A DNA stretch of 64,000 nt from Shimia sp. R10_1 (lineage in GTDB: Bacteria; Pseudomonadota; Alphaproteobacteria; Rhodobacterales; Rhodobacteraceae): contig NZ_JAGHQX010000004.1 in the NCBI RefSeq assembly GCF_017744095.1, forward strand, positions 186,001-250,000, read 5' to 3'. The notes beneath the pieces are model-generated. The model saw only the letters and a list, made by a program, of their open reading frames with translations. It was not told the origin of the DNA and made no database searches. Position numbers and translations under genes: made by a program. Below are positions 1-64,000 of the stretch, piece after piece; the stretch's first letter is position 1; each line of letters opens with the position of its first letter.

Positions 1-1058
1 GGCGCGGTGCCGCCCGCAGAGCGATAGGCCTCTGCCAGAGCGTTGATGCGGGCAAAGAGCGCGCTTGTGGGCGGGTCATCATAGGTGATTGCGCCAGAGG
101 GGCAGAGCGCCGCGCAGGCACCGCATCCGGCGCAGATGTTTGGATCGATATCCACATGATCGCCTGCAGGGTGGATTGCAGAGGTCGGACAAGCGTCCAG
201 ACACTTGGTGCAAGCTGTTTGTTCCGCACGTGAGTGCGCGCACAGGTTCGGCTCAAGTGCCAAATAGAGCGGTTTCTCGAAGGTTCCGACCAAATGGGAG
301 GCTTCGAGGATAGCGGCGTGCACGGCGGACAGGCTGTTTGGATCGGCACTCAGGTAGCCTTCGCGTTTTTCCGGGGCAGGCACCAATGCCGGTTCACCGC
401 GCAGATCAAGGATGATGTCGCAGGTGGTTTGTGCGCCGTCACGCGGGTCGCCGAATTTCAATGCGCCCCGTCCGCCGGGTTCAAGTTGTTGTAGTGCGTC
501 GATGCGAACCTCGAACTGACCGAGGGCGCCGGAAACACGTTTGATTCGGCCTGCGATCACGTCGCAACTGCGATCCAAAGGCGTGTCGCTGCCGCTAGGG
601 ACCAGCACGGTGACGCTGAGAAACTCTGTGAGCTGGCGGGCCGCAGTTATGGCGACATCTGGCGCGCCCAAGATCAGGCACTGGCCTTCCGATGTGATGT
701 CGTAGGTTTTTGTCTCCGGGGATGGGCGCAGCGCATCTGCGAGTAAAGCAGCCATTTTGGGCGTCGTTTGATCGGTCTGATCTGACCATCCTGCCCGGTC
801 GCGGAGGTCCACACACAGGGGCGGCTCAAGGCCAAGATCGTCGGCAAGTTCGACGAAGAAGTCTTGCTCTTGCTGGCAAGCGACGATGGCGTTTTCGCCT
901 CCGCCCGTTGCTTGCAACAACTCTGCGGCCTGGGGGGCTTGCGTGGTGCAAAGGCCGCTGTGAACTTTTGAACATGTCACTCCGGTTGAAGCAGACAAAG
1001 GCGCGCCTTCCAGTGCAAAGCTGTTCGAACAATTACACAATATCAAAGTCTTGGACAT
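1..1058 (-). CDS. 4Fe-4S ferredoxin-type protein of the formate dehydrogenase locus (partial, C-terminus off the left edge)
   Basis: Reading the minus strand from an ATG at 1058, preceded by GGGAGGA, gives an open frame to the window edge (about 352 residues, no stop). The N-terminal part starts MSKTLILCNCSNSF and is a divergent domain that I cannot assign. Near residues 280-330 lie two ferredoxin clusters, CTKCLDACP and CAGCGACAALCP, so two [4Fe-4S] centres are expected. Such proteins sit divergently from fdh operons in many Rhodobacteraceae and probably act as electron carrier or maturation partner; that role is inference from context. The gene is divergent from the DUF3305 gene, across a 321-bp gap. 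The frame call is strong; the function is only class-level. Confidence 0.85.
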   Translation of the reverse strand, partial: MSKTLILCNCSNSFALEGAPLSASTGVTCSKVHSGLCTTQAPQAAELLQATGGGENAIVACQQEQDFFVELADDLGLEPPLCVDLRDRAGWSDQTDQTTPKMAALLADALRPSPETKTYDITSEGQCLILGAPDVAITAARQLTEFLSVTVLVPSGSDTPLDRSCDVIAGRIKRVSGALGQFEVRIDALQQLEPGGRGALKFGDPRDGAQTTCDIILDLRGEPALVPAPEKREGYLSADPNSLSAVHAAILEASHLVGTFEKPLYLALEPNLCAHSRAEQTACTKCLDACPTSAIHPAGDHVDIDPNICAGCGACAALCPSGAITYDDPPTSALFARINALAEAYRSAGGTA

Positions 1059-1379
1059 GTCTTCCTCCCGTATTCGACGCTGGATTTCTCGCCGAACGCT
1101 TCAAAGAAATGCATGAATCTCAGGTGCCGTAAAGCCTTACAAACATGACAAAAATCGTCGGGTAGAGGCTTGCAAGACCAAGTGATTCTATAGGTCTTTG
1201 AGGGCGTGTGGACAATCTGACCACGCTTTACCCCGGGGCAGCGCGCGCGGGATCAAAATGTCCAGTTTCGACCGACAATGAGCCGGGATTTACGTTTTCC
1301 TTTTGTGATTTCACATCGGCAGGGGATCATAGGGATGCGCCGAAAAAAATTCTGGGCGCGGGAGGAGAACTAAAGCCGC
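1059..1379. promoter_or_regulatory. Divergent intergenic region between the ferredoxin gene and the fdh operon
   Basis: This 321-bp stretch has no convincing gene and must carry the promoters for both directions. An imperfect inverted repeat, GTGTGG...CCACGC, lies near 1206-1226. A strong GGAGGAG at 1361-1367 precedes the DUF3305 start. I see no clear -35/-10 pair or FNR-type box. Confidence 0.4.
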
Positions 1380-1937
1380 ATGCGTAAAGCGCCGGTTTCA
1401 TTGCCACTGGGCATCGTTATTCGTAGGACACCCTCGGTAAACCGTTGGGTGCCTTTTGCGTGGCAAGCTGTTGCTGTGCTCCCCGGCGCGGCGCAGGCCG
1501 ATTGGCAGGTGTTGCGAGAGGAAGGTGAGGCAGTCGAATTTCATGCCGCCACGGTGCCTCTGGAATTGTGGCACACAGATACGGAGGCGTATCTTGCCAC
1601 GTTGTCCGCACGAGTGCCCTCAATTGGCGTCGTGATGCGGGAGACCGAAGACCCTGACGCGGAGCACCCATACGAAATCTTGCTTGCGACGGCTTCGGCT
1701 TATGAATTCCAAGACTACGCGGACAGCGGTGAGGAACTATTGGAACTGGTGCCTATGCCAGAGGGGCTGGTTGCGTTCCTGCGCGACTTTGTTCAGGCGC
1801 ATCATGAAGAAGAGATTTTTGTGAAGCGACGTCGTGATAAGAAACGCATCGATTTGATGGAAGATGGGCGCGGCGATGCGCGGATTTCGCAGTTGAGTGA
1901 CGTTTTTCGGGCGCCACGCACTGGGAGGCCACATTGA
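1380..1937 (+). CDS. DUF3305 domain-containing protein
   Basis: 185 residues. The core, LPLGIVIRRTPSVNRW followed by an AVAVLPGA segment, fits the DUF3305 family, small soluble proteins found almost only next to formate dehydrogenase genes in alpha- and betaproteobacteria. No catalytic motif or membrane segment is visible. The C-terminus is basic (FVKRRRDKKR). The ATG at 1380 follows GGAGGAG at 1361-1367, a slightly long spacing. The stop overlaps the TTG start of the next gene, so the two are probably translationally coupled. Function is unknown; a role in formate dehydrogenase assembly is inference from linkage. Confidence 0.8.
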   Translation: MRKAPVSLPLGIVIRRTPSVNRWVPFAWQAVAVLPGAAQADWQVLREEGEAVEFHAATVPLELWHTDTEAYLATLSARVPSIGVVMRETEDPDAEHPYEILLATASAYEFQDYADSGEELLELVPMPEGLVAFLRDFVQAHHEEEIFVKRRRDKKRIDLMEDGRGDARISQLSDVFRAPRTGRPH

Positions 1938-2617
1938 GCCGGGGTGGAGATTTCTGGGCGCGCCGCAAGGCTGCTGTGGCGGAGGAAGCTGCCGAAGCAG
2001 CTTTGGTTGCGGAACAGCAGGTGCTCGCGCAAGAGCATGCGGTTCTTGAGGAAAAGACAGACGCTGAGATTTTGGCGGAATTGGAGTTGCCGGACCCTGA
2101 TGCGCTGGAGCAAGGCGATGATTTCACCGTGTTTCTTGCAAAAGCGGTGCCAGAACGCATTCGCCGCCGCGCACTGCGCAAACTTTGGCTGACCAATCCG
2201 GTTTTGGCCAATCTGGATGAGCTGGTCGATTATGGTGAGGACTTCACCGACAGCGCGATGGTGATCGAGGGCATGCAGACCGCCTATCAAGTGGGCAAAG
2301 GCATGCTGAAACATGTGGAAGAAATGGCCCGTCAGGCGGCGGAGAAAGAGGCTGCTGAGGCGGGATCTCTCGTCGAAGCTGAGGCCGCCGATGACGCGGT
2401 CGAAGATGTGACTGAGGTGTCGCCAGTAGAGATGGAAGAAATGCGGGATGGCGGCTTAGAGGGAGCCCCGGTAGCGATGGCGTTTGAGGGCGAAGATGCA
2501 GAAATTGCAAGCGGTGTCGCCGAAGCCGCGGAGCCGGACCCCGTAGCCCCCGTGCGCCGCCGCCTGCGGTTTGAATTTGCAGGAATTGAACAGACTGAGG
2601 GGATGACACAGGAATGA
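1934..2617 (+). CDS. DUF3306 domain-containing protein
   Basis: 227 residues, starting at a TTG that overlaps the DUF3305 stop (TTGA). The N-terminus, DFWARRKAAVAEE, matches the usual DFWSRRKAAV opening of DUF3306 proteins. The middle is a helical segment with a DDFTVFL...PERIRRRALRKLWLTNPVLANLDELVDY core typical of the family, split here by normal sequence. The C-terminal third is acidic, low complexity and Glu/Ala rich, probably disordered. The gene lies between DUF3305 and the TorD-like chaperone and overlaps the latter by 4 bp. It is likely an accessory factor for formate dehydrogenase; no biochemical role can be read from the sequence. Confidence 0.8.
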   Translation: MSRGGDFWARRKAAVAEEAAEAALVAEQQVLAQEHAVLEEKTDAEILAELELPDPDALEQGDDFTVFLAKAVPERIRRRALRKLWLTNPVLANLDELVDYGEDFTDSAMVIEGMQTAYQVGKGMLKHVEEMARQAAEKEAAEAGSLVEAEAADDAVEDVTEVSPVEMEEMRDGGLEGAPVAMAFEGEDAEIASGVAEAAEPDPVAPVRRRLRFEFAGIEQTEGMTQE

Positions 2618-3222
2618 GCGAAGCCGTCAAGGATACTGTGATCGCTGAAGAGGATCTGCTGCGCGCGGATCTTTATGACTTTCTTGCTGCGTTGCTATCA
2701 AGCCCGCCTGACACAGCTTTGCTGCAGCGTGCCGCGGGACTTGGCGGCGATGATAGCGAACTGGGGCGCGCCATCAGTACGCTTGCGCGTATTGCCAAAG
2801 CAATGAAAGAGACGGCTGTCGAGCGTGAGTTCAATGCGCTGTTCATCGGTTTGGGGCGTGGCGAGTTGATGCCCTTTGCCTCTTATTACCTTACGGGGTT
2901 CCTTAACGAAAAACCGCTCGCCACGCTGCGTTCGGATATGGCCGGTTTGCGGATTACGCGCGCGCCGAACGTATACGAACCCGAAGACAATATTGCGAGC
3001 TTGCTGGAAATGATGGCCGGGATGATCCGGGGCCGTTTTGGCGCACCTGTGCCGTTGGGGCGTCAGAAGGATTTCTACTTCACCCACATCGCGCCCTGGG
3101 CCGAGCATTTCTTCAGCGATTTGGAAGCGGCACAGAACTCAGTGTTCTATGCCCCTGTGGGCACTGTGGCCAAAGCGTTCCTTGAGATTGAGACACAAGC
3201 GTTCCGCATGGGGGCGGAGTGA
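2614..3222 (+). CDS. TorD/DmsD-family molybdoenzyme chaperone
   Basis: 202 residues, all-helical composition. The segment EREFNALFIGLGRGELMPFASYY, read in two halves, is the TorD-family signature (YxxLF...G.G.L.PY.S.Y), and EPEDNIASLLEMMAGMI matches the conserved E-x-x-D-H/N region. TorD-like proteins bind the Tat signal of a molybdoenzyme and hold it until the cofactor is inserted. The presumed client is the FdhA encoded two genes downstream. The start overlaps the DUF3306 stop (ATGA). The family assignment is firm; the client is inferred from neighbourhood. Confidence 0.88.
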   Translation: MSEAVKDTVIAEEDLLRADLYDFLAALLSSPPDTALLQRAAGLGGDDSELGRAISTLARIAKAMKETAVEREFNALFIGLGRGELMPFASYYLTGFLNEKPLATLRSDMAGLRITRAPNVYEPEDNIASLLEMMAGMIRGRFGAPVPLGRQKDFYFTHIAPWAEHFFSDLEAAQNSVFYAPVGTVAKAFLEIETQAFRMGAE

Positions 3223-3271
3223 ACGTAAACCGAAACGTCGGGCCCCAACCGACATGAAGAAGGAGCAGACC

Positions 3272-3463
3272 ATGAGCCAGCCAGAGGAAAAAGGCGCCAG
3301 CCGGCGTGATTTTCTGAAGCTCGCCACGACGGCAGCCCCAGCTGCAGCCGCAGTGGTGGCGCTTTCGCCTGATACGGCGGAAGCCCAACCGGCTGATCTG
3401 TCCAGCAACAAGATGCAGGACACCGCGCACACCCGCGCATACCTCGATAGCGCCCGGTTCTGA
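3272..3463 (+). CDS. Small Tat-signal protein of the fdh operon
   Basis: 63 residues from ATG 3272, with AGGAG at 3261-3265. An in-frame ATG at 3254 would add six residues but has a poorer ribosome site. The N-terminal SRRDFLKLATTAAPAAAAVV is a twin-arginine signal, followed by about 30 residues ending YLDSARF. Such short proteins are regularly encoded just before fdhA in Rhodobacteraceae and related groups. The mature part after AEA is about 25 residues, so it may be a subunit, a decoy for the Tat chaperone, or a membrane-anchored peptide; function unknown. It is real by position, ribosome site and signal. Confidence 0.75.
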   Translation: MSQPEEKGASRRDFLKLATTAAPAAAAVVALSPDTAEAQPADLSSNKMQDTAHTRAYLDSARF

Positions 3464-3568
3464 TCGGACGGTATCCCCGCCCCCGACCACCGGTTGCGTG
3501 ACGCCCACCGGTCGGGATCAAGGAAGTACCTAGCAAGTTCCCGATAAGGGACAGCAAGGGAGGAAACT

Positions 3569-6463
3569 ATGCTTAGGAAAAAGACCAACGGGGTTGCGCG
3601 ACGCCCCCAGCGGACAAGTATCCTGTCTGTCGCAGCTGAGAAAGCTGTGGACCGCCGCACATTCTTGCGCGGATCCGGCCTCGCCATCGGCGGGTTGGCA
3701 GCAATAGGTGCCACTGGAGGCACCGTCACTCAGGCGCAAGCCCAAGACGCCGCAAACACTGCCGTTCAAACAGTCAAATCCGTCTGCACCCACTGCTCTG
3801 TGGGCTGTACGGTTGTGGCTGAAGTGCAAAGCGGCGTTTGGGTCGGTCAGGAACCAGGTTGGGACAGCCCGTTCAACCTTGGCGCCCATTGCGCGAAAGG
3901 CGCTTCAGTACGTGAGCACGCCCATGGCGAACGCCGTCTGAAGTATCCGATGAAAAAAGAGGGTGGTGAGTGGAAACGCATCAGCTGGGAACAGGCGATC
4001 AACGAGATCGGCGACGGCATGATGAAGATCCGCGAAGAAAGTGGCCCGGACAGCGTTTATTGGCTCGGCTCTGCCAAGCACAACAACGAACAGGCCTATC
4101 TGTTCCGTAAGTTTGCCGCCTATTGGGGCACAAACAACGTGGATCACCAGGCGCGTATCTGTCACTCCACCACGGTTGCAGGTGTTGCAAACACATGGGG
4201 CTACGGCGCCATGACCAACTCCTACAATGACATTCACAATTCCAAAGCCATCTTCATCATTGGCGGCAACCCAGCCGAAGCCCACCCGGTTTCGCTGTTG
4301 CACGTGCTGCGCGCGAAAGAGCGCAACAACGCACCGCTGATCGTATGTGACCCGCGCTTTACCCGCACGGCGGCGCATGCGGATGAATATGTGCGTTTCC
4401 GTCCCGGCACCGACGTGGCGCTGGTTTGGGGCATCCTGTGGCACATCTTCGAAAACGGTTGGGAAGATAAAGAGTTCATCCGCACCCGTGTTTGGGGGAT
4501 GGATCAGATCAAAGAAGAAGTGGCCAAGTGGAATCCGGAAGAAGTTGAACGCGTCACAGGCGCGCCGGGGGAACAGCTGCGCCGCGTCGCACGCCAGATG
4601 GTGAACAACCGTCCTGGCACTGTGATCTGGTGCATGGGTGGCACACAGCACACCAACGGTAATAACAATACGCGTGCGTATTGTGTGCTGCAGTTGGCGC
4701 TGGGCAATATGGGCACAGAGGGTGGCGGCACCAACATCTTCCGCGGCCACGACAACGTGCAAGGCGCAACGGACCTTGGCGTTCTGTCCCACACGCTGCC
4801 CGGCTACTATGGCCTGTCCGCAGGCGCATGGGCGCACTGGGGCCGTGTCTGGGGTGAAGATGGTGATTGGCTGAAAGGCCAGTTTGCGACCACCACCGGT
4901 GCTGACGGCAAAGAGAAGTCGCTTCAGAACCTCACCGGGATTCCGGTGTCGCGCTGGATCGACGGTGTGCTGGAAGATCCAGAGAACATGGACAACCCCG
5001 ACAAAGTGCGGGCCATGGTGCTTTGGGGCCACGCGCCGAACTCGCAGACACGCGGTAAAGAAATGAAAACAGCGATGGAGAAGCTGGACATGCTGGTCGT
5101 TGTCGACCCGTTCCCAACCGCTTCTGCTGTTATGCAAGACCGCACCGATGGCGTGTATCTTCTGCCGGCCTGTACGCAGTTTGAGACCCGTGGGTCCGCG
5201 ACCGCGTCCAACCGCTCTTTGCAGTGGCGTGATCAGATCATTGAACCGCTGTTTGAGAGCAAGCCGGACCATGAGATCATGGGGCTCTTTGCCAACAAGT
5301 TTGGCTGGGCAGACCGTTTCTTCCGCAACATCGAAATGGAAGACGAGAACACCCCGAATGTGGAAAGCATCACCCGTGAGTTCAACGCTGGTCTGTGGAC
5401 GATTGGCTACACCGGTCAGTCGCCTGAACGCATCAAGCTGCATATGGCAAACCAGCACACCTTTGACCGCACGACGCTGAAAGCGAACGGTGGTCCGGCG
5501 GATGGTGACTACTATGGTATGCCGTGGCCATGCTGGGGCACGCCAGAGATGAAGCACCCGGGCACGCCAAACCTCTATGACATGTCCAAACGTGTCTCTG
5601 AGGGTGGTTTGACCTTCCGCGCCCGCTTTGGTGTAGAACGTGACGGTGACAACCTTCTGGCCGAAGGTGTGGCAAGCCTCGATTCCGAAATTCAGGATGG
5701 CTATCCAGAATTCACAATGCAGATGCTGATGGATCTGGGTTGGGATGGCGATCTGACGGATGAAGAGCGTGCTGCGATCGATGCGGTGGCCGGACCCAAG
5801 ACCAACTGGAAAACCGACCTGTCAGGCGGCATCCAGCGGGTGGCGATCAAGCACGAATGTGCGCCATTTGGGAACGCGAAAGCCCGTGCCGTGGTTTGGA
5901 CCTTCCCGGATCCTATCCCGCTGCACCGCGAGCCGCTCTACACCAACCGTCGTGATCTGGTGGCGGATTATCCGACCTATGAGGATCGGAAATTCTATCG
6001 TCTGCCAACCATGTACGCCTCGATCCAGAAACAGGACTTCAGCAAGGACTATCCGCTGATCCTGACGTCCGGGCGTCTGGTGGAATACGAAGGTGGCGGG
6101 GATGAAACCCGTTCCAACCCTTGGCTGGCCGAACTGCAGCAGGACATGTTTGTCGAGATCAACCCGCGTGATGCGAACAATCTCGGTGTGCGTGATCAGG
6201 CGCAGGTGTGGGTCGAAGGTGCCGAAGGGGCCAAGGTCAAAGTGATGGCCATGGTGACCGAACGCGTCGGCGAAGGTGTGGTCTTCATGCCGTTCCACTT
6301 TGCGGGCCATTTCGAAGGAGAAGACCTGCGGAGCAAGTATCCGGCAGGGGCCGATCCATATGTGTTGGGCGAAGCCACCAACACGGCGCAGACCTATGGC
6401 TATGACAGCGTGACTCAGATGCAGGAGACCAAAGCGACTCTCTGCAAAATCTGGGCAGCATAA
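3569..6463 (+). CDS. fdhA: Formate dehydrogenase alpha (catalytic, molybdopterin) subunit
   Basis: 964 residues, the normal size for FdnG/Fdh-type catalytic subunits. A Tat signal (RR at 29-30, DRRTFLRGSG) directs export as a folded enzyme. The N-terminal [4Fe-4S] site is C73, C76, C80 and C108. The bis-MGD active site has ARICHS, with Cys198-His199 where E. coli FdnG has selenocysteine, so this is the Cys version and needs no SECIS. The molybdopterin and dinucleotide-binding domains follow to residue 964. Start ATG 3569 follows GGGAGGAA. With the beta subunit and cytochrome b it should oxidise formate in the periplasm and pass electrons to quinone; direction and orientation are inferred from the signal and subunits. 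Confidence 0.96.
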   Translation: MLRKKTNGVARRPQRTSILSVAAEKAVDRRTFLRGSGLAIGGLAAIGATGGTVTQAQAQDAANTAVQTVKSVCTHCSVGCTVVAEVQSGVWVGQEPGWDSPFNLGAHCAKGASVREHAHGERRLKYPMKKEGGEWKRISWEQAINEIGDGMMKIREESGPDSVYWLGSAKHNNEQAYLFRKFAAYWGTNNVDHQARICHSTTVAGVANTWGYGAMTNSYNDIHNSKAIFIIGGNPAEAHPVSLLHVLRAKERNNAPLIVCDPRFTRTAAHADEYVRFRPGTDVALVWGILWHIFENGWEDKEFIRTRVWGMDQIKEEVAKWNPEEVERVTGAPGEQLRRVARQMVNNRPGTVIWCMGGTQHTNGNNNTRAYCVLQLALGNMGTEGGGTNIFRGHDNVQGATDLGVLSHTLPGYYGLSAGAWAHWGRVWGEDGDWLKGQFATTTGADGKEKSLQNLTGIPVSRWIDGVLEDPENMDNPDKVRAMVLWGHAPNSQTRGKEMKTAMEKLDMLVVVDPFPTASAVMQDRTDGVYLLPACTQFETRGSATASNRSLQWRDQIIEPLFESKPDHEIMGLFANKFGWADRFFRNIEMEDENTPNVESITREFNAGLWTIGYTGQSPERIKLHMANQHTFDRTTLKANGGPADGDYYGMPWPCWGTPEMKHPGTPNLYDMSKRVSEGGLTFRARFGVERDGDNLLAEGVASLDSEIQDGYPEFTMQMLMDLGWDGDLTDEERAAIDAVAGPKTNWKTDLSGGIQRVAIKHECAPFGNAKARAVVWTFPDPIPLHREPLYTNRRDLVADYPTYEDRKFYRLPTMYASIQKQDFSKDYPLILTSGRLVEYEGGGDETRSNPWLAELQQDMFVEINPRDANNLGVRDQAQVWVEGAEGAKVKVMAMVTERVGEGVVFMPFHFAGHFEGEDLRSKYPAGADPYVLGEATNTAQTYGYDSVTQMQETKATLCKIWAA

Positions 6464-6475
6464 GGAGGAAGAGAA

Positions 6476-7069
6476 ATGGCACGAGCGAAATTTCTCTGCG
6501 ACGCGGAACGTTGCATCGAATGCAACGCCTGCGTCACGGCCTGTAAGAACGAGCACGAGGTGCCTTGGGGCATCAACCGGCGTCGCGTTGTGACAATCAA
6601 CGACGGTACACCGGGTGAGCGTTCGATTTCTGTGGCATGCATGCATTGTTCAGACGCGCCTTGTATGGCGGTCTGTCCGGTGGATTGCTTCTATCAGAAC
6701 GAAGAAGGTGTGGTGCTGCACTCCAAAGACCTGTGCATTGGCTGTGGCTATTGCTTCTACGCGTGTCCGTTTGGCGCGCCGCAATATCCGCAGGCAGGCA
6801 ACTTTGGCAGCCGCGGCAAGATGGACAAATGCACCTTCTGTGCAGGCGGGCCGGAAGAGAACCACTCCACTGCGGAATTCGCCAAATATGGCCGAAACCG
6901 CATCGCGGAAGGCAAGCTGCCGATCTGTGCGGAGATGTGTTCCACCAAAGCCCTTTTGGCGGGTGACGGGGATGTTGTCTCCGCGATCTACCGCGAACGC
7001 GTTGTGGCGCGCGGTTTTGGCACCGGCGCCTGGGGCTGGGGCACCGCTTATGAGCAAAAAGGCGGCTGA
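6476..7069 (+). CDS. fdhB: Formate dehydrogenase beta (iron-sulfur) subunit
   Basis: 197 residues with four cysteine clusters: CIECNACVTAC near 13, CMHCSDAPCMAVC near 55, CIGCGYCFYACP near 87, and the pair CTFC...CAEMC near 118 and 150. This is the four-[4Fe-4S] arrangement of FDH3-type beta subunits that carry electrons from the molybdenum site to the cytochrome b. It lacks the C-terminal membrane helix of E. coli FdnH, so anchoring depends on the gamma subunit. It has no signal of its own and is expected to ride through Tat with FdhA. An AGGAGG lies just before the ATG, 12 bp after fdhA. Confidence 0.95.
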   Translation: MARAKFLCDAERCIECNACVTACKNEHEVPWGINRRRVVTINDGTPGERSISVACMHCSDAPCMAVCPVDCFYQNEEGVVLHSKDLCIGCGYCFYACPFGAPQYPQAGNFGSRGKMDKCTFCAGGPEENHSTAEFAKYGRNRIAEGKLPICAEMCSTKALLAGDGDVVSAIYRERVVARGFGTGAWGWGTAYEQKGG

Positions 7070-7083
7070 TACCGTCTAAATCA

Positions 7084-7109
7084 CCGGCGGCGGGTTTTCT
7101 TGCCGCCGG
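7084..7109 (+). terminator. Hairpin between fdhB and the gamma-subunit gene
   Basis: CCGGCGGC (7084-7091) pairs perfectly with GCCGCCGG (7102-7109) across a T-rich loop. No U-run of the classic length follows, so it may act as a partial terminator or an mRNA-stabilising stem that sets different levels for fdhAB and downstream genes. Confidence 0.45.
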
Positions 7110-7188
7110 ATTGATACTTTGAAGACTTCTTCATGCGCGGTTTTGGGCACAGCTCTGACCCCATGGTTTCAGATAAAATGAGGATGTG

Positions 7189-8385
7189 ATGCGCGCGCTT
7201 CTCTGGATGGCTCTTTCGTTCATGTTGGCATTGCCAGCTTTGGCTCAAGACACGACACCTGATCGCAGCTTAACGGGCGGCGCTCAGACGCTCGAAGATA
7301 TTATGGCACGGCAGCGTGGTGAAAAGCTTGATGACAGTTTCCGGCGCGATGCGACTGGCCAAGGCAATGTCGAAGCGTTGATAGGACAGCTGGGTACGCG
7401 CGGGGTTGCCTCAGATTCCGAAGTGTTTCGTGCGTTGCGCTACGGCAGTGCAAACACAACAACACAAGCCAGTGGCCCAACCAGTACTTTGCTTATTCAA
7501 GACAGCGGTATGACCTGGCTCACGTTCCGTGAAGGGCCTTTGATCCAATATGGGTTTTATCTGCTGGGCGGCATGACAGCAGTGATTGCCTTGTTTTGGC
7601 TGGTCCGTGGCAAGATCTTGATCGAAGGCGCAAAGACAGGCCGCAACATCATTCGGTTTTTGGCAATCGAACGCTTTGCGCATTGGTTGATGGGGATATC
7701 TTTCATCATTCTGGGGATTACGGGCCTGGTACTGCTGATTGGGCGCAAGTTTATCATCCCATGGATGGGACACGAGGCCTATGCCTCGATCGCTTTGGCC
7801 GGGAAGTGGGTGCACAACAACATTGCATGGGCGTTTATGCTTGGCCTGCTCATGGTGTTTGTCATGTGGGTACACCACAATATTCCGGACCGTACGGATC
7901 TCAAATGGCTTGCCAAAGGGGGCGGTCTTTTTGCCAAAGGTGTGCACCCACCTGCCAAGAAATTTAATGCCGGACAAAAGATCATTTTCTGGTCTGTGAT
8001 CGTGTTGGGAGTTTCGATTTCAGCTTCGGGTCTTGCACTGCTCTTTCCGTTTGAGCTGCCGATGTTTGCCAAGACGTTCAACGTTTTGAACATGCTCGGC
8101 CTGCCCCAGCTGATCACAGGAGCGCCCTTGCCAGAGGTTTTGTCTCCCTATGAGGAAATGCAACTTAGCCAGATCTGGCATGGCGTCATTGCCTTTGTGT
8201 TCATCGCCATCATCATTGCCCATATCTATTTAGGGTCTGTCGGGATGGAAGGTGCCATTGATACAATGGCGACGGGCGAAGTGGATGAGCAATGGGCCAA
8301 AGAGCACCACTCCATCTGGTATGAAGAAGAGCTAGCCAAAGCGCAGGCGAAAACCGCGGCTGATCAGGCAACCCCAGCGGAGTGA
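7189..8385 (+). CDS. fdhC: Formate dehydrogenase gamma subunit (cytochrome b556)
   Basis: 398 residues from ATG 7189 (a GTG lies one codon upstream); AGGA at 7181-7184. A signal peptide (MALSFMLALPALA) is followed by a periplasmic stretch of about 90 residues, then about five membrane helices. Histidines in FAHWLMG, GKWVHNN, QIWHGV and AHIYLG are placed as b-heme and quinone-site ligands of FdnI-type subunits. It accepts electrons from FdhB and reduces quinone. The long N-terminal extension is usual for the 350-400-residue alphaproteobacterial form compared with the 217-residue E. coli FdnI. It is followed 2 bp later by the WD40-cytochrome gene. Confidence 0.92.
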   Translation: MRALLWMALSFMLALPALAQDTTPDRSLTGGAQTLEDIMARQRGEKLDDSFRRDATGQGNVEALIGQLGTRGVASDSEVFRALRYGSANTTTQASGPTSTLLIQDSGMTWLTFREGPLIQYGFYLLGGMTAVIALFWLVRGKILIEGAKTGRNIIRFLAIERFAHWLMGISFIILGITGLVLLIGRKFIIPWMGHEAYASIALAGKWVHNNIAWAFMLGLLMVFVMWVHHNIPDRTDLKWLAKGGGLFAKGVHPPAKKFNAGQKIIFWSVIVLGVSISASGLALLFPFELPMFAKTFNVLNMLGLPQLITGAPLPEVLSPYEEMQLSQIWHGVIAFVFIAIIIAHIYLGSVGMEGAIDTMATGEVDEQWAKEHHSIWYEEELAKAQAKTAADQATPAE

Positions 8386-8387
8386 AT

Positions 8388-9683
8388 ATGCGGGGCGTTG
8401 CGCTGTGTCTTGGGATGCTTTGTTGGGCGGTGAGCGCGGTGGCTGGGGAGTTCTTTCAGCTCACCGGACACGGTGGTCCGATCAAGGGGATCGCGGTTTC
8501 TCCGGATGGGGGTGCGATCCTGACCGCGAGCTTTGACAACTCTGTCGGTTTGTGGCGGGATCAGGCGCCGCAATGGCTTGAGGGGCATGAGGCTGCAGTC
8601 AATTCGGTTGCTTTTCTCACCAACACCGCAGCGGTTTCCGCTGGAGACGACTTTGCTGTTCGGCTTTGGAACTTAGAGACAGGACAGTCTCAGATATTGG
8701 GCCATCACAAAGGCAAGGTCATGTCGTTGCGTGTTGCCCCGGATGGCAAGGCGTTTGCGAGTGCGAGTTGGGATGGAACCGTTGGCCTCTGGTCGCTGCA
8801 AGGCGCAGCGCCGCGTTTTCTTGAAATTGGGAGCAACGTCAATGATGTGGCCTTCGCAGAAGGAGGCACTGCGCTTTTCACAGCGTCTTCTGATGGCAAG
8901 ATACGTCTCTATGACACCCAAAGCGGTGACCTGCGCCAGTTGTTTCTCTCCAATGGTTTTGGCGTGAACACTTTGGTTTTGAGGGAAGAGCTGGGCTGGC
9001 TTGCTTTTGGGGCCGTGGATGGTGTGACCAAAGTGATTTCCTTGAAGAGCGCGGAGCTGATCAAAGACATTACATTGGAACGCCGTCCAATCCTTGCGAT
9101 GGCAGCGAGCCCCATGGGCGATCATCTCGCGGTTGGAGATGGGGAGGGCTATATTTTGATGCTGAATACCGCAGATTGGACCATTGCCAATGACATCAAG
9201 GCGACGCACCGTGGCCCGATTTGGGCGCTTGCCTTCTCGGCTGATGGGGAGAACATTCACGCGGGGGGGCTGGATGAGGCGATGTTCAGTTGGCCGCTTT
9301 CGGATCCTGAAGATGCGCCTCGTATGGTCGCCGAAGGGCGAGACTTCTTGAATGGAAATGACAGCGGCTCAAATGGCGAGCGCCAGTTTCAGCGCAAATG
9401 TTCCATATGCCATACGTTAACAGGTGACAGCGCCAGACGCGCGGGCCCAACACTCAAAGATGTTTTTGGGCGACAAGCGGGGACAGTTTCTGACTATAGC
9501 TATTCAGAGACTTTGCTGACGTCTGATGTGGTTTGGACAGACCAAACCATTGATGCGCTTTTTGATTTGGGGCCGGACGTGTATATTGCGGGAACCAAAA
9601 TGCCGGTTCAACGCATCACCCGCGCCGAAGACCGCGCAGATTTGATCGCTTATCTGCGCCTATACAGTGATATTGAGGACTGA
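8388..9683 (+). CDS. WD40-repeat protein fused to a cytochrome c domain
   Basis: 431 residues from ATG 8388. A signal peptide ends SAVAG. Residues 25-310 hold about seven WD40 repeats (repeated G-H...V.S..F.....S.S.D.....W motifs such as SFDNSVGLW and SWDGTVGLW), forming a beta propeller. The last 105 residues are a class I cytochrome c with CSICH as heme site and a distal Met in AGTKMPV. It is exported and probably takes electrons in the periplasm. Placement at the end of the fdh operon suggests a link between formate dehydrogenase and c-type electron carriers, but this is inference. The spacing to the gamma-subunit gene is 2 bp. Confidence 0.88.
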   Translation: MRGVALCLGMLCWAVSAVAGEFFQLTGHGGPIKGIAVSPDGGAILTASFDNSVGLWRDQAPQWLEGHEAAVNSVAFLTNTAAVSAGDDFAVRLWNLETGQSQILGHHKGKVMSLRVAPDGKAFASASWDGTVGLWSLQGAAPRFLEIGSNVNDVAFAEGGTALFTASSDGKIRLYDTQSGDLRQLFLSNGFGVNTLVLREELGWLAFGAVDGVTKVISLKSAELIKDITLERRPILAMAASPMGDHLAVGDGEGYILMLNTADWTIANDIKATHRGPIWALAFSADGENIHAGGLDEAMFSWPLSDPEDAPRMVAEGRDFLNGNDSGSNGERQFQRKCSICHTLTGDSARRAGPTLKDVFGRQAGTVSDYSYSETLLTSDVVWTDQTIDALFDLGPDVYIAGTKMPVQRITRAEDRADLIAYLRLYSDIED

Positions 9684-9687
9684 GGAT

Positions 9688-9813
9688 ATGAAAGTGTTTT
9701 TCTTGGCTTGTGCCGCAGTGGCAGCCATTTCCGTGGCGGCCTATTTTGGTCTGCATGCCATCGGTTTTTCTGCCAGCGATGTTGCCAGTGGAACAGCGGT
9801 AAGGTTGGATTGA
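9688..9813 (+). CDS. 41-residue single-pass membrane peptide
   Basis: ATG 9688 follows the previous stop by 4 bp, with GAGGAT close by, and encodes 41 residues: MKVFFLACAAVAAISV, then a hydrophobic run to about residue 28, and a short polar tail. It has the shape of a small membrane subunit or an uncleaved signal anchor. It lies between the WD40-cytochrome gene and the two-component system in the same direction. I do not recognise a family. The reading frame and position support a real gene; no conservation can be tested here. Confidence 0.6.
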   Translation: MKVFFLACAAVAAISVAAYFGLHAIGFSASDVASGTAVRLD

Positions 9814-9817
9814 TCCG

Positions 9818-11200
9818 ATGAACCAAATAGACCGCGCACCAGCCCCTTCAAAACGGCCATCAGAATTCGGCATTGGCCTGTCGACTGCGTCCGTTTTGGT
9901 GGTGGATGATGAGCCGGGAATCCGAAACTTCATTGTGAAGATTTTGGATCCGGTTGTGGGGCGCATTGAGCAGGCTGCAAACACAGATGTGGCGAGCCGC
10001 CTGTTGGATCAAAACCACTTTGACATTGTCATTCTGGACAATGTGATGCCGGGTACAACCGGACTTGAGTGGTTGAGCGAGCAACGCAAGCTTGGTTTTT
10101 TCGCCGACACCATTCTGATCACGGCTTTTGCAGACATGGACACCGCGATCGAAGCGATGCGAGCTGGTGCCGTTGACTTTGTGTTGAAGCCGTTCCGGTC
10201 CAATCAGATTTTGAATGCGGTGGCGCGTTGCGTTGATCGGGTGAACTTGCGCCGTGAGAACTATCTCTTGAAGTATGAGCTCGCCGCAGGAAATGAGCAG
10301 GTGCGCGCGCGCCTTTTGGGCAGTTCATCCCAAATCGAAAGCATTCGGACCACAATGGCACGTGCCGCTCCATTGCCGACGCCGGTGTTGCTGACTGGGG
10401 ATACTGGCACCGGCAAAGAGGTTGCTGCGCGTGCGCTGCACATGATGTCGTCGAGAGCTGATAAACCGTTTGTGCCCATCAACTGTGCCACGATTGCGGG
10501 CGATATGATCGAACATGAGTTGTTTGGCTATATCCGACAGGATGCGGCGGGGCGGACAGTGCGCCATGATGGGGTGTTTATGAATGCCAATGGTGGCACG
10601 CTTTACTTGGATGAAATTGTAGAGCTGCCACTGCCGGTTCAAGCGGCATTGTTGCGGGTGGTGGAGCATCAGAAAATTCGCCCTGTGGGATCATCCCGTG
10701 AAGTCCCTCTGGATTTGCGGTTTTTGTTTGCCACCAATGCCGATCCAGAAGACGCGGTCAAAGATGGCCGGTTGCGGGAAGATTTGTATCATCGCATCAA
10801 TGTTTTAAACATTCAGATGCCGCCGCTGCAAAACAGAGATGGCGACCTGAAAGAACTCGCTTTGATGTTCTTGCAGCAAATCTCAAAATCCCTCGGCGTG
10901 CCGCCGCTCACCTTGTCGGAGGGCGTGTTGCTGAACATGGCGCGCTATGACTGGCCCGGAAACGTACGTGAGTTGCGCAATCTGATTGAACGTTCCCTGA
11001 TTGTGGGAGAGTGGCCCGCTGAATTTGCCGCCAATGGCGCAGAAGAAGAGGTGGCAGCGGTGGACAGCCTTGCAGCAGTGGAGCGTCGCCACATTTTAAC
11101 AGTGCTTGCAGCGTGCGACGGAAATCGGGCAGAGGCTGCGCGGCGATTGGGGATTTCTCGCAAAACCATCGATCGCAAATGCGCGATGTGGAATGACTGA
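9818..11200 (+). CDS. NtrC-family response regulator lacking the GAFTGA motif
   Basis: 460 residues. An N-terminal receiver domain has DD at 30-31 and phospho-acceptor Asp74 (ILDNVMPG). A central AAA+ domain has Walker A GDTGTGKE and Walker B GGTLYLDE, and a Fis-type helix-turn-helix ends the protein (GNRAEAARRLGISRKTIDRK). The sigma-54 contact loop, normally GHEKGAFTGA after ELFG, reads GYIRQDAAGR, so the residues needed to engage sigma-54 are missing. Related HupR/NtrC proteins of Rhodobacter act with sigma-70, so this one likely does as well. It overlaps the histidine-kinase gene by 8 bp. Targets are unknown; the fdh genes are the obvious candidates. Confidence 0.93.
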   Translation: MNQIDRAPAPSKRPSEFGIGLSTASVLVVDDEPGIRNFIVKILDPVVGRIEQAANTDVASRLLDQNHFDIVILDNVMPGTTGLEWLSEQRKLGFFADTILITAFADMDTAIEAMRAGAVDFVLKPFRSNQILNAVARCVDRVNLRRENYLLKYELAAGNEQVRARLLGSSSQIESIRTTMARAAPLPTPVLLTGDTGTGKEVAARALHMMSSRADKPFVPINCATIAGDMIEHELFGYIRQDAAGRTVRHDGVFMNANGGTLYLDEIVELPLPVQAALLRVVEHQKIRPVGSSREVPLDLRFLFATNADPEDAVKDGRLREDLYHRINVLNIQMPPLQNRDGDLKELALMFLQQISKSLGVPPLTLSEGVLLNMARYDWPGNVRELRNLIERSLIVGEWPAEFAANGAEEEVAAVDSLAAVERRHILTVLAACDGNRAEAARRLGISRKTIDRKCAMWND

Positions 11201-13229
11201 TACCCAGCTCAAGAACGCGGGCCTTTCTAAAGAGCGCATGTTTCGCTGGCTTCCGCGTCGTCGATCAGCATCGGTGCGCATGCGCCTATTGGCGATTGCC
11301 CTGTTACCGACGGTGGTGATCATGCCACTGTTTTTCATAGTCACGGCGGTCAATTGGTCCTCCAGATTCGACAACTTGCTGATCGCAAAAGTGAATGGCG
11401 AGCTGACCATCGCAGATCAGTATCTGTCTCAGCTTCTTGAAAACAGCGATTTGCGGATGCAGGCACTCGCAGCTTCCGCGGATTTTGTATCGCATGTGCG
11501 TGCTGATGATCATGACGGTATCGCGCGTCTTTTGCAGATACAGCGCACCCGCCTTGGATTGGACTTTCTTTATTATCTTGCGTCAGACGGCGGCGTGATT
11601 TCTTCGCCAAGATTTTCTGACGACAGGGGAATGGCGCAATGGCCGGTTGTCTCTCAGGCATTGGCGGGCATTGGATCAGCCCAGATAGACGTTTTTTCAG
11701 CTGCTGATCTGGCGAAGATTTCATCCGATCTTGCCGAGCTTGCGCGCATCAAATTGGTACCAACCGAAGCGGCTGTGCCGACTGAGCGGGTCGAAGAGAC
11801 GCGCGGTATGGTCGTGCACGCAGCAACGCCTGTGTCTGAAGGTGGGCGTCATGGCGCTTTGGTGGGAGGGGTGCTGCTTAATCGAAATCTGACATTCATC
11901 GATACAATCAATGACTTGGTCTATCCTGTTGCAAGCCTGACCGAAGGCAGCCAGGGCACGGCGACCCTGTTTTTGGACGATGTGCGTATTTCCACCAACG
12001 TGCGTCTTTTTCAAGATGAGCGGGCCTTGGGCACGCGGGTTTCAGCGGTTGTGCGTGCGGCTGTGCTTGATCGCGGCGAGACATGGCTGGATCGCGCCTT
12101 TGTGGTGAATGATTGGTACATCTCTGCCTATGAGCCAATCACGGACAGTTTCGGCAATCGTGTTGGCATGCTGTATGTAGGCTTTCTCGATCAACCGTTT
12201 CGGGATGCGAAGTTTTCAACCATTCTAACATTCGCGGTAGCATTCGCGGTTATCGTTCTGATTTCTGTGCCCATCTTCCTGCGGTGGGCGCGCCAGATCT
12301 TCGCGCCTTTGGAGAGGATGCTTCGGACCATCACAAGGGTTGAGGGGGGCGATCTGGGCGCGCGCACGGGTGTAGAAAACAGCGATGAGGAAATTGCGCG
12401 CGTTGCGGCGCAGATGGATGCGCTGCTTGACCAAATTCAGGAGAGAGACCGAGAGCTTAATCGTCGGGTGGCCTCACGCACGCAGGACTTGGCGGAGGCG
12501 AACCGCCGACTGGAAGCCACAACGCGGCAGTTGGTGGTTTCTGAAAAGCTCGCAGCGGTTGGTGAGATTGCGGCGGGTATCGCGCATGAAATCAACAATC
12601 CGATCCAAGTGATTCAGGGTAATTTGGATGTCATTCGGGTGCAGCTTGGTGATCAGATTGAGGATATTCGTACAGAGCTGAAGCTGATAGATGAACAAAC
12701 ACATTCCATTTTTCTGATTGTGAACAAGCTTTTGCAATTCACACGGCCCGATGAATATGCCCAAGGCAGCGAGATGCATCGCCCGTCAGACGTTATGATG
12801 GATACGGTGCCCTTGGTGCAACATTTGTTGAGCAGCGGAAACATTGATCTGCAGTTGGAGCTTCAGAGTGAAGGTGCGATTGCGATCAATCGTACAGAGT
12901 TGCAGCAAGTGCTGATCAATCTGATCGTCAACGCCATTCATGCCATGCCGAGCGGAGGGATCCTGCGTGTCGAAACATCAGACAGCGCGCACGAGGGGCA
13001 TGCAGGGGTGCGCATTGAGGTGGCGGATACTGGAATCGGAATGACGGAGGCCCATCTTAGCCGGATTTTTGATCCATTTTTCACCACCAAACAGGGAGAG
13101 GGGACTGGCTTGGGATTGTCGATCTCACGCAAGCTGGTTGAGCTGTATGATGGTACGATTGAGGCAGAGAGTGCAGCGGGGAAAGGCACGGTCTTTCGAC
13201 TTTGGTTTCCCTCCGCAACTGCCGGCTAA
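11193..13229 (+). CDS. Membrane sensor histidine kinase (cognate partner of the regulator)
   Basis: 678 residues from ATG 11193, which overlaps the regulator stop. TM1 is near 30-52. A large periplasmic sensor region (about 55-330, double-Cache-like with SGTATLFLDDVR-type features) follows, and TM2 is near 335-360. Next come HAMP, a coiled-coil with MDALLDQIQERDRELNRRV, the phospho-acceptor box GIAHEINNP, the N box NLIVNAIHAMP, G1 VADTGIGM and G2 TGLGLSIS. It is a complete NtrB/DctB-like kinase. The ligand is unknown; a Cache domain suggests a small periplasmic molecule. The kinase-regulator order after the fdh operon suggests control of that locus, which is inference. Confidence 0.92.
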   Translation: MTDTQLKNAGLSKERMFRWLPRRRSASVRMRLLAIALLPTVVIMPLFFIVTAVNWSSRFDNLLIAKVNGELTIADQYLSQLLENSDLRMQALAASADFVSHVRADDHDGIARLLQIQRTRLGLDFLYYLASDGGVISSPRFSDDRGMAQWPVVSQALAGIGSAQIDVFSAADLAKISSDLAELARIKLVPTEAAVPTERVEETRGMVVHAATPVSEGGRHGALVGGVLLNRNLTFIDTINDLVYPVASLTEGSQGTATLFLDDVRISTNVRLFQDERALGTRVSAVVRAAVLDRGETWLDRAFVVNDWYISAYEPITDSFGNRVGMLYVGFLDQPFRDAKFSTILTFAVAFAVIVLISVPIFLRWARQIFAPLERMLRTITRVEGGDLGARTGVENSDEEIARVAAQMDALLDQIQERDRELNRRVASRTQDLAEANRRLEATTRQLVVSEKLAAVGEIAAGIAHEINNPIQVIQGNLDVIRVQLGDQIEDIRTELKLIDEQTHSIFLIVNKLLQFTRPDEYAQGSEMHRPSDVMMDTVPLVQHLLSSGNIDLQLELQSEGAIAINRTELQQVLINLIVNAIHAMPSGGILRVETSDSAHEGHAGVRIEVADTGIGMTEAHLSRIFDPFFTTKQGEGTGLGLSISRKLVELYDGTIEAESAAGKGTVFRLWFPSATAG

Positions 13230-13235
13230 GGAGGG

Positions 13236-14906
13236 CTATCTCTCGAGGTAATCCTTGTAGGGTTTTGCTTTAAGGCCGCGGTACTTGACCGTCAGTTCAA
13301 GTGGGGCATCGTTTTCATCATAAATCCCGATCATGACTCCTTTGCCGCCTGATTTTGTGCGCATCTCGTTGAGTTGCTCCTCGGAACGGGTCGTGCGTTG
13401 TGATTGACGACGTGTCCAGGTGAAGAGGTGATCATACATCATGGCAATGACATCTGCGTGCTGATCGCTTTGGCCAAGATCGGTGAGTTCGTCTGGATCA
13501 TTTGCCAAATCAAACAGGATTGGAGGGTATCCACCTTCGCAATGTATCAACTTCCACTCTTTGGTAGCTACCATGAAAATCACTGCGTCTCGTACGGATG
13601 TGTTTAGTTTGGTGGCGATGGGACTTGCGGAATAGTCATACTCGCAGATTGCAAACGCGCGTGCTGTTTCGGCTTTCTTGCCATGCAGAATGGGCAGCAG
13701 GCTTTCGCCTTCGAGGATGTGGTAGGCAGGTGTTTCTCCCGTCACATCCACAAAAGTTGGTGCAAGATCAATGGATTCTACCAAAGCGTCACAGACTGTG
13801 CCGCGCGTTATGTCTGCCTCTGGACTGGGGTCGTAGATGATCAGCGGAACTTTGGTGGCTGCGTCCTGAAAAAAGGTTTTCTCGCCCATCCAGTGGTCGC
13901 CGAGAAAATCACCGTGGTCGGAGGTGAGTACAATCATTGTATCGTCCATTCGTCCGGTTTCTTCCAACCACTGAAAGAGGCGCCCCATCTGGTCGTCGGC
14001 TTGCTTGATCAGGCCCATATAGGCGGGAATCACAGCCTCCCGGACTTCTTGGCGTGAAAAGGTTTCGCCAATCTTGGTTTCCATGAAAGCTTTCAGGACG
14101 GGATGTGCGTTGTCACGTTCATCTTCGGAACGCACAACGGGCAATACGTGCTCTGGACCATACATTGAGGCGTAGGGTTCGGGCACGATGTAGGGCCAAT
14201 GCGGTTTGATGTAGCTCAGGTGGCAGCACCATGGGTCCGTTGCCTGTGCGATGAAGTCCATGCCACGGGTGGTGAGATAAGGGGTTTCACTGTCTTCTTC
14301 AGCGATGTTGGCAGCCTGGTTGGAGTGTTTGAGGAACCAGCCGGACAGCACGTTACCCTCTGAATCCAAGCCAGAGTTTGCGAAATCGTGCCAAGGGTTA
14401 TCGCTGACGTATCCCTTGTCCTGTAGATAGGCATTGTAGGCTTTGGCGCCGTCCGGATCATAGCTGCCTTCAGGCCCTTCCGGCTTCATGCCATCGTCGC
14501 GCTCAAACACATCAAAGCCGCATTCTGCGACACGTGCGCCGATCAGGCTGTCGGGTTCCAACCCCAGTCGCGCCATTCCCTCGGCATCTGCACGCATGTG
14601 GGTTTTTCCAACCAACCAGCATGCCATGCCTGCTTTTCGCAGGTGATCACCCATTGTGATTTCACCCACTTTCAAGGGGATACCGTTCCAACTGGCGCCG
14701 TGGCTGTGAACGTAGCGGCCGGTGTAAGTCGACATGCGGGAGCTGCCGCAGATGGGAGACTGGATATAGGCGCGACTGAAACGTACCCCCATAGAGGCCA
14801 AGCGGTCGATGTGCGGTGTGTGCAGATGGGGGTGGCCGTAGCAGCTCAGATAGTCCCAGCGGAGTTGGTCAAACATGATGAATAGGATGTTTTTGGCTTT
14901 GGCCAC
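13236..14906 (-). CDS. Sulfatase / alkaline phosphatase superfamily hydrolase
   Basis: 556 residues. The metal site begins FDQLRWD near residue 12, and the nucleophile region is PICGSSRMSTYTGRY near 52-66. Later motifs GKTHM, HWPY and SDHGDFLGDH supply further metal and substrate ligands. In sulfatases the Cys of CxPxR is oxidised to formylglycine; here the third position is Ser (CGSSR) rather than Pro, so maturation or chemistry may differ. It has no signal peptide and is probably cytoplasmic. It could cleave sulfate or phosphate/phosphonate esters; the sequence does not decide. It is convergent with the kinase gene and divergent from the exporter gene. Confidence 0.88.
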   Translation of the reverse strand: MAKAKNILFIMFDQLRWDYLSCYGHPHLHTPHIDRLASMGVRFSRAYIQSPICGSSRMSTYTGRYVHSHGASWNGIPLKVGEITMGDHLRKAGMACWLVGKTHMRADAEGMARLGLEPDSLIGARVAECGFDVFERDDGMKPEGPEGSYDPDGAKAYNAYLQDKGYVSDNPWHDFANSGLDSEGNVLSGWFLKHSNQAANIAEEDSETPYLTTRGMDFIAQATDPWCCHLSYIKPHWPYIVPEPYASMYGPEHVLPVVRSEDERDNAHPVLKAFMETKIGETFSRQEVREAVIPAYMGLIKQADDQMGRLFQWLEETGRMDDTMIVLTSDHGDFLGDHWMGEKTFFQDAATKVPLIIYDPSPEADITRGTVCDALVESIDLAPTFVDVTGETPAYHILEGESLLPILHGKKAETARAFAICEYDYSASPIATKLNTSVRDAVIFMVATKEWKLIHCEGGYPPILFDLANDPDELTDLGQSDQHADVIAMMYDHLFTWTRRQSQRTTRSEEQLNEMRTKSGGKGVMIGIYDENDAPLELTVKYRGLKAKPYKDYLER

Positions 14907-15002
14907 GGTTCTGCTCCCAAGTATTCTTGAGCGCTATCTTGGTTGACTGCGAGAGTGGGTCAACTGCCTAAAGGGCAAGAATTGACCCCAAAATGCCACT
15001 CT

Positions 15003-15046
15003 GCATCGCGGCTGTATCGCATCGGTATTGCGTCGGTATCGTTTTC
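15003..15046 (+). repeat. 11-bp tandem repeat array A (GTATYGCRTCG type)
   Basis: Four consecutive 11-bp units: GCATCGCGGCT (15003), GTATCGCATCG (15014), GTATTGCGTCG (15025) and GTATCGTTTTC (15036, degenerate). The array lies in the 175-bp gap between the divergent sulfatase and ABC exporter genes. The same unit recurs in array B at 47130-47196. An 11-bp period is about one DNA turn, which fits a cooperatively bound protein, but it could also be a dispersed non-coding repeat family. Confidence 0.65.
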
Positions 15047-15081
15047 TAGGTCAAAAGCGGTCAAGGAAACCGGACTGACCG

Positions 15082-16806
15082 GTGCAAGTGAGCCCATTGA
15101 CCACCGCTACCAAGACCAATCGCGCGGCCCAAACAAAGCAACCAGAGAGCGCTTTCGCACGCCGCGTTGAGGTTGTGCGTTTTCTGCTGGATGCGGGCGC
15201 GGGTATGCGCGACCCTATTGTGTTTCTCACGCTCGTCTCCGGGCTCAGCCGTGCAGGTATGATATTTGCCATCAATGAGACGGCGCAGCGCTATGATGAA
15301 GGGATGGGATGGCCCGTCGCTCTGCTCCTGCTTTGCGCCACAGCGATGGTGGTGTCCGGCTACTTTCAAAAGGTGCGCGCCTTTACTTTGATCACGCGTA
15401 TCGAAGCGCAGATGCGCAATCGGTTGTCTGAGCTGCTGCTTCGGGCAAACATCGATTTCCTGATCTCCCGGCGGCATGGCAAAGTGTATGGCGCGATGAC
15501 CGCTGAGGTGAACCAACTGGCGCAGGCGGTGATCCATTTGGTCGAGGCCATTGGTGCTGCGCTCGTGCTGATGTGCGCTATTCCTTATCTGTTCTATGTG
15601 AGCTGGATCGCAGGTGTGGCGGCAGTGGCTGCCATCGCATTTGGCGGCATCGGCTTTGCCATGATGGATGGCCCTGCGCGACGCTGGGCGACCAAAGCCT
15701 CTGACGCTTTTGCGGCCTATTGTGACCGTGTCACAGACATGTTGAGCGGTTGGAAAGAGTTGCGTCTGCGCGCAAGTCGGCGTGATGCGCTTGAGGCTGA
15801 AACAAAGGCAGTGATTGCCGCACAAGTGGCCAACAAGATGCGGTCTGAGCGGTTGTTTGCAGCAAGCACGGGCGGTGGGCAGTTGGCGGTTGCGCTGCTG
15901 ATGTGTTTTGTCGTGATTGTGTTGCCCGCTTTGAGTGGTGGCAATGCAATTGTGATGTTTCAGGTGCTGACCATCATCTTCCTTGTAAATGGGCCTACCG
16001 AGCTGGTGTTTAACACACTGCCGGTTTTGAGCCGTGCGGAAGCAAGCTATTTCAAAATCAAGGGCGTTGAGACAGAGCTGGCGGCCGCACAGAGCCATGC
16101 GCTGAGCGTTGCGTCACAGCCGTTGGAACGCTTTACAGGCATCGCTTTGCGAGGGGTCGAGGCGCGTGTGGGTGATACAGGGCGCGCAGATGTCGCGCCG
16201 TTTCACCTTGGGCCAGTCGATCTGGCTTTTCAGCCGGGCGAGACGGTTTTTATCTGCGGTGGGAATGGCTCTGGCAAGACCACATTGCTCTCTCTGATCA
16301 CAGGTATGCGCCACCCCGAAGTGGGCGAGATCCTTTTGAATGACATGCCATTGACGGATGAGACGACCGCCACGTATCGCGAGTTGTTTTCGGCGGTTTT
16401 TGCGCAGTTTCATTTGTTTGATCACGCTTATGGGATGCCAGAGGCTGAGCTAAGAGAGCTGGAGGCGCGCATTTCCCAGCTTGGGCTGGCAGAACGGGTC
16501 TCGCTGCTTGGCGATAAATTCTCCACCACATCGCTGTCTGCGGGACAAAGCCGCCGCCTTGCTCTGGCAGTGGCGCTGGCGGAGCAGAGGCCGATTATTG
16601 TGCTTGACGAGTTTGCGGCGGACCAGGACCCGGCAAATCGCGCGTTCTTTTATGATGTTCTGATGCCGGAATTGTCTGCTTCTGGCCGACTGGTTCTGGC
16701 GGTGACACATGATGATCACCAATTTGGGAAATGTGATCGCTTGATCAAAATGGAAGCGGGGCGCATCGTTTCAGACGAACGCATGCGTGCGCGCAAAGAG
16801 GCTTGA
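15082..16806 (+). CDS. SyrD/PvdE-type ABC exporter (TM domain fused to ATPase)
   Basis: About 574 residues. The N-terminal half has roughly six membrane helices (from residue 45 to 310). The C-terminal ATPase has Walker A CGGNGSGKTT, signature LSAGQSRRL and Walker B PIIVLDEFAADQDP. The unusual AGQSRR signature and EFAADQDP are those of the cyclic-peptide/siderophore exporter family (PvdE, SyrD). It is a half-transporter and should dimerise. No peptide synthetase is nearby, so the substrate is open; adjacency to a lipid pathway makes a lipid conceivable. The start is uncertain: GTG 15082 or GTG 15088, neither with a good ribosome site. Confidence 0.85.
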   Translation: MQVSPLTTATKTNRAAQTKQPESAFARRVEVVRFLLDAGAGMRDPIVFLTLVSGLSRAGMIFAINETAQRYDEGMGWPVALLLLCATAMVVSGYFQKVRAFTLITRIEAQMRNRLSELLLRANIDFLISRRHGKVYGAMTAEVNQLAQAVIHLVEAIGAALVLMCAIPYLFYVSWIAGVAAVAAIAFGGIGFAMMDGPARRWATKASDAFAAYCDRVTDMLSGWKELRLRASRRDALEAETKAVIAAQVANKMRSERLFAASTGGGQLAVALLMCFVVIVLPALSGGNAIVMFQVLTIIFLVNGPTELVFNTLPVLSRAEASYFKIKGVETELAAAQSHALSVASQPLERFTGIALRGVEARVGDTGRADVAPFHLGPVDLAFQPGETVFICGGNGSGKTTLLSLITGMRHPEVGEILLNDMPLTDETTATYRELFSAVFAQFHLFDHAYGMPEAELRELEARISQLGLAERVSLLGDKFSTTSLSAGQSRRLALAVALAEQRPIIVLDEFAADQDPANRAFFYDVLMPELSASGRLVLAVTHDDHQFGKCDRLIKMEAGRIVSDERMRARKEA

Positions 16807-16811
16807 GGCAT

Positions 16812-17573
16812 ATGAAGAATACGCAATGGACACCGTCTCGCGGTACGGGTTTGGCGATGTTGATTTCGTTGATTTGTACGGGGTTTGTGACCCTTGTGGT
16901 GAATGCGCAAATCTATCCTGCACGCTGGCAGTTCGCGGCGTTCTATCCTGATAAAACGTCAGAAAGACCCTACACCATCAGTGAGTCGATCGGTGATCCA
17001 CGCATTGGCGAGCCCTTTGCCGACTGGATGCTTTTGTGTGCGCCGATCTTGTTTGTCGGAGTTGTGTTGCTGTGTCTGCCGGCGTTGCGCGCTTTGCAAA
17101 CAAGTGGAGCCGACGCCAAAGCGGTGCGCCGGATTACTTTGCTGACTTGGGGGCTGTTGTTGCTGCAGGCGATGGCTTGTGTCGGATTGGTAATCCTGAG
17201 CCAATATCGCTTTCCACATTTTCGCGATGAGCATATGCTTGGCAGCTATTTGTTTTTCTTCAGCCAAGCACTTGTTGTGGTGGCGGGTGAATTCCTGTCA
17301 CGCAGCTATGCGCGGCTTGGTGCAGAGGGGCGTGTTCTGACACCCCGTTATGCGCTTTGGCGTCGGGCTTATGTTTGGGTGCCGATTGCGCTGGGGGTGA
17401 GCTATCTGGTGTTCTTCCTTGGCAAAGGGCATGCGCCGGAAGGCCTGCGCTATGAGGTGTATTTCGTCTACACAGGCCTTGAGCTGCTGCTGCTGTCTTC
17501 GTTTTTGTTCTACGTCATGACCTTTGCGCCGGACATGTGGCGCACGTGGCGGGTGAGCCGCGCTGCGCGTTAA
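16812..17573 (+). CDS. Six-helix membrane protein of unknown function
   Basis: 253 residues from ATG 16812, 5 bp after the exporter stop with GAGG upstream. Six hydrophobic segments lie near 11-30, 70-92, 108-132, 145-168, 190-208 and 218-240. After TM1 comes a soluble loop with YTISESIGDP. The loop plus six-helix layout faintly recalls FRAG1/DRAM/SFK1-type proteins, some of which act around phosphoinositides and sphingolipids in eukaryotes, but the likeness is weak and I would not annotate it as such. It is probably co-transcribed with the exporter. Its stop overlaps that of the convergent phosphatidyltransferase gene. Confidence 0.75.
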   Translation: MKNTQWTPSRGTGLAMLISLICTGFVTLVVNAQIYPARWQFAAFYPDKTSERPYTISESIGDPRIGEPFADWMLLCAPILFVGVVLLCLPALRALQTSGADAKAVRRITLLTWGLLLLQAMACVGLVILSQYRFPHFRDEHMLGSYLFFFSQALVVVAGEFLSRSYARLGAEGRVLTPRYALWRRAYVWVPIALGVSYLVFFLGKGHAPEGLRYEVYFVYTGLELLLLSSFLFYVMTFAPDMWRTWRVSRAAR

Positions 17574-18187
17574 TTCTCCGAAGACGTATCGGCGTCTTTG
17601 GCGCGCAGCATTTGAGTGGCACGTTGAGCGCGCTGCAGGGCGGTGAAATGCGACAGAAGCGCAAAGCCGCCCAAACCCCATGTGACAACCCAGCTGCCGA
17701 GAGCGCCTGCGAGCAGGAGCATGGCGCAGAGGTAAATTACCCGCTCCATGCGCTCAAAAAAGTCGGGCCAATCTGTGTTGGACACAGGCATTTCGATGGC
17801 GGTGCGCGCCTTTGCGTAAGATGTGATGACAGAGCCTGAGAAACAGGCAAGCGCCAGCGGCCAAGCATCGTGCATATGGGCTAGCGTGGCAAGCACCACC
17901 AGCTCTTGGTAGCGGTCGACCATGGCATCAAAATAGCCGCCTGCTTTGGTGGACATGCCGCGCCGCCGCGCCACTGCGCCATCCAATGCGTCAAAGACGA
18001 AGGCGAGGATCAGCGTCAGGCCATAAGCCACGGGCGACCCATGCCAGAGGTAGGCAAGCGACACCGCAATCACGAGCAAAAGGCCGATAAACGTCACCTG
18101 ATTTGGGGTCAGCTTGGCTTTCACCAGAGGGGTGGCCATGGCCTCCCACAGAGGGTCAATTGTCGATTTCATGAGCCCGTCGATCAT
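17570..18187 (-). CDS. CDP-alcohol phosphatidyltransferase
   Basis: 205 residues with several membrane helices. The complete family motif D-x2-D-G-x2-A-R-x8-G-x3-D-x3-D is present: D66, D69-G70, A73-R74, G83, D87, D91. These enzymes displace CMP from a CDP-activated lipid with an alcohol. Because myo-inositol-3-phosphate synthase is encoded in the same operon, the likely product is a phosphatidylinositol(-phosphate) or an inositol-phosphoceramide analogue. PgsA/PssA-type activity cannot be excluded. The ATG at 18187 has AGGA six bases upstream. This is the last gene of the ten-gene minus-strand cluster, 10 bp after the FGGY kinase. Confidence 0.9.
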   Translation of the reverse strand: MIDGLMKSTIDPLWEAMATPLVKAKLTPNQVTFIGLLLVIAVSLAYLWHGSPVAYGLTLILAFVFDALDGAVARRRGMSTKAGGYFDAMVDRYQELVVLATLAHMHDAWPLALACFSGSVITSYAKARTAIEMPVSNTDWPDFFERMERVIYLCAMLLLAGALGSWVVTWGLGGFALLSHFTALQRAQRATQMLRAKDADTSSEN

Positions 18188-18197
18188 GGTGTGTCCT

Positions 18198-19718
18198 TTA
18201 AGTGTAGCTGCGGATCAGGCGGCGGCGGATTTTATTGAGTTTGTCAGCGCGAGCGGCCAGTGCATCGGCGCGATCTTTGTTCGGCGAATAGAAGGCAGAG
18301 CTCCGCAATTTCAGAGTGGCAGCAGCATCTGTGACAGACGGTGCCCAGCCCATCAGCGGTGCCGCCAGTGTTGCGGTGCCCAGCATCCCAGCATGGCGGG
18401 CGCTGCAAACGCGAATGTCCCGATTAAGAGCGTCTGCCAGAGTCTGTGCAAAGATTGGATTGGCAGCTGCACCGCCGACGATGGACAGGGCCCCGGAAGT
18501 CTGAACACCCTTTTCGCGCTCCACTTTGGACATGGCCCATCGCAGGTTCAATGCGACGCCTTCAACAGCGGCGCGGCGCATGGCGGCGCTGTCATGGTGC
18601 AGGCTGAGGCCATGGAACGTGCCGCGGAGGCTGTCATTGTCCACGGGGACACGCTCACCTGCGAGCCACGGCAGGAAGAATGGATCATCCGCCTGAGGTG
18701 TGCCAAGGTCGTCAAATCCGGTCTCGACAGCGCCACCGCCGGTGACGTTGCAAACCCAATCGAGGGCGGAGCCTGCGTTTTCCTGACTGGCGATCAGGAG
18801 CGGGCGAAAGTTCAGACCTGTGGTGACGGTGGCATAGGAATGGGGGACGCTCAGGCGGCGGTTGGGGAAGAACCCTGCGATCCATGCAGACGTGGCAATA
18901 GAGATGTGCAGCGCGCCATCTGCCACTTCACCAGACCCCAATGCAGAAGCCATCACGTCGGATGTGCCGCCCAGCACTTGCACCTCTGGTGGCAGACCCA
19001 GCTCTGCGGCGGCTTGCGGGGTGAGGGTGCCGACAACGGCGTCAGCCTGTGTGATCGGGGCGAGTTTGCTGCGGTCAATACCGGTGAGCGTGCACAGCGT
19101 ATCGGACCAGCCTTCACGGCCTTGTCGCGTGTCCATCACCCAGCTTAGGTTGGCGCTTTCCGGGCTGGTGGTGATCTCGCCAGTGGCGCGGTGAATGAGC
19201 CAGTCTTTCACATCCATCATCCAGCGGGTGCGGGCGTAGATCTCTGGCTCTTGCTGCATGATCCAGAGCATTTTGGCGGTTGGATCCATGCCGTTTTTTG
19301 CCGGAGCGCCATTGGCGATGCGTAACCATTTGGCCAGACGCGGAATGTTGTAGCCGAGCACCTCAGGGAAGCCGCCGATCAGCTTTTGCCCCAAGGGTGC
19401 TGCGCGTTTGTCGAGCCATGTCAGGCAGGGGCGCAAGGGAGTGCCCGCCTCGTCACAGCAAATCAGCCCGAGGAGTTGTGAGGAAAATACCAGTGCGGAG
19501 GCGCGTTTGGAGAGGTCGGGGACGTCACGGCGGAGTGCCGCCAGTGCGTGTGCCAGAGCGCCCCACCAGTCTTCAGGGGTCTGTTCGGCCACACCGCCGG
19601 GCGCCAAAGAGAGCGGATAGGTCTCGGTCACACGTGCCAAAATGGTGAGGGAGCTGTCGACAACACCAACCTTTACGCCGGAGGTGCCAAAATCCGCTGA
19701 AATGACCAGATCGCCCAT
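18198..19718 (-). CDS. FGGY-family carbohydrate kinase
   Basis: 506 residues from ATG 19718 (a longer frame to 19904 exists but lacks family sequence). The N-terminal ATP-binding phosphate-1 motif is ISADFGTSGVKVGV. The middle has WLDKRA and DWLIHRATG, and the C-terminal nucleotide region is IVGGAAANPIFAQTLADAL. The size and these motifs fit xylulokinase-like FGGY kinases, which phosphorylate sugars or polyols. In this operon a polyol such as inositol, glycerol-like or pentulose substrates are conceivable. The 106-bp gap upstream is the largest in the cluster, so a secondary promoter is possible. The exact substrate cannot be read from the sequence. Confidence 0.85.
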   Translation of the reverse strand: MGDLVISADFGTSGVKVGVVDSSLTILARVTETYPLSLAPGGVAEQTPEDWWGALAHALAALRRDVPDLSKRASALVFSSQLLGLICCDEAGTPLRPCLTWLDKRAAPLGQKLIGGFPEVLGYNIPRLAKWLRIANGAPAKNGMDPTAKMLWIMQQEPEIYARTRWMMDVKDWLIHRATGEITTSPESANLSWVMDTRQGREGWSDTLCTLTGIDRSKLAPITQADAVVGTLTPQAAAELGLPPEVQVLGGTSDVMASALGSGEVADGALHISIATSAWIAGFFPNRRLSVPHSYATVTTGLNFRPLLIASQENAGSALDWVCNVTGGGAVETGFDDLGTPQADDPFFLPWLAGERVPVDNDSLRGTFHGLSLHHDSAAMRRAAVEGVALNLRWAMSKVEREKGVQTSGALSIVGGAAANPIFAQTLADALNRDIRVCSARHAGMLGTATLAAPLMGWAPSVTDAAATLKLRSSAFYSPNKDRADALAARADKLNKIRRRLIRSYT

Positions 19719-19824
19719 GGGTGTTTTCAAATGCCTCAGAGTCTTTGTTTTTGGTAATACCGCAGGCCATAGGGGCCTGTTTGGGTCTCTCATGCCATGA
19801 GGCGCTTGGCAAGGTCGTGGTGGT

Positions 19825-20949
19825 TCAATGGTGCTTGAGCAGGGCCTCTTCAAAAAGTGTGAGGTACTCTTGCCCAACCGTCGCCACGTCAAAGCTGCGG
19901 GCATGGGTGTTTGCCCAATTGCTCAAGTCCGTACGGTGCGCGGTATCGGTTGCCAGCTGGTGTATCTTCTCAGCAAGTGCTTGCGCGTCACCGGGCGGGA
20001 CAAGCAGATCTGCGCCTCTGCCTGTCATGACCGTGCGAAACCCATCATTGTTTGCCGCCACCGGAAGTGCGCCAGCGGCCATGGCTTCGATCAGGACAAG
20101 TCCGAAGCTTTCACCATGCAAAGCAGGGGCCGCGAAAATATCGGAGCTGGCGATTAAGGCGCGTGCATCCGCGTTGTTGGGCGGAGGCTGGAATTGAATG
20201 TTGGTCAGTGCATGCTGCTTGGCGTAGGCGCGGAGTGTGTCCTCTTCCTCGCCGCTTCCCGCGATGATGAGCTCGGCATCGGGCAGTTTGTTTTGCAGAC
20301 TGCGCCATGCCTCCAGCAAAACGGCTACCCCTTTGCGCGCCTCAAGGCGACCCATGTAAGTGATGCGGAAGCTGTCAGAAGAAGGTGTTGCCTCTGCCGC
20401 TGCGCGCCAGGAAGAAAGGTCGATTGCCGGCGGCAGGATCAGCGGCAGCGGGCGCGCATTCTCAGCTTTCCACTGTTCGTAAGGCGCGTCAGATGGGACA
20501 ACGACGCGACTGATGCGCCGATTAAAGTAATGCCCAACGCGGCGCAGTGCCCAGGACATGGGGTCAAAGCTCTCGCTTTCCGGTAAGGTTGCGTGGAAGG
20601 TGGCGATCGCAGGCAGCTTCAAGGCGCGCCACATTTGCCACGGCAGGAGCGGGGTCCATGGGGTGTGCATATGTACGACGTCTGCGCCCCAGTTTTTCAA
20701 AGCAACCACCGCCTTAGCGCGCTGGGCACGGGAGGCGCGGCTGACCTCAAAGGCGGTGCCGTGGATCGCGAAGGGCCGCGCGGTGCCAACTGTCATGAGG
20801 CTCTCTTCGCGATGATCTGGATTGCCGGGCGGTGCGACGATGCGGACGTCATGACCCTGATCGCGCAGCCATGCCGAGAGGTCGCGCACGTGGGATTGCA
20901 CGCCGCCGGGGCGGTCCATCGCATAGGGGGTGAGCTGAACGATTTTCAT
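19825..20949 (-). CDS. GT4 glycosyltransferase resembling PimA
   Basis: 374 residues from ATG 20949 (AAAGG upstream). It is a GT-B enzyme of family GT4: the N-terminal PGGVQSH loop (14-20) is the same as in mycobacterial phosphatidylinositol mannosyltransferase PimA, and the donor-side motif GESFGLVLIEAMAAG carries the EX7E residues. PimA adds mannose from GDP-mannose to the inositol ring of PI on the inner face of the membrane. With MIPS and a CDP-alcohol transferase in the same operon, glycosylation of an inositol lipid is the best inference. The sugar is unknown. It overlaps the LptG-like gene by 4 bp. Confidence 0.85.
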   Translation of the reverse strand: MKIVQLTPYAMDRPGGVQSHVRDLSAWLRDQGHDVRIVAPPGNPDHREESLMTVGTARPFAIHGTAFEVSRASRAQRAKAVVALKNWGADVVHMHTPWTPLLPWQMWRALKLPAIATFHATLPESESFDPMSWALRRVGHYFNRRISRVVVPSDAPYEQWKAENARPLPLILPPAIDLSSWRAAAEATPSSDSFRITYMGRLEARKGVAVLLEAWRSLQNKLPDAELIIAGSGEEEDTLRAYAKQHALTNIQFQPPPNNADARALIASSDIFAAPALHGESFGLVLIEAMAAGALPVAANNDGFRTVMTGRGADLLVPPGDAQALAEKIHQLATDTAHRTDLSNWANTHARSFDVATVGQEYLTLFEEALLKHH

Positions 20950-22094
20950 GGTGTGACCTTTGGCAGGTGTTTGCGAGGCAGACGCGGCAGATACCCCGAA
21001 AGCCGCAGCTGTAGAAGGCAAGCGAGACCAAATGCAAACACTGCGGGAAGCGTGGCGGCCAACAGAGGTGGCAGGACACCATGGATTCCAAGTGCCCAGA
21101 ACACTTTGACGGAGACCACGGCGAGATAGCCAATGGCCGCGAGAGCCAGTAGCAAGAAGGGAGACAGGCGGCGGCCTACTGTGCCCTGGCTTGCCAGACT
21201 CACGCCGAGGAGGGCGAAGATGGCCGGCAGGAAAATCGCCACTTTGCGCACAGCAAGCGCGGTTGCCGCGTCCGAAGAAGCGGCATCATCTGGCGCTGTA
21301 GCAATGGCGCGGAGCGCGTGGTTCGGGAGGTAGTAGGCATCCACGCCGAACCAGCGCACGGTTTCGGGATCTAAGTTGAATGGCATATCGAGGCGCGGCT
21401 CTGCGCTTGGGGCGCTGGCGTTTGCAACGTCCCAGACTGTGACGTCTTCGAAGGTCCAGACACCCTCATCAAAGCTGGGATGCGCGGCGCGTGCATGTAG
21501 CACGTTTGTGAGTTTCGGCTCCGTCAGCCCGTCAAACAGCATCACATCATTCAGCTTTGGGTTTTCGCCTCTCGTGAGTGTTGCGCGTAGGGCGCGGGTG
21601 TCATCGATCACCCATTGCGTGCCCATGTCCGTTTCGTTGTACCGCTTGCCGTAGTCACCAAGATTGGCCGCGACTTGCCCTGCCACAGCTTCCGGGCGCA
21701 GCCAGTTTTCGCCCGCCATTTGTAAGCCGCCCAGTAGGAGCCCCGATATCAATAAGGCGGCGATACGGAAGCTGGGGCCAGCGCCAGCGGCGGCGAGGAT
21801 CACATCGTCCTGCCTCTGGTGACGCAGCAGCGTAACGACAAACCCTCCGGCAAGGCAGGCCATGGTGAGCAGACGCGTGACAATGTCCACGCTGCGATAC
21901 CCAATGTAGGGCAGTAGAACGGAGATCAGCGAAGCATCGGTGGCCTGTGCCTGCGCTTGAACGGAGCCCAGCCATTTGGCGAGATCGATGGCAAGCGCCA
22001 CAACAAGCAGGGTGAACATCATAAACCCAATGGCGGCGAGATCTCCGCGCACCATGGCACGTACCGCAAGGCCTGTGTGTCGCTGCGCAATCAT
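20946..22094 (-). CDS. LptG-like permease paralogue (LptF/LptG family)
   Basis: 382 residues: one or two N-terminal helices (about 17-45, 60-85), a third near 100, a periplasmic beta-jellyroll-like middle (130-280) and three C-terminal helices (about 300-370). This is the LptF/LptG (YjgP/YjgQ) layout. Canonical LptFG with LptB extract lipopolysaccharide from the inner membrane. Here the pair lies inside a lipid-synthesis operon with no lptA, lptB or lptC, so it is likely a specialised copy handling the lipid made by the neighbours, using a shared or distant ATPase. It overlaps both flanking genes by 4 bp. Confidence 0.8.
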   Translation of the reverse strand: MIAQRHTGLAVRAMVRGDLAAIGFMMFTLLVVALAIDLAKWLGSVQAQAQATDASLISVLLPYIGYRSVDIVTRLLTMACLAGGFVVTLLRHQRQDDVILAAAGAGPSFRIAALLISGLLLGGLQMAGENWLRPEAVAGQVAANLGDYGKRYNETDMGTQWVIDDTRALRATLTRGENPKLNDVMLFDGLTEPKLTNVLHARAAHPSFDEGVWTFEDVTVWDVANASAPSAEPRLDMPFNLDPETVRWFGVDAYYLPNHALRAIATAPDDAASSDAATALAVRKVAIFLPAIFALLGVSLASQGTVGRRLSPFLLLALAAIGYLAVVSVKVFWALGIHGVLPPLLAATLPAVFAFGLACLLQLRLSGYLPRLPRKHLPKVTP

Positions 22095-23218
22095 CGGCGC
22101 ACCTCTGGCTTCATCAGCGCCTCTCCGCGCCAGATCAGATAGGCGAGCGGCGGGCCAAGGTAGAGCCCTGCAGCTGCAGCGCAGATCAGAGCTGTGGGCA
22201 GGCTTGACGCGAGTCCGGAGAGGATCGCCCCACTGGCAACATCGCTGCTCATCATGATGAGCACGGCCAGTGGCAACGCCACAAAGCGTAACGGGCCGCC
22301 ACCGCCTGCGACGAGTGCTGCCAATGCCAAAAGACCAGCCATAGGCACCATTAGGGCGCGAGACAGAAGCCGGGTGATTTGCCCAGTTTCGACCTCAGAA
22401 AGGCTGAGGAGCTTTTCTGCGGCACCGCGCGTGGTGTCGGTTTGAGGCAGGGCGTCGGACATGGAAAAGGCAAAGTTGGCAGATTTTGTGGCAAAGCTGT
22501 TCAGTGGTCTGATCGCGGTGGCTGTAGTCGGATAAGGACCTTCAAGGACATTGAGCGCTTGCAGTTCGATCGTATGCGTGTCGGACGGGGCTGTGTTGGT
22601 GACGTACCAGTTTTCAGAGTTTGCGGTGCGCCATCCCCCTTTGATGTCGGGCTGAAACACAAAGAGGTGTCCACGTTGGTCTGTGAGCGCTTCTGAGGGT
22701 GTTGCGATGAAGGTGGTGTCGCCGAGGGTTTGAAGGGTGGTCTCGCGCCCGCCTTCCTGAATGCGGGTGAGAACGTAGTCCTTTTGCAGAGCGATAAGCG
22801 CAAGGCGTTCTCCAAACTTGGCGCTGGGCAAAATCAGGCCAGCATTGGCAAAGCTGAGCGCACCACCAATGAGGCCGAAGGTCAGGACAAAGCTGACGAC
22901 CCGGCCCCAATGCACGCCTGCTGTGGCGAGGATCATCAGCTCGCCACGATTGCGGGCGTCCTGCGTGGCAAAATATGTGGCGATCAGGAGGCTCATTGCG
23001 AGGGCAAGATCCAGAATTTCCGGCACTTTGAAGCTCAAAAGATGTGCCACATCCAGAGGGCCACCGCCCAAGCGCAGAGCATGTTCGAGCAGTGTGGTGA
23101 AACTCTCGGCGAGGAAAATCGCCTCAATCACCAGCAACAGCAGCAGCAACCGCAAGAAAAGCGGTTTGCCCAGCACGCGCAACACAGGCAGGCGCAGGAA
23201 GGTTCCCAATCGGCTCAT
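22091..23218 (-). CDS. LptF-like permease paralogue (LptF/LptG family)
   Basis: 375 residues from ATG 23218. A TTG-started frame begins at 23287 but would overlap the upstream gene and adds no family sequence. N-terminal helix PLFLRLLLLLLVIEAIFLAES, then a segment with RNRGELMILATAGV, which matches the family's R-x-x-x-E-L-x-A-L-R/x-A-x-G coupling helix that contacts the LptB ATPase. A periplasmic domain and three C-terminal helices follow. Retention of this ATPase-contact helix implies that it works with an LptB-type ATPase encoded elsewhere. With the adjacent LptG-like gene it should form a heterodimeric lipid extractor. Confidence 0.8.
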   Translation of the reverse strand: MSRLGTFLRLPVLRVLGKPLFLRLLLLLLVIEAIFLAESFTTLLEHALRLGGGPLDVAHLLSFKVPEILDLALAMSLLIATYFATQDARNRGELMILATAGVHWGRVVSFVLTFGLIGGALSFANAGLILPSAKFGERLALIALQKDYVLTRIQEGGRETTLQTLGDTTFIATPSEALTDQRGHLFVFQPDIKGGWRTANSENWYVTNTAPSDTHTIELQALNVLEGPYPTTATAIRPLNSFATKSANFAFSMSDALPQTDTTRGAAEKLLSLSEVETGQITRLLSRALMVPMAGLLALAALVAGGGGPLRFVALPLAVLIMMSSDVASGAILSGLASSLPTALICAAAAGLYLGPPLAYLIWRGEALMKPEVRR

Positions 23219-23258
23219 ACGAGGAGTTTTGACATCTGAGGAGCCGTAGGCAAGGCGT

Positions 23259-24134
23259 TCACCACAATTGGGTGAGGAAATGGACAACCACGAGCCCGGC
23301 GCTGGCCGCGATCCAGCTGTCGAGACTGTCTAAGAGACCACCCTGCCGTGCGAGAACGCGAGGGTAATCTTTCACCCCAGCGATGCGTTTGTGGCGGGAG
23401 GCTGCGAGATCGCCCGCCACCGCAAGCGCGCCTACATAGAATGCCGTCGCTGTCGCAATGAGGGGTGAAAAATCCCAGACTGAGGATGCTGTTACCAGCG
23501 CGATGACAAGGGCGAGGGCGCCGCCTGCGAGGCCTTCGTAGGTTTTGTTCGGGCTGAGGACCGGGAAGGCCTTGTTTCGCCCGAGCAAGCTGCCGGTGAG
23601 CAGCGCGAAACTGTCAAAGATTTCAACCATTACGTAGGCCGCAAGCATAATAGCGGTCAGCGCTGGATGCGCCGCGCCATATGCGAGCAGACCCAATGGC
23701 AGGATTGGAAAGAGCAGTACGTCAGTGGCCGCGCCTTTCGCGGGTCGTGCCATCAATTGACGCGCAATAAGAAGAAACCAAAGACCTGCACAGGCAATGG
23801 CCACTGGGGCAAAGAGTGCACTGAGCACTGTCAGACCAGCGGCAGAGATCGCGGCCAGGATCACATGGGTTTGTTCTGACAAGCGTAAGGTTGCGACTTC
23901 GTAACCAATGCGGGCAGCGGCGAGTGCGAGACCTGCAATCAGGGCTTTTGGCCCCAAAAGAAAAAGCGCCAGATGGCAGAATAGGATCAGTGTGGCGCTG
24001 AATAACGTGGCCAACAAATCGAGGCTTTTGCGACGAATATTGGGGATCAGCGTCAGCAGCAGGAGGAGCAAAAAACCGGTCCCGATCAGGACCGCAGCAA
24101 CCATAGAAATGTCTTGTACGGTGGGCGTGGTCAT
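23259..24134 (-). CDS. Phosphatidate cytidylyltransferase (CdsA) family protein with altered signature
   Basis: 291 residues from ATG 24134, overlapping the SDR stop by 4 bp. About eight membrane helices. The CdsA hallmarks are recognisable: SPNKTYEG near 190 and the C-terminal SRHKRIAGVKDYPRVL plus QGGLLDSLD. Compared with the PROSITE CDS signature, K-R, K-D, G-G and both D residues are kept, but H-G-G is Q-G-G and D-R is D-S. It may therefore be a specialised CTP:lipid transferase making CDP-diacylglycerol or a CDP-activated sphingoid lipid for the phosphatidyltransferase in the same operon. That substrate assignment is inference. Confidence 0.82.
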   Translation of the reverse strand: MTTPTVQDISMVAAVLIGTGFLLLLLLTLIPNIRRKSLDLLATLFSATLILFCHLALFLLGPKALIAGLALAAARIGYEVATLRLSEQTHVILAAISAAGLTVLSALFAPVAIACAGLWFLLIARQLMARPAKGAATDVLLFPILPLGLLAYGAAHPALTAIMLAAYVMVEIFDSFALLTGSLLGRNKAFPVLSPNKTYEGLAGGALALVIALVTASSVWDFSPLIATATAFYVGALAVAGDLAASRHKRIAGVKDYPRVLARQGGLLDSLDSWIAASAGLVVVHFLTQLW

Positions 24135-24928
24135 TGCGTGTTGTGTTGCGAAATAATGCGTTTTTGGTGCCAGCGCAGAAGCGGTGCCAGCAGACTGCCA
24201 AGCCGGTTGAGCGCTGCCATCTGAAAGCCAGGCGCCACTGTGGGGCGACCTGCCCACATGCCCGCGATAAGGCGTGCGGCAATATCCTCGGGCTGCCAAA
24301 GGCCACCGCCCTCGGTGATTTTTTGTGTGGCGGCGGGTTTGGTGCGCTTTTCTTCCAGCAATTGGGGGGTGTCTGTGTCGGGGGGATATATCACCGTAGT
24401 GGTGATGTTGGCGTCCGCCAGTTCCAGGTGCAGGATTTCACCGAGCCCTCGCAAAGCGAATTTCGAGGGTGCATAGGACCCGTAGCCATAGATGCCAAAA
24501 AACGCAGCACCTGAAGAAATCAGGCCAATATGGCCTCCGCCTGCCTGAGCCATGGGTTTGCTGAGTATCTGGACAAAGGTGAGGGTGCCAAAATAGTTCA
24601 CCTCCATATGGCGCCGGTGCAGATCCGGGCTTTGCGCACGAAACAGGCCCGGTTGGGCAATGCCGGCGCTGGCTATGGCCATTTCTGGTGCGCCGAGTTT
24701 GGAAAGCGCGTTTTCAAGAGCTTCAGTCAGTGCAGGTTCATTGGCCACATCGACCGCATACGTCTCGATTTTGACCGCTGGTGCTTCTTGTAAGATTGCC
24801 TCGCGCGCGGCCAGCAGACGGCTGGCATCACGCGCGAAAAGAGCCAGATCATGCCCCTTTATCGCAAGTTGCATCGCAGCGGCAAACCCAATGCCGCTGG
24901 AGCCGCCTGTGACAAAGGCGGCGCGCAT
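24131..24928 (-). CDS. Short-chain dehydrogenase resembling 3-ketosphinganine reductase (TSC10/KDSR type)
   Basis: 265 residues. Classical SDR: cofactor loop TGGSSGIG (7-14), SAG near 87-89, catalytic Ser139, Tyr152 and Lys156 (YAPSK). The stretch YPPDTDTP at 181-188, followed by an E-x-K-R-T-K-P segment, is nearly identical to the hallmark of eukaryotic 3-ketodihydrosphingosine reductase (human KDSR, yeast Tsc10). A hydrophobic C-terminal segment could associate with the membrane. This activity would reduce the product of the oxoamine synthase encoded at the head of the operon. The likeness is from memory and not aligned, but the PPDTDTP motif is distinctive. Confidence 0.85.
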   Translation of the reverse strand: MRAAFVTGGSSGIGFAAAMQLAIKGHDLALFARDASRLLAAREAILQEAPAVKIETYAVDVANEPALTEALENALSKLGAPEMAIASAGIAQPGLFRAQSPDLHRRHMEVNYFGTLTFVQILSKPMAQAGGGHIGLISSGAAFFGIYGYGSYAPSKFALRGLGEILHLELADANITTTVIYPPDTDTPQLLEEKRTKPAATQKITEGGGLWQPEDIAARLIAGMWAGRPTVAPGFQMAALNRLGSLLAPLLRWHQKRIISQHNTQ

Positions 24929-26037
24929 CAGCTGCCCTCGTTGACAAACTTCAGCACAACATCATGTGCGTCGGTGTCTTCGATCTGCTCTGGGGGATGC
25001 TTAAACAGGAAGGCGCTTGCCTCGGTGATGGGGCCAGCAAGGCCGCGATCCCGCGCGATACGTGCCAGACGGATCGCCACCAGCGCTTCAGCCGCTGCAT
25101 TTGGGCTGTCTTCGACATCAAGGCGCACCTCGATGTTGGTGCGTGCGCCACCAAAGAGGCGGCCTTCAAGGCGGACGTAAGCAACCTTGCGGTCGTTCAG
25201 CCATGGCACGTAATCTGATGGGCCGATGCGGATGTCATTTTCATGCAGGCGCTCTTCCATCGCGGATTGCACCGCTTCGGTTTTGCTTTCCCGCTTGTTG
25301 GCCAGGCGGGCGTTTTCGCTCATGTTGAGGAAGTCTGTGTTGCCGCCCACGTTGAGCTGGTAGGTGCGGTCGATCTCAACGCCGCGCATTTCGGCGAGAT
25401 TGGCCAGCGTGCGGTGCAGGACGGTTGCGCCCATCTGTGCTTTGAAATCGTCGCCCAGAATTGGGATGCCTGCTGTGCGGAATTTGTCGGCCCATACAGG
25501 GTGGGACGCGATGAAAACAGGGATGCCATTTACCACGGCCACACCTGCTTCGAGCGCGCATTCGACGTAGAATTCAACCGCCTTTTGCGAGCCAACCGGC
25601 AGGAAGATGATCATGATCTCTGCTTCAAGCTCTTTCAGCTTGGACACGATCTCGTCTTTGCTCATCGCTTCCTCAGCAGACAGGCGGAAGCTGCGGTCTT
25701 CTGGGTTGGCAAGCATATGAGCGGCCACACCATCCAGATCAGGGCCGCGCAGCACTGGCGCGGTCTGGTCTGCGAGATCCGTGTGGAACTGTTCGGTGCA
25801 GTTTGGAGCGGCAAAGGCGGCTTCGGCAAGAGTTTTGCCAACTTTGCGGCTGTCCACATCAAAACCTGCGACGAGTTCGACATCTGCAGGCGTATAGCCT
25901 GCCAGATCTGGGAAGCTTACGCCCACGGCGTCGTCTCCCAGAGCGCGGCAATAGGAAACACCTTGAATCAGCGAGCTGGCGCAGTTGCCAACACCAACAA
26001 TCACGGTGCGGATCGGAGAGGAAGTTGCTTGTGTCAT
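24928..26037 (-). CDS. ino1: myo-Inositol-3-phosphate synthase
   Basis: 369 residues, the short prokaryotic form. NAD-binding VGVGNCASSL near 14-23, then GDDFKAQMGATVLHR, GGNTDFLNM and SDYVPWLNDRK, all diagnostic for MIPS. It converts glucose-6-phosphate to 1L-myo-inositol-1-phosphate (D-inositol-3-phosphate) with tightly bound NAD. In this operon it would feed inositol phosphate to the CDP-alcohol phosphatidyltransferase. Most roseobacters make no inositol lipids, so its presence beside lipid genes is the strongest pointer to an inositol headgroup. It overlaps the DUF4833-like gene and the SDR gene at both ends. Confidence 0.93.
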   Translation of the reverse strand: MTQATSSPIRTVIVGVGNCASSLIQGVSYCRALGDDAVGVSFPDLAGYTPADVELVAGFDVDSRKVGKTLAEAAFAAPNCTEQFHTDLADQTAPVLRGPDLDGVAAHMLANPEDRSFRLSAEEAMSKDEIVSKLKELEAEIMIIFLPVGSQKAVEFYVECALEAGVAVVNGIPVFIASHPVWADKFRTAGIPILGDDFKAQMGATVLHRTLANLAEMRGVEIDRTYQLNVGGNTDFLNMSENARLANKRESKTEAVQSAMEERLHENDIRIGPSDYVPWLNDRKVAYVRLEGRLFGGARTNIEVRLDVEDSPNAAAEALVAIRLARIARDRGLAGPITEASAFLFKHPPEQIEDTDAHDVVLKFVNEGS

Positions 26038-26702
26038 TCTTTGAAAGCTCCACCGGAAACGGCAATAGTATGGGTCACATAACGCCCTGTTTGGGGGTCG
26101 GTTGAATAAAGATGCAGCTGCGTGACTTTCGGCAAAAGTCCGCTTTCGTCGACGTCGAGGTATCCGTAGATCAACTGATATTCGCGTCCGTCCTGTTCGG
26201 TAAACAGCGCAGCTTTAAACGGGGCAAGCTGGCGCAGTTCGATCTTGTGCGATTTCAGTGCGTTAAACGCCAGATATTTGGACGTCGGAGTGTCGTGCGC
26301 ATGTGTACGCACACCAAATCCAAAGATGCGCTCGTACCAACGCAGTTGCATTGTTTGCCCTGCGTCAGCGTAGCGTCGCCAGAACACGGACACGGGTGCG
26401 CGCTGTGCCAGATTCCCGTCATCATCGTAAGTTGCCGTGTAGACGATTGTGTTGGCATTCATACTGCGCTGCAAAAAAAACAGCTGCCCCGGTTCGGCAG
26501 GGTGCGGGAAATCTGGATGCGCCAAAGGTAAGTCTTCGCTCACCTCAGAAGAAACAAGCGCTAGTTGCGGTTTGGCGTCTGCGTCCGTTGCTGTAAGTCC
26601 GAAGTTAAAGGCGAGAACCAAACACCAGAAAACCACAAACAGAGACCTGCTGCGATTACTCAGGGAATTGCCCTGAAAGCCCTTTTGAGCAGTCAGGAGC
26701 AT
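26034..26702 (-). CDS. Secreted DUF4833-like protein
   Basis: 222 residues, with a long basic n-region and a hydrophobic core (LFVVFWCLVLAFNFGL) ending at ADA, so it is exported. The mature part is beta-rich with NTIVYTATYD, FWRRYADAG and LIYGYLDVDESG. This pattern matches, as far as I recall, DUF4833 proteins, which occur near inositol-phosphate synthase genes in several phyla. No catalytic residues can be named. Placed between the oxoamine synthase and MIPS (4-bp gap and 4-bp overlap), it is probably a periplasmic component for handling or transporting the lipid. The family name is tentative. Confidence 0.65.
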   Translation of the reverse strand: MLLTAQKGFQGNSLSNRSRSLFVVFWCLVLAFNFGLTATDADAKPQLALVSSEVSEDLPLAHPDFPHPAEPGQLFFLQRSMNANTIVYTATYDDDGNLAQRAPVSVFWRRYADAGQTMQLRWYERIFGFGVRTHAHDTPTSKYLAFNALKSHKIELRQLAPFKAALFTEQDGREYQLIYGYLDVDESGLLPKVTQLHLYSTDPQTGRYVTHTIAVSGGAFKE

Positions 26703-26706
26703 TGGC

Positions 26707-27933
26707 TTATTCCGCGCTCATACGCTGCCGAAGGGCCGCAGCCGCTTCAGATGCCTTGGCGACTGCGTCAATCACCCGGTCCAGATCAGCTTCGCTGTGG
26801 GCCGCAGAAATAAAGAAGCGGATACGCGGCATGTCTTTGGGCACACCCACATGCACGACTGGCGGTGCATATATGCCTTGCTGCATGAGCGCCTCTGCAA
26901 CAAAAACACATTCTTCTGGTGTTTCAAACAGGATGGGGACAACCGCTTCGCCAATGGCGGTGCCGGTGTCCAATCCCATTTCTGCAGCTTTGGTCAGGAA
27001 GTGGCGCGAATTGGCGCGCAGCTTGGCAACGCGGCTGGGTTCCTTTTTTAGGATATCCAACGCGGTGTGTGCGCTTGCAACTGTAGCGGGCGGCAATCCA
27101 ACGGAATACACAAAGCCAGGCAAACAAAAGCGCAACCATTCGATAACATCGGCGTTAGCGGCGATGAACCCGCCGGAAGACGCAAAACTTTTTGACAGTG
27201 TCCCGATGGCAATTTCTACTCGGTTTGGATCTTCGCCGAAGTGTTCGCAAAGACCGCGGCCTGTTTCGCCAAGCACGCCGTAGGAATGCGCTTCGTCCAG
27301 CAGAAGCCATGCGTCGTAGGAGTCTTTCAAATCCAGCAATCGCGGCAGATCTGTGATGTCACCATCCATGGAGAACAGACCGTCAGTGCAGATCAGCACG
27401 CGGCCATGCTCTGCGCGATGTTCGCGTAAAACACGCTCCAGATCGTCTAGGTCATTGTGCGCGTAGGTTTCGTATCGTGCTTTTGCTCCGCGCGCGCCCA
27501 TCACAATCGAGTTGTGGGCGAGTTCATCAACGATGACCAGATCGCGCGGCCCCAACAGCAGGCCAATCACCGATACATTGGTGAGGTAGCCGGAAATGAT
27601 CGAAAGCACCCCGCCGACGCCCAAAAACTCAGCCATGTCCCGCTCGAGGGCTCGGTGGGCAAGCCGTTCACCGCCTACCAGTCTCGAGGCTCCCACGCCC
27701 GTGCCTTGTGCATCGATTGCAGCTTTTGCGGCAGCCGTGGTTTCAGGATGATGCATCAGGCCGAGATAATCGTAGTGAGACAGCGATAGGTAGCCATTTG
27801 GCCATTGGTCAGACTTTGCTTCCAGCCCGTCGGTTGCAACAAAGTATGGATGCCCGTTTTCGATCAGTGCGCGGCCGCTTAGGCGAAAACGGCGTTCTGC
27901 AAAGGACAGGAAGCTAGAGTCTTCAGTTTTCAT
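26707..27933 (-). CDS. Alpha-oxoamine synthase resembling serine palmitoyltransferase
   Basis: 408 residues from ATG 27933 with GGAG upstream. A fold-type I PLP enzyme of the AOS family. DEAHSYG at 213-219 carries the Ser after His that marks serine palmitoyltransferases, whereas KBL, BioF and ALAS have different residues there. The PLP lysine is K248 in GTLSKSFASSGG. It should condense an amino acid with an acyl thioester to a 3-keto base, with 3-ketosphinganine the expected product. Cysteate (sulfonolipid route) is possible as the amino acid. No acyl carrier protein or N-acyltransferase is encoded alongside. It is the first gene of the operon. Confidence 0.85.
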   Translation of the reverse strand: MKTEDSSFLSFAERRFRLSGRALIENGHPYFVATDGLEAKSDQWPNGYLSLSHYDYLGLMHHPETTAAAKAAIDAQGTGVGASRLVGGERLAHRALERDMAEFLGVGGVLSIISGYLTNVSVIGLLLGPRDLVIVDELAHNSIVMGARGAKARYETYAHNDLDDLERVLREHRAEHGRVLICTDGLFSMDGDITDLPRLLDLKDSYDAWLLLDEAHSYGVLGETGRGLCEHFGEDPNRVEIAIGTLSKSFASSGGFIAANADVIEWLRFCLPGFVYSVGLPPATVASAHTALDILKKEPSRVAKLRANSRHFLTKAAEMGLDTGTAIGEAVVPILFETPEECVFVAEALMQQGIYAPPVVHVGVPKDMPRIRFFISAAHSEADLDRVIDAVAKASEAAAALRQRMSAE

Positions 27934-28246
27934 ACAAGTCTCCGCAGCCTGTGCTGCGTTGTCATTTATTCGATTTTTTCAGCGATCCAAGGGCGCGCTG
28001 TGTGCGATGCATCATTTGCGGAATTGCAATATGACTGCTTCGTGGCATTCGGTCCAGCACAATGCAAGCTCCTATTTCTTTCAGGGTGTGGCTTTTGCGC
28101 CTGTGTGGCTTGGTGAACGTCTTTTGTGCAGAACCTGCGCCATTCATGTCCCTAGGAGCTTGCTCCAACCAAAATAATCATGTTCAGTTGACACAAACGC
28201 ACCGCCGCAAGGTGGATCCAAAAAAGCGTGGTTGGGGACTTCTGCT
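27934..28246. promoter_or_regulatory. Divergent promoter region between the lipid operon and the peptide transporter
   Basis: 313 bp. It contains only weak short frames: 27962-28168 on the minus strand, basic and ending SLKKSNK, and two on the plus strand. None shows a good ribosome site with family-like sequence. TTGACA occurs at 28188-28193 on the plus strand without a clear -10 at the right distance. Promoters for both flanking operons are expected here. Confidence 0.4.
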
Positions 28247-30025
28247 GTGACAGCACTATTGACTGTGAAAAATCTGGTTATTGGCTTTGAAAAGGCCAAG
28301 CCGGTGGTGGATGATGTCAGCTTTTCGGTGGCTCCCGGGAAAACGCTTGCGCTGGTTGGGGAGAGTGGATCTGGCAAGACGCTGAGTTGTCGAGCTGCGT
28401 TGCGGATATTGCCGCCCGCTGCGCAACTTCGCGGGGGCCAGATCGAGTTTTTCGGGCGCGATAGTGCGACGCCGATCGATATAACCTCGCTGAGCGAACG
28501 GAAGATGCGCAGCATTCGCGGCAATCGCATTTCGATGATTTTTCAGGAGCCGATGCGCTCTCTGTCGCCGTTGCACCGCATAGGCAATCAGGTCTCAGAA
28601 GCCTTGAAGTTGCACCATAATTTCGACGCAGCGCAGCGTAAGAAATTGGTTTTGGAGCAATTTGACCGTGTTGGGTTTCCCAATCCAGAACGCGTGTATG
28701 ACTCTTATCCGTTTGAACTTTCCGGGGGGATGCGTCAGCGCGCTATGATTGCGATGGCGATGGTGGGGCGTCCCGATCTGTTGATTGCAGATGAGCCCAC
28801 AACCGCACTGGATGTGACAACGCAGGCGCAGGTTTTGGGGTTGATCAAAGATCTGCAAGCCGAAACCGGCATGGGCGTGATTTTGGTGACGCATGATCTG
28901 GGTGTTGTAGCAAATATGGCGGACGACGTGGTTGTGATGAACCGTGGCCGCGTGATGGAATCTGGGCCAGCGCCGTTGATTTTGCGCGACCCACATCATC
29001 CCTACACCAAAGACTTGATGGCAGCTGCGCCTGAAATTCCTGCCACTCCAGCGGATCGGCCAAAAGAGGATGAACGTGACTACATCCTTGAGATGCGGGA
29101 TGTGAACAAGACTTACGAGCTTAAGGCGTCTTCTCCGTGGGGTGCAAAATCTGTCGTGAATGCGGTGCGCGGTGTGGACTTTGGCGTCGAGCGCGGCAAA
29201 ACGCTGGCCGTTGTAGGGGAGTCTGGGTCTGGCAAAACCACCTGTGCGCGTATGGCGCTTGGTGCGGAGCGTGCTGATTCTGGAGCGTCCATCCTATTTC
29301 GCGCTGAGCCGGGCGCTGAGCCCGTCAATTTGCAGGACCTGAATCGCGCGGAACGGCTGGCTTTTCAGCGTCAGGCGCAGATGGTGTTTCAAGACCCCTA
29401 CAGCACGCTCAATCCTCGCATGAGGGTGAAAGACGCATTGTGCGAACCGCTTGAAATTCATGGCATCGGTAGCGCGTCTGAGCGTATTGACCGTGCCGTT
29501 GAAATTCTGCGATGGGTCGGGCTGAATGAAAACATGCTGACCCGCTATCCACACGCGTTTTCGGGCGGGCAGCGACAGAGGCTTTCGATTGCGCGGGCCT
29601 TGATGCTTGATCCGACATTCCTCGTTTGTGATGAGCCCACCTCAGCGTTGGATGTATCCGTTCAAGAGCAGGTTCTGGGTCTGCTGGAAGACATTCGAGA
29701 TCGGCTCAATCTCAGTTATTTGTTCATCAGTCATGACCTCGCGGTTGTTGCGCGGATTGCGGATGAGGTCGCTGTGATGCGCGCTGGCTTGGTGGTCGAA
29801 CAAGGGCCACCAGAGCAGTTGTTTTATAATCCGCAGCATCCCTATACGAAGGCGTTGATTGCAGCTCAGCCTGAGCCCGATATTGCACGCCCCATCAACC
29901 TCAAGATCGTGGCACAGGGGGCGGGGGCGCCTTCCAGTTGGCCTGATGCCTTCAGATTTGACGGTGTAAATGCACCGCCATTGAGAGAGACTGAGCCCGG
30001 ACACAAGGTGCGTTACCATGCTTAA
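28247..30025 (+). CDS. Peptide ABC transporter ATPase, two nucleotide-binding domains fused (YejF-like)
   Basis: 592 residues from GTG 28247, with GGGGA about nine bases upstream; an in-frame TTG lies at 28232. The first ATPase domain has GESGSGKTLS, LSGGMRQRAM and LLIADEPTTALD. The second has GESGSGKTTC, FSGGQRQRLS and LVCDEPTSALD. Each is followed by the oligopeptide-family C-terminal HPYTK(D/A)L signature. It energises the two permeases encoded downstream, with the binding protein between them: the YejABEF-type gene set. Likely substrates are oligopeptides or peptide-like compounds. It overlaps the binding-protein gene by 8 bp. Confidence 0.92.
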   Translation: MTALLTVKNLVIGFEKAKPVVDDVSFSVAPGKTLALVGESGSGKTLSCRAALRILPPAAQLRGGQIEFFGRDSATPIDITSLSERKMRSIRGNRISMIFQEPMRSLSPLHRIGNQVSEALKLHHNFDAAQRKKLVLEQFDRVGFPNPERVYDSYPFELSGGMRQRAMIAMAMVGRPDLLIADEPTTALDVTTQAQVLGLIKDLQAETGMGVILVTHDLGVVANMADDVVVMNRGRVMESGPAPLILRDPHHPYTKDLMAAAPEIPATPADRPKEDERDYILEMRDVNKTYELKASSPWGAKSVVNAVRGVDFGVERGKTLAVVGESGSGKTTCARMALGAERADSGASILFRAEPGAEPVNLQDLNRAERLAFQRQAQMVFQDPYSTLNPRMRVKDALCEPLEIHGIGSASERIDRAVEILRWVGLNENMLTRYPHAFSGGQRQRLSIARALMLDPTFLVCDEPTSALDVSVQEQVLGLLEDIRDRLNLSYLFISHDLAVVARIADEVAVMRAGLVVEQGPPEQLFYNPQHPYTKALIAAQPEPDIARPINLKIVAQGAGAPSSWPDAFRFDGVNAPPLRETEPGHKVRYHA

Positions 30026-31922
30026 AAGACCTCTGACAGCTCTCGTTTTTGCGGCCTGTTCCGCGTTTGGAGTGGGCCAAGCGCATGCTCTGGAGGTTCA
30101 GGAAAGCATGTTCTGGCAATCCGATGTTGCCTCTGGGACGTTGCCGCCCGTTGCAGAGCGGATTCCAGAGGTGCCGGAAATTGTCGATATGTCGCTGCGA
30201 AGCCGCGAATTTGGCGAACAGGGTGGGACACTGCGCACCATGGTCACGCGCTCCAAAGATGTGCGCCAGATGGTGGTGTATGGCTATGCGCGGCTCGTGG
30301 GCTACAATGAGCGCTACGAACTTGTGCCGGATCTCCTTGCGGGAATAGACAACGAGAGCGACAAAAAATTTACAATGCGTCTGCGCCCCGGGCACAAGTG
30401 GTCAGATGGGCATCCGTTTACGTCAGAAGACTTCCGATACTGGTGGGAAGATGTTGCCAACAACGAATTGTTGTCTCCTTCAGGACCTGTCGACTTTCTG
30501 CGTGTTGAGGGCGAACTGCCTAAAGTGACGTTCCCGGATGCGCACACTGTCATCTATGAGTGGTCCAAACCCAATCCGCAGTTTTTACAGATGCTCGCTG
30601 AGGCGCGGCCACCTTTCATTTACCGGCCTGCGCATTTCATGAAGCCATTTCATGCCAAATACACGAATGAAGATGAGCTAAGTGAACGTCTGTATGAGGC
30701 GCGGGTGCGCAGTTGGGCAGCCCTGCACAATCGCCAAGACAACATGTATAAATTCGACAACCCTGATCTGCCAACGTTGCAGCCGTGGATTTTGGCGACA
30801 AAAGATGGGAAGAGCCGCTTTCTGTTTGTGCGCAACCCCTATTACCATCGGGTCGACAGCAACGGTGTGCAGCTGCCCTATGTTGATGTTGTCGAGATGC
30901 AGGTGGTCGCGCCGGGGCTCGTTGCCGCTAAGGCAAACGCTGGTGAAGTGGATCTGCAAGCGCGTGGCTTGGATTTCAAAGACACAGCGATCTTGAAAAA
31001 GGGCGAGGCGCAGGGCGGATATACTACCAAGCTGTGGGGCAATGGCACGGCTAGCCAGATCGCGATTTATCCAAACCTCAACTACAATGATGAGGGATGG
31101 CGTGAAACATTGCGCGACGTGCGGTTCCGCCGTGCGTTGTCTTTGGCCATCAATCGCAAAATCATCAATCGCGGCCTTTATTTCGGTTTGGCCAAACAAG
31201 GCGGCATGACGGTGCTGCCGGTTAGCCCGTTCTTTAAGGAAAAAAACCGCGATGCATGGGCCATCCGGGATGTGGATCAGGCCAACGCGCTCTTGGATGA
31301 AATGGGCCTCGATAAGCGTGACAAAAACGGCTACCGCACCTTGCCAGACGGGCGGCCTGTTTGGGTTGTGATTGAAACGGCAGGTGAACGCCAAGAGGTG
31401 GAAAATGCCCTGCAGATCATCACCGATAACTGGGCCGAAATTGGCGTGAAACTTATCATGCGCCCCCTTGAGCGCGACATTCTGCGCAACCGTGTCTACG
31501 CTGGGGAGACCATGGCCTCGACCTGGTTTGGGTGGGACAATGGATTGCCGCAAACCTATACCTCTCCCGGCTATCTTGCACCGTGGGATCAGGCGTTTCA
31601 GGCTTGGCCGAAGTGGGGGCAGTATCACCAGACTCATGGAGAGGTGGGGGAGCCACCCGATTTGCCGGCGGCCATTGAGCTAAATGATTTGGCGCATCAG
31701 TGGACCAAAGCCTACACCAGCGTGGATCGCGCCGTGATCTGGCAACGGATGGTGGATATCCATGCCGAGAATGTCTTTGGCATTGGTCTTTTGAATGGTG
31801 CACCCCAACCCGTCGTGGTGTCCAATCGCTTGCGCAATGTGCCCGACAAGGCCATCTGGGCCTGGTCCCCAGGCGCGCATTTCGGGGTGCATCGCCCTGA
31901 TGAATTCTTTTTTGTGGAATAG
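30018..31922 (+). CDS. Family 5 extracellular solute-binding protein
   Basis: 634 residues, with a signal peptide ending AHA near residue 25. SBP family 5 features: GYARLVGYNERYELVPDL early, then RLRPGHKWSDGHPFTSEDF near 125, and a domain with FRRALSLAINRKIIN near 375. The length fits YejA/large peptide- or opine-binding proteins. It is periplasmic and delivers ligand to the two adjacent permeases. The ligand cannot be predicted; di- and oligopeptides or modified sugars are known for relatives. It overlaps the ATPase gene and is 9 bp before the first permease. Confidence 0.92.
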   Translation: MLKRPLTALVFAACSAFGVGQAHALEVQESMFWQSDVASGTLPPVAERIPEVPEIVDMSLRSREFGEQGGTLRTMVTRSKDVRQMVVYGYARLVGYNERYELVPDLLAGIDNESDKKFTMRLRPGHKWSDGHPFTSEDFRYWWEDVANNELLSPSGPVDFLRVEGELPKVTFPDAHTVIYEWSKPNPQFLQMLAEARPPFIYRPAHFMKPFHAKYTNEDELSERLYEARVRSWAALHNRQDNMYKFDNPDLPTLQPWILATKDGKSRFLFVRNPYYHRVDSNGVQLPYVDVVEMQVVAPGLVAAKANAGEVDLQARGLDFKDTAILKKGEAQGGYTTKLWGNGTASQIAIYPNLNYNDEGWRETLRDVRFRRALSLAINRKIINRGLYFGLAKQGGMTVLPVSPFFKEKNRDAWAIRDVDQANALLDEMGLDKRDKNGYRTLPDGRPVWVVIETAGERQEVENALQIITDNWAEIGVKLIMRPLERDILRNRVYAGETMASTWFGWDNGLPQTYTSPGYLAPWDQAFQAWPKWGQYHQTHGEVGEPPDLPAAIELNDLAHQWTKAYTSVDRAVIWQRMVDIHAENVFGIGLLNGAPQPVVVSNRLRNVPDKAIWAWSPGAHFGVHRPDEFFFVE

Positions 31923-31931
31923 GAGCACGGA

Positions 31932-32960
31932 ATGGCCCTGCTGCGGTTCGCGGTTTTCCGGTTTCTGACTATGCTCGCCACGCTCGTGGTGGTGTCGGTG
32001 TTGGTGTTTGTGATCATCAATCTGCCGCCGGGAGACTACCTGTCTAATCAGATCAATGAATTACGTGCGACAGGGCAATCCAATGGGATCGCCAAGGCAG
32101 AGTTCCTCCGGCAGGAATATTCCCTCGATCAGCCGTTGTGGAAGCAATACCTGATCTGGGCGGGTTTCATGCCGGGGCCGCATGGGTTTGCCGGGCTACT
32201 TCAAGGCGAATTTGGCTGGTCTTTTGAATTTGACAAGCCGGTGGCCGATCTTGTGGGCGGCGCGCTTTGGATGACAGTGCTTGTCAATCTTGCTGCGGTG
32301 CTTTTCATCTATGCTGTGGCGCTGCCGCTCGGGGTTTTGGCGGCCGCCAAATCCAAAACTTGGATTGACTATACCTCTGCATTCATCGGCTATCTTGGCC
32401 TCGCCACACCGAACTTTTTGCTGGCATTGATCCTGTTTTACTATGGCAACCGCTATCTCAACCTGCCCATTGGCGGCTTGATGGATCCGCAGTTTGAAGG
32501 TGAACCGATGAGTTTTGAGAAGATGAAGTCAGTGCTCATTCACCTGATCATTCCAACATTCGTCATCGGCACCTCTGGTGCGGCCGCCATGATGCAGCGA
32601 CTGCGGGCAAACCTGCTCGATGAGCTTGGAAAACCATATGTGGAAACGGCGCGTGCCAAGGGGATGAGTGAACCACGGATGCTCAGCAAATACCCCCTAC
32701 GTGTGGCGTTTAACCCGTTTGTAGCCGATATCGGCACGCTATTGCCGTCTCTGGTGTCAGGGTCAGTTCTGGTGTCGGTGGTTCTGGGGTTGCAGACCAT
32801 TGGGCCGCTCCTGTTGTCCGCACTTAAGTCTCAGGATCTGTTCCTGTCAGCCTTTGTGTTGATGTTTGTGGCGCTTCTTACGCTGATCGGCACTTTGGTG
32901 TCTGATCTGTTGCTCGCGCTGCTTGATCCGCGCATTCGATTTGGAGGGCGGGAGCGATGA
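31932..32960 (+). CDS. ABC transporter permease (YejB/DppB type)
   Basis: 342 residues, about six membrane helices, first near 10-30 (FLTMLATLVVVSVLVFVIINL). The C-terminal half has the EAA-type coupling loop ETARAKGMSEPRM and the PSLVSGSVLVSVVLGLQTIGPLLL helix pair of peptide permeases. It forms the channel with the YejE-like partner that overlaps it by 4 bp (ATGA). GGAG precedes the ATG. Confidence 0.92.
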   Translation: MALLRFAVFRFLTMLATLVVVSVLVFVIINLPPGDYLSNQINELRATGQSNGIAKAEFLRQEYSLDQPLWKQYLIWAGFMPGPHGFAGLLQGEFGWSFEFDKPVADLVGGALWMTVLVNLAAVLFIYAVALPLGVLAAAKSKTWIDYTSAFIGYLGLATPNFLLALILFYYGNRYLNLPIGGLMDPQFEGEPMSFEKMKSVLIHLIIPTFVIGTSGAAAMMQRLRANLLDELGKPYVETARAKGMSEPRMLSKYPLRVAFNPFVADIGTLLPSLVSGSVLVSVVLGLQTIGPLLLSALKSQDLFLSAFVLMFVALLTLIGTLVSDLLLALLDPRIRFGGRER

Positions 32961-34108
32961 GCATTCAGCCAGACGGGCGGTTTGTCGACCAGGCGCCGTA
33001 CAATCCCGAAGCTGCAGCAGAAGCGCGCAGTGCGGAATTGGATATGTCCAATGCGCGCTTGCTTTGGCTGCGGTTTAAGCAACACAAGCTGGGGCTGGTT
33101 TCCGGGATCTTTCTACTACTGGCATATTTTTCGCTTCCTTTTGCCGGGTTTATCGCGCCTTACGGGCCCAATGAGCGGTTGGAGGACTACATCTATGCTC
33201 CGCCGCAGCGGATGCATTTCATTCATGACGGGCGTTTCATCGGCCCGCATGTTTATCCGACCACGGCGGAAATGGATCTGGAAAGCTTCAGTTGGAAATA
33301 TGTGCCGGATACCGACACGCCAATGATGCTCGATTTTTTCTGTGAAGGGGCTGACTACAAGCTCGCAGGCTTCATTCCGTCCGACACGCACCTATTTTGC
33401 GCACCTGATGGGGCCACTCTATTTCTGTTTGGGGCTGATCGTCTGGGACGGGATGTGTTCTCTCGGATCCTCTATGGCGCTCAGCTTTCGCTGACGGTGG
33501 GTCTTGTGGGCATCACGGTTTCTTTTGTGATTGGCATCATCTTGGGCTCTATCGCAGGGTACTTTGGTGGCTTTCTGGATTGGGTCATCAACCGTGTGAT
33601 CGAAATCTTGCGCAGTTTGCCGGAGTTGCCCTTGTGGCTTGCTTTGTCCGCAGCAGTTCCCTCCCACTGGGGACCCGTGGCGGTGTTTTTCATTATCTCG
33701 ATCATCTTAGGCATTCTGGACTGGCCCGGGCTGGCCCGTGCGGTGCGCTCCAAATTCCTGAGTTTGCGGGAAGAAGAGTTTGTCAAAGCGGCGGAGATGA
33801 TGGGCGCAAAGCCCAGCCGGGTGATCAAAAAGCACCTTTTGCCCAACTTTCTCAGCCATCTGATTGCAAGCGCGACATTGTCTATTCCTGCAATGATCTT
33901 GGGGGAAACGGCGCTAAGCTTTCTGGGGCTTGGCCTGCGCGCACCAGCGGTGAGCTGGGGAGTGATGCTCAATGACGCGCAAAATCTTGCGTCGATTGAA
34001 ATCTACCCCTGGACCGCGATCCCGATGTTGCCAATTGTAGTTGTGGTTTTGGCGTTCAACTTCTTTGGTGATGGCCTGCGGGATGCGATGGATCCGAACC
34101 GAAGCTAA
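32957..34108 (+). CDS. ABC transporter permease (YejE/DppC type)
   Basis: 383 residues. An N-terminal cytoplasmic segment of about 50 residues, TM1 near 52-72, then an unusually long periplasmic loop (about 75-155, with HFIHDGRFIGPHVY) before the remaining five helices; this loop is typical of YejE-like rather than OppC proteins. EAA loop EFVKAAEMMGAKPSRVIKKH near 275, and LGETALSFLGLGL shortly after. It is the last gene of the transporter operon, followed by a hairpin terminator at 34117. Confidence 0.92.
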   Translation: MSIQPDGRFVDQAPYNPEAAAEARSAELDMSNARLLWLRFKQHKLGLVSGIFLLLAYFSLPFAGFIAPYGPNERLEDYIYAPPQRMHFIHDGRFIGPHVYPTTAEMDLESFSWKYVPDTDTPMMLDFFCEGADYKLAGFIPSDTHLFCAPDGATLFLFGADRLGRDVFSRILYGAQLSLTVGLVGITVSFVIGIILGSIAGYFGGFLDWVINRVIEILRSLPELPLWLALSAAVPSHWGPVAVFFIISIILGILDWPGLARAVRSKFLSLREEEFVKAAEMMGAKPSRVIKKHLLPNFLSHLIASATLSIPAMILGETALSFLGLGLRAPAVSWGVMLNDAQNLASIEIYPWTAIPMLPIVVVVLAFNFFGDGLRDAMDPNRS

Positions 34109-34116
34109 AACTGAAA

Positions 34117-34139
34117 GAGGGTGGTACCGGACCACCCTC
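34117..34139. terminator. Bidirectional terminator hairpin
   Basis: GAGGGTGGT (34117-34125) pairs perfectly with ACCACCCTC (34131-34139), loop ACCGG. It lies between the convergent permease and J-domain genes. Read on the minus strand it is followed by TTTCAGTTTT, a passable U-rich tail. Confidence 0.75.
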
Positions 34140-34166
34140 AGTGCTTTGAGCTAACTCGTGACAGCT

Positions 34167-34631
34167 TTAATGGCAGACAGAAAAGAGTGGCCGCCGAGCG
34201 GCCGCGCTCAGTTTGCGGCGAGTTTCCTCAAAGAGGGAAGACGCTGCATTCACCAAAGTCTGTTCTTCCGCATCCCATTTTGTTTCGGGTTTTGGTGGCG
34301 CCTCGGGCTCCGCCTGTGGCTCTTCTGGCGTTTCGCGCTTTGTGTATGTCTGGCTATTGGGTCTGGTTTTGCTTGAGCGGCGCGGCTTTTTTGATGGTGC
34401 GCTGCTGACCTTTGCTTCTTCTTCCGCCTCTATCTTGGAGCGGTGATAGGCCAAGGCGTCAAATGCTGCATTGATGTCAGCCATGCGAAGGCTGGCTTCT
34501 TCAGGGTCGTTTTTCGCAAGATCAGGGTGATACCGTCTTACAAGTTTGCGCCACGCGGAACGCATCTCTTTGTCAGAGACATCTGGTGTCACTTCAAGCA
34601 GTTCATAGGCGCGCTCAATCTCAGGCGACAT
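34167..34631 (-). CDS. J-domain (DnaJ-like) co-chaperone
   Basis: 154 residues from ATG 34631 with a strong GGAGGGGG. Residues 4-70 form a J domain: AYELLEVTPDVSDKEMRSAW, then RYHPDLAK with the HPD motif that stimulates DnaK-type ATPases. The rest is a charged, Pro/Glu-rich linker and a short helix near the C-terminus (LVNAASSLFEETRR). It lacks the Gly/Phe and zinc regions of full DnaJ, so it is a type III J protein of unknown client. It stands alone between the transporter and the MscS gene. Confidence 0.88.
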   Translation of the reverse strand: MSPEIERAYELLEVTPDVSDKEMRSAWRKLVRRYHPDLAKNDPEEASLRMADINAAFDALAYHRSKIEAEEEAKVSSAPSKKPRRSSKTRPNSQTYTKRETPEEPQAEPEAPPKPETKWDAEEQTLVNAASSLFEETRRKLSAAARRPLFSVCH

Positions 34632-34824
34632 TTCACCCCCTCCGCAGACCGATCCCATGGTCCGCAACAAATCCCACCTTTTTGCTAGCGCGTTTACCCT
34701 TTGTTTAAAAGTAGAGACGGCGCGAATGGTTAACGGTGGCGCGAGGCCAATCGCGAAATTTTACGTGTTTGGACCTCAAATTGTGGACGCGATCACATTT
34801 GGAAAAAGCCAAACCTTGCGCAGC

Positions 34825-34858
34825 ACCCAAGGTCTTTTTGTTCCCATTGTCCTTGGGT
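34825..34858 (-). terminator. Inverted repeat downstream of the large MscS gene
   Basis: ACCCAAGG (34825-34832) and CCTTGGGT (34851-34858) form a perfect 8-bp stem with an 18-bp loop just beyond the mscS-like stop. No U-run follows on the minus strand, so it is a weak terminator candidate. The rest of 34632-34865 shows no gene. Confidence 0.35.
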
Positions 34859-34865
34859 TGCGTAA

Positions 34866-37340
34866 TCAGCGATCATCGCCGCCAGAGGCCTCTTCCAACG
34901 CATCCTCATCGATAGCCGCTTCGACTGCGCCCACCACTGCTTCGCGTTGTTTCGGAGTCAGCTCTTCGCCTTTCTCTTCATCAGCAATACGCACGGTCAC
35001 TTCGCGGTGCGCAAATTTGATGCCTTCGCGCGCAAAGAGTTCGCGAATTTCCTGATAGACTTTCTTGCGCACAAGCCATTGATCGCCCGGTTTTGTCATG
35101 AACTTCACTCGGATGATCATCGCGCTGTCCTGCATTTCAATCACGCCTTGTGATTTCAACGGTTGGATAAAGTTGTGACCAATGACCGGATCATCCAGCA
35201 GCTCAATACCAAGCTTTTTCACCAGTTTGCGCACACGCTCGACATCCGTGTCGTAGGTGACGCGCAGCTTTAGCTTCATAATCACCCAGTCGCGAGAATA
35301 GTTGGTCAGATATTGAATCTCTCCAAATGGGATCGTGTGCAAAGGGCCCAAATGGTGGCGCAGTTGGAAAGATCGCACGGAAATTTTCTCGACTGTTCCT
35401 TTGACAGAGCCAATGTCGATGTACTCCCCTTTGCGGAATGCATCGTCAAACAGGAAGAAGGCGCCAGAAAAAATATCCCTCACCAAGGATTGCGCGCCAA
35501 AACCGACTGCGAGGCCGATCACACCAGCGCCAGCGAAGAGTGGGCTGACGTTAACGCCTAGTTCCAGAAGCGCGATCAGGAGGATCGAAACGACGATAAT
35601 GACGAGGATAAAACTGCGAAACAGCGGGAGCAATGTTGCCAGACGGCTTGCTCCAGTGGCGCCACCTTCGTCGCCGGGTTCAACACTTTCGGTTTCACCT
35701 GCTTCGTCTTGGATTTTGGTGTCCACCCAAATGCGAAAGGCGTGAAACAAGATATAGCCAATGAAGCAAATTATGGCCACATCCAGAGCTTTGTCGAAGA
35801 CGCTGGTCTGTGCCATCATCTCTTCTGCACCGAAAATGGTCAGTGCTGCATAGAGACCAGAGACCAACGCAAGGATGCCTGCCACGCGGCGCGCAAGATC
35901 CTCAAAGGTATGTATGCTGCTGGATTGCATGTGTTGCTTGAACGCGCGCAGTTCTTCGTCTGTATCTTCACTCTCAATGATATCATCTGCTTCTGCCGGT
36001 TGTGCGGCGAGTTCATGTGCGGTGCCTTCTATCGGGGGATGCGCCGCTTCTGCTTGCAGCTTTGCGGCCTCTTGTTCCGCTTCTGCGCGCTCTGCGGCTT
36101 CGTTGGCGGCGCGCACTTTGCGCGCGCGCTCGAAATAGCGTTCGATTGCAAAGTTGAAGGTCGCATAGACCACAATTGTGGCTGCAAAAATCATATATGC
36201 ACCGGCAATCGGCGGAATAGAAAGCTCGTTCCCTAGGACAATGTCGAAGGCTTGCTCTGTAAAACCGTAGACCACGTAGAGCATGAACACCGGCGCCCAG
36301 AGTATGCTGATCAGCCGGACGGGCAAACTGGCTTCTGCGATTGTTTTGCCATTGCGAATGGCATTGGAGATGGCGTTGCGGTTCACCAAAACCATTGCCA
36401 AGTTTCCGATGGCAAATACGGTCAACAGCATAAGGGTCATAACCGCAAAAACATCATAGTTCAGGCCCAGCTGTTTCAGCCACTCCCCAAAGAAAGCGGT
36501 GCAGATGTTAAGTGCGCCCAAAGTGAACATCCAGCGATGTAAGCGTTTTGCATCGCGAGACGAGAAACTGGGAATGCGATACTGGTCGAGGTAGGGCGAT
36601 AGGATCATGCGCCAGACAAGGGCGACCAAACGGCTAAGTCCGTAAGCGACAAAAATCGAAATCAACGTGAAGCGGATGGCGCTGTCTTCTTCGCCGCCGA
36701 TTATCGAGGATACGACGACGCCCATAATTGCGGCTACAACCATGGAAAACGCGACGCCGATGAGCCCACCTACGAAGCGGACCAGCAGGAAAGGAAGTTT
36801 TTCTGAATAGCCTTGAGGGTTCTGTTTGATCATTGGCACGACAAAGCGCGCCGCAATTTTCGGACCATAGATCCTGCGCTCTGCCAGGGCGCCGACCAAG
36901 AAGAAAGCCAAGCACCACAACAGTGTTCTGACAAACGCCATTATGGTGCCATCCGGGCTTGAGGCGCGCAAAATGAACTGCACTTCGTTGATGGCTGCTG
37001 GAAGGGCGTCCAGGCGTTTCAAAAAGATACTGCGGACTTGATCCACTTCTGACTGAGCGCGCATTAGAAATGCGTCTGTTTCTTGCGTGGCTGTGGCGAC
37101 GCCGCCAGCGTCGTTCGCGGTGTTTGTTTCACCCAGCGTGCTGGTGCCATCTGGTTGCAAGATGATCACTTGCACCCCAGTGTTTGCAGCTTCTTGCATA
37201 AGCTTGTTGAGTGCGTCGTCGCCACTGCTTTCCGCAGACGGAGGGCTACCAGTGCTTGGCAAAAGAGCAGCCGTTTGTGCCGAGGCCACAATCGGCAACA
37301 TTAGGATCATGCAAAGGCTTGCAAGCAGGTGACGCAACAT
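34866..37340 (-). CDS. Large MscS-family mechanosensitive channel
   Basis: 824 residues from ATG 37340 (GAGGGG upstream). A signal peptide ends ASAQ, a periplasmic region with a predicted helix (about 70-125) follows, then many membrane helices. A charged cytoplasmic loop of about 85 residues (RARKVRAANEAAERAEAEQEA and following) separates the first set from the pore set. The MscS pore helix and beta domain are clear: GAGVIGLAVGFGAQSLVRD, then FRKGEYIDIGSVKGTVEKIS. Compared with E. coli MscS (286 residues) it is an extended YbdG/MscK-like form. It should release solutes upon osmotic downshock. Single-gene unit. Confidence 0.9.
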   Translation of the reverse strand: MLRHLLASLCMILMLPIVASAQTAALLPSTGSPPSAESSGDDALNKLMQEAANTGVQVIILQPDGTSTLGETNTANDAGGVATATQETDAFLMRAQSEVDQVRSIFLKRLDALPAAINEVQFILRASSPDGTIMAFVRTLLWCLAFFLVGALAERRIYGPKIAARFVVPMIKQNPQGYSEKLPFLLVRFVGGLIGVAFSMVVAAIMGVVVSSIIGGEEDSAIRFTLISIFVAYGLSRLVALVWRMILSPYLDQYRIPSFSSRDAKRLHRWMFTLGALNICTAFFGEWLKQLGLNYDVFAVMTLMLLTVFAIGNLAMVLVNRNAISNAIRNGKTIAEASLPVRLISILWAPVFMLYVVYGFTEQAFDIVLGNELSIPPIAGAYMIFAATIVVYATFNFAIERYFERARKVRAANEAAERAEAEQEAAKLQAEAAHPPIEGTAHELAAQPAEADDIIESEDTDEELRAFKQHMQSSSIHTFEDLARRVAGILALVSGLYAALTIFGAEEMMAQTSVFDKALDVAIICFIGYILFHAFRIWVDTKIQDEAGETESVEPGDEGGATGASRLATLLPLFRSFILVIIVVSILLIALLELGVNVSPLFAGAGVIGLAVGFGAQSLVRDIFSGAFFLFDDAFRKGEYIDIGSVKGTVEKISVRSFQLRHHLGPLHTIPFGEIQYLTNYSRDWVIMKLKLRVTYDTDVERVRKLVKKLGIELLDDPVIGHNFIQPLKSQGVIEMQDSAMIIRVKFMTKPGDQWLVRKKVYQEIRELFAREGIKFAHREVTVRIADEEKGEELTPKQREAVVGAVEAAIDEDALEEASGGDDR

Positions 37341-37538
37341 TTCGGACTTGCCCCTCAAATCAGTCTCTATTTTGGTCTAGCCTTAAGTGGCGTTTCGCGC
37401 AAATGGCATCGCGCGTGTGCGCAAGCGATCGGTCGAAACCGCGCATCTGAGGTGTTAGGGCGTGACAAGCTTTGGTAAACAGGGTAGCGCCTGAAACGAA
37501 CGGTAAGCAGCGCAAGCGAGCGGAAGGACTGGGCACAG

Positions 37539-38816
37539 GTGACCCTTACAAGAGCAGAGAAAATCGCTGTTTTAGGCCTTGGCTATGTGGGGTTGCCACT
37601 GGCTCTTGGGCTTGCGCGTGCAGGATTTGATGTTGTTGGTTTTGACACGAACCCCAAGCTGATTGAAGGGCTTTCGGCAGGACGTGATCCCAACGGGGAA
37701 GTCGCAGCAGACTCGCTGGCAAAGACGTCCGCAGTGTTCAGCGATGCGCCCGATATGCTCAAAGGCTGTACAGCGTTTATCCTGTCCGTGCCGACCCCGA
37801 TCACAGACGCGAAAGCCCCTGATCTTGGGCCGGTTCTTGGGGCGTGTGACACCATTGCGCCGTACCTCACTTCGGGTGCGCTGGTGGTGCTGGAAAGCAC
37901 GGTTTACCCGGGTGTCACCGAAGAGGTTTGCGGCCCCGCGTTGGCGCGTGCAAGCGGACTTGTCGTTGGTGCAGACATAAAGCTGGCTTACTCGCCGGAG
38001 CGCGTGAACCCGGGGGATGCGGAACATACGCTGGAAAATGTGGTCAAGGTCGTAGCCGCACAGGATGCGGAGACACTCTCGCGTGTTGAGGCGATCTACG
38101 CACCAGTGATCAAAGCTGGGCTGCACAAAGCCAGTTCGATCAAAACCGCAGAGGCCGCAAAGGTGATCGAAAACACGCAGCGGGATTTGAACATCGCGCT
38201 CGTAAATGAGTTTTCGTTGATCTTTTCGCGCATGGGGCTGGATACGTTAGAAGTGCTTGAGGCCGCCGGCACCAAATGGAACTTTTTGCCATTTAAGCCT
38301 GGTCTGGTCGGCGGGCATTGTATCGGGGTGGATCCCTATTACCTGACGTTCCGCGCGGAACAGCTTGGCTATCATCCTGAGGTTATTCTGGCAGGGCGAC
38401 GGATCAATGATCACATGGGCCGCCATGTGGCGCAGGAAATGATCAAAGGCATGTTGTCTAAGGGAACCAATCCTGCGGGCGCGCGTGTTCTGGTGATGGG
38501 ATTGGCGTTTAAGGAAAACTGTGCAGATACGCGCAACACCCGCGTCGCAGACATTGTAGACGAATTGCAGAGCTACAGTGTGGCGGTGGATGTCTGGGAT
38601 CCGTGGGTCGATCCAGATGCTGTGCATGCTGAATATGGCATCACACCTATTCAAAAGCCTGAAAACGGGGCATATGACGGTGTTGTCGTTGCCGTTGCGC
38701 ATCGCCAGTTTACAGATATGGGAAGTAAAGCAATCAGAAACCTCGGAAAATCCGAGGCATTGCTTTACGATATCAAAGGTGTGCTGCCCAAGTCCGAGTC
38801 GGACTTGCGGTTGTAA
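37539..38816 (+). CDS. Nucleotide-sugar dehydrogenase (UDP-HexNAc/UDP-hexose 6-dehydrogenase, TviB/WbpA type)
   Basis: 425 residues from GTG 37539 with GGAAGGA about ten bases upstream. N-terminal Rossmann fold VLGLGYVGLPLA, the SVPTPIT and YSPERVNPGD motifs, and the catalytic-Cys segment GGHCIGVDPYYL. SPERVNPGD and the PYYL ending fit UDP-N-acetylhexosamine dehydrogenases (TviB, WbpA) better than UDP-glucose dehydrogenase. It makes a UDP-uronic acid for glycan synthesis. It heads an eight-gene operon of glycosyltransferases and modifying enzymes in which most genes overlap by 4 bp. Confidence 0.92.
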   Translation: MTLTRAEKIAVLGLGYVGLPLALGLARAGFDVVGFDTNPKLIEGLSAGRDPNGEVAADSLAKTSAVFSDAPDMLKGCTAFILSVPTPITDAKAPDLGPVLGACDTIAPYLTSGALVVLESTVYPGVTEEVCGPALARASGLVVGADIKLAYSPERVNPGDAEHTLENVVKVVAAQDAETLSRVEAIYAPVIKAGLHKASSIKTAEAAKVIENTQRDLNIALVNEFSLIFSRMGLDTLEVLEAAGTKWNFLPFKPGLVGGHCIGVDPYYLTFRAEQLGYHPEVILAGRRINDHMGRHVAQEMIKGMLSKGTNPAGARVLVMGLAFKENCADTRNTRVADIVDELQSYSVAVDVWDPWVDPDAVHAEYGITPIQKPENGAYDGVVVAVAHRQFTDMGSKAIRNLGKSEALLYDIKGVLPKSESDLRL

Positions 38817-38851
38817 TGAAGGTGGGGCGAAATTTGTCTGAGGTGCATTCG

Positions 38852-40075
38852 ATGACAGGTGAAATGGCGGCCAATGCTTCCCCGCGAGTGCTGCTTTACA
38901 GCCACGACACATATGGCCTTGGACATTTGCGCCGCTCTCGTGCGCTTGCCACTGCCATAACGCAGGCGGACAGCCGCATCTCTGCGCTGATTTTGACAGG
39001 CTCGCCGGTGGCGGGGCGGTTCCCCTTCCCAGATAATGTAGACCACATCCGTTTGCCAGGTGTCACAAAGACTTTGGATGGCAACTATGAAAGCGAACGC
39101 CTCGGTTTACATATCGACGAAACCACGGCGTTGCGGGCTGGCCTGATCAAGGCGACCGTTGAGCACTTTGATCCCGACATCCTGATTGTGGACAAAGAGC
39201 CCACAGGCTTTCGTGGCGAATTGTTGCCTGCCCTTGAATGGTTGAAACTGAAGCGTAAGGCGCATCTGATCTTGGGCCTGCGCGACGTGTTGGACGAGCC
39301 CAAAGTGCTTGCCGCTGAGTGGGCACGTAAAGGGGCTGTTGAGGCGGCAGAGCGGTACTACGACGAAACTTGGGTTTACGGGTTGCGCTCAATTTACGAT
39401 CCAACCGCCGGGCTTGAGCTTTCCGACAGTTTTCGCGAACGCATGACCTTTACGGGCTATTTGCAGCGCGAAGCATTCAGCGATGATACTGCACCAGAAG
39501 AGCCATATATCCTCGTCACGCCCGGTGGTGGTGGAGATGGTGCAGGTATGGTCGATCTTGTGCTCTGTGCCTATGAGCAAGATCCAGACCTCTCTCCGCG
39601 TGCGGTGCTTGTCTATGGGCCTTTCCTATCGGGGGAAGTACGCGCAGATTTTGAAGCGCGCGTGGCGAAACTGAATGGGCGAGTGCATGCGGTTGGTTTT
39701 GACAGCCGCATGGAGACTTTGATGGACGGGGCGCAAGGCATCGTATCAATGGGAGGCTACAACACGTTTTGTGAAGTGCTCTCGTTCGATAAACCGGTGG
39801 TTATTGTGCCGCGCACGCGACCTCGTATGGAGCAGCATATCCGCGCAAGCCGCGCCGAGGCGCTGGGTTTGGTTCGCATGTTGGATGAGCACCGCGATGG
39901 CTTTACACCAGAGGCGATGATTGCCGCCATTCGCGGATTGCCAGATCAACCGAAACCCAGCAATGCGTTTGTTCCGGGGCTGTTGGATGGTCTGGATGTG
40001 GTTTCAGAACGCACGCTGGCGATGCTGGGCATTTCTGCGCTTAAAACGAAGTCGAAGGCACAAGGCGTCGCATGA
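38852..40075 (+). CDS. MurG-like (GT28-type) glycosyltransferase, COG4671-like
   Basis: 407 residues from ATG 38852, which has GAGGTG six bases upstream; the longer start at 38816 touches the previous stop but has no ribosome site. N-terminal YSHDTYGLGHLRRSRAL is a GT-B acceptor-side loop (GxGHxxR) as in predicted glycosyltransferases of this family. The C-terminal half has TPGGGGDGAG and MGGYNTFCEVLSF, the MurG-like donor motifs. It should transfer a sugar on the cytoplasmic face. A similar protein is encoded four genes downstream, so two related transfer steps are likely. Confidence 0.82.
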   Translation: MTGEMAANASPRVLLYSHDTYGLGHLRRSRALATAITQADSRISALILTGSPVAGRFPFPDNVDHIRLPGVTKTLDGNYESERLGLHIDETTALRAGLIKATVEHFDPDILIVDKEPTGFRGELLPALEWLKLKRKAHLILGLRDVLDEPKVLAAEWARKGAVEAAERYYDETWVYGLRSIYDPTAGLELSDSFRERMTFTGYLQREAFSDDTAPEEPYILVTPGGGGDGAGMVDLVLCAYEQDPDLSPRAVLVYGPFLSGEVRADFEARVAKLNGRVHAVGFDSRMETLMDGAQGIVSMGGYNTFCEVLSFDKPVVIVPRTRPRMEQHIRASRAEALGLVRMLDEHRDGFTPEAMIAAIRGLPDQPKPSNAFVPGLLDGLDVVSERTLAMLGISALKTKSKAQGVA

Positions 40076-41319
40076 AGTCACAAAGACCGAAGCTGGCAGT
40101 GGTTGTCAAAGGATGGCCGCGCCTTTCAGAGACGTTTATCGCGCAGGAATTGGTGGCTCTGGAGGAGATGGGCTACGATATGGCGCTCTGGTCGCTGCGG
40201 TTTCCGACCGATAAAAAGCGCCACCCTCTGCATGACCGGCTGAATGCACCGGTGCACTATCTGCCAGAATATTTGCACCAAGAACCCATGCGCGTTTTGC
40301 GTGGGGTTTTGGCGGGCGTGCTAAAGCCGAGGTTTTGGCGTGCGGCTAAGTTATGGCTGAAAGATCTGCGGCGCGATGGGACGCGCAATCGTGTGCGTCG
40401 TTTCGGTCAGGCCTGCGTTCTGGCACATGAATTGCCGAAAGATATTGATCTGCTGTATGCGCATTTCATGCACACGCCGGCCTCTGTGACGCGATACGCG
40501 GCAATCATACGTGGTTTGCCTTGGTCTGTGTCGGCTCATGCGAAAGACATTTGGACCTCTCCTGATTGGGAGAAACGGGAGAAGCTGCAGGCCTCCACAC
40601 ATGGGGCGGCGTTTCTGGCAACATGCACTGGGGTGGGTGCTCGGCACTTGGCTGGGCTCGCCGATCAAGAAAGCCGCGTCGAATTGGTGTACCACGGTTT
40701 GGATCTGTCCCGCTTCCCTGAGCCGCCAAAACCGCGTGCCGCTGATGGTGTGGTGCGGTTTCTGTCAGTTGGGCGGCTGGTTGAAAAGAAAGGTTTTGAT
40801 CGTCTGATAACGGCCCTTTCACTTTTGCCAAACGATTTGGAGTGGCGCTGGGAGCACATCGGCGGGGGGGATCTTGGCACTTCGTTGAAGGCAGATGCCG
40901 AACGGTTGGGTATCGCAGATCGGATCATCTGGCGCGGTGCGTGTGATCAGCCAGAGGTGATTGAGGCTTTGCGTGTATCTGACGTCTTTGTTTTGCCCAG
41001 CCGCGTTGCGGGTGATGGAGACCGTGATGGCTTGCCCAATGTTTTGATGGAAGCAGCCAGTCAAAAGCTATGTATCTTGTCCACGCCTGTGTCAGCCATT
41101 CCGGAATTTATCACAGACGGAGAGCATGGCGTGCTGAGCAGTGATGCTCCTGATGCGCTGGCTGATGCGATGGAGCGCTTGGCGCGTGATCCGGCGCTAA
41201 GGATGAAGTATGCGGAGGCGGCCTATCTGCGCCTGATCACATCTTTCTTGATGCAGCCGGGTATTGCGCAACTGGATAAGCGGTTGCAAGCTGCGGTGAC
41301 GGTGGATCAGAAGGGGTAA
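40072..41319 (+). CDS. GT4 glycosyltransferase
   Basis: 415 residues. KGWPRLSETFIAQEL at the N-terminus is the opening of a colanic-acid/EPS-type GT4 subgroup. The donor region has FLSVGRLVEKKGFDRLI, then DGDRDGLPNVLMEAAS with the EX7E-type site (D in place of the first E). It adds a sugar, donor unknown, to a lipid-linked or soluble glycan. It overlaps both neighbours or nearly so (4 bp overlap before, 4 bp gap after). Confidence 0.88.
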   Translation: MKSQRPKLAVVVKGWPRLSETFIAQELVALEEMGYDMALWSLRFPTDKKRHPLHDRLNAPVHYLPEYLHQEPMRVLRGVLAGVLKPRFWRAAKLWLKDLRRDGTRNRVRRFGQACVLAHELPKDIDLLYAHFMHTPASVTRYAAIIRGLPWSVSAHAKDIWTSPDWEKREKLQASTHGAAFLATCTGVGARHLAGLADQESRVELVYHGLDLSRFPEPPKPRAADGVVRFLSVGRLVEKKGFDRLITALSLLPNDLEWRWEHIGGGDLGTSLKADAERLGIADRIIWRGACDQPEVIEALRVSDVFVLPSRVAGDGDRDGLPNVLMEAASQKLCILSTPVSAIPEFITDGEHGVLSSDAPDALADAMERLARDPALRMKYAEAAYLRLITSFLMQPGIAQLDKRLQAAVTVDQKG

Positions 41320-41323
41320 GAGG

Positions 41324-42403
41324 ATGGGGCGGATCGCGTTTTATGCGCCCTTGAAATCGCCGAACCATACGGTTCCGTCTGGAGAGCGGGAGATTGCCCG
41401 CAACCTGATGCAGGCTTTGGCGGTCGATGACGTGGTTCCTGTTCTGGCATCTGAGTTTCGCAGTTTTGAGAAACAGGGAGACGCTGCACAGCAACAAGTG
41501 CTCATCGCGCAGGCTATGCAAGAAGCCGACAAACTGATCGCGCGTGGCAAGGCAGAGGGCTGGCAGGCCTGGCTGACTTATCACAATTATTACAAGGCCC
41601 CAGATCTTCTTGGGCCCTTGGTGACGCAGGCTTTGGGCATTCCGTATCTCCTTGTTGAAGCCACGTTGGCCAACAAACGTTTGGATGGTCCATGGGCCGC
41701 TTTTGAACGCCGTGCCAAAACTGCGTGCCAAGCGGCAGATGTGATCTTTTCCTTTACCGAACGCGACGCGATAGCTTTGCGCGCTGAATTGGGGGCTGAG
41801 AAGCTTGTCTCACTCCCCCCCTTTTTGGCGCTGGAACGGTTGCCGGAAATTGCTAAACCAGAGGCTCCAATCGTGTTGGTGGCAGGTATGATGCGCGAGG
41901 GGGACAAATTTGCCTCCTATCAGATTATTGCCGACACCCTTGCGCAGATGCCTGACCAAGACTGGCAGCTTGAGGTTGCTGGCGGTGGGCCAAAACAGGC
42001 TGAGGTCGCTGCACTGTTGGCGCCATTTGGCGCACGCGTCCGTTTTCTTGGACAGCTGGATGCCGCTGGCATGGCCGCCGCCTATGCCCGAGCGAAGGCG
42101 TTTTTCTGGCCCGGGGTGAACGAGGCGTTTGGCATGGTTTATTTGGAAGCCCAGGCACGTGGAGTGCCCGTCATTGCGGAAGATCGTCCAGGTGTGCGGG
42201 AGGTTGTTGACCCATCGGGATTGGTTGCACAGGGCTCCGCAAAGAGTCTCTCTGATGCTTTGACGCGCGCGCTTTTTGATGCGTCATACCATCTCCAACG
42301 ATCCGAAAAGGCACGTGCATTGATTAAGGCGCACCACCTGATGCCAGCTGCGCGTGACACCCTTTGGAGTGCGCTAAGACCACTATTGAAAGAGAAAACA
42401 TGA
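41324..42403 (+). CDS. GT4-like glycosyltransferase
   Basis: 359 residues, GT-B fold. SPNHTVPSGEREIARNLM resembles the N-terminal loop of GT4 enzymes. VAGGGPKQAEV, FLGQL and GVNEAFGMVYLEAQARG give the donor-binding half with an EX7E pair (E in NEAFGMVYLE). The middle is less typical, so the acceptor is not inferable. Starts 4 bp after the previous gene with GAGG upstream; its stop overlaps the phosphatase start. Confidence 0.85.
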   Translation: MGRIAFYAPLKSPNHTVPSGEREIARNLMQALAVDDVVPVLASEFRSFEKQGDAAQQQVLIAQAMQEADKLIARGKAEGWQAWLTYHNYYKAPDLLGPLVTQALGIPYLLVEATLANKRLDGPWAAFERRAKTACQAADVIFSFTERDAIALRAELGAEKLVSLPPFLALERLPEIAKPEAPIVLVAGMMREGDKFASYQIIADTLAQMPDQDWQLEVAGGGPKQAEVAALLAPFGARVRFLGQLDAAGMAAAYARAKAFFWPGVNEAFGMVYLEAQARGVPVIAEDRPGVREVVDPSGLVAQGSAKSLSDALTRALFDASYHLQRSEKARALIKAHHLMPAARDTLWSALRPLLKEKT

Positions 42404-42987
42404 TCAAATTTGCGATGATGCGTCATGGTCATACGGCCTGGAACCGCGCTCACCAGATTCAGGGGCGCACTGACATTCCATTGGATGACCAGGCCCGTGC
42501 AGATTTGTCAGCGTTTGCATTGCCCGCCCCCTGGCAGGAGGCGGATCTTTTTGCCAGCCCGCTCATGCGCGCGCGTGAAACTGCGGAGATTGTTGCTGGC
42601 CGGGCACCCAAAACTGCGGTCGCATTAACAGAGATGGATTGGGGCGTATGGGAAGGTCAAAAAGGTGTGGAGTTGAAGGCAGATCCCGCCAGCGGTTTTC
42701 GCGATATTGAAGATTGGGGTTGGGACTACCGCCCACCCGAAGGGGAAAGCCCGCGTGAGGTCTGGGAGCGTATTTCCCCTTGGCTCCTTGCACGGGAACG
42801 GGACACGCTTGCGATCTGCCATATCGGGATTATGCGGATGATATTGGCCAAAGCGCACGGCTGGAATTTTGATGGACCTGCGCCGTTTGCCGTGAAGCGA
42901 AACCGGCTTTTTGTGGTGGAACTTCAGAATGATATGCTAAAGGTCGCGCACCCGGAGATAATTCGATTGGAGAGGCGCAGCGCATGA
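42400..42987 (+). CDS. Histidine phosphatase (phosphoglycerate mutase-like) family protein
   Basis: 195 residues from ATG 42400. The RHGHTAWN motif near 8-15 contains the phosphorylated His. Downstream SPLMRARETAE, the catalytic Glu in TEMDWGVWEG and the second His in ICHIGIMRMIL complete the site. It hydrolyses small phosphate esters. In this operon it may dephosphorylate a sugar-phosphate intermediate, as GmhB or CobC-like enzymes do; not provable from sequence. It overlaps both flanking genes by 4 bp. Confidence 0.88.
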   Translation: MIKFAMMRHGHTAWNRAHQIQGRTDIPLDDQARADLSAFALPAPWQEADLFASPLMRARETAEIVAGRAPKTAVALTEMDWGVWEGQKGVELKADPASGFRDIEDWGWDYRPPEGESPREVWERISPWLLARERDTLAICHIGIMRMILAKAHGWNFDGPAPFAVKRNRLFVVELQNDMLKVAHPEIIRLERRSA

Positions 42988-44126
42988 AGGTTTTGATCGC
43001 TGTTACCCATCTGTTGGGCACAGGGCATTTGGCGCGGGCCATGACTTTGGCACGGGCTTTTGTGAAAGGTGGTCATGAGGTTTTGGTGCTGTCTGGCGGT
43101 CGGCCAGCGCCACATTTGACAGAGGGCGATGTTGCAGTCGTGCAGCTACCCTCTCTGGCGTCAGATGGCGTGGATTTCTCCAAACTGATGACGGATCTCG
43201 GCGTTGAAGCAGATGCCGCCTATTTGTCCTCTCGTCGCAGCGCAATGGTCCGCGCTGTGACAGAGATGCAGCCGGATGTGGTGATCACCGAGCTGTTTCC
43301 ATTTGGCCGCCGCAGTCTTGCGGATGAATTCAGAGCGTTGTTGGAAGCTGCGCGTGATCTGGCCCCGCGTCCGCTGGTTCTGGCGTCTGTACGCGATATT
43401 CTGGCACCGCCCTCCAAAGCGCGCAAAGCAGCACTCGCGCGAGATATGCTAAGCGAATTTTATGACGCTGTTCTGGTGCACTCTGATCCCGATTTGACGC
43501 GGCTTGAGGTCAGCTGGCCGGTCACAACCGATGTTGGCCAGAAGCTGCGGTACACGGGATATGTCGCGCCTGCCGCCCCAGAGCCGACAACCGCCGGGGC
43601 TGGAGCAGGTGAGGTTCTGGTGAGTGCCGGTGGCGGTTCGGTTGGGCAAGCGTTGTTTGAATGCGCGATTTTGGCGGCCAAGCGCAGCCCGTTGCGCTGG
43701 CGGCTTTTGGTTGGTGGCGCAGATAAAGAAGAGCGTATCGCGGCACTGCGCGCGCAAGCCAACGATCCTATGATTACGATTGAAGCTGTGCGGCCAGATT
43801 TTCGGCAGCTCCTCAACAATGTGACCGCGTCGGTCAGCATGTGTGGCTACAACACAGCGTTAGACGTGTTGCAAACCGGTGTGCCTGCGGTGTTTGTGCC
43901 CTTTGACGACGGTGGCGAGGTGGAGCAGACCCTGCGCGCGCGCGCACTGTCGGCACAGCCCGGAATTGAGATTTTGAGCGCAGCCGATTTGTCACCTGAG
44001 ACGTTGAAGGCAGAGGTGAAACGCGCCGTTGCCCATGGCCGCCGCAGTGCGTCTGGCCTGCGCATGAATGGCGCGGCAGAGACAGTGCGGATCGCCGAGG
44101 ACATGCTGGCGAGTGCGCGCGCATGA
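42984..44126 (+). CDS. Second MurG-like glycosyltransferase
   Basis: 380 residues. THLLGTGHLARAMTLARAF near 8-26 is the same G-x-GH-x-x-R-A acceptor loop as in the other MurG-like protein of the operon. VSAGGGSVGQALFECA and MCGYNTALDVLQTGVPAVFVPF correspond to the MurG donor-side motifs, with a Glu/aromatic pattern fitting a UDP-sugar. The two proteins look like distant paralogues. It is coupled by 4-bp overlaps on both sides. Confidence 0.83.
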   Translation: MKVLIAVTHLLGTGHLARAMTLARAFVKGGHEVLVLSGGRPAPHLTEGDVAVVQLPSLASDGVDFSKLMTDLGVEADAAYLSSRRSAMVRAVTEMQPDVVITELFPFGRRSLADEFRALLEAARDLAPRPLVLASVRDILAPPSKARKAALARDMLSEFYDAVLVHSDPDLTRLEVSWPVTTDVGQKLRYTGYVAPAAPEPTTAGAGAGEVLVSAGGGSVGQALFECAILAAKRSPLRWRLLVGGADKEERIAALRAQANDPMITIEAVRPDFRQLLNNVTASVSMCGYNTALDVLQTGVPAVFVPFDDGGEVEQTLRARALSAQPGIEILSAADLSPETLKAEVKRAVAHGRRSASGLRMNGAAETVRIAEDMLASARA

Positions 44127-44878
44127 AGGCTGACTGGCAACCGCTGAGAGCAGAGTTCCGCACTTGGCGGTCCGAAGGATTGACGCTGCCGTTTTGGTGG
44201 CGGGATGACGATGCCGTGGTGCCGACGCCTGAACTTGACCAACTTTCGGCGCTCAGCGCGGCGACCGAAGTCCCTGTTCACCTTGCGATTATTCCGAAAC
44301 AGGCAACGCAGGCATTGGCGGATGTGCTGGACGTGCGCTTTGTGCCGATCGTGCATGGTTGGGATCATGTCAGCCATAGTCTGCATGGGGTTAAGAACGC
44401 CGAGTTTGGCGCTGGCCGACAGCTTGAAGCTGTAGAGGATGATTTGAGAAACGCGATTGGGCGGATGCAAGCTCTTTTTGGATCGCGTTTGGCACCAATG
44501 TTTGTGCCGCCATGGAACCGTATGGATACGGCGTTTATGCCAACCCTTGCTGAGCTGGGATATGATGCGGTGTCTGCGTACAATCCACGTAAGCGGGCGT
44601 TTTCTGTTGCGGGCGTTGCTCAAATCAACACGCACCTGGATCCGATTTTCTGGCGTGGGACCAGAGGGTTGGTTGAGCCGGAGGTTCTGGTCGCGCAAGT
44701 GGTTGCTTTGTTGAAAGACCGCAGAGCGGGTGTCACGGACAATCACGAACCTTTGGGATATTTGACCCACCACCTTGTGCACGATGCAGATATCTGGGAG
44801 TTTTCCAGCGAGTTTTTGAAAGAGATTTGCGATGGGCCGGTTCAGCTCTATCGCCATGACCAAAGGGGCGAATTATGA
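44123..44878 (+). CDS. Polysaccharide deacetylase-like protein
   Basis: 251 residues. LPFWWRDDDAVVPTPELDQL near 22-41 provides the metal-binding Asp of the NodB fold, and VHGWDHVSHS near 74-83 replaces the canonical HS/T-x-x-H-x metal motif. MFVPPWNRMD near 129 matches the R-x-P-x-W region. It could remove an N- or O-acetyl group from the glycan made by the operon. It has no signal peptide, so it acts in the cytoplasm, unlike most secreted chitin deacetylases. It overlaps both neighbours by 4 bp. Confidence 0.8.
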   Translation: MKADWQPLRAEFRTWRSEGLTLPFWWRDDDAVVPTPELDQLSALSAATEVPVHLAIIPKQATQALADVLDVRFVPIVHGWDHVSHSLHGVKNAEFGAGRQLEAVEDDLRNAIGRMQALFGSRLAPMFVPPWNRMDTAFMPTLAELGYDAVSAYNPRKRAFSVAGVAQINTHLDPIFWRGTRGLVEPEVLVAQVVALLKDRRAGVTDNHEPLGYLTHHLVHDADIWEFSSEFLKEICDGPVQLYRHDQRGEL

Positions 44879-45351
44879 GCCGTTTGAACAGCATGATGCG
44901 CCGTCTGGCCGCCCAAGCAGATGGGCTTGAGTGGGGCAACACCATGGTGGACAGTCTCGCAGGGGACTTTCTGGACATGGGGCTCGGCAATGGTCGCACC
45001 TACGACCACATCCGTGAGATTGCGCCAGACCGACGGATCTGGGTGATAGACCGTGCCCTGAATTGCCACGCGTCCTGTGTGCCTCCAGAAGAGGATTTTC
45101 TGCAGGGCGAAGCCGAGGAAATGCTGCGAAAAATGGCTTCCGACGGCACTAGAGTCGCTCTGGCGCATTATGATTTTGGCTTTGGGGACAAAGATAAAGA
45201 TGTTGCAGAGGCCGCACGCCTCTCGGCGTTTATCAAAGAGATCATGCTGCCTGGTGGCGTGTTGGTGTCTGGCCAGCCGCTGGTTGGGTTTGAGCAGGTG
45301 CGTGGGCCGACCACCGTGGCACCAGAACGCTATTATTTTTACAGAACATAA
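44875..45351 (+). CDS. Small class I SAM-dependent methyltransferase-like protein
   Basis: 158 residues, shorter than the usual 200-250. FLDMGLGNGRTYDHI near 32-46 is a methyltransferase motif I (DxGxGxG variant). WVIDRALNCH provides the acidic residue after beta-2, and LAHYDFGFGDKD is motif IV-like. The N-terminus RLNSMMRRLAAQADGLEWG is a lid helix. It is the last gene of the glycan operon, so it may methylate a sugar or headgroup. A terminator follows at 45356. Confidence 0.75.
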   Translation: MSRLNSMMRRLAAQADGLEWGNTMVDSLAGDFLDMGLGNGRTYDHIREIAPDRRIWVIDRALNCHASCVPPEEDFLQGEAEEMLRKMASDGTRVALAHYDFGFGDKDKDVAEAARLSAFIKEIMLPGGVLVSGQPLVGFEQVRGPTTVAPERYYFYRT

Positions 45352-45355
45352 GCTT

Positions 45356-45378
45356 ACGCCCGGTTTGTAACCGGGCGT
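45356..45378. terminator. Convergent terminator
   Basis: ACGCCCGGTT (45356-45365) pairs perfectly with AACCGGGCGT (45369-45378), loop TGT, followed by TTCACTT. It sits between the glycan operon and the convergent U32 gene and can serve both strands. Confidence 0.85.
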
Positions 45379-45384
45379 TTCACT

Positions 45385-47040
45385 TCATTCTGCGGCGGGC
45401 AACTTCAGTTCGGTGGCTTCTGCGCGGCTGAGCATAGAACCCATTTTTCGCTCCTTAAGAACGGCGCGTGCTTTGGCGTACATCGGGTCTTCCCAGAAGA
45501 TCAGGCAGCCATTGCACCCCTTGCCGCAGCACCCTTCTGTGCCTTTGCGGTTGGTTTTGAAGCGCTTGGTGTTGGTGTCAGCCTCAATTGCCTCAACCAA
45601 AGCATCGCGGCGACGCTTGTAGGCGGTTTCGTTGGTGGTGTCTTTGACCTCCATGGCGAGCGCCGTTTTGTCGAGTTGCAGACGTTTCCATTGCTCATCT
45701 GTCAGCGCGCGCTCTTTGCGGATCACCGTCATGGCTGGGAAGTTTTCGCGAAGATCCGTCAGGTCTTCGTGGGGAAAGAGAGAGAAGGGCAGGCGGATCA
45801 CGGTTTTGGTGGAGCCGTGGATCACGTCCTTTTTCTCACCCGTTTCGGCGAGTTCATAGTCGTATGCGCGCAGCAGGATGGTGTTGCGGGCAATTGGTGA
45901 CACGATTTCAAGCACATCGCCGGGCTCAAGCTTGTTTTTCACTTCCACATGAAACGCGTCGTCGACCACATCGGTCACAAAACCCGCATACTCCCAATGC
46001 GCAATGGCTTGTGTCTGTTCATAGCCATGCGCGAGGTTGGTCAGGCGGCCTTTGTGGAAGGCGAGCGTGTAGCCACGATTGCCGACGGTTTCCAGCTCAC
46101 CCATGTAGTTGGATGCGTCCCAATTGTCCGGGTCAGCATAATAGTCATCAATCGCCATGCGGTAAGCACGGGCCACAATTGCCGCGTAGTATTCTGATTT
46201 TCCACGCCCCTCGACCTTCAGACTGTCCACACCGATGCGCAGATAGTCATCCAGTTTGGGCAGCAGGCATAAGTCTTTGGAATTTAGGATATAACTGCCC
46301 CGTTCATCCTCCTGAATCGGGAGGAATTCACCGGGGCGTACACCTTCCTCCAGCAGGAATTCGAACATGTGCAAATTGTCTTCGTCTACAATCAGTTCCT
46401 GTACGGTGCCGTCTTTCAGGCGCATGTGGAACTTGTAGTTCCAGCGGCAGGAGTTGGCGCAGTTGCCCTGATTGGCGCCGCGTTCGGCCATGAAATTGGA
46501 CAGCAGGCAGCGGCCGGAGTAGGTCATGCACATAGCGCCATGCACAAAGGCCTCAAGCTTGATGTCGGGACATTTTTCGCGAATCTCTTCGAGTTCGGGA
46601 AAGCTCACCTCGCGGGCGAGAACGACAAGGTCAGCGCCCTGCGCCTGCCAGAACTGAGTGGTTAGCCAACTGGCGATATTGGCTTGTGTCGAGACATGCA
46701 GAGGGATCTCTGGGGCACGTTCGCGGACGTATTGGAAGACGCCAGGATCAGAGATGATAAGCCCATCGGGGTTCACCTTGCGAACGGTGTCGATGTATTC
46801 GTCGAGTTTTGGAATGTCTTTGTTATGGCTGAACAAATTCAGCGTGAGATAGGCGCGTTTTCCGTGCGCGTGACAGAATTTCACGCCTTCGATCACGTCT
46901 TCAAGCGAAAACTCAGACTTGGTGCGCAGGCTCATGTCGGGGGTGCCGAGATAGACGGCGTCTGCCCCGTAAAGAATGGCCATTTTGAGTTTGCGGAGGT
47001 TGCCAGCTGGCATCAAAAGTTCGGATCTGTGTTGGGTCAT
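45385..47040 (-). CDS. U32 family protein, TrhP-like tRNA hydroxylation enzyme
   Basis: 551 residues. Residues 8-35 (LLMPAGNLRKLKMAILYGADAVY in part) and the signature EAFVHGAMCMTYSGRCLLSNF with RGANQGNCANSCRW are the U32 core. In E. coli TrhP and RlhA, U32 proteins make 5-hydroxyuridine in tRNA or 5-hydroxycytidine in rRNA using prephenate-dependent chemistry and an Fe-S cluster. Length and core fit TrhP. An additional Cys-rich tail, CCGKGCNGCLIFW near 520, is present, which could bind a second metal centre. Array B of the 11-bp repeat lies just upstream. Confidence 0.85.
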   Translation of the reverse strand: MTQHRSELLMPAGNLRKLKMAILYGADAVYLGTPDMSLRTKSEFSLEDVIEGVKFCHAHGKRAYLTLNLFSHNKDIPKLDEYIDTVRKVNPDGLIISDPGVFQYVRERAPEIPLHVSTQANIASWLTTQFWQAQGADLVVLAREVSFPELEEIREKCPDIKLEAFVHGAMCMTYSGRCLLSNFMAERGANQGNCANSCRWNYKFHMRLKDGTVQELIVDEDNLHMFEFLLEEGVRPGEFLPIQEDERGSYILNSKDLCLLPKLDDYLRIGVDSLKVEGRGKSEYYAAIVARAYRMAIDDYYADPDNWDASNYMGELETVGNRGYTLAFHKGRLTNLAHGYEQTQAIAHWEYAGFVTDVVDDAFHVEVKNKLEPGDVLEIVSPIARNTILLRAYDYELAETGEKKDVIHGSTKTVIRLPFSLFPHEDLTDLRENFPAMTVIRKERALTDEQWKRLQLDKTALAMEVKDTTNETAYKRRRDALVEAIEADTNTKRFKTNRKGTEGCCGKGCNGCLIFWEDPMYAKARAVLKERKMGSMLSRAEATELKLPAAE

Positions 47041-47129
47041 CGCATGCGCTTTCCTGATCAGGAGGGCCTCCTACACCTTTCGGGAGCCTGGAGCAAATCA
47101 GAGGAAAGCTGTATTTTATATGTGTATAT

Positions 47130-47196
47130 GTATTGCGTCTGTATCTCGGTGGTATCGCGTCGGTATTGCGGCGGTGCGATTGTCGGTATCCGGCGC
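47130..47196 (+). repeat. 11-bp tandem repeat array B (GTATYGCGTCG type)
   Basis: Units in register: GTATTGCGTCT (47130), GTATCTCGGTG (47141), GTATCGCGTCG (47152), GTATTGCGGCG (47163), a 12-bp variant (47174) and GTATCCGGCGC (47186). It fills the 155-bp gap between the TauE/SafE stop and the start of the U32 gene, so it lies in the U32 promoter region. The two best units differ by one base from those of array A. Confidence 0.65.
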
Positions 47197-47942
47197 TACA
47201 GAAATGCGCTGACGCCGCCCCAAATCAGTCGCAAGGCGAGCAGAACGAGAATGATGTTCAGGATGCGATGGAAGCCATGGTCGCTCATCCGGCCCAGAAC
47301 CTGTTTGCCGATCCATGTGCCCAATGCGCCGCAGGCAATCAGACCAGCCATCAGGACTGCCCAATCCGCGAATGCAAATCCAAGCAAACCAAATATTGCG
47401 ACCTTCAATCCATGTTGCACGGTCATCAATGCAGCTTGAGTGGCCACGTGGGTGTGGCGGTCCAGCTGCAGAGTTTTGACATAGCCCGCAACGAAGGGGC
47501 CTGTTGCGCCAAAGAACATGGTTAGGAAGCTGGACATGAGACCGGTCACCAAAGGCCAGCGGGAGAGCCATTTGGGCGGCTTGGCAAACACCACCCATAA
47601 GATGAACACGCCGACAACCGATTGCACGAGCCAACCCGGAAGGCTGACCACGACGCTGCCGCCGATTGCAACGCCAATGAGGGAGCCGACGACAAAAGCC
47701 GGAAGGGCTGTCCATATCAGGTGGCGCAGAAACATGATGGCGCGGATGGCATTGGAACCAAGCTGCACGACCCCATGAACTGGAATGATCGCCGCGGGCG
47801 GAAGCAGCAGCGCACAGGCGGCCAGAAATGCGACGCCGCCGCCGATGCCAAAGGCTGCTGTAATAAAGGAGCCTAAGAAGCTTGTGGCGAGCAAAATGAT
47901 AGCTGCGGATTGCGCCAGCTCTGGAGGCAGAAATGCGATCAT
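47196..47942 (-). CDS. TauE/SafE family membrane transporter
   Basis: 248 residues, about seven to eight membrane helices. AAFGIGGGVAFLAACALLLPP at the start and FFGATGPFVAGY in the middle are the paired G-rich repeats of the TauE/SafE (sulfite exporter/anion permease) family. Substrate is likely an organic or sulfur anion such as sulfite or sulfoacetate, not determinable here. It is a single gene, transcribed toward the U32 gene. Confidence 0.88.
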   Translation of the reverse strand: MIAFLPPELAQSAAIILLATSFLGSFITAAFGIGGGVAFLAACALLLPPAAIIPVHGVVQLGSNAIRAIMFLRHLIWTALPAFVVGSLIGVAIGGSVVVSLPGWLVQSVVGVFILWVVFAKPPKWLSRWPLVTGLMSSFLTMFFGATGPFVAGYVKTLQLDRHTHVATQAALMTVQHGLKVAIFGLLGFAFADWAVLMAGLIACGALGTWIGKQVLGRMSDHGFHRILNIILVLLALRLIWGGVSAFL

Positions 47943-48023
47943 GAGGCCACTTTGGCGGGATGTGATGGGGGTGCAAGTGGCTTGGTACGGCTGTGCGCAG
48001 TAAGCGATGCCTGTGCCGATGGA

Positions 48024-48818
48024 TCAGGGGCGGACAAATTTAGCACCGGTATTGTTTCTGTCCTGAAGAGGCGTCAGAGTTTCGATCTGCACGGTATTGT
48101 CTGCGCGCGCGGCAAACAGCTCTTTCAGGCTGTGATCCAGCGCAGCCCCAAGAGCCACCTTGCGTCCCCGCAGTTCGGCTTTCGCTGCGACCACCGAAGC
48201 AATACGCACGGTGTCATCCTCGAACACAAAGACCGGTGCGCCACTGCTGCCGAAATCTATGTCACAGGATAAGACATAGACGCCCTTCTGCCGGCCCATC
48301 ACCCGGCAGGTTTCTTGCAGTGAAGGGGCCTCTTCGCGCCCGATCGCGTAGGAGACAACACCAATATGTGAGCCCTTGCGCAGGCGGTCGGTGGTCGCAA
48401 ATGGAACGATTGTTGTATTGCGGATCGGGTGATGCAGCTCCAGCAGGGCAAGATCGTTTTGCACGTCTGTGAGGTTGCTCTGTGCTCCGAATGTGTAATT
48501 TGGATGCATTGTGACACGCTTGACGCTGCGATAAGCCTCGGCGCGCCCATTGCGCCAACCGGCGCGAAATTCGATCTGGTTAAGCCTGTGACGTGCGCCA
48601 GTCTGTTTTGAATACAGACAGTGGGCTGCGGTGAGGACAAGATCAGGTGCAATCAATGCGCCGGTGCAAAACCCCCGCCCATCAAGCTCAAGGCGCCCGA
48701 CTGCGCCCCAGTGTCGGCTGTCTTCGCCGGTGTCCAGACGTCGCAATCCAGCGTCTTGTGCAAGGGCACTGCCTGCCAGACAAAGAGCCAAGAGGCTCAC
48801 AAAGACCCTCATGATCAT
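48024..48818 (-). CDS. Secreted trypsin-like serine protease
   Basis: 264 residues from ATG 48818 (GGGAGG five bases upstream). Signal peptide ending SALAQ. A chymotrypsin fold with the full triad: His in LTAAHCLY near 71, Asp in NDLALLEL near 122 and Ser in DFGSSGAPVF near 190. The Cys residues in FCTGALIAP and AAHC pair as in trypsins. It acts in the periplasm or outside. The active-site SGAP in place of SGGP is seen in many bacterial members. It is monocistronic; the target is unknown. Confidence 0.9.
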   Translation of the reverse strand: MIMRVFVSLLALCLAGSALAQDAGLRRLDTGEDSRHWGAVGRLELDGRGFCTGALIAPDLVLTAAHCLYSKQTGARHRLNQIEFRAGWRNGRAEAYRSVKRVTMHPNYTFGAQSNLTDVQNDLALLELHHPIRNTTIVPFATTDRLRKGSHIGVVSYAIGREEAPSLQETCRVMGRQKGVYVLSCDIDFGSSGAPVFVFEDDTVRIASVVAAKAELRGRKVALGAALDHSLKELFAARADNTVQIETLTPLQDRNNTGAKFVRP

Positions 48819-48916
48819 GACGCCTCCCGTGCTTGAACCCAAAGCTTTAGCGTAAGCCTGCGTCGGGACTAGGGTGTCGTACCGACAAAGACGCCGGGTG
48901 CGGCATTATGGCGACA

Positions 48917-50239
48917 TCAACGCAAAATGGGAATTTCCGGCACCCGTTTGCCTGGTTCTGTCAGTGCTCGCGGCTGGGGACCGCCTGTCGCCCAATCCAA
49001 AAGTTCAACGGTGTGCACGATTGGAATGTCTGTGGCAGAGCTAATCTGCATCATGCAACCAATGTTGCCTGCCGCAATGATGTCGGGGTTTTTAGCCTCA
49101 AGCGTGCGCACTTTGCGGGCCTTAAGCTGCCCCGAAATTTCTGGCTGCATCAGATTGTACGTGCCAGCAGACCCACAACACAGATGACTGTCGGCGGGCT
49201 CCACCACCGTGTACCCGGCTTTTTTAAGCAGTTGTTTGGGATAGGTTTTGATTTGTTGACCGTGCTGCAAAGAGCAGGCCGCATGATAGGCCACCACAGT
49301 ATCGTTTTGCTGGGCCTCGGGCAGATCCAGTTTCATCAGAACCTCAGAGACGTCCATCGCAAGCGTACTGACGCGGGCGGCATCCTCCGCGAGCGGATCG
49401 TTGCGGAACATATGGCCGTAGTCCTTGATCGTTGTGCCACATCCGGAGGTGTTGATCACGATCGCATCTAGCCCCTTTGCATCCATTTCAGCACACCAGG
49501 CCTTGATGTTTTTGGCCGCTGCGACATGGCTGTCTTTGGTTTTGCCCATGTGGTGGGTCAGTGCGCCGCAACAGCCTGCGCCCTCTGCGACCACAACTTC
49601 ACATCCAAGCCGGGTCAACAGGCGGATGGTGGCGTCGTTGATGTCGGTGTTCAAGGCTTTCTGTGCGCATCCGGTCATCAGGGCGACGCGCATCTTCTTC
49701 TCTTGTTCGGGTGCAAAGCTTTGCGGATCATCGTTGCGGCTGACCGGTGGAACGGATCTGGGTGCCATGTCCAGCATGGCGCGCAGGCGCGCGTCCGGCA
49801 TCAGAAAGCGGAAGGGTCGCCCGAGTTTCGCGCCAAACAACGCGAGGCGAAAGCGCATCGGATAGGGCAGGATCTGTGCCAGGATCCACCGCAACGCGCG
49901 GTCACTGAAGGGGCGCTTGTAGGTGTTTTCGATGTATTCGCGGGCGTGATCCACCAGATGCATATAGTGGACACCACTTGGGCAGGTGGTCATGCAGGCC
50001 AGACAGCTGAGGCAGCGATCAATGTGCTTTACGGTCTTGGCATCGGGAATGCGCTCGTTTTCGAGCATATCTTTGATCTGGTAGATCCGACCACGCGGGC
50101 TGTCGAGCTCATCGCCCAGCACTTGATAGGTTGGACAGGTGGCGGTGCAGAACCCACAATGCACACAGGCACGCAGGACTTCATTGGCGCGCTGCGTCCC
50201 GGGGTTTTTAAGCTGGTCTTCGGTGAATGTCGTTTGCAT
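48917..50239 (-). CDS. glcF: Glycolate oxidase iron-sulfur subunit
   Basis: 440 residues from ATG 50239 (AGG four to five bases before); an open frame continues upstream to 50389 but overlaps the CPCC gene and lacks family sequence. Two N-terminal 4Fe-4S motifs, CVHCGFCTATCP and CLSCLACMTTCPSG, then the CCG domains with GCCGALTHHMG near 220 and CCGSAGTYN near 370. It takes electrons from GlcD/GlcE during oxidation of glycolate to glyoxylate and passes them to the quinone pool. Last gene of the glcDE-CPCC-glcF unit. Confidence 0.95.
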   Translation of the reverse strand: MQTTFTEDQLKNPGTQRANEVLRACVHCGFCTATCPTYQVLGDELDSPRGRIYQIKDMLENERIPDAKTVKHIDRCLSCLACMTTCPSGVHYMHLVDHAREYIENTYKRPFSDRALRWILAQILPYPMRFRLALFGAKLGRPFRFLMPDARLRAMLDMAPRSVPPVSRNDDPQSFAPEQEKKMRVALMTGCAQKALNTDINDATIRLLTRLGCEVVVAEGAGCCGALTHHMGKTKDSHVAAAKNIKAWCAEMDAKGLDAIVINTSGCGTTIKDYGHMFRNDPLAEDAARVSTLAMDVSEVLMKLDLPEAQQNDTVVAYHAACSLQHGQQIKTYPKQLLKKAGYTVVEPADSHLCCGSAGTYNLMQPEISGQLKARKVRTLEAKNPDIIAAGNIGCMMQISSATDIPIVHTVELLDWATGGPQPRALTEPGKRVPEIPILR

Positions 50240-50243
50240 TTGC

Positions 50244-50600
50244 CTATTCCGGTCGTTCTGGCGTGTGCCACGCTGTGTTGGTGGGATGGCTCTCGAGCTC
50301 TGGTGGAAGCTCTTCTGGGCGGGGTGGGCGCACATGGGGCAGTAAGCGCGGCTCGCAGGCACCGATTTTGCGGTAGTTCCTGCGCCCATCCTCCAAGCTC
50401 AGGTTATTGGCGCCACCATCGTCAAATTCTGGTGTTTGATCGGGATCGTCCTCCCAAAAACACACACCACAGATTTCGTATCGGCCGCGTTCCCGTATGG
50501 TGAGGCAGCCGCAGCAGTGGCAGGGCAAATGTGGCTCAGGACGTGCCGCTTGCCGTGCCCTCCAACGCCGAACCTGCCTGCGTTTGCCTTTTGTGCTCAT
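50244..50600 (-). CDS. CPCC-family Cys-rich small protein inserted between glcE and glcF
   Basis: 118 residues. A compact Cys-rich core, PCHCCGCLTIRERGRYEICGVC followed by FWEDDPDQ, resembles the CPCC family (usual core CPCCGYLT...YEICPVCFWEDD), split here by normal sequence. The four or more cysteines probably bind zinc. The N-terminus is strongly basic and the C-terminus Pro-rich. It overlaps the glcE stop by 4 bp and ends 4 bp before glcF, so it is in the glc operon. No role in glycolate oxidation is known to me. Confidence 0.8.
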   Translation of the reverse strand: MSTKGKRRQVRRWRARQAARPEPHLPCHCCGCLTIRERGRYEICGVCFWEDDPDQTPEFDDGGANNLSLEDGRRNYRKIGACEPRLLPHVRPPRPEELPPELESHPTNTAWHTPERPE

Positions 50601-51736
50601 TCCATCAAGCCTGGATTCAGAATGCTGCGTGGGTCGAATTTGGTTCTGAGGCCTGCGCTGAGTGCCGCGAGCGGGGCAGGTTCAGGCTGAAAAACACCGA
50701 GCCGATCTTTGGTCGCGTCTGAGGCGCGCATCAGTGTGGCGTGACCTTGCGATACAAGCGCACGCACATCTGTGTCTGCGGTGACTTCCACCCAAATCAG
50801 GCCGCCGCCCCAATCATAAATCACTTGCGCCCCGGGGGCGCGCGCTTCGATTGCGGCCACCACCTGTGGGCCATCGGTTGGTTTCACGGAAATGCGCCAG
50901 ACGTCGCCCGCGCCATTGTGAAATGGGGTCACGTCGCGCACCCAAGCCCACGCCTGTGCTGCTGTTGCGGCGTCATGTGTGATTTCTATGTCGGCACCTG
51001 TGCTGGCCAACATCGCCTTGAGCTTTTCGGTGCGATAGGCAACCGATGTTTCCAGCCCCTCGACGCGTATCATCGTGACAGCGGTGCCATCCTTGCCTAC
51101 AGGCAGGTGCGCCGCACCGCTCACATCATAAGGCGAGCCAAGCGCCGCGCTCATGGCTTTTGTGGCAGCGGTTGCGTCTAAGCCGCGCAAAGTCACCGTG
51201 CCTGCGGCTTCTGGTATGGCCTGCACTTTCAGGCTGACCTCTGTTAGCACGCCCAACGTGCCCCAGCTGCCCGCCATCAGTTTGACGAGATCATAGCCGG
51301 TCACGTTTTTCATAACCCGGCCACCGTTTTTGAGAATGCGCCCCGCGCCATCTACAAAGCGCACGCCCAACAAGCTGTCTCGGCAGGCGCCAGCCTGAAT
51401 GCGTCTTGGGCCGCTTACATTTGCGGCCACTGCCCCGCCGATTGTCGGCGTTCCGTTGGTGCCCAGAACGCCGCGATGATCGACGGGCTCAAAGGCCAAT
51501 CGCTGACTTTCGGAAGCAAGCGTCGCTTCGATCTCGGCCATGGGGGTGCCTGCGCCCGCGACAATGGTCAGTGCGCCTGGTTCATAAAGGCGTACACCGG
51601 AAAGGGCTGCGGTGGAGAAAGGCGTACCGATGTTTTGCGCACCAATGTTGCGTGTTCCACCGCCTTGTATGAGGAGCGCGCTCTTTGTGGAGGCCACCAT
51701 TTCTGCCGTTTCGGCTTCGCTTGCAGGTGTCATCAT
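50597..51736 (-). CDS. glcE: Glycolate oxidase FAD-binding subunit
   Basis: 379 residues (ATG at 51736, second ATG at 51733). VAO-type FAD domain: IQGGGTRNIG near 23-32, then TIGGAVAANVSGPRR near 98 and GVRFVDGAGRILKNGGRVMKNVTGYD in the following part, all typical of GlcE. It lacks most of the C-terminal substrate domain of GlcD, as expected for this shorter subunit. It works with GlcD and GlcF. It begins 78 bp downstream of the glcD stop. Confidence 0.93.
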   Translation of the reverse strand: MMTPASEAETAEMVASTKSALLIQGGGTRNIGAQNIGTPFSTAALSGVRLYEPGALTIVAGAGTPMAEIEATLASESQRLAFEPVDHRGVLGTNGTPTIGGAVAANVSGPRRIQAGACRDSLLGVRFVDGAGRILKNGGRVMKNVTGYDLVKLMAGSWGTLGVLTEVSLKVQAIPEAAGTVTLRGLDATAATKAMSAALGSPYDVSGAAHLPVGKDGTAVTMIRVEGLETSVAYRTEKLKAMLASTGADIEITHDAATAAQAWAWVRDVTPFHNGAGDVWRISVKPTDGPQVVAAIEARAPGAQVIYDWGGGLIWVEVTADTDVRALVSQGHATLMRASDATKDRLGVFQPEPAPLAALSAGLRTKFDPRSILNPGLME

Positions 51737-51814
51737 TGTCTTACGTGTCCAAAATCTGGGGTGGGTTTGCGTCTGAACGCGCAGAAGCTGCGCAGAGCGT
51801 TTCTGGGGGCGCGC

Positions 51815-53254
51815 TTATTCAGCTGCCATTCGCCGTGGTTCACTGGATTGCAAGGGAAACACTTTTGCCGGGTTCAAAAGCCATTTGGGATCAAACACAT
51901 CTTTGACCGCCATCTGAATATCCAGATCCGCCGCGGCGTATTGATCAACCATCAAGTCACGCTTTTCGATGCCTACGCCGTGCTCACCGGTCAGGCATCC
52001 GCCCACCTCCACACAAAGCCGCAAAATATCCGCGCCAAAGGCTTCACATTTCTCCAGATCACCCGGCTTGTTGGCATCAAACAGGATAAGGGGATGCATG
52101 TTGCCGTCACCGGCATGGAACACGTTGCCCACGTCCAAGCCATAGTCTTTGCTCAACTCACCGATGCGGCGCAAAACGTAGGGCAGCTGGCTTACGGGGA
52201 TTGTGCCGTCGAGGCACATATAGTCGTTGATCTGACCCATTGCACCGAAGGCTGATTTACGTCCGAGCCAGATCCGTGCGCTTTCTTCCGTGCTGGAGCT
52301 TTCACGCAGCTCCACGGGATTGTGGGTGCGTGCAATTGCAAGGATGCGTTCCAGTTGCGCATCGATTTCCTGATCAGAGCCTTCAACCTCAATGATCAGC
52401 AGCGCTTCGCAGTCTGGATACCCGGCTTTCGCAAAATCCTCTGTTGCACGGATGCAGGGGCGGTCCATGAACTCAATCGCCACAGGCAGGATGCCCGCTT
52501 TGATGATGTCGCTGACGCATTGCCCGGCCACTTCGTTGCTGTCAAAGCCCATCAGCACGGGTCGCGCACCTTCTGGCTTGTGCAAGATGCGCAGAGTGGC
52601 TTCGGTGACCACACCTAGCTGACCTTCGCTGCCGCAGATCACGCCGAGCAGATCGAGGCCACCCGCATCCAGGTGCGCGCCGCCGATTTCCATAATTTCG
52701 CCGTCCATGGTGACCATGGTGACGCCCATCAAGTTGTTGGTGGTCACACCGTATTTCAGGCAATGCGCGCCGCCGGAGTTCATGGCGATGTTGCCGGCAA
52801 TCGCACAGGCAAGCTGGCTTGAGGGGTCTGGCGCGTAAAAGAAGCCATCTTCTTCGACTGCGCCGGACACACTCAGGTTGGTGCGGCCTGTCTGAACGCG
52901 GATGAAACGGTTTTCATAGTCCGTCTCCAGAACTTCGGTCATGCGGGCGACACCCAGTATGATAGAATCCGCCGTTGGCATTGAGCCGCCCGCCAATGAG
53001 GTGCCAGCGCCGCGTGGCACAACAGGAACATTCTCATCGTGGCAGATTTTAAGAACTGCGGCGACCTCTTCGGTGGATGCAGGCAGCACTGCCGCCAAGG
53101 GTGGACAGCGGTAGGCGGTCAGCGCGTCACATTCATAAGCGCGTGTCTCGGCCTCGTCGGAAATCACCGCGTCTGCGGGCAAGACTTGCCTAAGACGGCT
53201 GACAACGCGCCCCTTTTTAGCAAGCACTTCCGGGTTTGGGGTTGGCATGTCCAT
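51815..53254 (-). CDS. glcD: Glycolate oxidase catalytic FAD subunit
   Basis: 479 residues from ATG 53254 with GGAGG five bases upstream. FAD-PCMH domain with VPRGAGTSLAGGS near 82 and the IAGNIAMNSGGAHCLKYG segment near 155. The C-terminal FAD-oxidase domain has HAGDGNMHPLILFD and the final GEHGVGIEKR with active-site His residues. It oxidises glycolate (or D-lactate) to glyoxylate. It heads the glc operon and is preceded by a TTGGT...ACCAA palindrome. Confidence 0.94.
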   Translation of the reverse strand: MDMPTPNPEVLAKKGRVVSRLRQVLPADAVISDEAETRAYECDALTAYRCPPLAAVLPASTEEVAAVLKICHDENVPVVPRGAGTSLAGGSMPTADSIILGVARMTEVLETDYENRFIRVQTGRTNLSVSGAVEEDGFFYAPDPSSQLACAIAGNIAMNSGGAHCLKYGVTTNNLMGVTMVTMDGEIMEIGGAHLDAGGLDLLGVICGSEGQLGVVTEATLRILHKPEGARPVLMGFDSNEVAGQCVSDIIKAGILPVAIEFMDRPCIRATEDFAKAGYPDCEALLIIEVEGSDQEIDAQLERILAIARTHNPVELRESSSTEESARIWLGRKSAFGAMGQINDYMCLDGTIPVSQLPYVLRRIGELSKDYGLDVGNVFHAGDGNMHPLILFDANKPGDLEKCEAFGADILRLCVEVGGCLTGEHGVGIEKRDLMVDQYAAADLDIQMAVKDVFDPKWLLNPAKVFPLQSSEPRRMAAE

Positions 53255-53271
53255 GGCTGGCCTCCGAAGTA

Positions 53272-53294
53272 ATTGGTAATTTTATATAACCAAT
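53272..53294. promoter_or_regulatory. Operator-like palindrome upstream of glcD
   Basis: ATTGGT (53272-53277) and ACCAAT (53289-53294) form a perfect inverted repeat around an 11-bp AT-rich spacer, only 18 bp before the glcD start. TTGGT/ACCAA is the half-site used by GntR-type regulators of the PdhR/LldR/GlcC group, though their spacing is usually shorter. A repressor or activator of glycolate use is the likely ligand. Confidence 0.55.
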
Positions 53295-53338
53295 ATTGCG
53301 GGCTGGCAAGCGTGAGGTGGAACCGTTAGTGTGGGGCC

Positions 53339-54037
53339 ATGACCATGACACAGCTTCTTCTGCAGTTTTCACCGCTTGATTTTGCCGCGGTCGCGGTGAG
53401 TTTGATTGCGTGGATTGTAACCACCCATCTCATTGAAAACCCGCCCAAAAACAGGCCTTCTGTGTCGCACTTGATGGCGTTTTATCGGCGAGAGTGGATG
53501 GTGCATTACGTGGAGCGAAGTGCCCGTATTTTTGATGCGCAGATTATGGGTAATCTCCGTCAAAGCACCGCCTTTTTTGCGTCTTCGTCGATGATTGCAT
53601 TGGGGGGTTTGGTTGCGTTGATTGGGAATACTGACCAAATCGCGGGCATCACTCAGGACCTGACGCAGACTGCCGATTCCACCACGGTGCTTGAAATCAA
53701 GCTGATGCTGATCTTGTTTTTTGTCGGCAATGCGTTTCTAAAATTTGTTTGGTCTCACAGACTGTTTGGCTATTGCTCCGTGCTGATGGGGGCTGTTCCC
53801 AATGAGAAAGATCACCCAGCGGCATTGTCACGGGCGGACAAGGCGGCGGATGTGAATATCACCGCGGCGCGTAGTTTTAATCGTGGCATACGGGCGATTT
53901 ACTTCGGTTTGGCGTCTGCTGCTTGGCTGCTGGGACCGGTGATGCTGTTGGTGGGGATATCAGTCACTGTGATTGTTTTGGGACGGCGCGAATTTGCCTC
54001 TCAGTCTCGCGCTGCATTGCTGCGAGAGCCGCGCTAA
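53339..54037 (+). CDS. DUF599 family membrane protein
   Basis: 232 residues. Helices near 13-30, 75-95, 120-140 and 190-215. The soluble loop RREWMVHYVERSARIFDAQIMGNLRQSTAFFASS, split here by normal sequence, is characteristic of DUF599 (YxxRxxWM...R..D.Q...NL..S..FFAS). It has no known function. Divergent from glcD. Second ATG two codons downstream is an equal start candidate. Confidence 0.85.
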   Translation: MTMTQLLLQFSPLDFAAVAVSLIAWIVTTHLIENPPKNRPSVSHLMAFYRREWMVHYVERSARIFDAQIMGNLRQSTAFFASSSMIALGGLVALIGNTDQIAGITQDLTQTADSTTVLEIKLMLILFFVGNAFLKFVWSHRLFGYCSVLMGAVPNEKDHPAALSRADKAADVNITAARSFNRGIRAIYFGLASAAWLLGPVMLLVGISVTVIVLGRREFASQSRAALLREPR

Positions 54038-54120
54038 AGCTCAGCTTTGGGTCAGCGATTGTGGTGCATTGCAGCCGTGCGTGTGGACTGTTGCTGCGCC
54101 GGATCGTGAGCCCGCGTGGC

Positions 54121-54597
54121 TCAGACCCGATGATAGGGTGCGCCTGCCAGAATGCTGGCGGCGCGATAAAGCTGTTCGCTGAGCATCACGCGGGCCAGCA
54201 TATGTGGCCAAACCATTTTACCAAAACTGAGTTTGGCATCCGCACGGGCCCGAAGGCTCGGATCAATCCCGTCGGCCCCACCAATCACAAACGCCAGATC
54301 TCCGCGCCCGTCGTCGCGCCAACCGCCAAGCATCTGCGCGAAATCAGGGCTGCTCATCAGTTTGCCGCGTTCATCCAATGCGCAAATCACAGCGCCTTTG
54401 GGGATGACGCCTTCTAGCAGGCCAGCCTCTGCCGACATGCCGCCGCCTTTGCGGTCCTCGACCTCATGCACTGCAATCGGGCCAAGGCCCAAGGCCCGCC
54501 CGGTGCGGTCAAAACGTGTCAGATAGTCATCAAGAAGGTCGCGCTCCGGGCCAGACCGCAGCCGACCTACGGCGCAGATGTGCACTTTGAGTGCCAT
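54121..54597 (-). CDS. rlmH: 23S rRNA (pseudouridine1915-N3)-methyltransferase
   Basis: 158 residues. SPOUT methyltransferase: AVGRLRSGPERDLLDDYL at the start, ALDERGKLMSS near 75, the SAM-binding knot FVIGGADGI near 103 and the C-terminal LSFGKMVWPHMLARVMLSEQLYRA region, all diagnostic for RlmH. It methylates pseudouridine 1915 in helix 69 of 23S rRNA on assembled ribosomes. It lies next to rsfS, the usual arrangement. Confidence 0.95.
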   Translation of the reverse strand: MALKVHICAVGRLRSGPERDLLDDYLTRFDRTGRALGLGPIAVHEVEDRKGGGMSAEAGLLEGVIPKGAVICALDERGKLMSSPDFAQMLGGWRDDGRGDLAFVIGGADGIDPSLRARADAKLSFGKMVWPHMLARVMLSEQLYRAASILAGAPYHRV

Positions 54598-54648
54598 GTC
54601 GCTGCCTTGTGCTGTGGCGACGCTGCGCGAGGCGCGCGCCGCGCAGAG

Positions 54649-55065
54649 TTATGCTGAGCCGCCGGGCACCCACATTTTTTCCAGCTGGTAAAACTCGCGC
54701 ACTTCCGGACGGAAGATATGCACGATCACATCGCCGGTATCCACAAGCACCCAGTCTCCGGACTCTTTGCCTTCTACCTTGGCGCTGCGGCCAAACTCAT
54801 GTTTGAGCCGTTCTACAAGCTTCTCGGCGAGGGCAACCACCTGACGCGAGGAGCGCCCGGAGCAGATCACCATATAATCGCCAATCGACGTTTTGCCGCG
54901 CAGATCGATCTGCACAACGTCTTCGGCTTTATCTTCGTCGAGAGAGGTGAGAATGCGGGCAAGCAAGTCCTCGCTTGTCGCATCCGAGGTGCCCGATGTC
55001 AGGATCGGACCGGTATCAGCAGCATTTGCCACGTCAGTGTTCAAAGACAGAAGTCTGCCCTCCAT
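54649..55065 (-). CDS. rsfS: Ribosomal silencing factor
   Basis: 138 residues from ATG 55065 (a GTG three codons upstream is an alternative). SLDEDKAEDVVQIDLRGKTSIGDYMVICSG, in pieces, and HVFRPEVREFYQLEKMW-like C-terminus (here HIFRPEVREFYQLEKMW) are family hallmarks. RsfS binds L14 and blocks subunit joining when nutrients are scarce. Upstream of rlmH by 51 bp, so likely one transcript. The N-terminal 25 residues are non-conserved. Confidence 0.94.
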   Translation of the reverse strand: MEGRLLSLNTDVANAADTGPILTSGTSDATSEDLLARILTSLDEDKAEDVVQIDLRGKTSIGDYMVICSGRSSRQVVALAEKLVERLKHEFGRSAKVEGKESGDWVLVDTGDVIVHIFRPEVREFYQLEKMWVPGGSA

Positions 55066-55216
55066 GCAACGCACCGCAAAGCCCCGGTGCCGGGCCTGAA
55101 TTCAAGATAGCACCGGTTGGACTCATTCTCAACGAAAGGCAAGCGAGAATCACTCTGACTGGAAAATTTGGCGCAGAAAGGCAGCGTTTTGAGAGAAATG
55201 AGCCTCTGTGCGTCTC

Positions 55217-56653
55217 CTACACGGTTTGGTTCGGGGGGTCTTTGGGGGTGCTGTCTTCTAGCATGCGCACCTCCCGTTGTGGGAAAGGCAGGGAGATATT
55301 GTGCTCTTTGAACGCATCCCAAAGTGCCAGATAGACATTGCCGCGAATGTTGGTCAGCCCGCCTGTGGGGTCTTTGATCCAGAAGCGCAGGATGTAATCC
55401 ACGCTGCTGTCGCCAAACCCCACGATATGGCACACGGGGGTGTTGGGATAGGTCAGCACCCGGCCAACCGACTTTGCGGCGGTGACGGCCACGTCACGCA
55501 CCAGATGCGGGTCATCATCATATGCGGTGCCAAAGTAGATATCGAGCCGCACGAAGGTGTCAGAATGAGACCAGTTGACCACCTGATTGGTGATCAGATC
55601 TTCGTTGGGGATCAGGAATTCGCGGCCATCGCGGGTGACCACGCTGACGTAGCGTGCGCCCAAGGAATTGATCCAGCCAAAGGTTTCACCCAGCGAAATC
55701 ACGTCCCCGGGTTTGATCGACTTATCCATCAGGATGATCAGGCCGGAGACGAGATTGGAGACCACTTTTTGCAGGCCAAACCCCAGGCCAACACCGACGA
55801 AGCCGGTGAGAAAGGCCAAGCCGCGCAGGTCAAAGCCAATGATCCTGAGGCCGACAAAGAAGGCCGCCGTGTAAAGGAACACCTGCAGCAGCTTACCAAA
55901 GAGCACGCGCATCGAAGGCGATATGTCCTCGCTGCGGCTGAGGCGGTTGTCAGCCTGTCGCGCGGCAAGGCGGGCAATGACAAACGTGGCGCCCAGCATC
56001 AGGATGGCCTGTGCCATCATCCAGAGGGAGATGCGGGTTTCGCCAAAGGTGAGCGACATGCTGTCCATCAATTGCACGGCATCATCGCGCAGACCGGTGA
56101 GCACAAGGGTGACCCAGATCCACGCCCCATAGCGCAGGATGGCGCGCAGGGTGGTGTATTGCACAACCCGCAGAACGACCACAACAAACAGCCAGGCAAG
56201 GGCAAGGTTGCCCAGCTCAACCAGCAGATAAGATCGACTTGGCCAGGTGACGGCGCGCATCACCCACACTGTGAACCAGATCAGAAGGGTAAAAAAGATG
56301 AGCGCCATACGTCGGTGCACCATCATGGCATAGCGATACCGCCATTTGGGCCAGCCTTCGCGGGACTTCAGCCAGTCATACAGCTTGGGTTGAAAGATCA
56401 GCGCGAGCGCGGTGGCGATGACCATCAAGATCAGAGCAATCAGAACCTGATAGGCCGCCCAAGGGCGCAATAAGGTTTCTGCAAAAGTGACCACCTGATC
56501 CCAGATACCAAGCGCAATGTCTGTGGTTTCTGGCGTAACTTGATCCTGCGCCGGGGCTTCGGGATGCGGCACGGCACGGTCAACCCCAGCGACTCGATCC
56601 AGCTCTGAGAGCTCGTCTGCAGTTGGGTCTGTTGGCGTGATGTCTTCTTCCAT
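55217..56653 (-). CDS. MscS-family mechanosensitive channel (medium length)
   Basis: 478 residues. An acidic N-terminal tail of about 50 residues is followed by five to six membrane helices. The pore helix region GFVGVGLGFGLQKVVSNLVSG near 295-315 is the MscS TM3 with Gly/Ala packing, then IKPGDVISLGETFGWINSLGARYV for the beta domain and FGTAYDDDPHLVRDVA for the cytoplasmic vestibule. It is a different subgroup from the large MscS protein at 34866. Single gene; it responds to membrane tension. Confidence 0.92.
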   Translation of the reverse strand: MEEDITPTDPTADELSELDRVAGVDRAVPHPEAPAQDQVTPETTDIALGIWDQVVTFAETLLRPWAAYQVLIALILMVIATALALIFQPKLYDWLKSREGWPKWRYRYAMMVHRRMALIFFTLLIWFTVWVMRAVTWPSRSYLLVELGNLALAWLFVVVVLRVVQYTTLRAILRYGAWIWVTLVLTGLRDDAVQLMDSMSLTFGETRISLWMMAQAILMLGATFVIARLAARQADNRLSRSEDISPSMRVLFGKLLQVFLYTAAFFVGLRIIGFDLRGLAFLTGFVGVGLGFGLQKVVSNLVSGLIILMDKSIKPGDVISLGETFGWINSLGARYVSVVTRDGREFLIPNEDLITNQVVNWSHSDTFVRLDIYFGTAYDDDPHLVRDVAVTAAKSVGRVLTYPNTPVCHIVGFGDSSVDYILRFWIKDPTGGLTNIRGNVYLALWDAFKEHNISLPFPQREVRMLEDSTPKDPPNQTV

Positions 56654-56762
56654 GTGATGAGTTTTGCACGCCAGATCGTCTACAGCAATGCGGGCTGACG
56701 TCCGGCAACAGGTTGCGCGTCAAATACTTGAAGGAATCTCTTTGCGCGTATAAGTGGGGGGC

Positions 56763-56849
56763 ATGACTCGCATTTATGAGATATCTGACCGCGCCTTTTT
56801 GCCATGGCGCTTTTTTGGTCAATCGAAATCCGTCATCGCCGGCCTATAA
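56763..56849 (+). promoter_or_regulatory. Possible leader peptide and attenuator-like hairpin upstream of leuC
   Basis: A 28-codon frame (ATG 56763, stop 56847-56849) overlaps GCGCC (56791-56795) and GGCGC (56806-56810) followed by TTTTTT, a small terminator-like stem. The rest of the 268-bp gap shows TTGAAG-15 bp-TATAAG near 56729-56755 as a possible promoter. The peptide has only two leucine codons, so a classical leu attenuator is not supported. Confidence 0.3.
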
Positions 56850-56921
56850 AGGTACGGCGTGCGCCTGCGCGCCTGTTTGACAGCCAAAACTTCAGCTACA
56901 CAATCAGAATGGAGAGGACCC

Positions 56922-58328
56922 ATGTCCCCCAAAACCCTCTATGATAAAATCTGGGATGCCCATGTCGCGCACGAAGCGGATGATGGCACCTGCCTGCTCT
57001 ATATTGACCGCCACCTCGTCCACGAAGTGACCAGCCCGCAAGCCTTCGAAGGGCTGCGCATGACCGGTCGTAAGGTGCGCGCACCTGAGAAAACCATCGC
57101 TGTGCCGGATCACAACGTGCCGACCACTGCAGGTCGTGAAAATCCGGAACAGATGACTGAAGAGAGCCGCATTCAGGTGGCCGCTCTGGACAAAAACGCC
57201 AAGGAATTTGGTGTGCACTACTATCCTGTGTCTGACGTGCGTCAGGGCATCGTGCACATTGTTGGCCCGGAAAACGGCTGGACCTTGCCCGGCATGACCG
57301 TGGTTTGCGGTGACAGTCACACCGCGACACACGGCGCGTTTGGCTCTTTGGCGCATGGTATCGGCACCTCTGAGGTGGAGCACGTGCTCGCAACCCAGAC
57401 GCTGATCCAGAAGAAATCCAAAAACATGAAGGTGGAGATCACCGGCAAGCTGAACCCTGGCGTGACCGCCAAGGACGTGACGCTGGCGATCATTGGTGCG
57501 ACCGGCACCGGTGGCGGCACAGGCTATGTGATCGAATACTGTGGGGAAGCGATTCAATCGCTGTCCATGGAAGGCCGTATGACCGTCTGCAACATGGCGA
57601 TCGAAGGTGGTGCGCGCGCTGGTCTGATCGCACCTGACCAGACAACCTTTGATTATTGCAAAGGCCGCCCACACGCACCGAAAGGCGGCGCTTGGGAGCA
57701 AGCCGAAGCCTACTGGCGCACGCTGTTCTCCGATGAAGGCGCGCATTTTGACAAGGTGGTCACGCTGAAGGGCGAAGACATCCAGCCGGTTGTGACTTGG
57801 GGCACCAGCCCTGAGGATGTGCTGCCGATCACAGGCGTTGTGCCATCCCCTGAGGATTTCGAAGGCGGCAAGGTGGAAGCCGCGCGTCGCTCCATCGAGT
57901 ACATGGGGCTGACCCCGGGCCAGAAATTGACGGACATTGAGATCGACACCGTGTTCATCGGCTCCTGCACCAACGGTCGTATTGAAGACATGCGCGCCGC
58001 TGCTGAAGTTCTGAAGGGCAAGAAGATCAAAGATGGCATGCGGGCGATGATCGTGCCGGGCTCTGGCCTTGTGCGCGCACAGGCCGAAGAAGAAGGTCTG
58101 GCGGATATCTTCCGTGAGGCAGGCTTTGAGTGGCGTCTGGCGGGTTGTTCCATGTGTCTGGCAATGAACCCGGATCAGCTTTCTGAAAATGAGCGCTGTG
58201 CCTCGACCTCCAACCGGAACTTCGAAGGCCGTCAGGGCTACAAAGGGCGTACGCACCTTGTATCCCCTGCCATGGCCGCTGCTGCCGCGATTACCGGCAA
58301 GCTGACTGACATTCGCGAGCTGATGTAA
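56922..58328 (+). CDS. leuC: 3-Isopropylmalate dehydratase large subunit
   Basis: 468 residues from ATG 56922 with GGAGAGG upstream; an open frame extends to 56859 without family sequence. Aconitase-fold enzyme: [16 protein letters not shown] near 125, [13 protein letters not shown] near 345 and [13 protein letters not shown] near 407 supply the three Cys ligands of the [4Fe-4S] cluster. With LeuD it isomerises 2-isopropylmalate to 3-isopropylmalate in leucine synthesis. leuD starts 12 bp later. Confidence 0.97.
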
Positions 58329-58340
58329 GGAGCCAGCGTT

Positions 58341-58946
58341 ATGAAAAAATTCGAAACCTTTTCCGGTATCGCCGCGCCTATGCCGCTGGTGAACATCGAC
58401 ACCGATATGATCATCCCTAAGGTCTTCCTGAAGTCGATCCAGCGCACGGGCTTTGGCAAAAACCTGTTTGATGAGATGCGCTACAACCGTGATGGCTCCG
58501 AGATCCCTGATTTTGTGCTGAACAAGCCGCAGTATCGCGACGCTCAGATCCTGATCGCGGGTGACAACTTTGGCTGTGGCTCCTCGCGTGAGCATGCACC
58601 CTGGGCGCTGGATGATTTTGGCATCAAGGTGATCGTCTCCACCTCTTTCGCCGACATCTTTTTCAACAACAGCTTCAAGAACGGCATGCTGCCGATCGTT
58701 CTGCCACAAGAGCAGGTTGATGTGTTGATGGCGGATGCGGAAAAAGGTGCGAACGCGCGCATGACCGTGGATCTGGAAGCACAGGAGATCACCACATCAG
58801 ACGGTGACGTCATCAAGTTTGAGGTGGATGCGTTTAAAAAACACTGCCTGCTGAACGGTCTGGATGACATCGGCCTGACAATGGAAAAAGAAGCCTCCAT
58901 TGATGCCTATGAGGCCACAGCAGGCGCCGAGCGTCCTTGGGTTTGA
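58341..58946 (+). CDS. leuD: 3-Isopropylmalate dehydratase small subunit
   Basis: 201 residues. The swivelling-domain motif [17 protein letters not shown] near 73-89 is diagnostic. [14 protein letters not shown] near 20 binds substrate. AAGGAG precedes the ATG. It forms the heterodimer with LeuC encoded immediately upstream. A strong intrinsic terminator follows at 58975. Confidence 0.97.
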
Positions 58947-58974
58947 GTGAACCCCAGTCGTAAGTAAAATCAGA

Positions 58975-59003
58975 GGCGCTGCCCCCCGGGCGGCGCCTTT
59001 TTT
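58975..59003 (+). terminator. Intrinsic terminator of leuCD
   Basis: GGCGCTGCCC (58975-58984) pairs with GGGCGGCGCC (58988-58997) with one T-G wobble and a CCC loop, directly followed by six T. A textbook Rho-independent terminator. Confidence 0.9.
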
Positions 59004-59016
59004 GATGGAGTGTTTT

Positions 59017-59559
59017 ATGGATCCTTTAGACACGTCATTTGAGACCGAGCGTCTTCTTGTCCGCAGTTGCCAAGTCGCAGATGCAGAGGCCCTTGCTGGG
59101 CTTATGACCCCTTCCATCAGCGCCTGTCTTGCAACATGGCCTGCGCCGCTCACTGTGGTGCAAGCATGAGCAATTGTGACCGATTTCCTCGAGGCAGCCA
59201 CGGTCGGCAAAGCTTTTGGTGCGGTCATTATCAACAAGCAAACAGGTGAGATCGTCGGTTGGTTTAAAATTGATCTGTCTGAAACGCCTGAGGTGGTTGG
59301 AGAGTTCGGCTATTGGATTGGTGAGGCACATCAACGCAAAGGCTATGCCTATGAAATCACGCGCGGAGCATTTGACTTTGCGTTTCATGTTTTGAATGTG
59401 ACGGTGATGCGCGCGAGGGCCCGATTGTACAACGACGCCTCCCTTAAGCTGCTTGAGAAGCTTGGCATGACATGTGTTGGCAGCGAACGCTTTTGGACAC
59501 CAGCGCGAGAACGCTATGAGGACTGCACCTTTTGGGAGTATGAAAAACCGCGTCGATGA
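59017..59559 (+). pseudogene. GNAT acetyltransferase gene interrupted by an in-frame TGA
   Basis: From ATG 59017 (GGAG six bases upstream) the frame reads a RimJ/RimL-type GNAT: FETERLLVRSCQVADAEAL, then a TGA at 59167-59169, after which the same frame continues without shift for 130 codons with GEIVGWFKIDL, GYWIGEAHQRKGYAYEI (acetyl-CoA loop Q/RxxGxA) and LYNDASLKLLEKLGM. A single CGA-to-TGA change would explain it (LTVVQA-stop-AIVTDFL). The product is truncated at 50 residues unless restart or readthrough occurs; GTG 59176 is a possible restart. Lies between leuD and the rest of the leu region. Confidence 0.85.
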
Positions 59560-59925
59560 CGGTTTTGGGCACGATCTCGCTTTTGAGTGCAGGGCTGGGA
59601 TTTGCACATTGCGGCAAGAATGTGGCACCCTAATTTACCCTAGGTAAATCTGCATTGATTCTCAGGTGCTTAGGGTCACTTTGTGCGTTCAGGTGCAGTA
59701 AAGTTAACAAAATAACGCGTTTTTGGGGGTAAAGCTGGTGCATTCCCGCATCACTCGACGTCTGTAGTGGTTGTTTGTTAACCCTTTGGCAAACAATCCC
59801 TTGAGCCAAAACAGTTTTCAGAGTGAAATTGAGGCAGAAATGGGGCAAACCGCCACTAAGCGCGGATAAAGACGGAATAAGCTTGCGGCAGCGTATCGCG
59901 GCGTCCGGTTAAGGGTACTACAGAA
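59560..59925. promoter_or_regulatory. 366-bp intergenic region with a palindrome
   Basis: No gene seen. ATTTACC (59633-59639) and GGTAAAT (59643-59649) form a 7-bp inverted repeat with a 3-bp centre, a possible operator. The remainder is AT-richer than its surroundings and probably holds the promoter of the membrane-protein gene at 59926. Confidence 0.4.
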
Positions 59926-60777
59926 GTGATAACTAAAATCGTTGGGGCGGGCACCCGCGCGGGGTTGGTGGCATTGCTGTTTGCATTGCCAGCCATTTTA
60001 CTACCATCTGTCGGTTCAGACGCGATCCAGATCATGATGCTTTTTGCACTGTTGGCTGGATGTCTTGTGTTTGTTGAGTATGTCTCAAATGCACCGTCGA
60101 TCCTTGAGTTTCGATATGCGCCGCCGTTCAATCGGTTGAGGTATCTTGCGATTTTTCTGACAGTTTTTGCACTTTCCGTCATTGCCCGCGGAGAAGTTGC
60201 CCCCAATGCGTTCACAGCCTTCTTGCATGCCCTTGGCCAGTTGGTCGGGGATGCGATCGATTTCCCCTATTCCCCTGTGCGCTTGATGGTGATCATGCTG
60301 CCAAACAACGCGACGCCGGAGCTGGTTGCCCAGGTCCGTACCGCGGCTGGCCTGTCTTATCTCATCTCTCTCGTGACCCTTGTCGTCTTTTATTTCTACG
60401 TGCGCGTCCTCGGTTGGCCTGCGCGCAACGGGGCCTTCAATGTCTGGGTAAACCTGCCGCTTTTTGATCCAACGGCTGGTGGGGATGTGATGCCGCGTCT
60501 GCTGCGCGATGGGCGTCTTAACATTTTGTTAGGCTTTCTTATGCCTTTCTTAATCCCGGCGATTGTTCAAATGATGTCAGATCTCATTGATCCGATCCAT
60601 TTGAGTGACCCCAAGACGATGATCTGGACGATGAGCGCATGGGCTTTCATTCCGGCAAGCATGATCATGCGCGGCATTGCGATGACGCGCGTTGCGACGT
60701 TGATCAACGAGAACCGGCAGCGTGCCTATGCCGCCACTCATGCTGGACATGCACAGGTGACTTCTTCGGCAGCCTGA
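59926..60777 (+). CDS. Multi-pass membrane protein of unknown function
   Basis: 283 residues from GTG 59926 (AAGGG about ten bases upstream). Hydrophobic segments near 10-30, 35-52, 72-88, 140-162, 205-225 and 240-255. A loop between helices contains NVWVNLPLFDPTAGGD. I do not recognise a family. It is followed by the EEP-family gene, whose apparent start overlaps the stop codon, so they are probably co-transcribed. This pair commonly separates leuD from leuB in roseobacters, as far as I recall. Confidence 0.75.
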   Translation: MITKIVGAGTRAGLVALLFALPAILLPSVGSDAIQIMMLFALLAGCLVFVEYVSNAPSILEFRYAPPFNRLRYLAIFLTVFALSVIARGEVAPNAFTAFLHALGQLVGDAIDFPYSPVRLMVIMLPNNATPELVAQVRTAAGLSYLISLVTLVVFYFYVRVLGWPARNGAFNVWVNLPLFDPTAGGDVMPRLLRDGRLNILLGFLMPFLIPAIVQMMSDLIDPIHLSDPKTMIWTMSAWAFIPASMIMRGIAMTRVATLINENRQRAYAATHAGHAQVTSSAA

Positions 60778-61814
60778 CCAAAGGTCTCTTTGTTGGGCTC
60801 TTTATCTGCGCGTTGTCGATAAGCCGCGTATGGGCTGAGCCCCTTAGAATTGCCACCTACGATGTGGAACTGACCCGCAAAGGGCCGGGTTTGATGCTGC
60901 GGGATATCTTGCGGCGTGAGGATCAAACGCGTGCTGTGACACAGGTTGTGGCGCACGTCGCGCCGGATATTTTGTTCCTTCAGGGTGTGGACTATGACGC
61001 GGACCTCTTGGGGGCAAAAGCGTTGCGGGATCAGTTCGCGGAGGCAGGGGTGGTCTATACCCATCTGTTTGCACTGCCGCCGAACACCGGCGTGCCGACA
61101 GCGCTGGACATGAACGGCGACGGCTATCTGCATGATGCAGAAGACGCGCAAGGCTTTGGCCACTTCCGTGGGGCGTCGGGCCTTTTGGTGCTGTCGCGCT
61201 GGCCCTTTGGTGCAGTAGAAGACTACAGCACTCTGCTTTGGCGGGATCTGCCAAGTGCGCAGATGCCAGACATTGACGGGGCTCCTTTCCCTTCGATTGA
61301 AGCACAGGCCATTCAGCGACTTTCACGCACAAATCACTGGATCCTGCCCGTGGAGCATCCTGAGAAGCGCCTAAGTCTGCTGCTTTTTGCGGCGGGACCG
61401 CCGGTGTTTGACGGGCCTGAAGATCAGAATGGGTTGCGCAACGCCGATGAAATCCGTCTTTGGGTGCATCTGTTGAACGGGGCGCTGGGGCCAGTGCCTG
61501 ACGCCCCGTTTGTGCTCATGGGCGGGGCCAATCTTGATCCGGATCGCGGGGAAGGGCGTCGACATGTGATCGCCAGTTTGCTCGCCGATCCGCGCTTACA
61601 AGATCCTCTGGAGGAGTCCGGGCCAACCGTGGATTGGCGCGAGCCACGTCCGGGGGATTTGCGTGTCGACTACCTTTTGCCATCCGCAGATATCAGAGTG
61701 CTGGAGGCGGGGGTTTTCTGGCCAAAAGCGCCAGATCCAGATGCGCGGTTTCTTGTGTTCAATAAGGTTCGTGCCAGTCGGCACCATATGGTTTGGGCGG
61801 ATATCGAATTTTGA
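60774..61814 (+). CDS. Secreted endonuclease/exonuclease/phosphatase (EEP) family protein with apparent CTG start
   Basis: About 346 residues. Hydrophobic signal KGLFVGLFICALSISRVWA, then EEP features: RIATYDVELTRKGPG, DILFLQGVDYDADLLGAKAL, GLLVLSRWPF, FVLMGGANLDPDRGEG and a final VDYLLPSADIRV with ASRHHMVWADIEF, containing the catalytic Asp and His. No ATG, GTG or TTG lies between the previous gene and the signal peptide in this frame; CTG 60774 overlaps the upstream stop (CTGA). The only ATG, at 60639, would add 45 non-family residues. It probably cleaves phosphodiesters in the periplasm. Confidence 0.78.
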   Translation: MTKGLFVGLFICALSISRVWAEPLRIATYDVELTRKGPGLMLRDILRREDQTRAVTQVVAHVAPDILFLQGVDYDADLLGAKALRDQFAEAGVVYTHLFALPPNTGVPTALDMNGDGYLHDAEDAQGFGHFRGASGLLVLSRWPFGAVEDYSTLLWRDLPSAQMPDIDGAPFPSIEAQAIQRLSRTNHWILPVEHPEKRLSLLLFAAGPPVFDGPEDQNGLRNADEIRLWVHLLNGALGPVPDAPFVLMGGANLDPDRGEGRRHVIASLLADPRLQDPLEESGPTVDWREPRPGDLRVDYLLPSADIRVLEAGVFWPKAPDPDARFLVFNKVRASRHHMVWADIEF

Positions 61815-61828
61815 CCTGATTTCCCGTC

Positions 61829-61855
61829 AAACGAGGGAGTCAAAGTCCCTTGTTT
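61829..61855 (+). terminator. Terminator-like hairpin before leuB
   Basis: AAACGAGGGA (61829-61838) pairs with TCCCTTGTTT (61846-61855) with one G-T wobble; loop GTCAAAG, then CTTGATCTTTT. It likely ends the upstream transcript, so leuB probably has its own promoter in the following 60 bp. Confidence 0.6.
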
Positions 61856-61917
61856 CTTGATCTTTTGCGCCTGTCTCGCTAACCCGTAGCGAACCCAAAG
61901 GATCAAGGACGACACTT

Positions 61918-63021
61918 ATGAGCAACCCTTCGCTTCTCATCCTCGCCGGCGACGGCATCGGCCCCGAAGTCATGACCGAAGTGCAGCGCATTATCGGCTG
62001 GTTTGGCGACAAACGTGGCCTGAAATTTGACGTGAGCGAAGACCTCGTGGGCGGCGCAGCATACGACAAACACGGTGTGCCGCTGCATGATGACACCATG
62101 GCGAAAGCCCAAGAGGTGGACGCGGTGCTGCTGGGCGCTGTGGGCGGCCCTAAGTACGATGATCTGGACTTCTCCGTGAAGCCAGAGCGCGGTCTGCTGC
62201 GTCTGCGCAAAGAGATGGATCTGTTTGCCAACCTGCGCCCGGCACAGTGTTTTGACGCGCTCGCGGATTTCTCCTCTTTGAAAACCGACATCGTGTCTGG
62301 CCTTGACATCATGATCGTGCGTGAGCTGACTGGCGGCGTTTACTTCGGCGAGCCGCGCGGTATCTTTGAAGAGGGCAACGAGCGTGTGGGCATCAACACC
62401 CAGCGCTACACAGAAAGCGAAATCGAGCGCGGCGCACGTGCAGCGTTTGAACTGGCGATGAAGCGCGACAAACGTCTGTGCTCCATGGAAAAAGCCAATG
62501 TGATGGAAAGTGGCATCCTGTGGCGTGAAGTGGTCAACGAAGTGGCCAAAGACTACCCCGAGGTGGAACTGTCTCACATGTATGCAGACAACGGCGCGAT
62601 GCAGCTGGTGCGCGCGCCCAAGCAGTTTGACGTGATCTATACCGACAACTTGTTTGGTGACATTCTGTCTGATTGTGCGGCGATGCTGACTGGTTCGCTG
62701 GGCATGCTGCCATCTGCGTCTCTTGGTGCGCCAATGGCCAATGGCCGCCCGAAAGCGCTGTATGAGCCGGTACACGGCTCCGCACCTGACATTGCTGGCC
62801 AAGGCAAAGCGAACCCATGCGCCTGTGTGCTCTCCTTTGCGATGGCCCTGCGCTATTCCTTCAACGAAGGTGCGGAAGCAGATCGTCTGGAAGCGGCGGT
62901 TGAAAAAGTGCTGGCTGACGGCGTGCGTACCGCCGACCTGATGCAGTCCGAAGGCGAGACACCGGTGTCGACCACTGAGATGGGCGATGCGTTGCTGGCA
63001 GCGTTGGACGCAAGCCTGTAA
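61918..63021 (+). CDS. leuB: 3-Isopropylmalate dehydrogenase
   Basis: 367 residues. [14 protein letters not shown] at the N-terminus, [15 protein letters not shown] with the substrate-binding arginines, [14 protein letters not shown], then the C-terminal [22 protein letters not shown] site. AAGGA precedes the ATG. It oxidises 3-isopropylmalate to the 2-keto acid in leucine synthesis. It is separated from leuCD by about 3 kb including a broken GNAT gene and two other genes. Confidence 0.97.
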
Positions 63022-63044
63022 TTGCGGGCAAACTTAACAAAAAC

Positions 63045-63070
63045 AAAAGGCGCCTCATTGGGCGCCTTTT
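63045..63070. terminator. Convergent terminator after leuB
   Basis: AAAAGGCGCC (63045-63054) pairs perfectly with GGCGCCTTTT (63061-63070), loop TCATTG, followed by TC. It also provides A/T runs for the minus-strand lipoprotein gene. Strong bidirectional terminator. Confidence 0.9.
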
Positions 63071-63085
63071 TCTTTGACTGTTTGT

Positions 63086-63751
63086 TTATTGCAAAGAGGG
63101 GTGTGGGTTCTTCTGCGCGTGGCTGTAAATGGATTTCACGCTCCATTCCACTGAGCTGCGCATGGTGCGGCCAAGGGCGGTGTCAAAGGCAAGCACCACA
63201 TCATTGATGTCATCGCTTGCGGTTTGAACCAGCGCTTCGAAAGACTTTGAATCAATGATCAGGTTGTTGAAAGAATCCACGATTTTCAGGTTCAGTCGCA
63301 CGTGAATTTGCAGGGCCTCTGAGCCTTCCACCTGAACAGCGGGCAATCGCGCCTGAAACTCTCTGAGGTCGGTGACAATGACGTAATCGGGGCGCAGCCC
63401 AACGCTGGAGCGACCGACAGAGCGGACTTTGCCGCTGTTCTCATAGCTTTCCACCAAAAGATTCTGCACGATCACCGGTGCGCGATCGACCCAGCGCGCG
63501 CGGGGCAGATACTCAATCTGATAGGGCGTGGGCTGTACGGCGATTTGGTCGGTGTTTACCGCAGAGGATGCCGTAGGTTCCTCCACAACGATTTGTTGAC
63601 GAATGCGGGGCAGACCCGACGCAAACGTGCTTTTAGGCGTAAGCGTGTAGAGATCCGTGGGCGTTGTGGCGCGATTTAGCGTTTCAAGCCCGGTGCACCC
63701 AGAGAGGGCGATCGCGCCCAGCATCATGCCTGTCCATACCAGTCGCATCAT
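63086..63751 (-). CDS. ABC-type transport auxiliary lipoprotein (PqiC/LetC-like)
   Basis: 221 residues. Signal with lipobox LSGCTG near 17-21. YTLTPKSTFASGLPRI, then IEYLPRARWVDRAPVIVQNLLVESYENSG, in pieces, is the PqiC-type core (YxxxRWAxxP..l...L...Le.sG). The C-terminus has SFEALVQTASDDINDVVLAFDTALG. It is the outer- or inner-membrane lipoprotein of an MCE/Mla-type lipid transport system; the MCE gene overlaps its start by 4 bp. Confidence 0.88.
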   Translation of the reverse strand: MMRLVWTGMMLGAIALSGCTGLETLNRATTPTDLYTLTPKSTFASGLPRIRQQIVVEEPTASSAVNTDQIAVQPTPYQIEYLPRARWVDRAPVIVQNLLVESYENSGKVRSVGRSSVGLRPDYVIVTDLREFQARLPAVQVEGSEALQIHVRLNLKIVDSFNNLIIDSKSFEALVQTASDDINDVVLAFDTALGRTMRSSVEWSVKSIYSHAQKNPHPSLQ

Positions 63752-64000
63752 CGACGAAACTCCGATCCTTGAGTGCCCAGAAGGAACCGTGCCGGGTCGC
63801 GCCTGATCAGCTCCACCAACCGGTCCATGTTGTTGACGAGAAACCGCGCCTCTTCGACGAAGCGGGTGGTTTGCGGCAGACCGATGCGGAAGAATTCCGT
63901 TACCTGACGCTCATTTTGCACAACGATGTTATCCAGACGTCCCAAGAGATCTGAGGCTGACTGTGCCGCCGAAAGCACCTCGGTAGAAGCGCTGTTGAGA
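63748..64000 (-). CDS. MCE-domain (MlaD/PqiB-like) protein, C-terminal fragment
   Basis: The frame is open from the right edge (84 residues seen) to a stop at 63748-63750. The visible tail has repeated amphipathic helix sequence, SASDLLGRLDNIVVQN and ARFLVNNMDRLVELIRRDPARFLLG, matching the C-terminal part of MCE proteins of the alphaproteobacterial Mla-type system. The MCE domain itself lies outside the window. It overlaps the lipoprotein gene by 4 bp, so an mkl/mlaFED-like operon continues to the right. Confidence 0.8.
   Translation of the reverse strand, partial: LNSASTEVLSAAQSASDLLGRLDNIVVQNERQVTEFFRIGLPQTTRFVEEARFLVNNMDRLVELIRRDPARFLLGTQGSEFRR

Follow-up and report, generated by a model that had tools for sequence, protein, structure and literature searches.

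A conserved Shimia operon that may direct the synthesis and export of a glycosyl-phosphoinositol lipid on a sphingoid-type base

In a survey that covered more than 1000 type-strain genomes, alphaproteobacterial sphingolipids appear restricted to Sphingomonadales (PMC7179689), with Caulobacter as an exception (PMC11324152). In Caulobacter crescentus LptF/G genes lie near spt and export of lipid to the outer membrane has been proposed for them; how sphingolipids get from the inner to the outer membrane is described in that paper as not known (PMC11324152). The annotated cluster of E. coli BL21 likewise has LptF/G near spt. The spt clusters of both organisms hold acpR, aasR, cerR and cerS, their CerR belongs to the epimerase family, and their headgroup is phosphoglycerate. 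Inositol sphingolipids are made by Bacteroides thetaiotaomicron (PMC9246714), whose BT_1522-1526 genes encode a MIPS, a PIP-synthase-like CDP-alcohol enzyme, an AUR1-like PI-ceramide synthase and a clustered PgpA-type phosphatase. A further point of comparison is the mycobacterial PIM pathway, the first three enzymes of which are Ino1, PgsA1 and PimA.

The stretch of DNA analysed here (the window; 64,000 nucleotides of Shimia sp. R10_1) carries a run of ten genes on the minus strand, adjoined by two genes on the plus strand:

26707..27933, minus strand: alpha-oxoamine synthase (SPT-like), 408 aa; PF00155 146 bits; best solved relative Sphingobacterium SPT 3a2b
26034..26702, minus strand: DUF4833 protein, 222 aa; PF16117 78 bits (cut-off 23.1)
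24928..26037, minus strand: inositol-3-phosphate synthase (MIPS), 369 aa; PF01658; best solved relative M. tuberculosis Ino1 1gr0 (E 3.3e-106)
24131..24928, minus strand: KDSR/TSC10-like short-chain reductase, 265 aa; best solved relative TSC10 8jat
23259..24134, minus strand: divergent CdsA-like cytidylyltransferase, 291 aa; PF01148 99.5 bits; T. maritima CdsA 4q2g (E 9.5e-12)
22091..23218, minus strand: LptF-like permease, 375 aa; PF03739 53 bits; TIGR04407 62 bits (under cut-off 230)
20946..22094, minus strand: LptG-like permease, 382 aa; PF03739 91 bits; TIGR04408 86.5 bits (under cut-off 240)
19825..20949, minus strand: PimA-like GT4 glycosyltransferase, 374 aa; best solved relatives PimA 4n9w/2gej (E 5.5e-47)
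18198..19718, minus strand: FGGY-family kinase, 506 aa; PF00370 and PF02782; TIGR01312 XylB 255 bits (under cut-off 380)
17570..18187, minus strand: PIP-synthase-like CDP-alcohol phosphotransferase, 205 aa; PF01066; best solved relative Mtb PgsA1 6h53
16803..17573, plus strand: Frag1/DRAM/Sfk1-family membrane protein, 256 aa; PF10277 38.1 bits (cut-off 30.3)
15082..16806, plus strand: SyrD/PvdE/MsbA-like ABC exporter, 574 aa; TIGR01194 305 bits (over cut-off 286)

As in Caulobacter and E. coli BL21, an alpha-oxoamine synthase has second-copy LptF/LptG genes and a candidate flippase nearby, so that the pairing of LptF/G with a sphingoid synthase is an arrangement already known. Unlike those clusters, the Shimia operon has none of acpR, aasR, cerR and cerS, which led us to reject the idea of a wholly Caulobacter-like cluster; it also lacks LptC2, its reductase is KDSR/TSC10-like, and its headgroup genes are of the inositol type. 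With Bacteroides it shares the MIPS and the PIP-synthase-like enzyme, whereas the AUR1-like synthase and the clustered phosphatase are absent from the window, a CdsA, a PimA-like glycosyltransferase and LptF/G are added, and the synthase and reductase sit in the same operon. Ino1, PgsA1 and PimA are the best solved relatives of the operon's MIPS, CDP-alcohol transferase and GT4; the differences from the PIM pathway are the linked sphingoid-type synthase and reductase, the extra CdsA and the Gram-negative LptF/G.

All ten minus-strand genes of the preliminary description were found open and in the order given there. Each has a Pfam family over its cut-off, and dN/dS values of 0.02-0.16 in comparison with L034 (Shimia sp. 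R9_2), the nearest locus, show that they are under purifying selection. The mechanical ORFs of four begin further upstream than the refined starts (CdsA-like 24134, LptF-like 23218, GT4 20949, FGGY 19718). From the synthase to the CDP-alcohol gene the junctions measure +4, -4, -1, -4, +40, -4, -4, +106 and +10 bases, so that "mostly overlapping" is borne out at five of nine. The extent of the unit had been set too small, as the Frag1-family gene, which runs convergent with the operon, and the ABC exporter had been overlooked: in all 10 genomes whose flank is long enough, an ABC exporter homologue adjoins the FGGY-CDP-alcohol end, and in nine of these 10 a Frag1-family gene does so. The conserved set is thus about twelve genes. 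Named Shimia strains carry the operon.

A pattern-based scan of genome contigs yielded 24 related loci. The order synthase-DUF4833-MIPS-reductase-CdsA-LptF-LptG was kept on one strand in 20 of them (19 outright with gaps of up to 300 bases allowed; in the twentieth, L037, the LptF frame is shortened by a run of 113 N), and the arrangement is therefore not due to chance. Among 248 genomes of the family a close synthase was found in eight, and MIPS is present in all eight vs 2 of the 240 others (Fisher p 1.4e-13). These two exceptions, G246 and G095, keep the inositol genes while synthase and reductase are absent from the set, indicating that the inositol and sphingoid modules are separable. G095 encodes, at another place, a synthase (42 percent) and with it a KDSR-like reductase; in G246 no alpha-oxoamine synthase of any kind was found, not even a HemA-class match, and this assembly may therefore be incomplete. 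In one genome (G152) the set is split over three places of one contig. Every DUF4833 over the cut-off sits in this operon (3 distinct genomes, in two overlapping samples of 385 and 398 genomes). Synthase, DUF4833, LptF and LptG also stay together in three of four distant loci (L053-L055), in favour of a functional link among them.

The inositol half of the pathway is well supported at the sequence level. The MIPS and PimA-like assignments of the preliminary description hold: Ino1 is the best solved relative for the former, and PimA matches the GT4 over residues 1-367 with 163.6 bits, the next solved GT4 reaching 52.6 bits (E 3e-13). PimA itself transfers mannose from GDP-mannose to PI, a candidate reaction for the operon enzyme. 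The motif DxxDGxxAR(8)GxxxDxxxD of the CDP-alcohol enzyme, said to be complete, is invariant in 13 aligned sequences. Inositol-phosphate acceptor residues of Mtb PgsA1 are described in two papers (PMC4634129, PMC6506517); R94, S132, K135, R137, R152, R155 and R195 align to R92, S123, K126, R128, R146, R149 and R186, and all seven that were checked are invariant in 13 of 13 sequences. The enzyme stays below the NCBIfam cut-offs for PIPSynth (86.9 bits; 170) and archaetidylinositol-P synthase (124.9; 180). The CdsA relative was likewise recovered, and since a second, higher-scoring CdsA sits elsewhere in the genome, the operon gene is an extra, divergent copy. All eight operon genomes of the family, as well as G859, have at least two CdsA-family genes, vs 1 of 12 controls.

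The synthase is, by its PLP lysine and DEAH motif, a sound alpha-oxoamine synthase, with PLP-site residues H140, D213, H216 and K248 showing no variation among the 13 sequences aligned. So far the earlier "SPT-like oxoamine synthase" stands; SPT proper is an inferred label, because the protein falls outside the canonical SPT clade. In our tree the three SPT sequences form one clade (95/92) and the 13 operon sequences another (99/99), which is joined to six PKS-type sequences (100/100). A constraint grouping operon and SPT sequences without the PKS-type ones was rejected (p-AU 2.4e-6), an outcome driven by the PKS-type sequences, for a grouping chosen after the first tree had been seen; in that tree the clade of operon, PKS-type and SPT sequences had support of 59/50. 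Against three NCBIfam SPT models the synthase scores 289, 275 and 206 bits (cut-offs 640, 500 and 670). Ordinary Kbl or HemA is rejected, the genome's Kbl and HemA being separate genes over their cut-offs, and BioF is unlikely, with no biotin gene among the ten operon genes.

The reductase is closest, among solved SDRs, to the 3-ketodihydrosphingosine reductase TSC10 (8jat, E 2.6e-22; next 7.8e-17), and has the catalytic YxxxK as YAPSK. The YPPDTDTP motif reported earlier is present, within a YPPDTDTP...RTKP stretch; YPPDTDTP is presumably a mark of human KDSR. TSC10 differs there yet has RTKPA.T.KI in common with the operon protein, a bacterial SDR of 265 aa and putative reductase. All 27 operon-type reductases from relatives contain a version of this [YFH]P.DT.T...KP stretch, which is found in none of three reductases near PKS-type synthases and none of the three of L053-L055.

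Both permeases match PF03739 over its cut-off, in line with their earlier assignment as LptF- and LptG-like, and miss the NCBIfam equivalog cut-offs. No dedicated LptB or LptC is found among the ten operon genes. An LptB-like ATPase was seen by eye in L052 and L055. The DUF4833 protein is probably secreted or membrane-anchored, as its AlphaFold model (mean pLDDT 87.8) has a helix at 15-36 followed entirely by beta strands. A fold search of this model against the PDB gave no match at E<=0.001, and an LptC-like role is therefore a guess; a literature search on DUF4833 found nothing. PF10277 is matched at E<=0.01 by 10 of 11 homologues of the Frag1-family protein, and a structure search with its model gave no match at E<=0.001.

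Several steps lack an evident gene. The FGGY kinase has xylulose kinase 2itm as best solved relative (E 1.5e-39), and we know of no precedent for an FGGY kinase acting as a lipid kinase; the ten operon genes include no lipid kinase of known kind, IPC synthase or phosphatase. The phosphatase gap pointed out earlier therefore stands for the operon; the one PgpA found in the genome lies outside the window. Each of 21 genomes has a single PgpA over the cut-off (G007 also has a weaker match under it), and in G859 this copy lies inside the cluster. For the missing ceramide synthase, two genome-wide queries used without a positive control, E. coli yghO (for the yghO/CC_1154 type; E<=0.01) and a Rhizomicrobium GNAT, gave no match. 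An aminoethylphosphonate module was rejected for this genome, where the best match to the fused PEP mutase, at 32 percent, carries KRCGH (by eye), which we take to be the motif of isocitrate/methylisocitrate lyases.

We lean slightly towards an operon for the synthesis and export of a glycosyl-phosphoinositol lipid with a long-chain (sphingoid-type) base as its backbone, going by families, active-site residues (synthase, PIP-synthase-like enzyme), nearest relatives (MIPS, reductase, GT4), linkage and co-occurrence. The first product would be a 3-keto base, formed as the synthase condenses an amino acid (probably serine) with an acyl thioester; the reductase would turn it into the 3-hydroxy base. 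After N-acylation by a non-linked enzyme, the 1-hydroxyl would be phosphorylated, either by the FGGY kinase or by a lipid kinase encoded elsewhere, and the divergent CdsA would form a CDP-lipid, to be coupled by the PIP-synthase-like enzyme with inositol-3-phosphate from MIPS. An unlinked phosphatase, perhaps PgpA, would take off the extra phosphate and the GT4 attach a sugar. The ABC exporter might then flip the glycolipid, and LptF/G with housekeeping LptB and the DUF4833 protein might extract it toward the outer membrane. Of the single route proposed earlier, inositol-phosphate supply, headgroup transfer, glycosylation and the reductase are retained; the synthase is a putative SPT, base and inositol may or may not be united in one molecule, since synthase and reductase are missing beside the inositol genes of two relatives, and the FGGY kinase does not fit readily into the route.

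It is rather unlikely that two lipids share LptF/G, one of them PIM-like (PI with a sugar) and derived from CDP-DAG with DAG as backbone, the other a separate sphingoid lipid. Such a division would suit L108 and L109, which carry DUF4833-MIPS-CdsA-LptF-LptG-GT4-FGGY-CDPA with Frag1 and ABC genes and neither synthase nor reductase, as well as the distant L053-L055, where synthase, DUF4833 and LptF/G stand without MIPS, CdsA or CDPA beside them and the genomes gave no CDPA match; PgsA1, which the CDP-alcohol enzyme resembles, also uses CDP-DAG as donor. A DAG backbone should, however, need only the other CdsA, yet all nine operon genomes tested have at least two CdsA-family genes, one the divergent operon copy; moreover synthase and MIPS are strongly associated, and G095 retains its synthase-reductase pair elsewhere.

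We consider it improbable that the synthase uses alanine or glycine to make another 2-amino-3-keto lipid that, as in 1-deoxy bases, lacks the 1-hydroxyl required for ceramide phosphates. Its own clade, sister to synthases several of which follow a type I PKS-like ORF, its best NCBIfam score with bioF (TIGR00858, under cut-off) and close profile scores (SPT 303.5 vs Kbl 279.6 bits) would allow this, but the linked reductase is KDSR/TSC10-like, and the adjoining phosphotransfer genes require a phosphorylatable lipid hydroxyl if the base is the backbone. Least credible is that the inositol branch yields a soluble product, a di-inositol-phosphate osmolyte or mycothiol-like thiol, instead of a lipid. 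Some relatives do have an NTP transferase and a second CDP-alcohol enzyme, two of these NTP transferases were scanned and one had inositol-1-phosphate cytidylyltransferase/DIPP synthase as its best model, and the sole NCBIfam MIPS match is mycothiol INO1, below its cut-off; against this, the GT4 resembles PimA along its entire length, LptF/G, CdsA and synthase share the operon, and the window has no NTP transferase between LptG and GT4.

The novelty lies in the combination, as LptF/G near spt and Bacteroides inositol sphingolipids were already known; a literature search for inositol sphingolipids in Rhodobacteraceae gave no paper matching all terms together. We tentatively suggest, as a possibility we hold somewhat short of probable, that the product is a bacterial glycosyl-inositol-phospho-sphingolipid analogous to GIPC. 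It would combine a mycobacterial-type PIP synthase and PimA-like glycosyltransferase with a long-chain base from a new alpha-oxoamine synthase branch and a eukaryote-like ketosphinganine reductase, Frag1/PGAP2-family finishing and dedicated LptF/G export, some relatives adding a CDP-activated 2-aminoethylphosphonate or inositol module. If so, an inositol (glyco)sphingolipid would add a lipid class to those of marine Roseobacteraceae, and bacteria would have a further, independent way of making a GIPC-like lipid; the operon would also offer a genetically simple system for studying how LptF/G paralogues select a lipid other than LPS.

The ten genes of the operon run from 27933 to 17570 on the minus strand, each as an open frame and in the order claimed in the preliminary description: an SPT-like alpha-oxoamine synthase, a DUF4833 protein, inositol-3-phosphate synthase (MIPS), a KDSR/TSC10-like reductase (SDR), a CdsA relative, LptF, LptG, a GT4 glycosyltransferase, an FGGY kinase and a PIP-synthase-like CDP-alcohol phosphotransferase (CDPA). 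Their junctions measure, in order, +4, -4, -1, -4, +40, -4, -4, +106 and +10 bases, and all ten have a Pfam family match above the curated cut-off. Relative to the closest locus (L034, Shimia sp. R9_2) dN/dS is 0.02 to 0.16 for the ten genes, which are therefore under purifying selection. The genome assembly (4.37 Mb, 39 contigs) has Shimia as its nearest named relatives.

The inositol half of the proposed pathway is well supported by sequence comparison. MIPS, assigned to inositol-phosphate supply, has M. tuberculosis Ino1 as its best solved relative (E 3.3e-106). M. tuberculosis PgsA1 takes this place for CDPA in both sequence and profile searches, in line with the headgroup transfer proposed for it. 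Seven residues of CDPA (R92, S123, K126, R128, R146, R149 and R186), invariant in 13 sequences, align in the same order with the inositol-phosphate pocket of PgsA1, given as R94, S132, K135, R137, R152, R155 and R195 in the available parts of two reports (PMC4634129, PMC6506517). The GT4 was rightly described as PimA-like: it matches PimA with E 5.5e-47, the alignment covering residues 1-367 of its 374 amino acids, and the next solved GT4 reaches 3e-13. Judged in this way, three of the operon's enzymes each have their closest solved relative among the first three of the mycobacterial PIM route. None of MIPS, CDPA and GT4 reaches its NCBIfam equivalog cut-off, so we regard them as relatives rather than certified members.

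The sphingoid half is probable. The nearest solved relative of the reductase is the 3-ketodihydrosphingosine reductase TSC10 (8jat; E 2.6e-22, runner-up 7.8e-17), and its YPPDTDTP signature belongs to a stretch, [YFH]P.DT.T...KP, that is present in all 27 operon-type reductases of relatives (18 of them with YPPDTDTP itself), so that the KDSR-like assignment holds. This stretch was found in none of the three reductases examined near PKS-type synthases (synthases of 41-47 percent identity, several next to a type I PKS-like ORF), and in none of the three from L053-L055, loci with a deviating gene order.

The synthase, with residues H140, D213, H216 and K248 invariant, is a sound alpha-oxoamine synthase. 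Among solved structures Sphingobacterium SPT ranks first (227.5 bits by single sequence, 303.5 by profile), with E. coli Kbl a close second (216.7 and 279.6 bits). In two trees, one with 27 rows and one with 25, the 13 operon synthases form a single clade, whose sister group is six synthases of the 41-47 percent class; four of these (L026, L027, L029, L030) follow a PKS-like ORF of 2259-2482 aa, and two (L028, L031) sit at contig ends. The canonical SPTs of E. coli BL21, Sphingomonas and Sphingobacterium form a separate clade. A placement of SPT nearer than Kbl to the operon clade has a low support of 59/50 in the first tree, and in the second both lie on the same side of a 100/100 branch. A grouping of operon and SPT rows without the PKS-type rows was rejected (p-AU 2.4e-6), the group having been named after the first tree and the result being driven by the PKS-type rows. 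From the trees, therefore, the enzyme is SPT-like by context, through its KDSR-like partner, and not as a member of the SPT clade. A synthase-family search at E<=0.001 turned up no canonical BioF in the window genome; apart from the operon enzyme, its matches were Kbl and HemA.

Seven family genomes have a 41-47 percent synthase, and in five of them it lies beside a PKS-like ORF of 2259-2482 aa (L025, L026, L027, L029 and L030, from G083, G036, G101, G168 and G061). The ORF of L027, the one scanned, has the complete domain set of a reducing type I PKS (KS-AT-DH-ER-KR-ACP). SDR genes lie near the synthase in L026, L027 and L030, together with genes that by eye resemble capsule export. These loci are candidates for making a PKS-derived sphingoid-like lipid, perhaps a capsule anchor.

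The gene order is conserved in relatives, the check that had been proposed for the cluster. A pattern-based contig scan with the synthase as query, reaching close relatives only, gave 24 loci, and the single-strand order from synthase through DUF4833, MIPS, SDR, CdsA and LptF to LptG is preserved in 20 of them, counting L037 although a run of N shortens its LptF frame. GT4 comes next in 19; FGGY is present in 18 of the loci and CDPA in 16, several slices stopping too early. Carriers are mostly Shimia, plus Salinihabitans flavidus (L046) and Candidatus Rhodobacter lobularis (L050). Among the named ones, Shimia sagamensis DSM 29734 (L039) has the genes complete. Four deviating loci (L052-L055; a Hyphomicrobiaceae MAG, two alphaproteobacterial MAGs and Rhizomicrobium electricum) have a synthase of 51 to 55 percent and none of MIPS, CdsA and CDPA; L053-L055 retain DUF4833, LptF and LptG, plus GT4s and a different SDR, and in L055 a GNAT-family gene adjoins the synthase.

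In a sample of 248 family genomes, the synthase finds a counterpart with E<=1e-90 in 15: eight with an identity of at least 61 percent (in G100 it is interrupted by a contig end) and seven with 41 to 47 percent. MIPS occurs in ten: the eight with a close synthase and two of the 240 others, G095 and G246 (Fisher p 1.4e-13). DUF4833 exceeds its cut-off in 2/385 class and 3/398 phylum genomes, three distinct genomes in total (G000, the window genome, G210 and G859), all with this operon; G264 has a weak match below cut-off. CDPA orthologues of at least 62 percent were found in 11 of 15 genomes checked, lying away from the synthase in G152, Salinihabitans and G126. Three of the four Rhizomicrobium-type genomes gave no CDPA match and the fourth (G981) a weak one (E 9e-6).

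The Rhizomicrobium-type cluster (L055:1-13200) comprises an LptB-like ATPase (by eye), LptF, LptG, DUF4833, two GT4s, an SDR, membrane proteins, the synthase and the GNAT; L052:1-9900 holds part of this set, and both are without inositol genes. Such clusters have the look of a sibling system for lipid export that includes a candidate N-acyltransferase.

Two genes converge on the CDPA end of the operon:

16803-17573, plus strand: Frag1/DRAM/Sfk1-family membrane protein, converging on CDPA
15082-16806, plus strand: ABC exporter of the SyrD/PvdE/MsbA kind, converging on the CDPA end

Ten genomes have sufficient flank at the FGGY-CDPA end (G000, G210, G100, G204, G859, G246, G095, G152, G126 and G064); all ten carry the ABC gene at that end, and Frag1 was seen in nine, G152 being the exception. 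A PF10277 match with E<=0.01 was obtained for ten of 11 Frag1 homologues. The eukaryotic family members PGAP2, CWH43 and Sfk1 act on GPI or phosphoinositide lipids, which makes this neighbour suggestive. In G126 a phytanoyl-CoA dioxygenase (PhyH) gene, possibly a lipid hydroxylase, lies between ABC exporter and Frag1 (L112:7500-8381). A sulfatase-family gene (PF00884; 13236-14906, minus strand) adjoins the ABC exporter in the window.

Do the two halves build one molecule? In G246 (L108) and G095 (L109) synthase and reductase are missing from a locus that otherwise holds DUF4833-MIPS-CdsA-LptF-LptG-GT4-FGGY-CDPA plus Frag1 and ABC. G095 has a 42 percent synthase and a KDSR-like reductase, with the [YFH]P.DT.T...KP stretch, on a separate contig. 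G246 yielded no alpha-oxoamine synthase at E<=1e-10, whereas each of the four other genomes searched had a match of the 30-34 percent class (those identified being the own genome's HemA and Kbl only); because even this class is absent there, the G246 assembly or search may be incomplete. Since the modules separate in these genomes, it is a live alternative that a DAG-based PIM-like lipid and a separate sphingoid lipid share LptF/G export. A DAG-based lipid would not, however, require a second CdsA, and the operon genomes have an extra, divergent one: at least two CdsA-family genes occur in all eight family operon genomes and in G859 (three in G064 and G859), and a single one in 11 of 12 control genomes. 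One molecule is favoured for this reason, and a lipid joining sphingoid and inositol halves is the single best reading, at about an even chance. The single route first proposed keeps its inositol genes and KDSR-like reductase, but its modules come apart in G246 and G095.

For the acylation step, the queries were the Rhizomicrobium GNAT and E. coli yghO, a CC_1154-type N-acyltransferase according to the available text of PMC9386255. Neither found a match in the window genome, a weak negative because both queries lacked a positive control. The Bacteroides PIP phosphatase belongs to the PgpA family (PMC9246714). PgpA exceeds its cut-off once in each of 21 genomes tested (G007 has an additional match below it), and the sole PgpA-family gene found in G859 lies within the lipid cluster but runs on the other strand (L064:11756-12394). 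The FGGY kinase resembles xylulokinase.

Relatives also vary in the genes they insert. An NTP transferase stands between LptG and GT4 in six of the 24 scanned loci, and also in L020, L021, L023, L024, L064 and L110; in some relatives this interval also holds a second CDP-alcohol enzyme, and in some a Stealth-type phosphotransferase or fatty-acid desaturase follows GT4 or lies beside FGGY. In two distant lineages, blocks of aminoethylphosphonate biosynthesis genes lie immediately upstream of the synthase:

L046:5946-9834, aminoethylphosphonate gene block
L064:17666-19950, aminoethylphosphonate gene block
L065:2-1561, aminoethylphosphonate gene block

In Salinihabitans the block contains a fusion of PEP mutase and NTP transferase (TIGR02320, 378 bits, cut-off 320), PhnW (TIGR03301, 438 bits, cut-off 361) and, by eye, a phosphonopyruvate-decarboxylase-like gene. 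G859 has homologues of all three, the decarboxylase-like one a TPP enzyme by Pfam, and G152 has a PhnW-like gene. Because PEP mutase, decarboxylase-like gene and PhnW adjoin the synthase, aminoethylphosphonate decoration is suggested in some carriers; Bacteriovorax has aminoethylphosphonate sphingolipids. With the fused PEP mutase as query, the window genome gave no match above 36 percent, and the 36 percent match spans 61 residues only.

As in this operon, LptF/G are annotated near spt in E. coli BL21, and in Caulobacter LptF/G near spt have been proposed (PMC11324152, available part). Inositol sphingolipids are made by Bacteroides (PMC9246714), and SPT-like clades are far broader than the known SPTs (PMC11334938), as stated in the accessible portions of these papers. 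In a survey of Alphaproteobacteria sphingolipids appear, from the part available, confined to Sphingomonadales (PMC7179689). Among the matches listed in a search of the open-licence literature, which leaves subscription papers and preprints outside, no paper dealt with this operon. The description of a new Roseobacteraceae genus includes, in its available part, unidentified amino- and phospholipids (PMC10608839), and such lipids could therefore have been overlooked.
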